43,458 bases of DNA from Jannaschia seosinensis (GTDB taxonomy: Bacteria > Pseudomonadota > Alphaproteobacteria > Rhodobacterales > Rhodobacteraceae). Numbering within the stretch: the first letter of the stretch is position 1; the number at the start of each line of letters is the position of its first letter. Both the position numbers and the translations under genes were made by a program. Positions 1-43,458 of the stretch are shown here, one piece after another. Location of the stretch: positions 1-43,458 of the forward strand of contig NZ_CYPR01000001.1 in assembly GCF_001408515.1 (NCBI RefSeq). Direction: 5' to 3'. The notes under the pieces were generated by a model. It was given only the letters and a program-made list of their open reading frames with translations, was not told the origin of the DNA and searched no databases.

Positions 1-17
1 CGAGGGTGCGGCCCGTA

Positions 18-44
18 TTGAACCCGCCCGCACCGGACTATAGA
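18..44 (+). promoter_or_regulatory. Possible gatC promoter
   Basis: A TTGAAC box (18-23) and a TATAGA box (39-44) are separated by 15 bases, slightly short for a sigma70 promoter. They lie 28 bases before the gatC start, where a promoter for gatCA would be expected. Only 17 bases of upstream context are available, so this is a weak call. Confidence 0.3.
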
Positions 45-71
45 CCCCGCGGGAACCGCGACGGAGGCCCC

Positions 72-359
72 ATGTCCATCGATCTCGAAACCGCGCGCCG
101 GGTGGCAAAGCTCGCCCGGATCGCCGTGCCCGACGACCGCCTCGAAGGGCTCGCGGGTGAGTTCAACGCCATTCTCGGCTTCATCGAGCAGCTCGGCGAG
201 GTCGATGTCGAAGGCGTCGAACCCATGGTCTCCGTCACGCCGCAGCGGCTGAAGCGGCGCGAGGATGTGGTCGCCGACGGCAATCAGCAGAAAGCCGTTC
301 TCGCCAATGCGCCCGATGCGCGCGAGGGATTTTTCGCCGTTCCGAAGGTGGTCGAATGA
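72..359 (+). CDS. gatC: Asp-tRNA(Asn)/Glu-tRNA(Gln) amidotransferase subunit GatC
   Basis: The 95-residue product has the length and pattern of GatC: the N-terminal [19 protein letters not shown] segment, a middle [16 protein letters not shown] helix, the VEPMVSV core and a C-terminal [11 protein letters not shown]. GatC is the small belt subunit that holds GatA and GatB together in the cytoplasmic GatCAB complex, which converts Glu-tRNA(Gln) and Asp-tRNA(Asn) to the amidated forms. The ATG at 72 is chosen over an upstream in-frame start at position 6 because it follows a clear ACGGAGG ribosome site and matches the family N-terminus. Its stop overlaps the gatA start (ATGA), so the two are translationally coupled. 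gatB is not in the window; it is often elsewhere in related genomes. Confidence 0.95.
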
Positions 360-1840
360 GCCTTACAGATTTGACTATTGCCGAAGCCCGCGACGCGCTG
401 CGCTCTGGCGAAACCACGGCGCAGGCCCTGACCGAGGCGCACCTGCAGGCGGCCGAAGCCTCCGGTGCGCTCAACGCCTTCGTGCACCACACGCCCGACA
501 TCGCCCGCGCACAGGCCAAGGCCGCCGACGACCGGATCGCCCGCGGCGACGCGCCCGCGATGTGCGGCATTCCGATCGGCGTGAAGGATCTGTTCTGCAC
601 CCGGGGCGTGCCGAGCCAGGCCGGATCGCGCATCCTTCAGGGGTTTCGCCCCGAATATGAGAGCACCGTCACCGACAAGCTCTTCGGCGCCGGGGCGGTC
701 ATGCTGGGCAAGCTCAACATGGACGAATTCGCCATGGGCTCGTCGAACGAGACGTCGACCTATGGCGACGTGGTGAACCCGTGGCGCGCGCAGGGTTCCG
801 ATGCGAAGCTCACGCCCGGCGGCTCCTCCGGGGGCTCGGCGGCGGCGGTCGCGGCGCGGCTCTGCCTCGGGGCGCTCGGCACCGATACCGGCGGCTCCAT
901 CCGGCAGCCGGCGGCCTTCACGGGCACCACGGGGATCAAGCCAACCTACGGACGCTGCTCGCGCTGGGGCATCGTAGCCTTCGCCTCCTCCCTCGACCAG
1001 GCGGGGCCGATGACGCGCTCGGTGCGCGACGCGGCGATCATGCTTCAGGCAATGTCCGGCCACGACCCGAAGGATTCGACCTCCGCCGACCTGCCGGTTC
1101 CGGACTTCGAGGCGATGCTTACCGGTGACGTGCGCGGCAAGGTCATCGGCATCCCGCGTGAATATCGCATGGACGGCATGCCGGAGGAAATCGACACGCT
1201 CTGGCAGCAGGGCATCGATATGCTGCGCGATGCGGGGGCGGAAATCCGCGATATCTCTCTGCCCCACACGAAATACGCCCTGCCCGCCTATTACGTCATC
1301 GCGCCCGCCGAGGCGTCGAGCAATCTGGCCCGCTACGACGGGGTCCGGTTCGGCCACCGCGCGAAGTTGAGCCAAGGCGACGGCATAACCGAGATGTACG
1401 AGAAGACGCGCGCCGAAGGCTTCGGCGACGAGGTCCAGCGCCGCGTCATGGTCGGCACCTACGTCTTGTCCGCCGGCTTCTACGACGCCTATTACAACCG
1501 CGCCCGCAAGGTGCGCACGCTGATCAAGCGCGACTTCGAGACGGTGTTCGCCGAGGGCGTGGACGCAATCCTGACCCCGGCCACGCCCTCCGCCGCCTTC
1601 GAACTTGGCGAAATGGCCGATGCCGATCCGATCAAGATGTATCTCAACGACGTCTTCACCGTGACGGTGAACCTCGCCGGCCTGCCCGGCGTTGCCGTTC
1701 CGACAGGACAGAACGACGCGGGCCTGCCGATGGGGCTGCAACTTATCGGACGTCCGTTCGAAGAGGGCGCCTTGCTCGACGTTGCACAATCTCTTGAAGA
1801 ACGCGCGGGCTTCGTGGCCCGGCCGGAGAAATGGTGGTAG
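356..1840 (+). CDS. gatA: Asp-tRNA(Asn)/Glu-tRNA(Gln) amidotransferase subunit GatA
   Basis: The 494-residue protein is a full-length amidase-signature enzyme. The Ser-cisSer-Lys triad is visible: Lys77 in GVKDLF, Ser157 in the [13 protein letters not shown] glycine/serine loop, and Ser181 in [12 protein letters not shown]. GatA hydrolyses glutamine and sends ammonia to GatB, where the misacylated tRNA is amidated. It starts inside the gatC stop codon with a 4-base overlap. The C-terminal [10 protein letters not shown] and [15 protein letters not shown] segments are typical of bacterial GatA rather than other amidases. The aspS gene in the same window is consistent with a non-discriminating AspRS feeding this complex, but that is inference, since the presence or absence of AsnRS cannot be judged here. 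Confidence 0.97.
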
Positions 1841-1866
1841 GTTCGTCTAAAACGGGTGAGGCTGCG

Positions 1867-2604
1867 ATGCGAACGATGCGAACGATCCTGGCCGCTACGG
1901 CGGCGCTCTCCCTCGCCGCCTGCGAACCGCCACTGCCCAACAGCACCATGGCCGGTCCCGTCGTCACGACGCCCGCTCAGGCCGCCGCCGCCCGCGAGGC
2001 GCAATTGACCGGCCGCATGACGGAGTTGGAGAATGGGGCGATGCCGCGGCCGAGACCGATCGACACCTCCGGCCCCTCCAGCACGCAGAACGAGGCCGAA
2101 CGGCTTGCGGAGGAAACCCGCGCCGCCTTGGGCATAGGCGGCACCCCTCCCCCCCTGCCGACCCCGCTCGAAACCAGCCCACCGGAGCTTGACCGCAACA
2201 ACCCGTCGATCAGTCAGGAACAGGACTTCGCCGCGGTTTCGGCCGAACGCGACATCGAGGCCGATGCCGAGCGCCTGCGCGCCGCACGCGAGCGCTACCG
2301 CGTTGTGCGCCCCGAGGAGCTGGAACTGGAGCGTCCGGCGGATACCGGTCCCAACATCTTCGCCTACGCCCTCAACGACGCGCGCCCCGTGGGAACCGAG
2401 GGCGCGTTCCGCCGGGGCTTCGGCGCCTCCGCCGGGCGCGCGGAGCAACGTTGCGCCGCCTACACGAGCGAGGACAAGGCGCAGGAGGCCTTCCTCGGCG
2501 GCGGCGGCCCCGAGCGCGACCGTCTGGGCCTCGACCCGGATGGCGACGGAAATGCCTGCGGCTGGGATCCGGCGGTGGTGCGAAATTTGGTCCGAAGCCA
2601 GTAA
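1867..2604 (+). CDS. Lipoprotein with C-terminal Excalibur-like domain
   Basis: The predicted 245-residue product begins MRTMRTILAATAALSLAAC, a lipoprotein signal peptide with an LAAC lipobox (Cys19), so it should be a membrane-anchored lipoprotein. The middle is low-complexity and rich in Pro, Ala and Glu. The last 45 residues contain cysteines and an Asp-rich loop, DPDGDGNACGWDP, resembling the Excalibur calcium-binding motif. The ATG at 1867 was chosen over 1831, which overlaps gatA and would place charged residues before the signal peptide. An AmpD-like amidase follows after 3 bases, so the pair is probably co-transcribed. This gives only a loose link to the cell envelope. No more specific function is recognised. 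Confidence 0.8.
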   Translation: MRTMRTILAATAALSLAACEPPLPNSTMAGPVVTTPAQAAAAREAQLTGRMTELENGAMPRPRPIDTSGPSSTQNEAERLAEETRAALGIGGTPPPLPTPLETSPPELDRNNPSISQEQDFAAVSAERDIEADAERLRAARERYRVVRPEELELERPADTGPNIFAYALNDARPVGTEGAFRRGFGASAGRAEQRCAAYTSEDKAQEAFLGGGGPERDRLGLDPDGDGNACGWDPAVVRNLVRSQ

Positions 2605-2607
2605 ATC

Positions 2608-3273
2608 ATGCGGATCACCGAGCGGCCGAGCCCCAATCACGGGCCGCGCAGGGACGGGACCACCCGGCCCGACCTGATCGTCCTGCATTACACCGCGATG
2701 CGTGGCGGGCCGGGCCCCGCGATCAAGCGGCTCTGCGATCCCGCAACCGAGGTTTCGTGCCACTACGTCATCGGCGAGGCGGGTGATGTCACGCGGCTCG
2801 TCCCCGACCATTTGCGCGCATGGCATGCGGGCGCGGGGCGGTGGCGCGGCCGGGATGACGTAAACTCCCGCTCCATCGGAATCGAATTGTCGAACGATGG
2901 GGCCTCGCCCTTTCCCGCACCGCAAATGGATGCGCTGGAAACGCTGCTGGCTGACCTGATCGCGCGCCATGGGATCCTGCCCGTGAACGTTATCGGCCAT
3001 TCCGACTGCGCCCCCGGCCGCAAGATCGATCCTGGCCCGCGGTTCGATTGGTGCCGCCTCGCACGGGGCGGCCTGTCCGTCTGGCCCGAACGGCGCGCGG
3101 GGGACCCGGCCGCATTCCACGATCATGCCCGATCCTTCGGCTACGACGCGGCGGTATCCGACGAGACCCGCCTCGCCGCGTTCCGCCTCCGCTTCCGCCC
3201 CGGCGCGGACGGGCCGCCGGACGCCACGGATGCCGCGCTCGCCGCCGATCTCGCCGCACGCTTCCCGGCCTGA
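2608..3273 (+). CDS. N-acetylmuramoyl-L-alanine amidase, AmpD-like (Amidase_2)
   Basis: The 221-residue protein has the Amidase_2/AmpD fold signatures: LIVLHYTAM with the first zinc histidine, CHYVIGEAGDVTRLV, AWHAGAG, SIGIELSNDG, VIGHSDCAPGRKIDPGPRFDW with the second His and the C-terminal Asp ligand. Enzymes of this group cut the bond between MurNAc (or anhydro-MurNAc) and the L-Ala of the peptide stem. No signal peptide is seen, which favours a cytoplasmic muropeptide-recycling role like AmpD rather than a secreted autolysin. The C-terminal roughly 70 residues are a less conserved helical extension. It lies 3 bases after the lipoprotein gene. The ATG at 2608 has no strong ribosome site, consistent with coupling to the preceding gene. 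Confidence 0.88.
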   Translation: MRITERPSPNHGPRRDGTTRPDLIVLHYTAMRGGPGPAIKRLCDPATEVSCHYVIGEAGDVTRLVPDHLRAWHAGAGRWRGRDDVNSRSIGIELSNDGASPFPAPQMDALETLLADLIARHGILPVNVIGHSDCAPGRKIDPGPRFDWCRLARGGLSVWPERRAGDPAAFHDHARSFGYDAAVSDETRLAAFRLRFRPGADGPPDATDAALAADLAARFPA

Positions 3274-3336
3274 AGGTCACGCGGGTAAGGGCGCCGCATC
3301 GCGGGCCGCCTTTTGGTCCGACGACATCGCCCGACA

Positions 3337-3364
3337 TTGACGCCCCTGCCCGCGCCGCATACCT
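3337..3364 (+). promoter_or_regulatory. rnpB promoter
   Basis: TTGACG (3337-3342) and ATACCT (3359-3364) are separated by 16 bases. The -10 box ends 6 bases before the first base of the RNase P RNA P1 helix at 3371, the spacing expected for a sigma70 promoter that starts the mature RNA. The independent match between promoter and P1 end makes this a good call. Confidence 0.6.
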
Positions 3365-3370
3365 CGGCGC

Positions 3371-3750
3371 TGTGCGGGGGGCCGGGCGGCCGCGGAAGGC
3401 GACTTCCGAGGAAAGTCCGGACTCCACGAAGCGACGGTGCCGGGTAACGCCCGGACGGCGAAAGCCGATGGAAAGCGCCACAGAAAACAAACCACCGGGG
3501 ATCCGTCCCCGGCCAGGGTGAAACGGTGGGGTAAGAGCCCACCGGGGAGGCGGCAACGTCTCCCGCACGGCAAGCCCCACCGGGAGCAATGCCGAATAGG
3601 GACCGCGCGCGTCTGCGACGGCGCAGGGACGCTTCGTCCCGGCGGTCCGGGTTGGCAGCTCGAGGCCGCGAAGCAATTCGCGGTCCAGATGAATGGTCGC
3701 CACCGAAGGGAACCTTCGGGACAAAATCCGGCTTACAGGCCCCCCGCACA
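3371..3750 (+). ncRNA. rnpB: RNase P RNA (class A, alphaproteobacterial type)
   Basis: This is the catalytic RNA of ribonuclease P, which removes 5' leaders from tRNA precursors. The signature GAGGAAAGTCCGG is at about 3409-3421, followed by the ACAGAAAAC segment (about 3480), the conserved GGGTAAGAGCCCACCGG region (about 3528), and the 3' ATCCGGCTTACAGGC end. The ends are fixed by a perfect P1 helix: TGTGCGGGGG at 3371-3380 pairs with CCCCCGCACA at 3741-3750. The length of about 380 nt suits a bacterial class A RNA. It stands between the amidase and the PAS-like gene and has its own promoter. Confidence 0.96.
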
Positions 3751-3770
3751 TCTCTGAGACGGAACCATTC

Positions 3771-3791
3771 GGCCCGTAAGGGCTTGTTCTT
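3771..3791 (+). terminator. Possible rnpB terminator
   Basis: A short GCCC-GTAA-GGGC hairpin (3772-3783) is followed by TTGTTCTTC, about 20 bases past the end of the RNase P RNA. The stem is only four pairs plus a wobble, so this is a weak intrinsic terminator at best. Confidence 0.4.
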
Positions 3792-3857
3792 CTGTACGAC
3801 TGGTCTCCCGATCGGGTTCGGACGACCGATGTCGAACTGACCGAGGGGGAATCCACG

Positions 3858-4241
3858 ATGCGCGATACGCCGCCGCCACTGACATCCAGCAACCAATCGA
3901 AGGCGCTGCCGATGCTCGCCCGCGAGGCGATGGAAGATGGGCTTGGCCGACGGGGGCTCATATTCGACGACGGACGCGTCGCGGCCATGGGCGAGCCGCT
4001 TCTGGATCTTCTGGGCTTCGACCGCGACACGGATCTGACGGGCCTGCACATCACGCAACTGTGGAGGCACTGCAACCGTGCCAAGGTGACCGCAGCGGTG
4101 CAGGAGGCGCGTCGGCATGGCCGCGCGGAACTCACCCTCGACATGGGCTATATCGACGGCGCGCGGGGTCTGGCTTGCGTGATCCTGACACGGGCCCCGG
4201 CCGGCGACCTGCTCTTGCTGCGCGTACGCCCCGCAAACTGA
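3858..4241 (+). CDS. Small PAS-like protein of unknown function
   Basis: The 127-residue protein has a plausible single PAS-like fold from about residue 30 onward (GLIFDDGRVAAMGEPLLDLLGFDRD, then GLHITQLW, RAELTLDMGYIDG and VILTRAPAGDLLLLRVRP as the closing strands). No attached kinase, cyclase or DNA-binding domain is seen, and no heme- or flavin-binding residues can be named. The start at 3858 follows a strong GAGGGGGA ribosome site 7 bases upstream, which supports translation. It lies alone between rnpB and rpmG. The PAS assignment rests on pattern only and could be wrong; it should be read as a hypothetical protein with a likely sensory fold. Confidence 0.6.
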   Translation: MRDTPPPLTSSNQSKALPMLAREAMEDGLGRRGLIFDDGRVAAMGEPLLDLLGFDRDTDLTGLHITQLWRHCNRAKVTAAVQEARRHGRAELTLDMGYIDGARGLACVILTRAPAGDLLLLRVRPAN

Positions 4242-4263
4242 CCCGCGATCGACCGAAGCGCGG

Positions 4264-4291
4264 TTGACACCCGCCCCGCACCGGCTAGAAG
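4264..4291 (+). promoter_or_regulatory. rpmG promoter
   Basis: A perfect TTGACA -35 box (4264-4269) is followed after 16 bases by TAGAAG (4286-4291). The rpmG start is 65 bases downstream, leaving a leader of about 58 bases. A strong -35 suits a ribosomal protein gene. Confidence 0.55.
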
Positions 4292-4355
4292 GCAACTTCC
4301 CGGATTTCACGGGAGGCGCACCCCTCGCGCCCCCGACCGACGCAGGAGACACCCG

Positions 4356-4523
4356 ATGGCGAAGCCCACCACGATCAAGATCCGGCTGAACAGCTCCGCC
4401 GGGACCGGCCATTTCTATGTGACCAAGAAGAACGCGCGCACCATGACCGAAAAGATGGTCGTACGGAAGTTCGATCCCGTTGCGCGCAAGCACGTCGAAT
4501 ACAAGGAAGGCAAGATCAAGTAA
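4356..4523 (+). CDS. rpmG: 50S ribosomal protein L33
   Basis: The 55-residue product begins [20 protein letters not shown], followed by a [10 protein letters not shown] block and a [18 protein letters not shown] end. This is the full length and sequence pattern of alphaproteobacterial L33 of the cysteine-free type, so it is not the zinc-binding paralogue. L33 sits near the E site of the large ribosomal subunit. The start follows GCAGGAG with 8-base spacing. The gene is monocistronic, with its own TTGACA promoter and a strong terminator 25 bases after the stop. Confidence 0.97.
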
Positions 4524-4547
4524 CGATCGCCGACCGCCAGGTTTTTG

Positions 4548-4584
4548 AAGGGCCGCGCCGGGACATCCCCGCCGCGGCCCTTTC
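4548..4584 (+). terminator. rpmG intrinsic terminator
   Basis: AAGGGCCGCG (4548-4557) pairs with CGCGGCCCTT (4573-4582), a 10-pair stem with a 15-base loop, and the transcript ends in a short T run. It lies just past the L33 stop and before the convergent DUF1501 gene. Confidence 0.75.
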
Positions 4585-4642
4585 CCGTCAGAGGATGAGA
4601 AAGCGTGCTCCTGTCGCTCCCTCCGCCGGAGTTTTCGCAACG

Positions 4643-5794
4643 TCAGGCCAGCAGCCCCGGATTGGCCCCCATCTCCAGCCCCGGAAACACCACCGACGCG
4701 AGAGCCGCGTGCGGCGTCCCGAACAGGCCGTGCAAGGCCCAGGCTGCATAAGCGCGCACATCGCGCGTCGGCATCAGGTCACGCCGATCGAGCAGCGCCG
4801 CCTCGCCCAAGCCGGGCCAGTCGCCCCAGACGCGCCCACCCCTCAAGGCTCCGCCCGCCAGGATCATCGTCCCGCCCGTGCCGTGATCCGTTCCCGCCGT
4901 GCCATTCTGCGCCGCCGTGCGCCCGAACTCCGTCAGGCAAAGCACCGTCGTCCGGTCCCAGGCAGGCCCCAGATCGGTGCGCAGCCGCAGCAGCCCCTCC
5001 GACAGCGATTGGAGACTGCGGGCGATCTGGCGGGGCTGGTTGCGGTGCGAATCCCAGCCGCCGAGCGAAAGCGCCGCGATCCGCGCATCGGCTCGCAATT
5101 GCGCGGCGGCAAAGGCGAAAAGCGGCTCCGCCCGCCGCCCTCCCACACCTTCCGTCGACGCAGCGAGACCCAGCGCCACCTCCGCCGCATTCCGGAACAG
5201 CGGGTCGTCGTGATAGGCGTGCAGGAGCAGATCCGCCGTCGCCGGGGCAAGGTCGAGCCGCGCATCGGGCGCCCATGCGGCGTGATCGGCGGCACCGCGC
5301 AGGATCAGCATCTCATCGCGCCCGACGGCAAAGGCCGTCCTTCCATGCGCCCCCGGCAGCAGCGGCAGCAGCCGGTTCAGCCAGCCGTCGCGACGCGCCA
5401 GTGGCGGCACCTCGCCGGCCGTGCCCGCCTCGAGGATGTCCTGCCCGTCGAAATGGCTGCGCTTGCCGCGATAGGGCGTGCTGACCGCCTGCGCAAATCC
5501 AAGCTGCCCCGCACGCCAAAGCGGCAGGAGAGGCGCCAGCGCCGGGTGCAGCGCATGAAACCCCGTCAGGTCGATCGCCTCGCCGCCCGCCGGCCCCGCA
5601 CCGAAGTCAGGGCGCAGACGCGCGAGATTCGGATCGCCGTAAGGGCGCAGCGCGTCAAGCCCGTCCATCGCGCCGCGCAAAATCACGACGACCAGCCGGT
5701 TCTCGCCGCCCGTTGCGGCGAAAGTCATCGGCGTCATTGCGGGAAAGGCCGCGGCGGAACAGCCCAGGAGTGACAGAACGCGGCGGCGATCCAT
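4643..5794 (-). CDS. DUF1501 family protein (exported)
   Basis: The 383-residue protein matches the DUF1501 pattern: an N-terminal Arg-rich export signal MDRRRVLSLLGCSAAAFPAM, then NRLVVVILRGAMDGLDALRPYGD, SHFDGQDILEAG, ALSLGGWDSHRNQ, and TEFGRTAAQNGTAGTDHGTGG near the C-terminus. The last motif recalls the metal-binding end of alkaline-phosphatase/sulfatase-like folds, which DUF1501 is thought to resemble. Export to the periplasm, possibly by Tat, is inferred. It is 3 bases downstream of a DUF1800 gene on the same strand; the two families are very often adjacent in bacteria, suggesting a shared but unknown envelope role. Confidence 0.88.
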   Translation of the reverse strand: MDRRRVLSLLGCSAAAFPAMTPMTFAATGGENRLVVVILRGAMDGLDALRPYGDPNLARLRPDFGAGPAGGEAIDLTGFHALHPALAPLLPLWRAGQLGFAQAVSTPYRGKRSHFDGQDILEAGTAGEVPPLARRDGWLNRLLPLLPGAHGRTAFAVGRDEMLILRGAADHAAWAPDARLDLAPATADLLLHAYHDDPLFRNAAEVALGLAASTEGVGGRRAEPLFAFAAAQLRADARIAALSLGGWDSHRNQPRQIARSLQSLSEGLLRLRTDLGPAWDRTTVLCLTEFGRTAAQNGTAGTDHGTGGTMILAGGALRGGRVWGDWPGLGEAALLDRRDLMPTRDVRAYAAWALHGLFGTPHAALASVVFPGLEMGANPGLLA

Positions 5795-5797
5795 GGC

Positions 5798-7144
5798 CTA
5801 CCTCCTCTGAAATTCGGGCGCGGAGAGGATCAGGCCGAGCCCCGCCTGCCGGTCCTCGGCCGCCTGCGCGGCGAACCGCGTGCGCGGTCCCGCAAGATCC
5901 CCGAGAGCGACGTCGACGAAATCGCGCGGGTCGGGCGCAGGGTCGAGACCGCCGACCCACTGCGCGATCCATTCGAGCCGCGCGGCCAGACCATGCGGCG
6001 TGATCCAGGCATCCGCCTCCTCCGGCCAGCCATGCGGCCCCGGCGGGCGCAGCCAGACCTGCCCCATCCGTGCAAGCGGCGTTGTCAGACGGTCGCTCAG
6101 AACCTGCGGGCGCGCCTCGATCAATGCCGCCCCCGCACCTGACACGCGCAGGGCGGCCGCCATGAAATCGATCGGCCGGCGCACCTTGCGCAATTCGGGC
6201 GACGCGGCGTCGGGGTGGTCGAGCATGGCCGCGTAGACCTTCATCAGGTCGCCGTCACTGCATCTCCACACTTCGATCATCGCGTCGATCATCGACGGCT
6301 CGGGCGTATCGGCCACGAAATGCGTCGCAAGCTTCCGGCTGACATGCCGGGCGGTGGCCGGATGAACCGCCAGATCGTCGAGCACCGCGCGGATCGCGTG
6401 CCGGTTGGGCCGCGCCCCGCCATAGCTCCGCCCCAGCACCACCTCCGCACCTGGCTCGACGAAACGAGGGCGGAACGCGAAAGCGCCCTTTCTGTCCACG
6501 CCGAGCCCGGTGAGAAGCTCCGCCAGTTCCCGAATGTCCGTCTGACCGTAAGGCGCCCCGATCCCGAGCGTGTGCAATTCCAGCACCTCGCGGGCCAGAT
6601 TCTCGTTCAAACCCACACCGCCATTGCGCCCGCGCGGAGAATTCGGCCCGGCGGAACGGTCCTGATCGAGAAAGTTCAGCATCGCCGGATGCGCCACCGC
6701 CGCATGGAGCAGATCGGCAAAACGTCCCGTCATATGCGGGCGAATCGCATCCTCGTGATAGGCCGTAATCGTGCGTCGCCGAATCCCGTTCGCATCGACG
6801 ACCGAAAAATGGTCCGCCCAGAACCAGTGCAGCCGCTCCCGCATCCCGTCCCGCGTAACCGCCGCACGGATCAGCGTGCGGGCGAGATCGCGGTGATACT
6901 CCGCGTTCAGGCGGTCCCTCAACCGGCGAAACGGCGCTTTTCCGCCCGACTCATCCCGGGCGCGGCGCAGGGCGCGGAACCGTAGCGCACGCGCGACGGC
7001 GGCCTCCCACCCATCGATCGGGATCCGGGCCGCGGCCTCGTCGGGACCGGCAAGGCGGGCCAAGACCTCCGCCCCGTCGGCCGGTGGCGAGATCTCGGGC
7101 GCGAGGCCCGTGCCGAAGCGAATGGCCGCAAGGGTCGGTGTCAT
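5798..7144 (-). CDS. DUF1800 family protein
   Basis: The 448-residue protein carries DUF1800 hallmarks: N-terminal TPTLAAIRFGTGL, LHWFWADHFSV, RRTITAYHEDAIRPHMTGRFADLLHAAVAHPAMLNFLD broken by short gaps, NENLAREVLELHTLGIG, and HFVADTPEPSMIDAMIEVW. The function is unknown; the family is usually paired with DUF1501, as here (3 bases apart). The start at 7144 gives the usual short N-terminus directly before the TPTLAAIRFG motif; an in-frame start at 7174 would add ten residues without family support. No signal peptide is apparent, in contrast to its partner. The pair faces a divergent MT-A70 methyltransferase gene across a 128-base intergenic region. Confidence 0.88.
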   Translation of the reverse strand: MTPTLAAIRFGTGLAPEISPPADGAEVLARLAGPDEAAARIPIDGWEAAVARALRFRALRRARDESGGKAPFRRLRDRLNAEYHRDLARTLIRAAVTRDGMRERLHWFWADHFSVVDANGIRRRTITAYHEDAIRPHMTGRFADLLHAAVAHPAMLNFLDQDRSAGPNSPRGRNGGVGLNENLAREVLELHTLGIGAPYGQTDIRELAELLTGLGVDRKGAFAFRPRFVEPGAEVVLGRSYGGARPNRHAIRAVLDDLAVHPATARHVSRKLATHFVADTPEPSMIDAMIEVWRCSDGDLMKVYAAMLDHPDAASPELRKVRRPIDFMAAALRVSGAGAALIEARPQVLSDRLTTPLARMGQVWLRPPGPHGWPEEADAWITPHGLAARLEWIAQWVGGLDPAPDPRDFVDVALGDLAGPRTRFAAQAAEDRQAGLGLILSAPEFQRR

Positions 7145-7237
7145 GATCCCCTCATAAGAGATCCCGCGCGCCACTCACAGGGGCACGGGCGATGGCCAGC
7201 GAAGATTGCCGGAGGAACGCAGCGCGGCAGGATTTTC

Positions 7238-7266
7238 GTGACGCTCCGCCTTCCCCTCGCTAGACA
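7238..7266 (+). promoter_or_regulatory. Promoter of the MT-A70 gene, predicted leaderless
   Basis: GTGACG (7238-7243) and TAGACA (7261-7266) are 17 bases apart. The start codon at 7273 is 6 bases beyond the -10 box, so transcription should begin at or within a base of the ATG. No purine-rich ribosome site precedes that ATG, in agreement with a leaderless mRNA. Confidence 0.5.
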
Positions 7267-7272
7267 TGGTCC

Positions 7273-7899
7273 ATGATCAAGGATCCCGCCCAAGACCTGA
7301 CGCAATTTCTCGGCCGGGACCGCTTCGGCTGCGTGCTGGCCGATCCGCCTTGGCGGTTTACCAACCGAACGGGCAAGGTCGCGCCCGAACACAAGCGGCT
7401 GGCGCGGTACCCGACCATGACGCTTGGGGAAATCTGCGCCCTGCCGGTCGCGGATCACCTTGCGGACCGGTCGCATTGCTACATGTGGGTTCCGAACGCG
7501 CTTCTGCCTGAAGGGCTTCAGGTTCTGTCGGCTTGGGGGTTCGAGTACAGATCGAACATCGTCTGGCACAAAATCCGAAGGGATGGCGGCTCCGACGGGC
7601 GGGGTGTCGGATTCTACTTCCGCAACGTGACGGAGCTTCTGCTGTTCGGCATCCGCGGCAAGAATGTCCGGACCGAGGCGCCCGGCCGGTCACAGGTCAA
7701 CATGATCCAGACCCGAAAGCGCGAACATTCCCGCAAACCCGACGAGCAATACGACCTGATCGAATCCTGCTCCTGGGGCCCGTATCTGGAGATGTTCGGC
7801 CGTGGCGTGCGGCAAGGCTGGACGGTCTGGGGCAATCAGGCGGATGCGGACTGGAAGCCTGACTGGAAGACCTATGCGTATAATTCCGCAGCGGAATGA
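7273..7899 (+). CDS. MT-A70 family adenine N6-methyltransferase
   Basis: The 208-residue protein has the MT-A70 catalytic motif DPPW in GCVLADPPWRFTNRTGK (residues about 21-28), the following YPTMTLGEICALPVAD segment, HCYMWVPNALLPEGLQVLSAWGF, NIVWHKI, and the C-terminal SWGPYLEMFGRGVRQGWTVWGNQ block. Members methylate adenine N6 in DNA or RNA; bacterial and phage members are generally taken to act on DNA. No restriction endonuclease or specificity subunit is adjacent, so it looks like an orphan methyltransferase. It is divergent from DUF1800 and convergent with the aspS block. The ATG at 7273 has no ribosome site and appears to be at the transcription start. Its substrate cannot be told from sequence. 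Confidence 0.88.
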   Translation: MIKDPAQDLTQFLGRDRFGCVLADPPWRFTNRTGKVAPEHKRLARYPTMTLGEICALPVADHLADRSHCYMWVPNALLPEGLQVLSAWGFEYRSNIVWHKIRRDGGSDGRGVGFYFRNVTELLLFGIRGKNVRTEAPGRSQVNMIQTRKREHSRKPDEQYDLIESCSWGPYLEMFGRGVRQGWTVWGNQADADWKPDWKTYAYNSAAE

Positions 7900-7951
7900 C
7901 CGGCCGAGATTGCCCGATGCAGACCCGGACAAACCCGCCCCGGAAATGAAA

Positions 7952-7975
7952 GCGGGCGGCCAACACGCCGCCCGC
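7952..7975 (-). terminator. Terminator of the aspS/small ORF transcript
   Basis: A perfect 9-pair GC stem (GCGGGCGGC with GCCGCCCGC, loop CAACAC) is followed on the minus strand by TTTCATTTC. It lies 10 bases past the 20-aa ORF stop and 130 bases past aspS, so it should end that transcript. The 3' end of the convergent MT-A70 gene is also here; on the plus strand no T run follows. Confidence 0.7.
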
Positions 7976-7984
7976 ACATGACCG

Positions 7985-8047
7985 TCACCGACGGCGAAGC
8001 TTCTTGAACATTTTCCAGATCGCGAAATACTTGATGAGCTTGCGCAT
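7985..8047 (-). CDS. 20-residue basic peptide (small ORF downstream of aspS)
   Basis: The ORF encodes MRKLIKYFAIWKMFKKLRRR, a 20-residue peptide with ten Lys/Arg and an otherwise hydrophobic or aromatic face, and no acidic residue. It could form an amphipathic helix. Its start follows GGAGG with 7-base spacing, one of the best ribosome sites in the window, and a rho-independent terminator begins 10 bases after its stop. It therefore has the layout of a real gene, either the last cistron of the aspS transcript or a short independent unit. I do not recognise the family. A membrane-associated or nucleic-acid-binding peptide would fit the composition, but this is speculation. Confidence 0.65.
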   Translation of the reverse strand: MRKLIKYFAIWKMFKKLRRR

Positions 8048-8097
8048 GTGAGCCTCCGTTTGGATGATCTGACTCAACGCGCACGCCCGGGCCTGGT

Positions 8098-9870
8098 TCA
8101 CTCCTTGGGCATGAGCCGCAGCCCCAATTCCCCCAATTGTCCCGGCAGCGGATCGGACGGGGCGCCCATCATCAAATCCTCGGCACGCTGGTTCATCGGG
8201 AACAGGATGACCTCGCGGATGTTCGCCTCATCCGCCAAGAGCATCACGATCCGGTCGATCCCGGCCGCGCAGCCACCATGCGGCGGGGCGCCGTACTGGA
8301 ACGCCTTGACCATGCCGCCGAACCGCTTGCGCACCTCGCTCTCGTCATAGCCGGCCAGCTCGAATGCCTTGAACATGATCTCGGGGCGGTGGTTCCGGAT
8401 CGCGCCGGAGACCAGCTCATAGCCGTTGCAGGCGAGGTCGTACTGATAGCCCAGCACATCGAGTGGATCCCCGTCCAGCGCCTCCATCCCGCCCTGCGGC
8501 ATCGAGAAGGGGTTGTGCGAGAAGTCGATCTTCCCGTCATCGTCACGCTCGTACATCGGGAAATCGACGATCCAGGCGAAGGCGAACCGGTCCTTGTCGG
8601 TCAGGCCCAGCTCATCGCCGATGACGACCCGCGCCCGGCCCGCGACGGCCTCGAATTCCGACGCGCGGCCGCCAAGGAAGAACGCCGCATCGCCCATCCC
8701 GAGGCCAAGCTGCTGACGGATCGCCTCGGTCCGCTCGGGCCCGATATTCTTGGCGAGGGGGCCTGCGGCTTCCAGACCGTCGTCGCCCTTTCGCCAGAAG
8801 ATGTATCCCATCCCCGGCAGACCCTGCTCCTGCGCGAACTTGTTCATCCGGTCGCAGAACTTGCGCGAGCCCCCCGTCTGCGCGGGGATGGCACGGATTT
8901 CCGTCCCGTCCTTCTCCAGCATGGAGGCGAAGATCGCGAAGCCGGACCCGCGGAAATGCTCCGACACGTCCTCCATCTCGATCGGGTTGCGCAGATCGGG
9001 CTTGTCCGTCCCGTATTTCAGCGCCGCATCCCGGTAGGAGATCTGCGGCCAGACGGTATCGACCGCGCGGCCGTCGCCGAATTCCTCGAACAGGCCCGCG
9101 ACCACCGGCTGGATGGTTTCGAAGACGTCTTCCTGCGAAACGAAGCTCATCTCCATGTCGAGTTGGTAGAAGTCGGTCGGGCTGCGGTCGGCGCGCGGAT
9201 CCTCGTCGCGGAAGCAGGGCGCGATCTGGAAATACTTGTCGAAGCCCGACACCATAAGAAGCTGCTTGAACTGCTGCGGCGCCTGCGGCAGCGCATAGAC
9301 CTTGCCGGGATGCAGGCGCGACGGCACGATGAAGTCGCGGGCGCCCTCAGGGCTGCTGGCGGTGATGATCGGGGTCTGGAACTCGTTGAAGCTTTTGGCC
9401 CACATCCGCTCGCGGATCGACTTCACCACGTTGGAGCGCAGCACCATGTTGCGCTGCATCGCCTCGCGCCGCAGGTCGAGGAAGCGATAGCGCAGGCGCG
9501 TCTCCTCGGGATATTCCTGATCGCCGAATACCATCAGCGGCAACTCGTCCGCCTTCCCGAGAACCTCGATGTCGCGCACGAACACCTCCACCTCGCCGGT
9601 GGGGATCTTGGGGTTCACCAATTCCGGATCGCGCGCCTTCACCACACCGTCGATGCGAATGCACCATTCGGCGCGGACCTTCTCGACCTCGGCGAAGACC
9701 GGGCTGTCCGGGTCGGCCAGAACCTGCGTCATCCCGTAATGGTCGCGCAGGTCGATGAAGAGGATGCCGCCGTGGTCGCGGATGCGGTGGACCCAGCCGG
9801 AAAGGCGGACGGTTTCGCCCACGTCCGCTTTGGTCAAACCGGCGCAGGTATGGGTGCGATAGGCGTGCAT
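8098..9870 (-). CDS. aspS: Aspartate--tRNA ligase
   Basis: The 590-residue class II synthetase has the N-terminal OB-fold anticodon-binding domain ([23 protein letters not shown] split over two strands, residues about 17-40), the bacterial AspRS core with [20 protein letters not shown], motif 2 ([20 protein letters not shown]), the inserted GAD domain, and motif 3 ([11 protein letters not shown]). It charges tRNA(Asp) with aspartate; given GatCA in the window it may also misacylate tRNA(Asn), but discrimination cannot be decided here. The start at 9870 ([12 protein letters not shown]) is chosen over 9915 because it has a CGGAG site and the conserved N-terminus. A TTGACA box lies at 9930-9935 on this strand without a clear -10 partner. 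The HAD-like gene lies 75 bases upstream on the same strand. Confidence 0.97.
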
Positions 9871-9945
9871 GGATGGTCTCCGGGCGGGGTTGTCACGGGT
9901 CGGCCCCATGGACACGCCCCCCCGCCCGGTGTCAACCGGATGCCC

Positions 9946-10626
9946 CTATTCGGCGGCTTGTGACGCGACGCCGCCCTCGAGCAGGGTTCTCGGCTCCAGC
10001 CGCTCCACGAGGGGGACGCCCTTTGGGAAGGACCGGTCCCGCGCCGCCGCGCCGGGAAATCCGACCGTCGGCAGACCGGCGGCCAAGGCGGCGGCCGCGC
10101 TGTCGGGCGTGTCCTCGATGGCAACCACCTCCGATGCATCCAGCCCGAGGTCGCGCAGCGCGGCGAGGTGGAGATCCGGCGACGGCTTCGCGGGCGCATC
10201 CTCCTCCGGACTGCCGACCCAGTCGAAATCCTCCACCCGCAGGTCGAGACCTTGCAGGATCGTGTCGATCTGCCTCTGCCCGGTGCCGGTCACGAAAACG
10301 ACCGCGACATCCCGCGCACGCGCCTCGTCCATCAATTCCCGCACGCCGGGACGCGCCTCGACCCCCTCGCGGGTGACGATGGCGTCGAAGGCCCGTTCCT
10401 GCGAGGCGTCGACGGCGCGCGCGTCGACATCCTCGCCCGCCGCCTCGGCGTAGCGGCGCACGCGCGCCTCCTTGCCCGGATGCCGCAGCATCCGCAGATA
10501 GCTCTCCCGGTCCCAGATCCATTCCAGATCGTGTTCCGCGAAAGCTATATTGAAGGCCCGGCGCTGGATTTCGGACGTCTCGGCAAGCGTTCCGATCGTG
10601 CCGAAAAAGACGGCTTTGACGGTCAT
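9946..10626 (-). CDS. HAD-superfamily protein lacking motif I aspartates
   Basis: The 226-residue protein has the layout of a subclass IA HAD phosphatase (CbbY/Gph-like): helical cap after motif I, motif II (VVFVTGTGQRQ), motif III Lys (AKPSPDLHLAAL) and motif IV (VVAIEDTPDSAAAALAAG). However motif I reads AVFFGTIGTLAET in place of the usual FDxDGTL, so both catalytic aspartates (positions 9 and 11) are Gly and Ile. The nucleophile is therefore missing and ordinary phosphatase activity is not expected. The rest is intact, with no stops or gaps, which argues for a maintained pseudoenzyme rather than decay. The start at 10626 has AAGGGAG 7 bases upstream; the longer upstream extension overlaps carB and was rejected. 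It may be co-transcribed with aspS. Confidence 0.85.
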   Translation of the reverse strand: MTVKAVFFGTIGTLAETSEIQRRAFNIAFAEHDLEWIWDRESYLRMLRHPGKEARVRRYAEAAGEDVDARAVDASQERAFDAIVTREGVEARPGVRELMDEARARDVAVVFVTGTGQRQIDTILQGLDLRVEDFDWVGSPEEDAPAKPSPDLHLAALRDLGLDASEVVAIEDTPDSAAAALAAGLPTVGFPGAAARDRSFPKGVPLVERLEPRTLLEGGVASQAAE

Positions 10627-10731
10627 CTGGATACTCCCTTGTCCGTCACCAATCCGGATGCAACGGAAAGACGCGGGCGGGCGTTCCATGGATTCGGTCG
10701 ATCTTTTCCCATCCGGCGGATCACCGCCACC

Positions 10732-10760
10732 TTGCGCCCTCCGCCCCCCTTCCCTAGACG
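10732..10760 (+). promoter_or_regulatory. Possible carB promoter
   Basis: TTGCGC (10732-10737) and TAGACG (10755-10760) have ideal 17-base spacing. The carB ATG is 32 bases further and has a GAGGGGGA ribosome site. The HAD gene is divergent, so this intergenic region serves two directions. Confidence 0.45.
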
Positions 10761-10792
10761 ACGGCGACTTTGCCGCATGAGGGGGACCGGCC

Positions 10793-14128
<3,336 letters not shown>

Positions 14129-14139
14129 CGCTGCCCGGT

Positions 14140-14179
14140 CCCGGGTCATGTTTCCGGTCGGCCGGGAACATGACCCGGG
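14140..14179 (+). repeat. Long inverted repeat downstream of carB
   Basis: CCCGGGTCATGTT (14140-14152) and AACATGACCCGGG (14167-14179) are perfect 13-base inverted repeats, extended inward by three more pairs including a wobble. The hairpin begins 11 bases after the carB stop. No T run follows on either strand, so it may be a 3' stabilising structure or a dispersed palindromic element rather than a classical terminator. Confidence 0.6.
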
Positions 14180-14663
14180 ATGTTCGCTAGCCCGCGCGAC
14201 CGCCGCCGGAACCGGATGCCTCCCCGGCCCGCATCCCGGCCAGTGGGTGTTGTGACGCCAAACGTCGCTACTCGGGGGATCGGGATGAGTACAGGTATGG
14301 CGGACGCCAACTCTCCCCGCCCTCGCGCCCCCCGGATCTGACCATGAGGTCCGGGAAGCCTTCAGGCCACCGCCACACCTTAAGCCATGACTGAGCGCGA
14401 TGATCTGCGCACGCCACGGCACGCCCTTTCTCGAAATGGCCCGCGCGGGTCCGGAAGGGGCACCAACAGGAAACGCAGTCGACAGGCCGAACTGCGGATG
14501 ACGTGACGATATGGCAAATGAACATGCTGATGATTTCCGCATCCGAGACCCAAAAGACCGCAAGTCTTCTTTTGCAAAAGCGCTTTTCAACCGCTACGCC
14601 CGATTGCCGCCCCATTTGGCGCACATATCTCGAAGGACTTCCCGCCGCCGAGAGACCTACCAG
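14180..14663. other. Intergenic region with palindromes, no convincing gene
   Basis: These 484 bases hold no ORF with family resemblance. Short ATG-started frames exist (14285, 14387, 14399) but lack convincing ribosome sites. The last 100 bases are locally AT-rich and contain two interlocked 12-base perfect palindromes, CTTTTGCAAAAG (14569-14580) and AAAAGCGCTTTT (14576-14587), preceded by a small AAGAC/GTCTT hairpin (14554-14568). This looks like a regulatory region for the next gene. Confidence 0.5.
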
Positions 14664-15194
14664 ATGTTCTCCTTTCCAGCTCTCCTCCACCGCGCATTCG
14701 GCCGTGCCCGAACCTATCCCGCGCACCGGATCGAGGGGCTCGACGCGCTCGAGGCTTCAACGCTCGCCACGCGCCCGATCCTGGAATCCACACGGCAATA
14801 CATGTTTCTCCGCCTCCGCGAGATCGCGCACCGCCACGAGCTGCACGTGGCGCCCGAGGTCTCCCTCGCCGCGATCTTCACCGTTTGCGCCGATGCTCCC
14901 GAACTGGGCGCCGAGGCGGTGCGCGCCCTGCGCAACAAACGGGTGGATTTCCTCCTGATCGACGGGGCGGCGAATGCCGTACTTGCCATCGATTGCCCTG
15001 CCACGGGCATGACCGGCGCCCGCGCGATGCGCGACGGCATCAAGCTCCGCGCCTTCGAGAAGGCCTGCCTGCCGCTCCTCGAGTTGATGGGCGGCCCGAC
15101 GCTCGATGCCGACATGGCGCGCGTGGAGGACGTGTTGGCTTCTCGCGCGTTGCACGCCTCCGCCGGTGGCACCGCCGACCGCCGCGCGGCCTGA
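14664..15194 (+). CDS. DUF2726-like protein
   Basis: The 176-residue product resembles DUF2726 proteins: TRQYMFLRLREIAHRHELHV, VAPEVSLAAIF, then NKRVDFLLIDGAANAVLAID, RDGIKLRAFEKACLPLLEL. This arrangement is restriction-endonuclease-like (Asp in VDFLL, later Asp in LAIDC), and DUF2726 is often discussed as a nuclease-fold or topoisomerase-associated domain, but activity here is unproven. The start at 14664 (MFSFPALLHRAFGRARTYP) is preferred over 14511, whose extra 51 residues cover the palindromic region and have no family match; the ribosome site is weak in either case. A KAS III gene follows on the same strand after 69 bases. Confidence 0.6.
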   Translation: MFSFPALLHRAFGRARTYPAHRIEGLDALEASTLATRPILESTRQYMFLRLREIAHRHELHVAPEVSLAAIFTVCADAPELGAEAVRALRNKRVDFLLIDGAANAVLAIDCPATGMTGARAMRDGIKLRAFEKACLPLLELMGGPTLDADMARVEDVLASRALHASAGGTADRRAA

Positions 15195-15263
15195 CGTCGT
15201 GTCCCGCCCTTGACCCGCGCGCGCGGCGGGGCCAAACCCGTGCAGCCAAACGGGAGAGGCCGC

Positions 15264-16381
<1,118 letters not shown>

Positions 16382-16382
<1 letters not shown>

Positions 16383-16984
16383 TGGCCAAACTGCATTTCA
16401 GCTATTCGACGATGAATGCCGGCAAGAGCACACTGCTCCTGCAGGCGTCCTACAACTACATCGAACGGGGGATGCAGACCTATCTGCTGACCGCGAATTT
16501 CGACGTCCGCGCGGGCAAGGGCCGGATCGCCAGCCGGATCGGGATCGAGGCGGAGGCGGACACCTATGCCGCCACGTCCGACCTTTACGACATGATCGCC
16601 CGGCGGCTCGAAACCGGACCCTGCGCCTGTGTTCTGGTGGACGAGGCGCAGTGGCTGTCGCGCGAACAGGTGTGGCAATTGGCGCGTGCGGTGGACGATC
16701 TGGGCGTGCCGGTCATGGCCTACGGGCTGCGCGTCGATTTCCGGGGCGAGTTGTTTCCCGGATCGGCCGCGCTGCTGGCACTGGCCGACGAGATGCGGGA
16801 GGTGCGCACGATCTGCCATTGCGGGCGAAAGGCGACGATGGTGACCCGTGTCGATGCCGCTGGCCGCGCCGTGACCGAAGGCGCGCAGGTCGAGGTCGGC
16901 GGCAATGACCGTTATGTCAGCTTGTGTCGCGTGCATTATCGTGAGGCGACCGGAGACAGGGTTCCGCCGGAGCCTCCGATCTGA
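16382..16984 (+). CDS. tdk: Thymidine kinase
   Basis: The 200-residue protein is a type II thymidine kinase: P-loop STMNAGKST (residues about 9-17), the DEAQW Walker-B-like segment (VLVDEAQWLS), the GLRVDFRGELFPGS substrate loop, and a C-terminal zinc-binding pattern with CHCGRKAT and a later CRVH pair. It phosphorylates thymidine (and deoxyuridine) for salvage. It starts inside the stop of the KAS III-like gene (TGATG) and should depend on its translation. The lasso region has SLCRVHYR as in cytosolic bacterial TKs. The gene is complete; a short palindrome lies 28 bases after its end. Confidence 0.95.
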
Positions 16985-17011
16985 AAGATACTCATATCAG
17001 CTGGTTGCAAG

Positions 17012-17029
17012 AATTACCCATGGGTAATT
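17012..17029. repeat. Perfect 18-bp palindrome
   Basis: AATTACCCATGGGTAATT is a perfect 18-base palindrome in the 137-base gap between the convergent tdk and HisN-like genes. The AT-rich ends stand out from the GC-rich surroundings. It could be a protein-binding site or form a 7-pair hairpin with a CATG loop serving both transcripts; no T run follows on either side. Confidence 0.6.
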
Positions 17030-17121
17030 GAGAACTCGGCGCCCCTGAACGGGAGCGGCACCTCAGCAGAGACAACAAGGCGAAACTTTAGAAGCGACGC
17101 CACCGCCCTCGGATCAGCCCC

Positions 17122-17910
17122 TCACCCATTGAGCAGTTTCAGCGCCGCTTGATGGAGCGCAGGCGTGGCCGCGGCGACGATGCGCCCGCCCTCATGCGCC
17201 GGTGCGCCGGTCCAGTCGGTCACCACGCCGCCCGCCGCCTGGATAAGCGCGATCGGAGCGGCCACGTCGTAGGGCTGCAACCCGGCCTCGATCACGAGGT
17301 CCACATGTCCCGCGGCGACCAGTGCATAGCCGTAGCAGTCCAGCCCGTAGCGCGTCAGCCGGCACGCGGCGGAGACGCGCGCGAAGGACGCGCCTTCCTC
17401 CCGCGTGCCGACCTCGGGGAAGGTCGTCAGCAGCGTCGCATCGGACAGACGCGCGGTTTCGCGCACGCCGATCGGGCGGGTCACCCCACCCCGCGACCAT
17501 GTCGCACCGTGCGGCCCGCCCTCGAACCGTTCGCCGGTGAACGGCTGGTCCACGATGCCGTAGCGTGGGCCGTCAGCGTCGCTCAGCCCGATCAGCACAC
17601 CCCAGGTCGGCATGCCCGAGATGAAGGCGCGCGTCCCGTCGATCGGGTCGAGCACCCAGGTCAGGCCGCTCGTCCCCGTCGTCGCGCCGGTTTCCTCGCC
17701 CAGAATGGCGTCGTCCGGGCGTCGCTCCGCAAGGATCGCCCGCATCGCCGCCTCCGCCTCGCGGTCGGCCCGCGTCACGGGATCGAAGGCGGTGCCCTTG
17801 CTCTCGATGCTCAGGGGCGTCCGGAAATGCGCGAGCGTGGCGGCACGGGCGGCATCCGCCAGCGCATGTGCCACCTCGCGGATCGTGTCGAAATCGGAAA
17901 GGTCGGTCAT
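17122..17910 (-). CDS. Inositol monophosphatase family protein (HisN-type histidinol-phosphatase)
   Basis: The 262-residue protein has the metal-binding signatures of the IMPase family: SKGTAFDPVTRADREAEAAM, GEETG, WVLDPIDGTRAFISGMPTWG and the C-terminal PYDVAAPIALIQAAGG. These residues bind Mg ions at a phosphomonoester site. Close relatives in Rhodobacterales are usually called histidinol-phosphatase (HisN), the dephosphorylation step before histidinol dehydrogenase; an inositol- or nucleotide-phosphatase role is an alternative. The start at 17910 (MTDLSDFDTIREVAHAL) fits the family; the upstream extension overlaps the HTH gene. It follows the HTH regulator on the same strand with a gap of about 43 bases. 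Confidence 0.85.
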   Translation of the reverse strand: MTDLSDFDTIREVAHALADAARAATLAHFRTPLSIESKGTAFDPVTRADREAEAAMRAILAERRPDDAILGEETGATTGTSGLTWVLDPIDGTRAFISGMPTWGVLIGLSDADGPRYGIVDQPFTGERFEGGPHGATWSRGGVTRPIGVRETARLSDATLLTTFPEVGTREEGASFARVSAACRLTRYGLDCYGYALVAAGHVDLVIEAGLQPYDVAAPIALIQAAGGVVTDWTGAPAHEGGRIVAAATPALHQAALKLLNG

Positions 17911-17953
17911 CCCGTCGCCGTCGCAAAGACGCGCGGCTCGGTCAAGCACGCCG

Positions 17954-18313
17954 TCAGGCAACACCCTCCGACAGAACGCGCGCGAGGTCGAACAGGCGCC
18001 GCCGCTGGTTCTCCGGCATGGCGTAATAAGCGCGGACCAGTTCCATCGCCTCCTTGTCGCCAAGAATGTCCTGCGCCTCTTCCGGCGGAGCATCGCCGGC
18101 GCAGCCTTCGAAGAAATGACCAACCGGAACCTCCATCGCCTGCGCGATCTCGAACAGGCGCGAGGCGGAGACGCGGTTCATCCCGGTCTCGTACTTCTGG
18201 ATCTGCTGGAACTTGATCCCCACCCGTTCGGCCAGTTGCTGCTGCGTCATTCCGACCATCCAGCGACGATGACGGATGCGCTTTCCCACATGGGCATCGA
18301 CGGGATGTTTCAT
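17954..18313 (-). CDS. XRE-family transcriptional regulator (PhrR/PraR-like)
   Basis: The 119-residue protein has an N-terminal HTH_3 domain (KRIRHRRWMVGMTQQQLAER, then GIKFQQIQKYETGMNRVSAS) at residues about 10-70 and a helical C-terminal tail (DILGDKEAMELVRAYYAMPE, NQRRRLFDLARVLSE). The HTH and RRLFDLARVL tail closely recall the alphaproteobacterial PhrR/PraR-type regulators, which in rhizobia influence growth, quorum sensing or stress genes. What it controls here is unknown. The ATG at 18313 has a GGAAGGAAG ribosome site; longer starts were rejected. Three copies of ATGTCGCA lie upstream (18433-18506) and might be operator sites. It is co-oriented with the HisN-like gene and divergent from the Bax-inhibitor-1 gene. 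Confidence 0.88.
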   Translation of the reverse strand: MKHPVDAHVGKRIRHRRWMVGMTQQQLAERVGIKFQQIQKYETGMNRVSASRLFEIAQAMEVPVGHFFEGCAGDAPPEEAQDILGDKEAMELVRAYYAMPENQRRRLFDLARVLSEGVA

Positions 18314-18432
18314 CGAACTTCCTTCCGGCGGCCGCGACCGGATACGTCCCGGGCACGTCAGGCCACCATGCCCGCCCGCGCGATGTTTGGCTAGTCGGCT
18401 CGCGCAACCGGCGGGGATGGTTCGGGCGGTCA

Positions 18433-18506
18433 ATGTCGCATGGTCCTCGTCCGGTCGATGGCCATCTTGGTGCGCGCGCAAGGATGTCGCACGCGGCAAT
18501 GTCGCA
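18433..18506. repeat. Three ATGTCGCA repeats in the HTH/BI-1 intergenic region
   Basis: The octamer ATGTCGCA occurs at 18433-18440, 18484-18491 and 18499-18506, all in the same orientation, within the 346-base divergent region between the HTH regulator and the Bax-inhibitor-1 gene. The region otherwise contains no gene. Regularly oriented octamers in a divergent promoter region suggest protein binding, possibly by the adjacent regulator. Confidence 0.5.
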
Positions 18507-18577
18507 ACATGCGGAACTCTCAACGTTAAAGATAGAGATTATCGATCGAACTTCCGCGAAATGACTGTGATGGCCGC

Positions 18578-18606
18578 TTGAAAATCAGGGCCCGCCCGCC
18601 GATATT
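18578..18606 (+). promoter_or_regulatory. Possible promoter of the Bax-inhibitor-1 gene
   Basis: TTGAAA (18578-18583) and GATATT (18601-18606) are separated by 17 bases, 54 bases before the ATG of the downstream gene, which has its own AGGAG site. Confidence 0.45.
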
Positions 18607-18659
18607 CATCCACGGAGGGGTCCGTTACGGAACCCGCACAGTCCTTCTGGAGGAGCCAC

Positions 18660-19436
18660 ATGGCACAATTCGACGCCTTGCGGACCGGCTCGGTCTCCGG
18701 CGCACGCGCCGCCGAGATCGATCAGGGTCTCCGCGCACACATGAACAAGGTCTACGGCACGATGTCCGTGGGCATGCTCATCACCTTTGCGGCCGCGTGG
18801 GCCATCTCGGGTCTCGCGGTGTCGGACGTGGCCACGCCCTATCAGATCGCGGCCGATCAGTACCTCACGTCGTTCGGCTACGCGCTCTATGCCTCGCCGC
18901 TCAAGTGGCTGGTGATGTTCGCGCCCCTGATCTTCGTGTTCGGCTTCTCGGCGATGATCAACCGGATGTCGGCGGCCACGGCACAGATCGTGTTCTATGC
19001 CTTCGCCGCGACCATGGGCGTCTCGCTCAGCTCGATCTTCCTCGTCTTCACGGGCGTGTCGATCGCGCAGACGTTCCTCGTGACGGCGATCGCCTTCGCG
19101 TCGCTCAGCCTTTACGGCTACACCACGAAGAAGGACCTGTCCGCGATGGGCACGTTCCTCATCATGGGCGTGATCGGCCTGATCGTCGCGATGATCGTGA
19201 ATCTGTTCCTGCAATCCGGCCCGCTCGGCATGGCGATCTCCGCCATCGGTGTGCTGATTTTCGCGGGGCTGACGGCCTACGATACGCAGAAGATCAAGAC
19301 CGAGTACGTGGCCCACGCCGCGCATGGCGATCAGGAATGGCTGGGCAAGGCTGCGATCATGGGCGCGCTGAGCCTGTATCTCGACTTCATCAACATGTTC
19401 ATGTTCCTGCTTCAATTCATGGGACAGCGCGAGTGA
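18660..19436 (+). CDS. Bax inhibitor-1/YccA family membrane protein
   Basis: The 258-residue protein has about seven membrane segments starting near residue 38 (MLITFAAAWAISGLAV) and the family pattern MNKVYGTMSVGMLIT, PLIFVFGFSAMIN, GVSLSSIFLVFTG, FLVTAIAFASLSLYGYTTKKDL, MGVIGLIVAMIVNLF, and the Asp-rich YDTQKIK C-terminal segment. Family members are thought to be pH-sensitive cation (Ca) leak channels in the inner membrane or to interact with FtsH-type proteolysis. The start has AGGAG 6 bases upstream. It is monocistronic with its own promoter and a strong terminator. The intact, well-conserved sequence gives high confidence in the family, low in a particular function. Confidence 0.92.
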   Translation: MAQFDALRTGSVSGARAAEIDQGLRAHMNKVYGTMSVGMLITFAAAWAISGLAVSDVATPYQIAADQYLTSFGYALYASPLKWLVMFAPLIFVFGFSAMINRMSAATAQIVFYAFAATMGVSLSSIFLVFTGVSIAQTFLVTAIAFASLSLYGYTTKKDLSAMGTFLIMGVIGLIVAMIVNLFLQSGPLGMAISAIGVLIFAGLTAYDTQKIKTEYVAHAAHGDQEWLGKAAIMGALSLYLDFINMFMFLLQFMGQRE

Positions 19437-19457
19437 TCGCGACAGCATGACTGGATC

Positions 19458-19488
19458 GGGGCCGTCCTTCGGGGCGGCCCTTTTCTTT
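19458..19488 (+). terminator. Intrinsic terminator of the Bax-inhibitor-1 gene
   Basis: GGGCCGTCC pairs with GGGCGGCCC allowing one wobble, with a tight loop, followed by TTTTCTTTT (19481-19489). It is 22 bases past the stop codon. Confidence 0.8.
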
Positions 19489-19494
19489 TGCGGA

Positions 19495-19962
19495 TCACTC
19501 CAGCCTGATGCGGATCGCCTCGAGGATAAGTTCCGGCGGCACCCCGTCATGAGCGAGGCGGAGCACCATCAGCGACGCCACAACCGCCCCCGCCACGGCC
19601 AGAAGCCGCCACAGGCACAGTGTCACGAGGCCCGCGAGCGCGGCGAGGACGACCGGCTGCCAGATCGGAACATCGGGGCCCGCACCGGCCGCAAGCTGCG
19701 CGTGGACCAGAAGCGCCGCGCCCCCGCCGATCACCAGCTTGAGCGCCTGACGCCAGAACCCGCCGGCCAGGAGGCTCACGCAAGCGGTCAGCACGACCGG
19801 CTGCCAGATCGCCTCGAACAGATAATGCGTGACGATCCATGGATAGAAGATCGTGGCCGCCAGCGCGGCGGCCAAGGTGCTTCCCGATGTCCAGCGCATG
19901 CCTGCAGCAGGGCCGGAAGGCGCGGGGCGCCCGCCTCGTTCGCTGTCCGGCGTCTTGCCCAT
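19495..19962 (-). CDS. Small membrane protein with an internal duplication
   Basis: The 155-residue protein has about four hydrophobic segments between residues 30 and 135. Two of them are repeats: FEAIWQPVVLTACVSLLAG and DVPIWQPVVLAALAGLVT both begin IWQPVVL, and the DNA encoding them shares a 19-base identical stretch (19649-19667 and 19793-19811). The N-terminal 25 residues are soluble and Pro/Gly-rich. No family is recognised. It lies 90 bases downstream of rodA on the same strand but the gap makes operon membership uncertain. The TTG/GTG options nearby give no better start than the ATG at 19962. Confidence 0.7.
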   Translation of the reverse strand: MGKTPDSERGGRPAPSGPAAGMRWTSGSTLAAALAATIFYPWIVTHYLFEAIWQPVVLTACVSLLAGGFWRQALKLVIGGGAALLVHAQLAAGAGPDVPIWQPVVLAALAGLVTLCLWRLLAVAGAVVASLMVLRLAHDGVPPELILEAIRIRLE

Positions 19963-20052
19963 GGGCGCCTCTCATCCGGGTCGGGTCTCTGGACCTAGCC
20001 CGACGCCGTGCACAATCACGGGGCTTGGGCGATCCTCCCTCATCACCCCCCG

Positions 20053-21219
20053 CTACCGGCGCAGGAGCCGCCCTTCGCCCTTGGCACGCGGCCGGTGGAC
20101 GCAGGCGCTCTGCACGAGGCCGAAGCCCACCATCAGAACGACCATGGCGGACCCGCCATAGCTGACCAGCGGCAGCGGCACGCCGACCACCGGCGCCATG
20201 CCCATCACCATCGACATGTTGATCGCGAAGTACAAAAAGAACGCGATCGCGATACCGATGCAGACGAGGGCCGAGAACCGGTCCTTCATGCGAAGCGCCG
20301 CGGCCACGCAGAACGCCACGATCAGCAGGTAGAGGATCAGCAGCGACAGACCGCCCATCAGCCCGAACTCTTCGGCCAAGGTGGTGAAGATGAAGTCGGT
20401 ATGCTTTTCGGGCAGGAAGTTCAGCCGCGCCTGCGTGCCCTGCAGGAAACCCTTTCCGGTCCAGCCGCCGGAGCCGAGCGCGATCTTGGATTGCGTGATG
20501 TTGTAGCCCGCGCCCAGCGGATCGGCATCGGGATTGAGGAAGATGTCGATGCGGCGGAACTGGTAATCCTTGAGGAGCTGCCAGTCAGTGCCGCGCGATT
20601 TCAGCACCGCCGTCACCCCCGCCCCGGCCGAGCCGAAGACGGCGACGAAATAGCCCCAGTGCACGCCCGCCGCGAAAAGAACCCCCGCCCCGCCCGTCAT
20701 CAGGAGAAGCGCCGTGCCGAGATCGGGCTGCTTGAGCACCAGCGCGGCGGGGATCAGGATGATCGCCGCGGGGACCAGAACCCAGAACGGGTGCGAAACC
20801 TTGTTGGCGGGAAGCCAGTCGTAATAGGCCGCCAGCATCATCACCAAGGTGATTTTCATCAGCTCCGACGGCTGGAGCAGAACCGGGCCGAGATCGATCC
20901 AGCGCGTCGCCCCGCCGCCCGTCGTTCCGAACAGTTCCACCGCCACCAGAAGCACCAGCGCCACCGCATAGGCCAGCGCCGAGATATTGCGCCAGAACCA
21001 GATCGGCACCATCGCGACGATGAACATCACGCCCAGCCCGAGAATGAACCGCTTCATCTGCGGCTCCGCCCAGCGCCAATCGCCGCCCGCCACGGAGTAA
21101 AGCACCAAGAATCCGAGCGACGCCACCGCCGAGATCAGCAGGATGAGCGCCCAATTCAGCGCCAGCACCTTGTGCAGCCCGGCGGGCGTGCGGGCGACGT
21201 TGTATTCAAGATAGCTCAT
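20053..21219 (-). CDS. rodA: Rod shape-determining protein RodA
   Basis: The 388-residue polytopic protein is a SEDS glycosyltransferase: WALILLISAVASLGFLVLYS, GVMFIVAMVPIWFWRN, RWIDLGPVLLQPSELMKI, YYDWLPANK, QPDLGTALLLM, and the C-terminal GSAMVVLMVGFGLVQS. It polymerises lipid II glycan strands along the lateral wall together with PBP2 and the MreBCD scaffold. The start at 21219 (MSYLEYN) overlaps the mrdA stop by 4 bases (ATGA), showing translational coupling, and was chosen over a longer frame that runs into mrdA. It is the last gene of the mre operon. Confidence 0.96.
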   Translation of the reverse strand: MSYLEYNVARTPAGLHKVLALNWALILLISAVASLGFLVLYSVAGGDWRWAEPQMKRFILGLGVMFIVAMVPIWFWRNISALAYAVALVLLVAVELFGTTGGGATRWIDLGPVLLQPSELMKITLVMMLAAYYDWLPANKVSHPFWVLVPAAIILIPAALVLKQPDLGTALLLMTGGAGVLFAAGVHWGYFVAVFGSAGAGVTAVLKSRGTDWQLLKDYQFRRIDIFLNPDADPLGAGYNITQSKIALGSGGWTGKGFLQGTQARLNFLPEKHTDFIFTTLAEEFGLMGGLSLLILYLLIVAFCVAAALRMKDRFSALVCIGIAIAFFLYFAINMSMVMGMAPVVGVPLPLVSYGGSAMVVLMVGFGLVQSACVHRPRAKGEGRLLRR

Positions 21220-23156
21220 GCCTCGGTCGACCGCGGCTTGCGGCGGAGCGCCGGGTTGAGCGGAAGCCCGGCCAGGAACTGCTCCATCTGCTCGCGCTGG
21301 CCCGCGGGATAGGCCTTGGCCGGAGGAAGGCCGCCGGCCAGCGCATAGAGCATGATATCGCGCGCCACCGGCGCCGCCGCCGCCGATCCGCCGCCGCCAT
21401 GTTCGACCACGACCGAAACGGCGTATCGCGGATCGTCGTAGGGTGCATAGCCGACGAACAGCGCGTGGTCGCGCCGCTCCCAAGGCAGATCCTCGTTACG
21501 GAAGACGCCGCGCGCGCGCTCCGCCGCGGTGATGTTGCGGACTTGGCTGGTGCCGGTCTTGCCGGCCCATTTGATCCCGTCGAGTTCGAATGCCGACCGC
21601 CCCGCCGTGCCGCCGCGGGCGTTGATGACCTGATACATGCCGTCGCGGGCCTGCTCCAGAAGGCTTCGGTTCAGGTCCAGCGGGCCGGTCACGCCGGGCG
21701 GCTGCGCCACGCCATCGACGCTGCGCACCATGCGGGGGGAGACGTCGAGGCCCGATGCAATTCGCGCGGTCATCACGGCAAGCTGCATCGGGGAGGCCAG
21801 CACGAAGCCCTGCCCGATCGAGGCGTTGATGCTGTCTCCGACCTGCCAGGATTCGTTGTAGCGCGCGCGCTTCCAGTCGCGGGTGGGAATCAGGCCCTCG
21901 CTGACGGAGGTCATGTGCAGGTCATGCGCCACGCCGAGGCCCAGCCGGTTCGCCATCGCCCCCATCCGGTCGATACCGGCCCGCTGCGCCACCTCGTAGT
22001 AATAGACGTCGCAGCTTTCGCGCAGGGATTTGGCCGCGTCGACATGTCCGTGCCCGCCCCGCTTCCAGCAATGGAAGCGGCGACCAGAGACGGTGGTGTA
22101 GCCGGGGCAATAGACCGTCTCGTTCGGGGACATCACACCGGCTTCCAGCGCGGCGAGCAGCGGGACCATCTTGAAGGTGGAGCCGGGCGGATAGAGCCCC
22201 TGGACGATCTTGTTGTGAAGCGGCCGGTGATCGTTGTCGCGCAGCTTGGAATAGTTCGCGGAGCTGATGCCCTGGACGAAGAGGTTCGGATCGTAGGAGG
22301 GCGAGGAGACGGCGGCCAGCACATCGCCGTTCCGCACGTCGAGCACCACGGCGGAGGCGCTCTCGGTGCCAAGCCGCGCCTGCGTGAAATTCTGCAATCC
22401 GGCGTCGAGGGTCAGCTGGACATCGCTGCCCGGCGTGCTCTCGGTGCGGCCGAGTTCGCGCATGACGCGGCCGGCGGCGTTCTGCTCCACCCGCCGGGCG
22501 CCGGCACGGCCGCGCAAAAGATCCTCCAGCTTCTTCTCCGCGCCGATCTTTCCGATCTGGAATTGCGGCGTCTGCAGGAGGGGGTCCGGCGTCTCGGCCT
22601 CCTCGATGTCGCGTTCGCTGACGCGGCCGACATAGCCGATGACATGCGCGTAATCCGGGCCCAGCGGATAGACCCGGCTGAGCCCCACTTCCGGCGTGAT
22701 GCCCGACAGGGAGGGCATGTTCACGGCGACAGTGGAAAGCTCCTCCCAGGTGAGGCGGTCGGCGATGGTGACGGCTTGGTGCGGGCGGCCGTCCATTTCG
22801 CGCAGGGCACGCTGCAGCGCGTCTTCATCGAGCTTCACGAGACCGCGCAGGCGGGTGATGACCGCGCCCACGTCGTCGGCATCCTCGCGGATCATCGAGA
22901 CGCGGTAGACCTGCTCATTGCCGGCGACGACGACGCCGTTGCGGTCGTAGATCAGTCCGCGCGCGGGAGCGATCAGCCGCACCTTGATGCGGTTCTCCTC
23001 GGCCAGCAGCAGGAATTCGTCGGCCTGCTCGACCTGAAGATGCTGCATCCGCGCGAGGATCGCCCCACCGACCGACAGCTTCAGGCCGCCGAGCATCAGC
23101 GCCCGCCGCGTGATGCGACGCGACGAAAGCGACATCTCCTGTGCATCGCGTTTCAT
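21216..23156 (-). CDS. mrdA: Penicillin-binding protein 2 (elongasome transpeptidase)
   Basis: The 646-residue class B PBP has an N-terminal membrane anchor (RALMLGGLKLSVGGAILARM), a PBP dimer domain, and the transpeptidase domain with Ser326-x-x-Lys329 in PPGSTFKMV, the second motif as SCD in RESCDVYYYEV, and Lys533-Thr-Gly in AGKTGTSQ. It cross-links peptidoglycan during elongation with RodA, and is the likely target of mecillinam-type beta-lactams. The start at 23156 gives the usual short cytoplasmic tail. The gene overlaps rodA by 4 bases and follows mreD after 28 bases. Length is at the upper end of the family. Confidence 0.96.
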   Translation of the reverse strand: MKRDAQEMSLSSRRITRRALMLGGLKLSVGGAILARMQHLQVEQADEFLLLAEENRIKVRLIAPARGLIYDRNGVVVAGNEQVYRVSMIREDADDVGAVITRLRGLVKLDEDALQRALREMDGRPHQAVTIADRLTWEELSTVAVNMPSLSGITPEVGLSRVYPLGPDYAHVIGYVGRVSERDIEEAETPDPLLQTPQFQIGKIGAEKKLEDLLRGRAGARRVEQNAAGRVMRELGRTESTPGSDVQLTLDAGLQNFTQARLGTESASAVVLDVRNGDVLAAVSSPSYDPNLFVQGISSANYSKLRDNDHRPLHNKIVQGLYPPGSTFKMVPLLAALEAGVMSPNETVYCPGYTTVSGRRFHCWKRGGHGHVDAAKSLRESCDVYYYEVAQRAGIDRMGAMANRLGLGVAHDLHMTSVSEGLIPTRDWKRARYNESWQVGDSINASIGQGFVLASPMQLAVMTARIASGLDVSPRMVRSVDGVAQPPGVTGPLDLNRSLLEQARDGMYQVINARGGTAGRSAFELDGIKWAGKTGTSQVRNITAAERARGVFRNEDLPWERRDHALFVGYAPYDDPRYAVSVVVEHGGGGSAAAAPVARDIMLYALAGGLPPAKAYPAGQREQMEQFLAGLPLNPALRRKPRSTEA

Positions 23157-23184
23157 GAGAGGCCTCCTTGCGGGCGCTCAGGCG

Positions 23185-23712
23185 TCAGGCGCGGGTTCCG
23201 AGGCTGTCCATCTCTCCGGGAGCGAGACGGCGCACCCCGATAAGTTGTGAGAATATGGCAACCGGGGGGTAGAATACAATCGTCGCCAAAGCATGCAGCG
23301 CCTGCCCGAGGAAGGGCGGCCGCTCCGCCAGAAGGAGCACCAGCGCCAGATGGTCGGCAAGGAAGGCGACCGCGATGCAGGCGGCGACCAGCCCCACCTC
23401 GGACCAGAACGGCAGCACCTCGGCGTGATCGACCCGGCGGCGCAGATATTCGGACATCAGCAGCACGATCAGCGTCCAGAGCCCCAAGGGCCGCATCAGA
23501 AGCACGTCGTCGAGCAGCAGAAGCGGCAGAAGCAGCCAGACCGGCACGTAATCGGGCCGGCGCAGCACCCAGGCGGCGATCAGGCAGACCGTCAGCTCCG
23601 GCCCCGGCACAGAGCCGGTCCCCGCCCCGAAGGGCAGAAGCTGGAAGAAGAGAACCGTCACCGCCAGCACGACAAACAACAGGCGGTAGAGCCAGACCGA
23701 GCGGGATGCCAT
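23185..23712 (-). CDS. mreD: Rod shape-determining protein MreD
   Basis: The 175-residue protein has five or six membrane segments (VWLYRLLFVVLAVTVLFF, LTVCLIAAWVLRRPDYVPVW, LLLPLLLLDDVLLM, LLMSEYLRRR, VAFLADHLALVLLL) and the family LLDDVLLMRPLG pattern. MreD is the integral membrane partner of MreC in the elongasome. The start at 23712 is one base past the mreC stop (23714), consistent with coupled translation; the upstream extension overlaps mreC and was rejected. MreD is poorly conserved, so position in the operon is an important part of the assignment. Confidence 0.92.
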   Translation of the reverse strand: MASRSVWLYRLLFVVLAVTVLFFQLLPFGAGTGSVPGPELTVCLIAAWVLRRPDYVPVWLLLPLLLLDDVLLMRPLGLWTLIVLLMSEYLRRRVDHAEVLPFWSEVGLVAACIAVAFLADHLALVLLLAERPPFLGQALHALATIVFYPPVAIFSQLIGVRRLAPGEMDSLGTRA

Positions 23713-23713
23713 C

Positions 23714-24640
23714 TCAGCCCTCGTTGGCCGCGACCGGATCCTGCCAGTCGAGCGGCGGGGGCGGCCCCTGCATCGGGCCGGCCTCGGGCGGAAGGAGCGT
23801 GCCGCTATTGGCGATCTCCTCCGGGGTGCGGGTGCGCAGGACCCGCAGGAATTCCAGCCGCGACGTATCGGCCGCGAGGCGCACGCGCAGCCGTCCGTCC
23901 TTGCCACGCACGACCTGCCCGACGGCGAGATCGGCGGGAAAGACCCCGCCATCGCCCGAGGTCACGATCCGGTCGCCGGCGCGCACGTCCTGCGGGTTCT
24001 CGACAAATTCGAGCGCGGGCGCGGCGGTGGTGTCGCCGGCAAGGATCGCGCGCTTGCCCGAGGGTCGGATCGTGACGGGCACCCGGCTGTTGCCGTCCGT
24101 CAGCAGAAGCACCCGGGCAGTGCGTGGCCCGACCCCCGCGATCCGGCCCACGAGCCCCAGCCCGTCCATCGCCGCCCAGCCGTCGCGGATGCCGTCATCC
24201 GATCCGATGTTGAGCAGAACCGACCGCCGGAAGGGCGAGCCGGAATCGGTCAGGACCACGCCCGTCACGTAGGTCAGATCCGGCGACAGCCGCACCTTGT
24301 TGAGGTCGAGCAGGCGGGCATTCTCCTGCTCGAGCTGGATCGCCGCCTCGCGCCAGGCCTTCATCTGCTGCAGCTCGCGGCGCAACTCACGGTTCTGTTC
24401 GTAGACGCGGGCATAGCCCTCGAAATCCTGGATCAGCCGCCCGGTCCAGGTGACGGGGGCCAGCGCCCATTCGAAGTTCGGCACGACGCGGTCAGTGACC
24501 GCCGCGCGGATCCGTTCGGCCCGCGGGTTGTCGATGCGCCACAGAAGCGTCAGCAGCACCAGCACGACGCAGACGATCGCAAGCAATAGCCGCCGCAGCG
24601 GCCGGCCATAGATCTCCGCGCCGGGCCGGGTGCGCGCCAT
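23714..24640 (-). CDS. mreC: Rod shape-determining protein MreC
   Basis: The 308-residue protein has one N-terminal membrane helix (about residues 18-36, LLLAIVCVVLVLLTLLW), a periplasmic coiled coil (about 75-115, YARVYEQNRELRRELQQM), and a beta-barrel domain (GVVLTDSGSPFRRSVLLNIGS, DGLGLVGRIAGVGPRTARVLLLTD, DRIVTSGDGGVFPADLAVGQV split). It links MreB filaments to PBP2 in the periplasm. The C-terminal Pro-rich tail (about 275-308) is typical of alphaproteobacterial MreC. It starts 4 bases after mreB ends, and mreD follows directly. Confidence 0.95.
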   Translation of the reverse strand: MARTRPGAEIYGRPLRRLLLAIVCVVLVLLTLLWRIDNPRAERIRAAVTDRVVPNFEWALAPVTWTGRLIQDFEGYARVYEQNRELRRELQQMKAWREAAIQLEQENARLLDLNKVRLSPDLTYVTGVVLTDSGSPFRRSVLLNIGSDDGIRDGWAAMDGLGLVGRIAGVGPRTARVLLLTDGNSRVPVTIRPSGKRAILAGDTTAAPALEFVENPQDVRAGDRIVTSGDGGVFPADLAVGQVVRGKDGRLRVRLAADTSRLEFLRVLRTRTPEEIANSGTLLPPEAGPMQGPPPPLDWQDPVAANEG

Positions 24641-24644
24641 GGTG

Positions 24645-25691
<1,047 letters not shown>

Positions 25692-25857
25692 CTAACCCAA
25701 CGCGCCCCGACGTGCGCACCCCGGGGTATATCCGGAACCTACTATCGGCCCATGGGGGTCAAGGTCCAGTGCGGCACGACAACGATTCTCGGGTCGGCCA
25801 CTTCTGGGTCACAGCAGGTGCGATCTCATGCGGGGCCAGTTCCGCCTGTCGGCGCGA

Positions 25858-26850
25858 TCAGGTCCGCGTGCCCGCATTCTCCGCCAGCGCGGCACGCAGC
25901 GCATCCATATCGGATACACGCCGCGCAAGACCGAAATCGCTCCAGGCGTCGATGTGGCGGCCGATTTTGCCATAGCTGTTGTCGAGGAGAATCTGCGGCC
26001 GCCGCATCAGCGATGCGATCAGGTGCGCGTGCAGGCGGTCACTGACAATGCACGCGCCCTCCTCCAAGGCGGCCACCCCGGTATCGAGGCGCGTCTGGGC
26101 GTGAAGGCGGAACATCGCCTGACGGTGCCGCATTGACGTGAGGCGGGTCAAAGGCCCGAGCGAAAGCAGCTTCCTCGCGATCCGGTCCGACAGGTTCCGG
26201 GGCCAGTCGATCACCTCCCCATACTCCGCCACAACATCATGCGCCCCCTTCCACACCGATTCCTTATCTTTGCGCAAAAGGCTTTTTATCGGTTTCGTCG
26301 GGGGGCGCGATCCGATGTGATGGATGTTAACCGCCGCATCGGGCGCCATCTTCACATCGCAATCGAAATGCTCGCGGGCGAAGTCGTAGCTGAAGCGGTC
26401 GCGGACCAGCAAGGTGAAGGCCCCGTGCCGCGCGATTGCCCGCGCGGTCTCATCCCGCGCCGCATCTGAGCGAAAGTGCAAAGATTGGGGAAGTTGCACG
26501 ATGGGACGCCCCCGGAGCCGTTCCAGGGCACGCAGTCGAAATCTGTGGTGGTGCGGCCAGAGATCACCGAAGTTTCCGCCGCCTTGAAGAAAGACGGGGC
26601 CCTCCGGCAAGTAATCACGGGTCGCCGCAGGATCTTCCTTGTCGGTGCACACGACCCGCGGCCGTCGTCCAACGTGCCGATCGAAGAAGGCCAGTTGGCC
26701 TATCCAGATTGCGCTGTCACCGATGTTGTCGTGGTCGGGAAAATCCAGAAGCGCGAAATCCTGGCCCGGTTCGATGTACGGCTTCACAGCTTCGGCGAAG
26801 AGCGCGCCGAGACGCGTGAACTCCCGATCGGCTTCGGTCGTGGCGTTCAT
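25858..26850 (-). CDS. Polysaccharide pyruvyl transferase family protein
   Basis: The 330-residue protein has the PPT pattern: DFALLDFPDHDNIGDSAIW near residue 35, GPVFLQGGGNFGDLWP (about 90), IVQLPQSLHFRS, and a C-terminal IVSDRLHAHLIASLMRRPQI with the conserved SDRLHAH motif. Relatives such as ExoV add pyruvate ketals to exopolysaccharide sugars using phosphoenolpyruvate. No glycosyltransferase or export genes are next to it, so its polysaccharide is not known. The ATG at 26850 has a GGAAGG site at good spacing; the GTG at 26859 is an alternative. It lies between leuA and mreB on the same strand, separated by gaps of 139 and 175 bases. Confidence 0.85.
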   Translation of the reverse strand: MNATTEADREFTRLGALFAEAVKPYIEPGQDFALLDFPDHDNIGDSAIWIGQLAFFDRHVGRRPRVVCTDKEDPAATRDYLPEGPVFLQGGGNFGDLWPHHHRFRLRALERLRGRPIVQLPQSLHFRSDAARDETARAIARHGAFTLLVRDRFSYDFAREHFDCDVKMAPDAAVNIHHIGSRPPTKPIKSLLRKDKESVWKGAHDVVAEYGEVIDWPRNLSDRIARKLLSLGPLTRLTSMRHRQAMFRLHAQTRLDTGVAALEEGACIVSDRLHAHLIASLMRRPQILLDNSYGKIGRHIDAWSDFGLARRVSDMDALRAALAENAGTRT

Positions 26851-26945
26851 GTCCAGCACCTTCCTCGCTTGTGAAACGCAGCACCAACCAAAAGCGATCG
26901 GACCGCCACAGCTCTACGCGAGATATGCGACATCATCCCGGGATC

Positions 26946-26973
26946 GGCAGGCCCGTCGATTCATGGACCTGCC
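26946..26973 (-). terminator. Hairpin downstream of leuA
   Basis: On the minus strand GGCAGGTCC and GGGCCTGCC form a 9-pair stem (one wobble, 10-base loop) 17 bases after the leuA stop. No U run follows, so it may be a 3' end structure rather than a complete intrinsic terminator. Confidence 0.35.
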
Positions 26974-26989
26974 CCGCCACAAATGCGGC

Positions 26990-28561
26990 CTAGCCTGCAT
27001 CCTTGTAGCTGATTTCCCGCGCGTCCTTGCCGCCCTTTTCGCGCCGCACGAGCAGGCGGTTGAGCGCGTTCACATAGGCCCGCACGCTCGCCACCACCGT
27101 ATCCGTATCCGCCGACTGGCCCGAGACGATGCGGCCGTCCTCCTCCATCCGCACGGTCACGGTCGCCTGCGCGTCGGTGCCTTCGGTCACGGCCGACACC
27201 TGATAGAGCTGCAGCCGCGCCGAATGGGAGACCAGTGCCTTGACCGCATTGAACGCCGCATCCACCGGCCCGTCGCCGGTCGCCTCGGAGGAGCGGGCCT
27301 CGCCGTCGATATCGAGCGTTACGGCAGCTTCCTGCGGGCCGTCGGTGCCGCAGACCACGCGCACGCGCTCAACCTTGATGCGGTCTTCGCCGGTGCGCTC
27401 CTCGTCCTGCATCAGGGCGATCAGGTCTTCGTCGTAGATCTCCTTCTTGCGGTCGGCCAGCGCCTTGAACCGCACGAAGACATCCGCCAGCTGATTGTCG
27501 GCCAGCGAGTAGCCCAGCTCCTTGAGCTTCGAGCGCAGGGCGGCGCGGCCCGAATGCTTCCCCATCACCAGCGAGGTCTCGGTCAGGCCCACATCCTCGG
27601 GGCGCATGATCTCGAAGGTTTCGGCGTTCTTGAGCATCCCGTCCTGATGGATGCCCGATTCGTGGGCAAAGGCGTTCTTGCCGACGATGGCCTTGTTGAA
27701 CTGCACCGGGAAACCGGAGACCGAGGCCACGCGGCGCGAAATGGCCATGAGCTTCGTCGAATCCACCCGCGTCTCGTAGGGCATGATGTCGTGACGCACC
27801 TTCAGCGCCATCACGACCTCCTCCAGCGCGGTGTTGCCCGCCCGCTCGCCCAAGCCGTTGATCGTGCATTCGATCTGACGCGCGCCGCCCTCGACCGCCG
27901 CCAGCGCGTTGGCCGTCGCCATGCCGAGGTCGTTGTGGCAATGCGTGGCGAAGACGACATCGCGTGCGCCCGGCACTTCGGCGATCAGGCGCCGGATCAG
28001 GTCCGCGCTTTCGACCGGGGCGGTATAGCCGACCGTGTCGGGGATGTTGATCGTCGTGGCCCCGGCGCGGATCGCGATCTCGACCACGCGGGCGAGGTAA
28101 TCCCACTCCGTCCGCGTCGCGTCCATCGGCGACCATTGCACGTCGTCGCACAGGTCGCGCGCATGGCTGACGGTGTCGTGGATGCGGTCGGCCATCTCAT
28201 CCATCGTCAGGTTCGGGATGGCGCGGTGCAAGGGCGAAGTGCCGATGAAGGTGTGGATGCGCGGCTTGCCGGCATGCCGCACCGCTTCCCAGCAGCGGTC
28301 GATATCTTTGAGATTGGCGCGCGCCAGACCGCAGATCGTGGAGTCGCGACTGCGCTCCGCTATGGCCTTCACGGCAGCGAAGTCGCCCTCGGACGCGATC
28401 GGGAAGCCCGCCTCAATCACATCCACGCCCATCTCGTCGAGCATCGCGGCGATCTCGAGCTTTTCGTCATGCGTCATGGTCGCGCCGGGCGATTGTTCGC
28501 CGTCACGCAGCGTGGTGTCGAAGATGATGACGCGGTTTTCGGGGCGGGTCGGGGAGCTCAT
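26990..28561 (-). CDS. leuA: 2-isopropylmalate synthase
   Basis: The 523-residue protein is a complete LeuA: HMGL-like catalytic domain with TTLRDGEQSPGATM (residues about 16-29), the HCHNDLGMATANALA metal-binding loop (about 205), GLGERAGNTALEEV, and a C-terminal LeuA allosteric domain (about 390-500) that normally mediates leucine feedback. It condenses acetyl-CoA with 2-oxoisovalerate, the first committed step of leucine synthesis. The other leu genes are not adjacent. The ATG at 28561 follows AGGA with 7-base spacing. Upstream is a Leu-rich leader peptide and alternative hairpins, indicating leucine-dependent attenuation. Confidence 0.98.
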   Translation of the reverse strand: MSSPTRPENRVIIFDTTLRDGEQSPGATMTHDEKLEIAAMLDEMGVDVIEAGFPIASEGDFAAVKAIAERSRDSTICGLARANLKDIDRCWEAVRHAGKPRIHTFIGTSPLHRAIPNLTMDEMADRIHDTVSHARDLCDDVQWSPMDATRTEWDYLARVVEIAIRAGATTINIPDTVGYTAPVESADLIRRLIAEVPGARDVVFATHCHNDLGMATANALAAVEGGARQIECTINGLGERAGNTALEEVVMALKVRHDIMPYETRVDSTKLMAISRRVASVSGFPVQFNKAIVGKNAFAHESGIHQDGMLKNAETFEIMRPEDVGLTETSLVMGKHSGRAALRSKLKELGYSLADNQLADVFVRFKALADRKKEIYDEDLIALMQDEERTGEDRIKVERVRVVCGTDGPQEAAVTLDIDGEARSSEATGDGPVDAAFNAVKALVSHSARLQLYQVSAVTEGTDAQATVTVRMEEDGRIVSGQSADTDTVVASVRAYVNALNRLLVRREKGGKDAREISYKDAG

Positions 28562-28592
28562 GGGCTGGTCCTGTCTGTCTGGAGGTTTCTTC

Positions 28593-28640
28593 CGGCGCTG
28601 ATCACTCCCGAGCGGTCGCGCCGAGTGGCACGCTCAGGAG
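28593..28640 (-). promoter_or_regulatory. leuA attenuator region with alternative hairpins
   Basis: In the minus-strand RNA, CUCCUGAGCG (28640-28631, containing the leader stop codon) can pair with CGCUCGGGAG (28614-28605), 10 pairs with one wobble. A competing stem joins CGGCGC (28623-28618) with GCGCCG (28598-28593), whose 5' arm lies in the loop of the first hairpin. The two stems interleave and cannot both form. A ribosome at the leader stop would mask the first arm and free the second stem. No long U run follows, so termination may be weak or the effect may be on the leuA ribosome site. Confidence 0.5.
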
Positions 28641-28678
28641 CGGCTAAGAAGAAGGTCCAGGATCAGGTTCGCCGTCAT
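28634..28678 (-). CDS. leuL: Leucine-rich leader peptide of leuA
   Basis: The 14-codon ORF encodes MTANLILDLLLSRS: five of fourteen residues are Leu, with three in a row (CTT CTT CTT) six codons from the end. It ends 72 bases before leuA, within alternative hairpins. This is the layout of a classical attenuation leader in which leucyl-tRNA shortage stalls ribosomes at the Leu codons. No ribosome site precedes the ATG, but a -10 box ends 7 bases before it, so the transcript probably begins at the ATG itself. The symbol is given by analogy with the enteric leader; the sequence itself is unrelated. Confidence 0.7.
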   Translation of the reverse strand: MTANLILDLLLSRS

Positions 28679-28685
28679 GAGAGGA

Positions 28686-28713
28686 ATGATACGCAAAGAT
28701 GCGGTGATGTGAA
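28686..28713 (-). promoter_or_regulatory. leuA leader promoter, predicted leaderless
   Basis: On the minus strand TTCACA (28713-28708) and TATCAT (28691-28686) are separated by 16 bases, both near consensus. The A of the leader peptide ATG (28678) is 8 bases past the -10 box, the normal start-site position. Confidence 0.6.
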
Positions 28714-28913
28714 CCCCGAAAATCGCGTTGATTTTCCCCGGCGTTGGCATCCGCCGAAGACACTGCAATCCGCTCGCCCTGACGTGTCCGGTGCTAAGCT
28801 GCAGCTAGCGTTTGGCGGCTCAAACCTTTATCCCGGATAATTCACGAGAAGGCGGCGGAGGTGGCGTAACCGTCTGAAACTCTGTATTTTTTGGTTATCG
28901 ACGCCAAAGATTC
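28714..28913. other. Gap between leuA promoter and IS4 element
   Basis: No gene is recognised in these 200 bases. GC content is lower toward the right end, with a TTTTTT run near 28888. The sequence marks the left flank of the IS4 insertion; its original neighbour has probably been lost, since the right flank is a truncated cueR-like gene. Confidence 0.4.
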
Positions 28914-30088
28914 CACACTACACGACACAGTGCTGGCTGAGGGCGGCTGGATGGATTCAACTGGACGACTCCGACCAAGGAAACATCCGATGCTTCACCA
29001 CGCCATCTCCGCCCTCACGAATATCCTGCGTCCAGATCTCGACTTGAGCAAGAGCCGTCTGGAGACGCTTTGCATGATCGTCATCGGCATGGTCAGCGCG
29101 CGCAGCGTGAACCTCGGCCATCTTGCCTGCGAACGACCGGGATCGGCCCTGACCTCGTCAACATACCGTCGGTTGCAACGCTTCTTCCAGCACGTCCATC
29201 TCGACGAGGACTGGTCGCTCCCGCTTCTGGTCCGGCTGTTGGGCCTGAACAAATCGTGGCTGCTCGCGCTCGACCGCACCAACTGGCAGATCGGCAAGAC
29301 CGAGGTGAACTTTCTCGTGCTCGCAGTCGTCACCCGTCGTTTCCGCGTCCCCCTGGTCTGGAGCCTGATCGAAGGCCGCGGGTGTTCCGACACCGACATG
29401 CGCATCGCCCTGATGGAGCGATATCTCGCGAATTTTCCCGCGACGACCATCCGTCTGCTGCTTGCCGATCGCGAGTTTGTCGGCGCAGGCTGGATGGAAT
29501 TTCTTAGTAAAAACAATATCCCCTTTGCTATCCGCGTAAGGGGAAATCTTCGCATTACGACCGAGGACGGTCACGACCTTACCTTGCGCGCAAGGCTGCG
29601 CCTGGCCCGCCGTGGCCGGGCTTTTCGCGCCCGCCTCGGCACACGCGAGGACGCAGCCGCCAGCAATACGCCGCTCCTGAACGTCGCGGCCAAGCCGCTC
29701 AAGGGAGAGTGGTTGATCGTGGTTACCAACGTCGCGCCGCGCACCGCGCTCGAAACCTACCGCAAACGTTGGGCGATCGAATGTCTGTTCGGCGATGCCA
29801 AGACGCGTGGCCTCAACCTCGAGGACACACGTCTCACCGATCCACGCAAACTCGCTCTGCTCATGTCCCTTGTCGCGCTTGCCCTTGCCTGGGCCGGTCG
29901 CGCCGCCGCAGACCTTCTCGGCAAGCGCGCGCCGCCGCGCAAAAGCCACGGCCACTACGCCAGATCCTGGTTTCGAACCGGCTTCGACCACATCCGAAGC
30001 CGCCTCAGAGCCGATCCCCTCGACGCCATCGCGTCGTGGCAGAGGATCAACCCAGAAGCACGAAAGCCCTGCGGAGTCGTGTAGTGTG
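28914..30088 (+). mobile_element. IS4-family insertion sequence
   Basis: CACACTACACGAC (28914-28926) and GTCGTGTAGTGTG (30076-30088) form perfect 13-base terminal inverted repeats around a full-length IS4-type transposase gene, giving an element of about 1175 bp. No matching target duplication is visible at the two ends (ATTC before, CGCC after), which suggests deletion or recombination after insertion. The right flank is a 5'-truncated cueR-like gene. Confidence 0.85.
28990..30084 (+). CDS. IS4-family transposase
   Basis: The 364-residue DDE transposase has the first Asp in WLLALDRTNWQIG, the second in IRLLLADREFVG, and the IS4 YREK signature Y-x2-R-x3-E-x6-K in YRKRWAIECLFGDAK, all intact. 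The enzyme cuts and pastes the surrounding element using its 13-bp ends. The ATG at 28990 follows AAGGAAAC at good spacing; the frame extends upstream into the left inverted repeat (28891), and 28951 is another option. The reading frame is complete, so the element could be active. Confidence 0.9.
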   Translation: MLHHAISALTNILRPDLDLSKSRLETLCMIVIGMVSARSVNLGHLACERPGSALTSSTYRRLQRFFQHVHLDEDWSLPLLVRLLGLNKSWLLALDRTNWQIGKTEVNFLVLAVVTRRFRVPLVWSLIEGRGCSDTDMRIALMERYLANFPATTIRLLLADREFVGAGWMEFLSKNNIPFAIRVRGNLRITTEDGHDLTLRARLRLARRGRAFRARLGTREDAAASNTPLLNVAAKPLKGEWLIVVTNVAPRTALETYRKRWAIECLFGDAKTRGLNLEDTRLTDPRKLALLMSLVALALAWAGRAAADLLGKRAPPRKSHGHYARSWFRTGFDHIRSRLRADPLDAIASWQRINPEARKPCGVV

Positions 30089-30127
30089 CGCCATGATATG
30101 CCGCCCCTCAGGGCATCACCAACTTTC

Positions 30128-30448
30128 GCGCGTTTCTCGGCGGAGAATGGGTATCGCGACTATTCCAACGAGGACGTCCACCGGCTCCGCTTCGTCCAGC
30201 GTTCCCGCAGCCTCGGCTTCTCGGTCGAGGAATGCAGGCAACTGCTCTCCCTCTACACCGACCGCGATCGCGCCAGCGCGGATGTGAAGGCGATCGCGAC
30301 CGAGAAGCTCGGCGAGATCGACCGCAAGATCGCGGAATTGACCGGGTTGCGGGAGATGCTCGGGCATCTCGTCGAGACCTGTCACGGAGACGCCCGGCCG
30401 GACTGCCCGATCATCGACGGGCTCTCCGGCAAGTCGCGCGACCACTAG
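30128..30448 (+). pseudogene. cueR-like regulator, 5' end lost
   Basis: The frame from about 30128 encodes FSAENGYRDYSNEDVHRLRF and then QRSRSLGFSVEECRQLLSLY, KIAELTGLREMLGHL and ETCHGDARPDCPIIDGL. This is the C-terminal four fifths of a MerR-family CueR copper regulator, including the dimerisation helix and the Cys-x-(6-8)-Cys copper loop. The DNA-binding N-terminus (the NIGDVAKRSGLPAKTIRYYE-like part) is absent: about 40 bases upstream is the IS4 element. The fragment can no longer bind DNA normally. A copper ATPase gene would be the usual partner and is not present in the window, so a copper locus was probably damaged by the IS. Confidence 0.85.
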
Positions 30449-30534
30449 GAGCCAAGGGATTGGAACAATGATGGGCGTGAAATACGTCTTCTTTCGATGA
30501 ACACCTCGTATTGGCTCACGCGAGCGCACCGATG

Positions 30535-31349
30535 GGCCTTGTCAAAAGAACTTCGCTTGAGGCGGAGCGGGCGGCTGGATAGCTTCGTCGCATGACCAAG
30601 CGCAGCCCCTTCAAGTACTTCAAGACCAGCTCCGAGATCATCCGGCTGGCGGTGATGATGTACGTCCGTTTCCCGCTGTCGCTGCGGAACGTCGAGGATC
30701 TGCTGCACGAGCGCGGCGTCGACGTCAGCCACGAGACGGTGCGCTTCTGGTGGCATCGCTTCGGGCCGCTATTCGCGGGCGAGATCCGGAAGCGACGCAT
30801 TGAGGGCATGAAGTCGAGCCGCTGGCGCTGGCACCTCGACGAGATGTTCGTGAAGATCAACGGCGAGCAGCACTACCTCTGGCGGGCGGTCGATCATGAG
30901 GGCGAGGTGCTGGAAAGCTTGGTCACGAAGACGCGGGACAAGAAGGCCGCGCTGAAATTCCTCAGAAAAGCAATGAAGAAGCACGGGCGAGCAGATGTCC
31001 TCGTGACGGACAAGCTTCGCTCCTACGGCGCGGCCCTGAAGGACCTCGGCATGGCGGACCGGCAGGAGACCGGTCGATGGCTGAACAACCGCGCGGAGAA
31101 TTCGCACCTGCCGTTCCGACGACGCGAGAGGGCCATGCAGCGCTTTCGGCGAATGCGAAGTCTGCAGAAGTTTGCCGCCGTCCACGCCTCCGTCTCGAAC
31201 CACTTCAACCAGGAACGCAGCCTCTCCAGCCGAGACATCTTCAAGACCAACCGCACCGCCGCTCTCGCCGAGCGGCGCGGTCTTTGCGCAGGATAATGGC
31301 CAGGCCCCCTGCCCTTCCTGAGACTGATTCAATTTAGTCTGCCAGCACC
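30535..31349 (+). mobile_element. IS6-family element, copy 1
   Basis: The ends are set by comparison with copy 2 (34997-35810): both begin at CTTGTCA(A/G)AAGAACTTCG and finish with GTCTGCCAGCACC. The imperfect terminal repeats share GGxxxTGxCAGA-type bases. The element is about 815 bp with one transposase gene. The 8 bases on each side (CACCGATG, CCCCGAGG) agree at 6 of 8 positions, not a clean target duplication. Confidence 0.8.
30592..31296 (+). CDS. IS6-family transposase, copy 1
   Basis: The 234-residue DDE transposase contains an N-terminal helix-turn-helix (YVRFPLSLRNVEDLLHERGV), the catalytic Asp in WHLDEMFVKING, the second in DVLVTDKLRSYG, and Glu in WLNNRAENSHLPFR, with the KxxxQxF-type tail of IS6/IS26 relatives. 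IS6 elements move by replicative or conservative cointegrate formation and often gather genes between direct copies. This copy differs from copy 2 at seven residues (Ser13, Trp54, Met73, Leu, Ala, Ser and Arg near the C-terminus), so the two are not a fresh duplicate. The frame is intact. Confidence 0.93.
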   Translation: MTKRSPFKYFKTSSEIIRLAVMMYVRFPLSLRNVEDLLHERGVDVSHETVRFWWHRFGPLFAGEIRKRRIEGMKSSRWRWHLDEMFVKINGEQHYLWRAVDHEGEVLESLVTKTRDKKAALKFLRKAMKKHGRADVLVTDKLRSYGAALKDLGMADRQETGRWLNNRAENSHLPFRRRERAMQRFRRMRSLQKFAAVHASVSNHFNQERSLSSRDIFKTNRTAALAERRGLCAG

Positions 31350-31642
31350 CCCCGAGGTACTGTCAGGGCGTCACAGCTCGATAGTCTGATTGGGCCCCGG
31401 CAAGCGGACTTCATCAGGGCCAGCGGTCACATGCACCGCGCGCACAGGCCGGACAAATGACCGCAACCTGCTTTGATCCACGTCACTCGACAAAACCCTT
31501 GCAAAACAGGAGCCGTCCACAAATGACACCACCCGCCATGGAACTGCGCTTCCGAGATCGTGCAGTGCGTCTCGGCAGGCCCGATCACGACACCCCGGAG
31601 CGGGTCCTTTCCGGCGACCGGCGGGCGCGTTAGGAACGGCCC
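31350..31642 (+). other. Leader region of the helicase gene inside the IS6 bracket
   Basis: No conserved gene is seen in these 293 bases. A FNR-type site lies at 31473-31486. A 36-residue frame, 31523-31633, has AGGAG 11 bases upstream but no recognised family. The rest has no visible structure. Confidence 0.4.
31473..31486 (+). promoter_or_regulatory. FNR/FnrL-type half-palindromic site
   Basis: TTGATCCACGTCAC matches the FNR consensus TTGAT-N4-ATCAA at 8 of 10 fixed positions; G at the first base of the right arm is accepted by alphaproteobacterial FnrL. It lies 36 bases before a small ORF and 156 bases before the helicase start. Oxygen-linked control is only a suggestion. Confidence 0.4.
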
Positions 31643-34600
31643 ATGGACATCCGGCTGAGTGATCATTTCGACGGGGCGGCGCTGCAGCGCGGGCTTGACT
31701 ATGCGCGGCGCGGTCTCGTCGTCTCGGTTGATGAATCGGCGGACGGTGCGCTCGCGTCGCAGGTGTCGAACGGACGCGGAACCACGTATCATCAACGGAT
31801 CGCCCTCGGCGATGGATGGCTGGACGGGGACTGCTCCTGCCCGATTGGCCACAATTGCAAGCATGTGGCCGCGGTGCTGATGACATGGGCCGCACAGCAA
31901 AACGAGCGCCCCGGCCTTGCGGCCCCGGTGCAGGGCTGGCTCAGACGGGTCACGGAGGCCGCGCAGCCGCGACACCTGCCGGAGGCGCGGCCCGAAGATT
32001 ACCCGGACAATGTCAAGGATCGCCTGCTCTACGTGCTGTCGCCGCATGGCGCGCAGGTGCGGATCGACATCTGCAAGGGGCGGATCAACGCGGCGGGCAC
32101 CGGGCTCAACAAGTCCATCCGGCGCTATGACGCGGCGCACGCCCTGCGCAGCACCGGCCCGGCGAAGTTCATTCGCCCGCTGGACCTGGAACTGCTGTCG
32201 GCGCTGGCACAGGCGCGGCTCTGGGATGCGAGCTACAGTTACGGGCTGCCCGATCTGCTGCGCCCCAAGGGGCAGGACGCCATCGCGCTGATCCGCCGGC
32301 TCTGCGACACCGGCAGATTTCTGCACGACACTGTTCCGGGCGCGCAACTGAACTGGTCCGAGGACCGGCCCGCAGCGCGCCTCGCGTGGCGAATGGCGGC
32401 AGATGGCCGCCAGCGGCTGAGCTTCGTCGAGGCCGACGGACAGCCTTTGCATCTGCGCAGCCTCGATGGCGCGGCGCTCTGGGTGGATCCTGCGAAAGGA
32501 CGGATAGGGGCGCTGGAGGGGGCCGTCGATGCCGACGCGCTGCAACTGGTGGAGGCCAGCCCCGATATCGCTCCGAACGAAACCGAGGCCCTGGGTGTTT
32601 CGTTGCCCGATACGCTCGCGGGGCTGGACCTGCCGCGCCCGCGCACGGTCCGGCAGACCCGGCGCAAGGCGAAGCAGCGGGTCGCCCGGCTGATCCTCGG
32701 CCGCGAGTCCGCCCGTGACGGGCCGCGGTTTTACGGCACGGCCATGCAGTTGCCCACGCTCACCCTGCGTTTCGTCTATGACGGACAGGAGGTCGCAGAG
32801 GGGGGCGCCGATCCGCAGATGGTCGGGGACGGCGAGATCGTGACCCTCACACGCGATTCCCGCTGGGAGGCCGCCTGTGCCACGCGGCTGATGGAGGCCG
32901 GCGCGCTGCCCGTGGAGGAACTGGAAATCCATTGGCCCGGCGAGCGCATGATGGACTGCGATTTCGTCTTCGCCGATGGCGAGATGAACCTGCAAACGCT
33001 GGAGGTCTCGGACGAACGCGCGGCGCTGGATTTCGCCTTTCACGTGGTGCCCGAATTGCGCCGCGACGGTTGGGAGGTGATCGAGACGCCGACATGGCCC
33101 TATCGCCTGAGCGAGGAGGCGGCCGAGCTGACGGTCACGACCGAGGCCGAGGCCGGCGAGGCGTTTCAGGGCAACGACTGGTTCTCGCTGGGATTTCAGG
33201 CCGAGATCGGCGGCAAGCCGGTGGATGTGGCACCGCTGGTTGCGGCCTTCCTGGAACAGATCCGCGAGGACTGGGACGAGGTGCCGGATGTCGATACGCT
33301 CAGGCAGCACCTGATCGACCGGCCCGTCTATCTGGACCGTGGCAAGGCGGGATATGTCGCGCTGGATCTCAGCCCGCTGGCGCCCCTGCTGCACCTGTTC
33401 CTGACCCACCACACCGAACTCGGCGCGCTGCACCCGTCCGATGCCAACGTCGCAAGGCTGGCCGAGGAGGCGCTGGCAGGCAGCGGCATCCGCTTTGCAG
33501 ACAATGTCGGGATCCTGCCGCTGGCGCGCAGCCTGCAGGCGTTGGCCGAGGCCGACAGCTTCGAACCGCCCGAGGGCCTGACAGCGCAACTTCGAAGCTA
33601 TCAGGCCTACGGCGCCGCCTGGATGGGCACTCTGCTGGAGGCCGGGTTCGGCGGCGTGCTGGCCGATGACATGGGGTTGGGCAAGACTGTGCAGACGCTG
33701 GCGCTGTTGCAGGCGCGGCGGGAGGCCGGCGCGGCTGGTCCGGCGCTGCTGATCGTGCCGACCAGCCTGCTCTACGGCTGGCAGGCGCAGGCCATGCAGT
33801 TCACCCCGGATCTGCGTCTCGTGGTTCTGCACGGCCCCGACCGCGCGGCCCTGCGCGACGCCGCGTTGCAGGCCGATCTGGTGATGACGACCTATCCGCT
33901 GCTGGCGCGCGACCGTGACTGGCTGGCGGCGCAGGACTGGCCGCTGGTCATCCTGGACGAGGCGCAGACGCTGAAGAACCCCGCCTCGCAGATGGCGAAA
34001 ACCCTGCGCGAGATCCCAGCACGCGGGCGGCTGGCCCTGACGGGCACGCCGCTGGAAAACTCGCTGCAGGATCTCTGGACGCTGATAGACTGGGTCAACC
34101 CGGGCCTGCTGGGAGATCGCAAGCGATTCCAGGCGCTGTTCCGCACGCCGATCGAGAAACACGGCGATGCCGCCGCGCAGGCCCGGCTGAACCGTCGCCT
34201 GCGCCCGTTCATGCTGCGCCGCACAAAAGAGGCGGTCGCCACCGAACTGCCGCCCCGGACCGAGATCCTCGATCGCGTCGACCTGCCGAAGCCGCAGCAG
34301 GCGCTTTACGAGACAGTGCGCAGCGCGATGGATGCCCGCGTACGAGAGGCCATTGCCAAACGGGGGGCGGCGGCGGCCCGGATCACGGTCCTCGACGCGC
34401 TCCTGAAGTTGCGGCAGGTTTGCTGCGACCCCGCGCTGGTCAAGACCGAGGCCGCCCGCTCCGTCACCGACAGCGCCAAGCGTGCCCGGCTGCGCGACCT
34501 TCTGGGCGAGCTGGTCGCTGAGGGGCGCCGCGTACTGGTCTTCTCGCAATTCGTCGAGATGCTGCGCTTGATCGAGGCCGATCTGGCCGCAGCGGGGATT

Positions 34601-34990
34601 TCCCATTTGACCCTGACGGGGCAGACGCAGAACCGCGCGCAGGTCCTCGACAGCTTCGCGCAAGGCGAAGCGGCGGTGTTCCTGCTCAGCCTCAAGGCGG
34701 GCGGCGTCGGCCTGACCCTGACCGAAGCCGACACGGTGATCCTTTACGATCCGTGGTGGAATCCGGCAGTCGAGCGTCAGGCGATGGACCGCACCCACCG
34801 CATCGGGCAGGACAAGCCGGTCTTCGTCCATCGGCTCGTGGCAGCCGGCACCGTCGAGGAAAAGATCCTCGACATGCAGGCCCGCAAACAGGCGCTTGCC
34901 GATGCGTTGTTCGACGAAGACGGCGGCGCGACCGAGACGCTGCTGGACGAAGCCACCCTGCAGGATCTCTTCGCCCCGCTGAACGGATGA
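31643..34990 (+). CDS. SNF2-family helicase with SWIM zinc finger
   Basis: The 1115-residue protein has a SWIM zinc finger at residues about 62-80 (CSCPIGHNCKHV, C-x-C-x(n)-C-x-H), a long middle region, and a C-terminal SNF2 motor: Walker A in LADDMGLGKTVQT (about 674), motif II VILDEAQTLKN (DEAQ, about 771), TGTPLENSLQDLW, then RecA-like domain 2 with VFSQFVEMLRLIEADL (about 967) and motif VI DRTHRIGQ (about 1050). This is the bacterial SNF2 (RapA-like but SWIM-bearing) group of ATP-dependent DNA or nucleoprotein translocases with unclear roles, often in genome maintenance or defence. The frame is intact. It lies between two IS6 copies, so transfer or rearrangement is likely. The ATG at 31643 has AGGAA upstream. 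Confidence 0.93.
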   Translation: MDIRLSDHFDGAALQRGLDYARRGLVVSVDESADGALASQVSNGRGTTYHQRIALGDGWLDGDCSCPIGHNCKHVAAVLMTWAAQQNERPGLAAPVQGWLRRVTEAAQPRHLPEARPEDYPDNVKDRLLYVLSPHGAQVRIDICKGRINAAGTGLNKSIRRYDAAHALRSTGPAKFIRPLDLELLSALAQARLWDASYSYGLPDLLRPKGQDAIALIRRLCDTGRFLHDTVPGAQLNWSEDRPAARLAWRMAADGRQRLSFVEADGQPLHLRSLDGAALWVDPAKGRIGALEGAVDADALQLVEASPDIAPNETEALGVSLPDTLAGLDLPRPRTVRQTRRKAKQRVARLILGRESARDGPRFYGTAMQLPTLTLRFVYDGQEVAEGGADPQMVGDGEIVTLTRDSRWEAACATRLMEAGALPVEELEIHWPGERMMDCDFVFADGEMNLQTLEVSDERAALDFAFHVVPELRRDGWEVIETPTWPYRLSEEAAELTVTTEAEAGEAFQGNDWFSLGFQAEIGGKPVDVAPLVAAFLEQIREDWDEVPDVDTLRQHLIDRPVYLDRGKAGYVALDLSPLAPLLHLFLTHHTELGALHPSDANVARLAEEALAGSGIRFADNVGILPLARSLQALAEADSFEPPEGLTAQLRSYQAYGAAWMGTLLEAGFGGVLADDMGLGKTVQTLALLQARREAGAAGPALLIVPTSLLYGWQAQAMQFTPDLRLVVLHGPDRAALRDAALQADLVMTTYPLLARDRDWLAAQDWPLVILDEAQTLKNPASQMAKTLREIPARGRLALTGTPLENSLQDLWTLIDWVNPGLLGDRKRFQALFRTPIEKHGDAAAQARLNRRLRPFMLRRTKEAVATELPPRTEILDRVDLPKPQQALYETVRSAMDARVREAIAKRGAAAARITVLDALLKLRQVCCDPALVKTEAARSVTDSAKRARLRDLLGELVAEGRRVLVFSQFVEMLRLIEADLAAAGISHLTLTGQTQNRAQVLDSFAQGEAAVFLLSLKAGGVGLTLTEADTVILYDPWWNPAVERQAMDRTHRIGQDKPVFVHRLVAAGTVEEKILDMQARKQALADALFDEDGGATETLLDEATLQDLFAPLNG

Positions 34991-34996
34991 CCAGAG

Positions 34997-35810
34997 GGCT
35001 TGTCAGAAGAACTTCGCTTGAGGCGGAGCAGGCGGCTGGCTAGGCTCCCCGCATGACCAAGCGCAGCCCCTTCAAGTACTTCAAGACGATCTCCGAGATC
35101 ATCCGGCTGGCGGTGATGATGTATGTCCGCTTCCCGCTGTCGCTTCGGAACGTCGAGGATCTGCTCCATGAGCGCGGCGTCGACGTCAGCCACGAGACGG
35201 TGCGCTTCTGGAGGCATCGCTTCGGGCCGCTATTCGCGGGCGAGATCCGCAAGCGACGCATCGAGGGCCTGAAATCGAGCCGCTGGCGCTGGCACCTCGA
35301 CGAGATGTTCGTGAAGATCAACGGCGAGCAGCACTACCTCTGGCGGGCGGTCGATCATGAGGGCGAAGTGCTGGAAAGCTTCGTCACGAAGACGCGGGAC
35401 AAGAAGGCTGCGCTGAAATTCCTCAGAAAAGCAATGAAGAAGCACGGCCGAGCAGATGTCCTCGTGACGGACAAGCTTCGCTCCTACGGCGCGGCTCTGA
35501 AGGACCTCGGCATGACGGACCGGCAGGAGACCGGTCGGTGGCTGAACAACCGCGCGGAGAATTTGCACCTGCCGTTCCGACGACGCGAGAGGGCCATGCA
35601 GCGCTTCCGGCGGATGCGAAGTCTGCAGAAGTTCGCCGCCGTCCACGCCTCCGTCTCGAACCACTTCAACCAGGAACGCAGCCTCTCCAGCCGAGACATC
35701 TTCAAGACCAACCGCACCGCCGCTCTCGCCGAGTGGCGCGGTCTTTGCGCAGGATAATAGTCAGGCCCCCTGCCCTTCCTGAGACTGGTTCGAATTAGTC
35801 TGCCAGCACC
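34997..35810 (+). mobile_element. IS6-family element, copy 2
   Basis: This element is about 814 bp, with the same ends as copy 1. Its left end starts 7 bases after the helicase stop. The flanks GACCAGAG (left) and TATCAGAG (right) agree at 6 of 8 bases. A 10-base direct repeat CAGAGGGCTT lies at 34992-35001 and 35814-35823, straddling both ends, and may be a decayed target duplication. Confidence 0.8.
35053..35757 (+). CDS. IS6-family transposase, copy 2
   Basis: The 234-residue protein is 97% identical to copy 1 (seven substitutions: Ile13, Arg54, Leu73, and Phe, Thr, Leu, Trp later). The DDE residues and the N-terminal HTH are unchanged. It is intact and in the same orientation as copy 1. 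The helicase stop is only 62 bases before its start codon, so insertion was tight against the 3' end of that gene. Confidence 0.93.
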   Translation: MTKRSPFKYFKTISEIIRLAVMMYVRFPLSLRNVEDLLHERGVDVSHETVRFWRHRFGPLFAGEIRKRRIEGLKSSRWRWHLDEMFVKINGEQHYLWRAVDHEGEVLESFVTKTRDKKAALKFLRKAMKKHGRADVLVTDKLRSYGAALKDLGMTDRQETGRWLNNRAENLHLPFRRRERAMQRFRRMRSLQKFAAVHASVSNHFNQERSLSSRDIFKTNRTAALAEWRGLCAG

Positions 35811-36132
35811 TATCAGAGGGCTTTGGACCCTGTTCGGATGACAAAACTTACAACTGGTTGAAAGTGGTCAAGGTGCCTATCGCATCCCACACGGGCCGAT
35901 GAGGAAGGTCGCTCTTGTTCGGTGCAGGATAGAGCCGGCTGAAACGGGAAATATTAGTGCGGCTGGGCCACCATGATCGTTCCCGCCGCCCCGTTTCATC
36001 CCATCCGCTCGCAGCAACACTTCACGTTGCACGATGACGCCGGGAAAGCGCTTGCAACCTGGGGGTTGGTTTGTCTGTGTTGCACGGATTGCGGTGCGAT
36101 CAGACACCGGATTCAACCAAAGGGAGTTCGCC
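35811..36132 (+). other. Gap before oppA, no gene recognised
   Basis: The 322 bases between the IS6 copy and oppA hold no ORF with family support; overlapping short frames are shadows of oppA. I could not identify a convincing sigma70 pair, so the oppA promoter remains undefined and may have been altered by the neighbouring IS. Confidence 0.4.
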
Positions 36133-37746
36133 GTGAAGTTTTCCAAATTCCTTGCCTCGACGGCCCTGGTCGCCGGACTGACCCTCCAAGCTCACGCGGC
36201 GGACGTGCCCGACGATGTGACCCTTGCCGACGATCAGACCTTCACGTTCTGGCTTCTGGACGCGATCAAGTCGATGGACCCGCAGATCAACACCGATGTC
36301 GAAGGCTCGGATGTGCTGCGCAACCTGTTCGAGGGGTTGTACAATGAGGACAGCGACGGCCAACTGGTGCCCGGTGTGGCGCTCGATCACATCGTGTCGG
36401 ACGACGGCCTGACCTATACCTTCAATCTGCGGGACGACGCGCGCTGGTCGAACGGTGAGCCGGTGACGGCGAACGACTTTGTCTATTCCTGGCGCCGCCT
36501 TGCCGACCCGGCCACCGCATCGGAATACGCTTGGTACATGGAGCTGATGCAGGTTGAGAATGCCAGCGCCGTCATCGCGGGCGACATGGCCCCCGACGAA
36601 TTGGGCGTGCGGGCCGTCGACGATCACACCTTCGAGGTGACGATCTCCACGCCCCTGCCCTACTTTCCGCAAATGCTGGTCCATGCTTCGACCTTTCCGG
36701 TGCTGGAATCGGTCGTGGCCGAGCACGGCGACGACTGGACCGACGCCGGCACGCTGGTCGGCAACGGCGCCTACACCTTGACCCAGCATACGCTGGGCGA
36801 GCGCGTCGTGATGGAGAAGAACGACACCTACTGGGATTCCGACAACACGGTGATGACCGAGTTGGTGGCGCTGACGATCAACGATGTGAACCAGGGCCTG
36901 ACCCGCTATCTCGCCGGCGAACTGGACCGCGTCGATGTTCCCGCCGGTCAATATCCGCGACTGAAGGCGGAATATCCCGCTCAGGCCAGCTCAACCCCCT
37001 ACAACTGCTCCTACATCTACATGCTGAACGTCGGCGAAAAGGGCCCGGAGGCGCTGAAGGACGCGCGGGTACGTCAGGCGCTCGCCTACGGCATCGACCG
37101 TGACATCATTGTCGAGCGCATCCTGCAGGGCGGCCAGCGTCCGTCCTATAACTGGACGCACTGGGCCATCGCCGGGTTCGAGCGCCCTCAGCTTGAATGG
37201 GCGAACATGACACAGCCCGAGCGGATGGAGCGTGCGCACGAGCTTCTGGACGAGGCCGGCTACGGCCCCGACAACCCGCTCGAGCTGACGCTGCAATACA
37301 ACACGTCGGAAGATCACAAGAAGATCGCCATCGCGGTGTCGCAGATGCTCAAGCCTCTGGGCGTGAACCTCACGCTCGACAACTACGAGTGGAAGGTCCA
37401 CACGGATCGGATGCAGTCGCAAGACTTCGACATGGCGCGCTACGCTTGGTGCGGCGACTACAACGAGGCGTCTACTTACCTCGACCTGTTCACCTCCTAT
37501 TCGGGTCACAACAGCGGTGAGTTCTACAACGTCGAGTACGATCGCGTGATGGGCGAGTCCAAGACCGCCGAGAACCCGCTGCCGCTATACCAAGAGGCCG
37601 AGGAAATCCTGGGCGAAGAGATGCCGATCATTCCGATCTATCACTACGCCAATGTCGACATGGTCCGGGATGACATCCGCGGCCTGCCGCAGAACAACGT
37701 CAACCAGACATGGTATGGCAAGGACCTGTACCGCGTCGCGGATTGA
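36133..37746 (+). CDS. oppA: Oligopeptide ABC transporter, substrate-binding protein
   Basis: The 537-residue SBP_bac_5 (cluster C) protein has a signal peptide (MKFSKFLASTALVAGLTLQA, cleavage after HA22), then MDPQINTDVEGSDVLRNLFEGLY, WSNGEPVTANDFVYSWRRLADP, a conserved NGAYTLTQHTLGERVVMEKN segment, ARVRQALAYGIDRDIIVERIL, and a C-terminal IIPIYHYANVDMV. It is periplasmic and captures peptides for the OppBCDF importer. The GTG at 36133 is chosen because it gives the signal peptide and follows GGGAG; an upstream ATG would break it. A long hairpin follows the gene. Confidence 0.93.
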   Translation: MKFSKFLASTALVAGLTLQAHAADVPDDVTLADDQTFTFWLLDAIKSMDPQINTDVEGSDVLRNLFEGLYNEDSDGQLVPGVALDHIVSDDGLTYTFNLRDDARWSNGEPVTANDFVYSWRRLADPATASEYAWYMELMQVENASAVIAGDMAPDELGVRAVDDHTFEVTISTPLPYFPQMLVHASTFPVLESVVAEHGDDWTDAGTLVGNGAYTLTQHTLGERVVMEKNDTYWDSDNTVMTELVALTINDVNQGLTRYLAGELDRVDVPAGQYPRLKAEYPAQASSTPYNCSYIYMLNVGEKGPEALKDARVRQALAYGIDRDIIVERILQGGQRPSYNWTHWAIAGFERPQLEWANMTQPERMERAHELLDEAGYGPDNPLELTLQYNTSEDHKKIAIAVSQMLKPLGVNLTLDNYEWKVHTDRMQSQDFDMARYAWCGDYNEASTYLDLFTSYSGHNSGEFYNVEYDRVMGESKTAENPLPLYQEAEEILGEEMPIIPIYHYANVDMVRDDIRGLPQNNVNQTWYGKDLYRVAD

Positions 37747-37754
37747 TCATCACG

Positions 37755-37791
37755 CGAGGGGCTGAACTTCATGCCGAGGTTCGGCCCCTCG
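37755..37791 (+). terminator. Hairpin between oppA and oppB
   Basis: CGAGGGGCTGAAC (37755-37767) pairs with GTTCGGCCCCTCG (37779-37791) over 13 pairs with one wobble, followed by a pyrimidine-rich TCCTCTCCTCT. It lies 8 bases after the oppA stop. Such hairpins commonly stabilise the 5' SBP message or terminate part of the transcripts, giving more binding protein than permease. Confidence 0.6.
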
Positions 37792-37852
37792 TCCTCTCCT
37801 CTGCTTCACTCGTAGCGGGGCGCATGACGCCTCGACAGGCTTTGTTCGTCCC

Positions 37853-38770
37853 ATGTTGACCTATATCTTGAAACGCATCGCCATCGCGATCCCGACACTC
37901 CTGGTGTTGATCGTGGTGTCCTACGTTCTGATGTATATGGCCCCTGGCGGGCCGTTCACATCCGAGCGCGAGCTGCCCCCCCAGGTTCTGGCCAATCTCA
38001 ACGCGAAATACGGACTGGACCAACCGTTGTGGCGGCAGATCGCGACCTATGTGTGGAACATCGTGACAGATTTCGATTTCGGACCCTCCTTCGTCTATAA
38101 GGACCGGTCGGTGAACGAGATCATCGCCCAAGGCTTTCCGATCACCCTGACCTACGGCGTGCTGTCGTTCCTTCTGGCGGTGATCGTCGGCGTCAGCCTC
38201 GGAGTCGCGGCCGCCGTTCGTCACAACTCGGCCCTGGACTATGCCGCCGTCGGCGTGTCGATCGGCGCGCAGGTACTGCCGAACTTCGTCATGGCTCCAA
38301 TCCTCGTTCTTGTCTTCACGCTGTGGCTGGGCTGGCTCCCGGGTGGCGGATGGCAGGGCCCGGAATATTGGATCCTGCCGGTCATCGCGCTGTCGACGTC
38401 CTTCATGGCCTCGATCGCCCGGATCACGCGGTCCTCGATGCTGGAGGTTCTGACCCAGAACCATATCCGCACGGCCCGAGCCAAGGGCCTGCCGGAGCGT
38501 CGCATCATCCTTCGTCATGCCCTGAAGCCGGCGATGCTGCCGGTGATCTCCTATCTCGGGCCCGCCTTCGTCGGCATGATCACCGGTTCGGTCGTGGTGG
38601 ATATCTATTTCTCGACCGGGGGCATCGGGAAGGCCTTCGTCGATAGCGCCCTGAACCGCGACTATGCCGTGATGATGGGGGTGACGATCCTCATGGGCAC
38701 CCTGACCATCCTGTTCAATCTGATCGTGGACATCCTTTATGGGTGGATCGATCCCAAGATCCGGTTCTGA
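37853..38770 (+). CDS. oppB: Oligopeptide ABC transporter permease OppB
   Basis: The 305-residue permease matches E. coli OppB from end to end: MLTYILKRIAIAIPTLLVL, YMAPGGPFTSERELPPQV, FGPSFVYKDRSVNEII, the EAA-type loop RTARAKGLPERRIILRHALKPA, and the C-terminal VDILYGWIDPKIRF. It has six membrane segments and forms the channel with OppC. The ATG at 37853 has a poor ribosome site, but the N-terminus aligns with the family start, so it is kept. It is separated from oppA by a hairpin and 106 bases, and from oppC by 1 base. Confidence 0.94.
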   Translation: MLTYILKRIAIAIPTLLVLIVVSYVLMYMAPGGPFTSERELPPQVLANLNAKYGLDQPLWRQIATYVWNIVTDFDFGPSFVYKDRSVNEIIAQGFPITLTYGVLSFLLAVIVGVSLGVAAAVRHNSALDYAAVGVSIGAQVLPNFVMAPILVLVFTLWLGWLPGGGWQGPEYWILPVIALSTSFMASIARITRSSMLEVLTQNHIRTARAKGLPERRIILRHALKPAMLPVISYLGPAFVGMITGSVVVDIYFSTGGIGKAFVDSALNRDYAVMMGVTILMGTLTILFNLIVDILYGWIDPKIRF

Positions 38771-38771
38771 C

Positions 38772-39686
38772 ATGGTAAGCACCACTGAGCAGCGCACCGC
38801 TACACAGGTCGGCCCCAGGAAGGGCCGATCCCCTTGGGCGGACGCGCGCCGCCGCTTCCTGCGCAACAAGGCGGCCATGGGCGGCCTGATCCTCCTTCTG
38901 TTCGTTGCGGCTTTCGCGCTTTTCGGCGACGTGCTGGCGCAGTACTCGAACGAGGAGCTGGACTACATGGTGATGGGCCAGATCGTCGAACTCGGCGGTC
39001 CGTCCATCGCATCGGGCCACTATTTTGGCACCGACGATCTGGGCCGCGACCTGTATGCCCGGACGGTTCAGGGGACACAGATCAGTCTCGCGGTCGGCGT
39101 CGTCGGCGCCCTGATCGCAGTGATCGTCGGCACGATCTACGGTGCGACGGCGGGGTATGTCGGCGGCCGTACCGACAGCATCATGATGCGGCTCGTCGAC
39201 ATCTTCATGGCTGTCCCCTACATGTTCGTCCTGATCCTGCTTCTGGTCATGTACGGCCGCTCGATCACGATCCTGTTCGTCGGCGTCGGCCTGATCTCTT
39301 GGATGGAGATGGCCCGCATCGTTCGCGGGCAGACGCTGAGCCTCAAGGGCCGCGAATTCATCGAGGCGGCGCAGGCGACCGGCGTCGCGGCTCCCGTCAT
39401 CATTGCCCGTCACATCGTACCGAACCTGCTCGGCGTCATCGCCGTCTATACCACGCTGCTGGTGCCGCTGATGATCCTGACGGAATCGTTCATCTCGTTC
39501 CTCGGCCTGGGCGTGCAGGAACCGATGACGTCGCTCGGCGCGCTCATCTCCGAGGGCGCGGGCACCATCGCCTACGGGACGACGTGGCAGTTGGGCTTCC
39601 CGCTTCTGTTCTTCGTCCTGACGCTGTTCGGCTTCTTCTTCGTAGGCGACGGCCTGCGCGACGCACTCGATCCCAAGGACCGCTGA
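38772..39686 (+). CDS. oppC: Oligopeptide ABC transporter permease OppC
   Basis: The 304-residue permease resembles E. coli OppC: RSPWADARRRFLRNKAAMGG, GHYFGTDDLGRDLYART, GTIYGATAGYVGGRTDSIMM, the EAA loop IEAAQATGVAAPVIIARHIVPN, and the end GDGLRDALDPKDR identical in E. coli. The ATG at 38772 lies 1 base past the oppB stop and has the family N-terminus; an earlier in-frame start at 38739 lies inside oppB. It overlaps oppD by one base. Confidence 0.94.
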   Translation: MVSTTEQRTATQVGPRKGRSPWADARRRFLRNKAAMGGLILLLFVAAFALFGDVLAQYSNEELDYMVMGQIVELGGPSIASGHYFGTDDLGRDLYARTVQGTQISLAVGVVGALIAVIVGTIYGATAGYVGGRTDSIMMRLVDIFMAVPYMFVLILLLVMYGRSITILFVGVGLISWMEMARIVRGQTLSLKGREFIEAAQATGVAAPVIIARHIVPNLLGVIAVYTTLLVPLMILTESFISFLGLGVQEPMTSLGALISEGAGTIAYGTTWQLGFPLLFFVLTLFGFFFVGDGLRDALDPKDR

Positions 39687-40654
39687 TGGCCCTACTCGAT
39701 ATCGACAACCTCTCCGTCACGTTCGACACCGATGATGGTCCTGTTTACGCGGTCAGCGAGTTGTCCCTGTCCATCGACAGAGGTCAGACGTTGGGCATCG
39801 TTGGCGAATCCGGCTCCGGCAAGTCGCAAACGGCCTTCGCGATCATGGGCCTGTTGGCCGGAAACGGACGCACGGCGGGCTCGGTGCGCTTTGACGGGCA
39901 GGAACTGCTGACCGCGTCGAAGAAGCAGATGAACGCTTTGCGGGCGCATCGCATCGCGATGATCTTCCAAGACCCGATGACTTCGCTGAACCCATACATG
40001 CGGATTTCGGACCAGATGGCCGAGGTGCTCACGCTGCACCAGGGCATGTCCAAGCGCGATGCGGTCGCCGAGGCGACCCATATGCTCGACGCCGTCCGCA
40101 TCCCGTCCGCCGCCGAACGCATCCGCCTGTTTCCGCACGAATTCTCCGGCGGGATGCGGCAACGGGTAATGATCGCAATGTCATTGCTGTGCAAACCCGA
40201 CCTGCTGATCGCGGACGAGCCCACGACCGCGCTAGACGTGACCGTTCAGGCCCAGATCATGAACCTGCTGGCCGACCTGCAACGCGAATTCGACATGGCC
40301 ACTATCCTGATCACCCACGACCTCGGCGTCGTGGCGGGCTTCTGCGAGCGTGTCACGGTCATGTACGGCAGCCGCGTGATGGAGGAAGGACCAACCGATC
40401 CGCTGTTCGCGAAGCCGACGCACCCCTATACGCTCGGCCTGCTGGGGGCGGTGCCGCGCATCGACGACGAAGATGCACAGATGACAGCGATCGTGGGCAA
40501 TCCGCCGAACATGGCCGATCCCCCCTCTGGCTGCCCATTCCATCCGCGCTGCGATTTCGCCGGCGACGATTGCCTGACGATGCCGCCGCTTGAACCTTTT
40601 GCCGAAGGCCGCGCCCGCGCTTGTCGCCGCCCCGTCGAGAAGATCGCCCCATGA
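39686..40654 (+). CDS. oppD: Oligopeptide ABC transporter ATP-binding protein OppD
   Basis: The 322-residue ATPase has Walker A GESGSGKSQ (residues about 40-48), Q-loop FQDPMTSLNPY, the signature FSGGMRQRVMIAMSL, Walker B LLIADEPTTALD, switch His in LITHDLGVVAG, and the C-terminal oligopeptide/dipeptide domain CPFHPRCDFAGDDC, a cysteine cluster that often binds an Fe-S centre. It starts within the oppC stop (TGATG) and ends overlapping oppF by 4 bases (ATGA). It should pair with OppF as the heterodimeric motor. Confidence 0.95.
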   Translation: MALLDIDNLSVTFDTDDGPVYAVSELSLSIDRGQTLGIVGESGSGKSQTAFAIMGLLAGNGRTAGSVRFDGQELLTASKKQMNALRAHRIAMIFQDPMTSLNPYMRISDQMAEVLTLHQGMSKRDAVAEATHMLDAVRIPSAAERIRLFPHEFSGGMRQRVMIAMSLLCKPDLLIADEPTTALDVTVQAQIMNLLADLQREFDMATILITHDLGVVAGFCERVTVMYGSRVMEEGPTDPLFAKPTHPYTLGLLGAVPRIDDEDAQMTAIVGNPPNMADPPSGCPFHPRCDFAGDDCLTMPPLEPFAEGRARACRRPVEKIAP

Positions 40655-41658
40655 GCTCGCTGCTGTCCGTTCGCGATCTGCGCGTCACCTTTCCGATCAC
40701 CCGCGCAGGCGACATGCCGTGGACCGCACCGCGTCAGCTTCGGGCTGTGAATGGTATCGACTTCGATCTGGAGGCGGGAAAGACCCTTGGCGTCGTCGGC
40801 GAATCCGGTTGCGGAAAGTCCACTCTCGCCCGCGGATTGATCCAGATGGTGCCCGCCTCCGGACAGGTCGTCTGGCGCGGAGAGACCGACCTGCTGTCCC
40901 TGTCCCGGCGGCAGATGAAGCGCTACCGATCCGAGATCCAGATGGTATTTCAGGACCCGCTTGCGTCCCTCAACCCGCGTATGACCTTGGGCCAGATCAT
41001 CGCCGAGCCGCTGAAGACGCACCGCTCTGATCTCTCGTCGGAAGAACGCCGGCGCCGCGTCGCTGCGATGATGGAACGTGTCGGGCTGCTGCCGCAGATG
41101 ATAAACCGCTATCCCCACGAGTTTTCCGGCGGCCAGTGTCAACGTATCGGCATCGCCCGCGCCCTGGTGATGGAGCCGAAGCTCTTGATCTGCGACGAGC
41201 CGGTTTCGGCGCTGGACGTCTCGATCCAGGCGCAAGTGGTCGATCTTCTCAAGGATCTCCAACGCGATCTCGGGCTCGCAATGATCTTCATTGCGCACGA
41301 TCTGAGCGTGGTAAAGCACATCTCGGAGGAGGTGATGGTGCTGTATCTCGGTCGGGTGATGGAAAAAGCGCCGAAATCCGCGCTTTTTGCGGATCCTCAG
41401 CATCCCTATACGCAGGCGCTGATGTCGGCGGTTCCCATTCCGGATCCCGTTGCGGAACGTGCGAAGAAAGTCATCGCGCTGGATGGAGATCTCCCGTCGC
41501 CAATGGCTCCGCCGTCGGGCTGCGTGTTCCGGACCAGATGCCCGCGCGCCCAGTCCGAATGTGCGCAGACGGTACCGCAGCCCGGCACCGACGCACATCG
41601 TACTGCTTGCCTATTTCCGGGACCTACGAAGCAGTCGGAACTTGGCCACGAGATGTAA
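40651..41658 (+). CDS. oppF: Oligopeptide ABC transporter ATP-binding protein OppF
   Basis: The 335-residue ATPase has Walker A GESGCGKST, Q-loop FQDPLASLNPR, signature FSGGQCQRIGIARAL, Walker B LLICDEPVSALD, FIAHDLSVVKHISEEVMVLYLG, and the C-terminal CVFRTRCPRAQSEC cysteine cluster. The N-terminal insert FPITRAGDMPWTAPRQLRAV is typical of OppF/DppF. The ATG at 40651 overlaps the oppD stop. It is the last gene of the operon; IS debris begins about 15 bases later, so nothing downstream in the operon can be excluded as lost. Confidence 0.95.
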   Translation: MSSLLSVRDLRVTFPITRAGDMPWTAPRQLRAVNGIDFDLEAGKTLGVVGESGCGKSTLARGLIQMVPASGQVVWRGETDLLSLSRRQMKRYRSEIQMVFQDPLASLNPRMTLGQIIAEPLKTHRSDLSSEERRRRVAAMMERVGLLPQMINRYPHEFSGGQCQRIGIARALVMEPKLLICDEPVSALDVSIQAQVVDLLKDLQRDLGLAMIFIAHDLSVVKHISEEVMVLYLGRVMEKAPKSALFADPQHPYTQALMSAVPIPDPVAERAKKVIALDGDLPSPMAPPSGCVFRTRCPRAQSECAQTVPQPGTDAHRTACLFPGPTKQSELGHEM

Positions 41659-42130
41659 AGGGAGGCGGTAGGACTCTGCTTCACAAATCGGCTGATGGCC
41701 AAGCCACGCCTTTCGCCGGACGGACTTATCCTACGGCTTCCGGGACGGGTTTCCCAAGCGCTGTGTAGCCGTTCATGACGGCGATACGGGCTTGGACCTC
41801 CGCGACCTGTCGGTCGAAGCCCCGCGCCATCAGACGCTGCCCGAGCAGTTTCATCCCGGCTTCTGTGGTTGCCGCCCGTGATGCAAGAGCTTTTTGAACC
41901 TGTTGACGTGTGATCGAGGCGGTCTTCTGTCAGGCCTCGGTATGCGGCAGTTACAGAAGCCGCGGGCCGGTATGGTGATCTGCGGATCAGGTCCAAATCT
42001 TATTCCCGAGCTTTTCAGCTCCAAGCCGGGAGCTGGTTTTCCCGATCCAGATCTGTTCGATCGTTGCGCCCATTCAGGTCATCGGCTTCTCACACCTTGG
42101 CACCGACACTGGTTGGCTACGACATGATAT
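41659..42130. other. IS debris between oppF and the IS110 element
   Basis: These 472 bases hold the tail of a DDE transposase (41726-41914, minus) and about 200 bases with no recognised gene, probably the noncoding 3' part of the IS110 element. The first 65 bases contain CTCTGCTTCACAAATCGG, resembling an IS terminal repeat. Confidence 0.45.
41726..41914 (-). pseudogene. DDE transposase C-terminal fragment
   Basis: On the minus strand, about 63 codons encode SITRQQVQKALASRAATTEA, KLLGQRLMARGFDRQVAEVQ, RIAVMNGYTALGKPVPEAVG and a TAA stop. The KLLGQRLMARxFDRQVAExQ..N..TALGxP pattern is that of the C-terminus of an alphaproteobacterial DDE transposase; I believe an IS5-like group but am not sure. 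Upstream the frame is closed by a stop, and the catalytic part is missing, so this is a remnant. Probably truncated by the IS110 insertion or earlier rearrangement. Confidence 0.55.
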
Positions 42131-43245
42131 TCATGCCGCCGCCGCCAGCGCCGGATCTCTGTAATTCTCGTTCTTCGTCAGCATCGCCCAGAGTTGCCGC
42201 GCCATCTTGTTCGCAAGCGCAATCGCGACCAACATCTTCGGCTTTCTGGCCAGCATCCGCCCGAGCCAGTTCTCCACCGGAAGCTTTTGACGTGCGCGTC
42301 CCATAATCCGTGTCATCGCCCCGATGATCAGAAGCCGTCGGATGTCGCTCTGGCCGGCCTTCGAGATGCGCCCAAGCCGCTCCTTGCCGCCCGAAGAATG
42401 CTGGCGTGGCACGAGCTCCAGCCAAGCTGCAAAGTCTCGGCCACACTTGAACTGCGCCATGTCGGGCGCGAAGGCCTCGACCGCCAGCGCCGTCAGGGGC
42501 CCGACCCCCGGCATCGTCTGCAGTCGACGCGCCGTGTCCGTCTCGGCCGCGAGGGCCTTCAGCCCTTTGGTCTTCGCGTCGATCCTTTCCGTCTTCTCAG
42601 CAATCTGCGCCAGCAAGTCCTGGCATTCCGCAATGATCAGCGACGGCAGATCGGACGCGGGATCATCCATCAGCGCCTCGATCCGCTTCAGATGAACAAG
42701 GCCGGTCGGGAATACATGGCCGTATTCGTAGAGAACGGCCCGCAGCGCGTTCACGAGCTCGGTGCGCTGATGGACCAGGCGCTCTCGGCTCCGGAACATT
42801 ACCGCCTTTGCCTGCTGCTCCGCCGTCTTCGGCGCGACGAAGCGCATCTCCGGCTGGCGCGCGGCGATCACGATCGCCTCGGCATCAGCCGCGTCGTTTT
42901 TCTGACGCTTGACGAAGGGCCTGACGTATTGCGGCGCGATAAGTTTCGCTTCATGGCCGAGCGATTCCATCTCCCGCGCCCAGTAACTGGCGCTACCGCA
43001 AGCCTCGAACACGACAATGCACGCGGGCTGCTCGAACATGAACCGCCGGAACTGCTCCCGCGTCAGCTTCTTCCGGAACTTCACCTGCCCCGTCATCGAA
43101 GCTCCGTGCACTTGGAAAACTCGCTTTGCCAAGTCCACCCCGATCATCGTATCCTTCATCTCGCCGTCCTCCTCGCTGCGTGGCGTTGAACACCACGACC
43201 ATGGCACATTGCGATGCCGTCTGGGGAGGGCGGCAACCATCCCAT
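42000..43245 (-). mobile_element. IS110-family insertion sequence (approximate ends)
   Basis: The 5' end is set near 43245 where an IS630-type reading frame breaks off just after YIFG. The 3' end is uncertain; about 130-200 bases past the transposase stop are noncoding. IS110 elements have no clear inverted repeats and use a guide (bridge/seek) RNA encoded in a noncoding end, which could lie in this downstream part. Related GTGCCA(A/T)GGT sequences near both ends (about 43199 upstream, about 42105 downstream) may be element-specific repeats. Confidence 0.6.
42131..43159 (-). CDS. IS110-family transposase
   Basis: The 342-residue protein has the RuvC-like DEDD residues of IS110 transposases: Asp in MIGVDLAKRVFQVHG, Glu in VVFEACGSASYWARE, and the paired Asp in KRQKNDAADAEAIVIA, and the C-terminal Transposase_20 region with MPGVGPLTALAV and LVPRQHSSGGKERLGRISK carrying the catalytic Ser. 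The start at 43159 (MKDTMIGVD) is chosen over a longer frame that runs into IS630 sequence. The frame is intact. These enzymes recombine without target duplication under RNA guidance. Confidence 0.9.
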   Translation of the reverse strand: MKDTMIGVDLAKRVFQVHGASMTGQVKFRKKLTREQFRRFMFEQPACIVVFEACGSASYWAREMESLGHEAKLIAPQYVRPFVKRQKNDAADAEAIVIAARQPEMRFVAPKTAEQQAKAVMFRSRERLVHQRTELVNALRAVLYEYGHVFPTGLVHLKRIEALMDDPASDLPSLIIAECQDLLAQIAEKTERIDAKTKGLKALAAETDTARRLQTMPGVGPLTALAVEAFAPDMAQFKCGRDFAAWLELVPRQHSSGGKERLGRISKAGQSDIRRLLIIGAMTRIMGRARQKLPVENWLGRMLARKPKMLVAIALANKMARQLWAMLTKNENYRDPALAAAA

Positions 43246-43458
43246 CTCCAAAGATGTAGGCCCAGGCGTAGCGGCAGTCCTTCGGTGCCCGCCGGCGCGT
43301 CCCCTTGCGGGCCCAGAGACGCGCGAGCGTCCCCTGTTGGCCAACGCGCGCCTCATCTTGGAACCAGACCTCCAGAGGCTTTTCCTTTGCCTCCTCAGGC
43401 AGGGCCGTGCGCACCAGTTCTGGAAAGTTTTTTATATAGCTCCTGGGCGTCTGGATCG
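43246..43458 (-). pseudogene. IS630-family transposase fragment, interrupted by IS110
   Basis: On the minus strand, NFPELVRTALPEEAKEKPLE continues into VWFQDEARVGQQGTLARLW and ARKGTRRRAPKDCRYAWAYIFG, the Tc1/mariner-like catalytic core of IS630 transposases (first Asp and flanking region). The homology stops right after YIFG, where the IS110 element begins. At the other end a frame change occurs over a six-A run (43428-43433) between DPDAQELYKK and NFPELV; this could be a programmed frameshift site, as in some IS630 members, or a mutation. The gene runs off the window edge. Confidence 0.75.

Follow-up and report, generated by a model that had tools for sequence, protein, structure and literature searches.

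The enterobacterial leu leader, which we take to be Rfam family RF00512, encodes a leader peptide with Leu codons before leuA and acts by terminator attenuation. The LEU element upstream of actinobacterial leuA, as presented in the accessible text of Seliverstov et al. 2005 (PMC1262725), has a leader with a Leu run, which forms a base stem with the Shine-Dalgarno box of leuA, and in addition a pseudoknot and an alternative hairpin. Mutants of its Leu codons in Streptomyces were not consistent with classical attenuation, and the authors favoured a protein ligand (PMC1262725, same portion). According to the available part of PMC8079986, S. lividans leuL1 (MRFGLLLLSCRGEGL, followed by the stop) precedes leuA, is leaderless like leuL2, trpL1 and trpL2, and has no typical Rho-independent terminator. 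In two corynebacteria the leuA leader carries four consecutive Leu (accessible parts of PMC4046766 and PMC5784534), and the ilvB leader of C. diphtheriae is described as leaderless (PMC5784534, same part), as is the leader peptide of trpL in the alphaproteobacterium S. meliloti (PMC10117765 and PMC7298713, available sections). We found no description of an alphaproteobacterial counterpart in a literature search that lay mostly outside subscription journals, where earlier reports are possible; the word "leuA" is absent from PMC4833913 and PMC2965389, papers on leader genes and attenuators.

Here we analysed a stretch of 43,458 nucleotides from Jannaschia seosinensis, referred to as the window, together with the leuA upstream regions of relatives. 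The features of the window that matter for the argument are the following.

28686 to 28713, minus strand: sigma-70-like promoter, with −35 TTCACA at 28713–28708, a 16-nt spacer and −10 TATCAT at 28691–28686 (promoter scan; −10 position kept in relatives)
28634 to 28678, minus strand: Leu-rich, apparently leaderless leader ORF, MTANLILDLLLSRS and stop (ORF reading and relatives)
28647 to 28653, minus strand: predicted base stem, 5′ side, UUCUUCU, inside three consecutive CTT codons (minimum-energy fold; native-versus-swapped test in relatives)
28631 to 28640, minus strand: P1, 5′ arm, CTCCTGAGCG, with the leader stop TGA inside (alignment of relatives)
28627 to 28630, minus strand: UGCC of the alternative inner hairpin, whose partner GGCG lies at 28622–28619 (alignment, RNAalifold)
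28618 to 28622, minus strand: putative pseudoknot, 5′ side, GGCGC, in the P1 loop (swap test and alignment)
28605 to 28614, minus strand: P1, 3′ arm, CGCTCGGGAG (P1 paired in 98.9% of cells, both-side changes at 3 pairs)
28594 to 28598, minus strand: putative pseudoknot, 3′ side, GCGCC (swap test and alignment)
28587 to 28593, minus strand: predicted base stem, 3′ side, GGAAGAA, 5′ of leuA (minimum-energy fold; best stem for locus L003)
28569 to 28572, minus strand: likely leuA Shine-Dalgarno AGGA, 8–11 nt 5′ of the ATG, both G paired in the predicted fold
26990 to 28561, minus strand: leuA, 2-isopropylmalate synthase (NCBIfam match, 841 bits)

By its architecture we class this as a LEU element, in what is apparently a new phylum for it. 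Compared with the LEU element in the accessible description, the window and its relatives share the Leu-run ORF 5′ of leuA, the base pairing of the Leu run to the Shine-Dalgarno region (though in Alphaproteobacteria often just upstream of it), a pseudoknot inside the base stem (a structure named by us, with comparative support), an alternative hairpin (the alphaproteobacterial inner hairpin is paired in 96.9% of alignment cells) and the lack of an obvious terminator. Unlike the actinobacterial element as described there, the alphaproteobacterial one usually has its stop codon in the 5′ arm of P1, and its single-ATG leaders mostly have 26–32 codons. The core GLLLLSC of leuL1, as given in the available text on S. 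lividans, is also present in alphaproteobacterial leaders, many of which end in GLLLLSRL or GLLLLSCP before the stop; leuL1 itself comes from another phylum and is shorter. The S. meliloti trpL/rnTrpL system is likewise an attenuator leader of an alphaproteobacterium whose transcript begins with AUG, but in the sections available it differs in its Trp codons, its transcription terminator and the release of a trans-acting sRNA and peptide (PMC10117765 and PMC7298713).

A conserved Leu-codon leader before leuA

The window leader has 14 codons, five of them Leu and three of these consecutive CTT; its ATG is at 28678 and its stop ends at 28634 on the minus strand, 72 nt from the leuA ATG (28561). 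ORF reading and the NCBIfam match to leuA thus bear out an earlier note, made from the sequence alone, that had placed a 14-codon ORF with five Leu codons and a CTT triplet ahead of leuA. Since a longer ORF in the same frame could start at a TTG at 28768, the choice of the ATG draws on the promoter and on relatives.

Upstream regions of leuA were gathered from 30 locus genomes (that of the window and 29 of the family), 80 named genomes and 80 further family genomes, giving 189 placeable regions of which 183 were unique. The rows dropped were L001 and L002, which had not been retrieved through leuA, L082, in which no start was located, and 6 duplicate regions. Upstream DNA was taken for 110 of the 148 matched family genomes (30 loci including the window's, 80 by coordinates), and three of the remaining matched genomes had only a partial leuA without its N terminus. 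In 158 of the 183 unique regions the 5′ arm of P1 contains a stop codon and no fewer than 8 of its 10 pairs can form; the commonest final three residues of these 158 leaders are SRL (56), TRL (18) and IRL (17). Statistics on leader starts were confined to leaders in which just one ATG lies in frame, picked blind to promoters; this excluded 83 of the 158 and left 75, among them L108 of the distant set. Counting back from the stop, Leu occupies codon −4 in all 75, codon −5 in 63, codon −6 in 73 and codon −7 in 65. The earlier note had named conservation of Leu codons in relatives as a check on its proposal of a Leu-sensing leader peptide; the conservation is present, and it supports the proposal. 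With 61 of the 75 leaders 26–32 codons long, that of the window is short. At some distance from the Leu run, 38 of the 75 leaders (e.g., L006, L014 and L015) have His-Ile at codons 6–7, and the DNA at +16 to +21 of the leaders conforms to CATATC at 68–81% per base; this may be a signal that helps leaderless initiation or the early phase of transcription.

Promoter and likely leaderless start

The window promoter matches the consensus at 10 of 12 positions, and its −10 box stops 7 nt short of the leader ATG; in the 701-base region scanned on both strands, 3 promoter-like sites were found against 0.2 expected in shuffles. The same spacing is seen in the relatives. In 70 of the 74 single-ATG leaders with sufficient upstream sequence, a −10-like hexamer ends 6–9 nt before the leader ATG (62 of these at 7–8 nt), and in the 45 nt examined 74 such hexamers fall in the 6–9 nt range and only 9 at other distances. 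The base at −1 is C in 88%. No AGGAGG-like site was seen before the window leader ATG, and Shine-Dalgarno matches of at least 4 precede leader ATGs in 4 of 75 cases against a shuffled mean of 4.3, which is no enrichment; before the leuA ATGs there are 27 of 75 against 12.4 shuffled. The leader start is therefore likely leaderless in the window and its relatives, and two claims of the earlier note, a transcription start at the leader's own ATG and a leader without a ribosome site, are supported at the level of promoter position and sequence comparison. The note also called classical attenuation with a leaderless leader an unusual combination; leaderless leader peptides are not unusual in themselves, to judge from the S. 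meliloti, S. lividans and C. diphtheriae cases, as far as the accessible texts cited above describe them.

In relatives the conserved −35 region, which spans −45 to −28 relative to the leader ATG, is T-rich (TT, C/T, TT) and is not TTGACA; perhaps these promoters form a class of their own, or an activator binds there. Directly 5′ of the window −35 box, at 28718–28736, lies an inverted repeat, GAAAATC-AACGC-GATTTTC, a possible operator or upstream terminator stem. About 200 bp upstream of the promoter is an IS4-family transposase gene (28914–30088) with perfect 13-bp inverted repeats at its ends (28914–28926 and 30076–30088).

Structure of the leader RNA

The 119-nt RNA that runs from the leader to leuA in the window has a predicted fold of −51.5 kcal/mol (z −4.4), and none of 200 shuffles was that low. 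In this fold, leader codons pair further with the leuA start region, beyond UUCUUCU/GGAAGAA. The inner loop hairpin (TGCC/GGCG) and the pseudoknot (GGCGC/GCGCC) are mutually exclusive. The earlier note had proposed two exclusive stems flanking the leader stop codon: alternative structures are indeed present, but the main stem, P1, contains the stop codon. In relatives, the leuA upstream regions show P1, the pseudoknot and the base stem.

Native and swapped partners were compared for both long-range helices. Over 145 sequences, 2000 permutations and the last 45 nt before leuA, the Leu run scored 16.55 with its own leuA-upstream partner and 13.24 with swapped partners (sd 0.21, highest 13.95); the pseudoknot partners scored 19.65 natively, 17.52 swapped (sd 0.20) and 13.07 shuffled. 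In an alignment of 130 sequences, A1, obtained by omitting 7 more distant rows from 137, the whole structure was paired in 91.0% of cells, with both sides changed in 80 cells against 29.6 shuffled (0 of 500 as high), a covariation of 0.133 against 0.090 (0 of 500) and both-side changes at 9 pairs against 6.7 (13 of 500 as high). These scores depend on a choice, because the base stem and the pseudoknot were entered as structures that we had named, a dependence that the swapped and slid controls offset in part; slid versions of the structure all scored below the native one. RNAalifold, run on the alignment, returned P1 and the inner hairpin only, neither the base stem nor the pseudoknot. P1 and its loop are very invariant. 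The pseudoknot pair 63–104 is CG in 110 rows and UA in 9. The pair involving column 21 is UA in 53 rows, AU in 25 and UG in 14, with 33 rows unpaired; since the stop occupies columns 31–33, column 21 is the third base of Leu codon −4, so a synonymous Leu-codon position covaries with the leuA upstream region. Comparison supports the leader and the position of its start, as well as P1, the pseudoknot and covariation in the base stem.

Pairing before a cupin-like first gene

In eight genomes (L007, L048, L060, L067, L235, L236, L197 and L200) a cupin-like gene of about 118 codons lies between the element and leuA, which suggests a leucine-related role for this small protein. The first gene product of L007 is a cupin (Pfam PF07883), the first genes of L048, L060, L067, L235 and L236 begin alike, and in these six the element sits 5′ of the cupin-like gene. 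When the last 30 nt before the cupin-like start codon were searched, wobble pairs counted, the Leu run formed stems of 9 bp in L007, L060 and L236, 7 bp in L067, 11 bp in L048 and 5 bp in L235, ending 5–10 nt before that start codon. Native pairing across the six operons was equalled or exceeded in 2 of 720 permutations. By eye, L197 and L200 show UUCUUAGC facing GCUAAGGA and UCCUAAUC facing GAUUAGGA, directly 5′ of the cupin-like start. Where leuA comes first, the best stem ends further upstream, 15–23 nt before the ATG in 90 of 145 genomes. We read this pairing of the Leu run near whichever start comes first as the strongest indication that the element acts on initiation of translation at the first gene.

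Distribution of the element

No Rfam 15 match at gathering score was obtained at the window element or in ten related loci; a search to E 10 over 28500–28900 gave four weak matches, all to unrelated families (best E 0.98). Elsewhere in the window, a bacterial RNase P RNA class A lies at 3374–3751 on the plus strand. Our covariance model, R1, finds a single match in the window's genome, at the leuA leader, and at E 0.01 or better it matched 45 of 53 loci outside its training set. For two of the unmatched loci, L174 and L178, the element lies further upstream, in L235 and L236; the other six are L079, L086, L087, L090, L092 and L112, of which L086, L087 and L112 pass a generic test of the arrangement. 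That test was passed by 22 of 27 distant alphaproteobacterial loci (L086–L112), against 0–2 of 27 in ten rounds of shuffles and 1 of 27 on the reverse strand. Class-wide and with strict filters, R1 found 39 of 387 genomes, with leuA in the same locus for 27 of the 30 hits fetched, a yield that, set beside the generic test, indicates that R1 is tuned to the family.

With filters off, R1 also matched actinobacterial sequences, ranking a Microbacterium leuA leader (MQFGLLLLSCRDESSD and stop) first at 27.2 bits (E 2.8e-6), ending exactly at the annotated leuA start, and a Nonomuraea leader second at 19.5 bits (E 7e-4), the next match scoring 14.2 bits. Part of these scores comes from the Leu codons held in common, and their calibration is rough. 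The Nonomuraea match, at which no gene is annotated, ends at the sole in-frame start codon so far in its open frame, and the protein match starts 39 nt earlier. When whole records were searched under strict filters, Microbacterium went unmatched and an unrelated Streptomyces site scored 21.1 bits with a partial match, so 19.5 bits alone is weak. Two leuA copies on Streptomyces plasmids (L226, L231) and a Cupriavidus locus (L233) showed no convincing element. Taken as sequence comparisons, the matches suggest a possible common descent with the actinobacterial sequences.

Discussion

The reading that we consider probable is that the alphaproteobacterial LEU element is a leaderless Leu-codon leader that governs how the leading gene of the leuA operon is translated. 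The transcript would begin at the leader ATG or 1–2 nt before it. When leucine is plentiful, ribosomes would pass through the leader and leave, and the unoccupied RNA would close P1, with the stop codon in it, the loop pseudoknot and the base stem; in the closed base stem the Leu codons would pair with the Shine-Dalgarno site of the first gene, or with sequence immediately 5′ of it, and lower initiation. When leucine is scarce, ribosomes would halt at the Leu codons and so occupy one strand of the base stem, and the start region would stay accessible. That ribosomes stall, which way the response runs, and that control falls on translation and not on transcription are what we infer. Since a ribosome at the leader stop codon also covers the Leu run, such a switch must be one of dwell time.

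Modelling of accessibility (137 sequences at 30 °C, without pseudoknots) lends this reading some support and also yields points against it. Shuffling the Leu segment raised the predicted accessibility of −26 to −5 from 0.48 to 0.55, the native value being lower in 77%, and barring the segment from pairing raised it by 0.16 on average, and by more than 0.1 in 64%. Against the reading, the protection predicted in leuA-first genomes falls on −28 to −19, 5′ of where a Shine-Dalgarno site usually lies, and −17 to −5 is modelled as about half open in the unoccupied fold; the modelled effect is strong over −28 to −19 and modest at the Shine-Dalgarno position. In the window, both G of the AGGA are paired in both modelled states, including the stall model, which argues against simple unmasking there. 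The base-stem helices are only 70–91% paired in A1, and pairing of the Leu run is weak (5 bp) in one of the eight cupin-first operons, L235; these too count against the reading, as do the RNAalifold result, which lacks base stem and pseudoknot, and the Streptomyces Leu-codon mutants and the protein ligand favoured in PMC1262725.

We nevertheless favour translational control, the main rival being Rho-dependent polarity, in which Rho would stop transcription if the leader RNA is free or if the folded element keeps the first gene from being translated, and stalling would prevent this. Such a device would fit the position of the element before a cupin-like gene upstream of leuA and the finding of no intrinsic terminator in the window or relatives, and Rho is suggested in the accessible part of PMC1262725 for other leaders that lack a terminator. 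A base-stem partner at the start region of the first gene would be superfluous in a device that acts purely on transcription, and we regard the Rho reading as unlikely. Classical attenuation, with an intrinsic terminator and antiterminator, was the mechanism proposed by the earlier note, and a leader peptide with a Leu run together with mutually exclusive helices would suit it. A scan of the window region found no intrinsic terminator, and in the 15 nt that follow P1 none of 156 sequences, the window included, has a stretch of 6 with at least 5 T; anywhere before leuA, at least 5 T in 6 occur in 5 of 156 and at least 5 T in 8 in 15 of 156. This would be classical attenuation without its terminator, and we reject it as highly improbable. 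The element might instead be a structured RNA that binds a protein or ligand, the peptide being incidental. P1 and its loop are perhaps more invariant than an attenuator needs, and the Streptomyces mutants, as reported in the accessible text of PMC1262725, did not fit attenuation, but codons −4 to −7 have kept their Leu and are read in frame towards a stop that lies within P1, and the spacing from promoter to leader ATG is conserved, which makes this improbable. Beyond the translational control that we favour, a broader proposal can be entertained tentatively, with more doubt than confidence: an ancient translational attenuator common to Alphaproteobacteria and Actinobacteria, in which the sensing codons would themselves form the anti-Shine-Dalgarno strand, pairing to the start region further downstream would dictate which synonymous Leu codon is used, loading would be leaderless (70S) and whichever gene comes first would be regulated.

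This work appears to extend a poorly understood element, whose leader-peptide mechanism was doubted by the authors of 2005, to Alphaproteobacteria, which include species tractable in the laboratory. It also provides a large set of apparently leaderless regulatory upstream ORFs and a motif with no gathering-score match in Rfam 15. Finally, the synonymous Leu codons that covary and the operons led by a cupin-like gene yield clear predictions by which control of translation can be told from control of transcription, and sensing through the peptide from binding of a protein.
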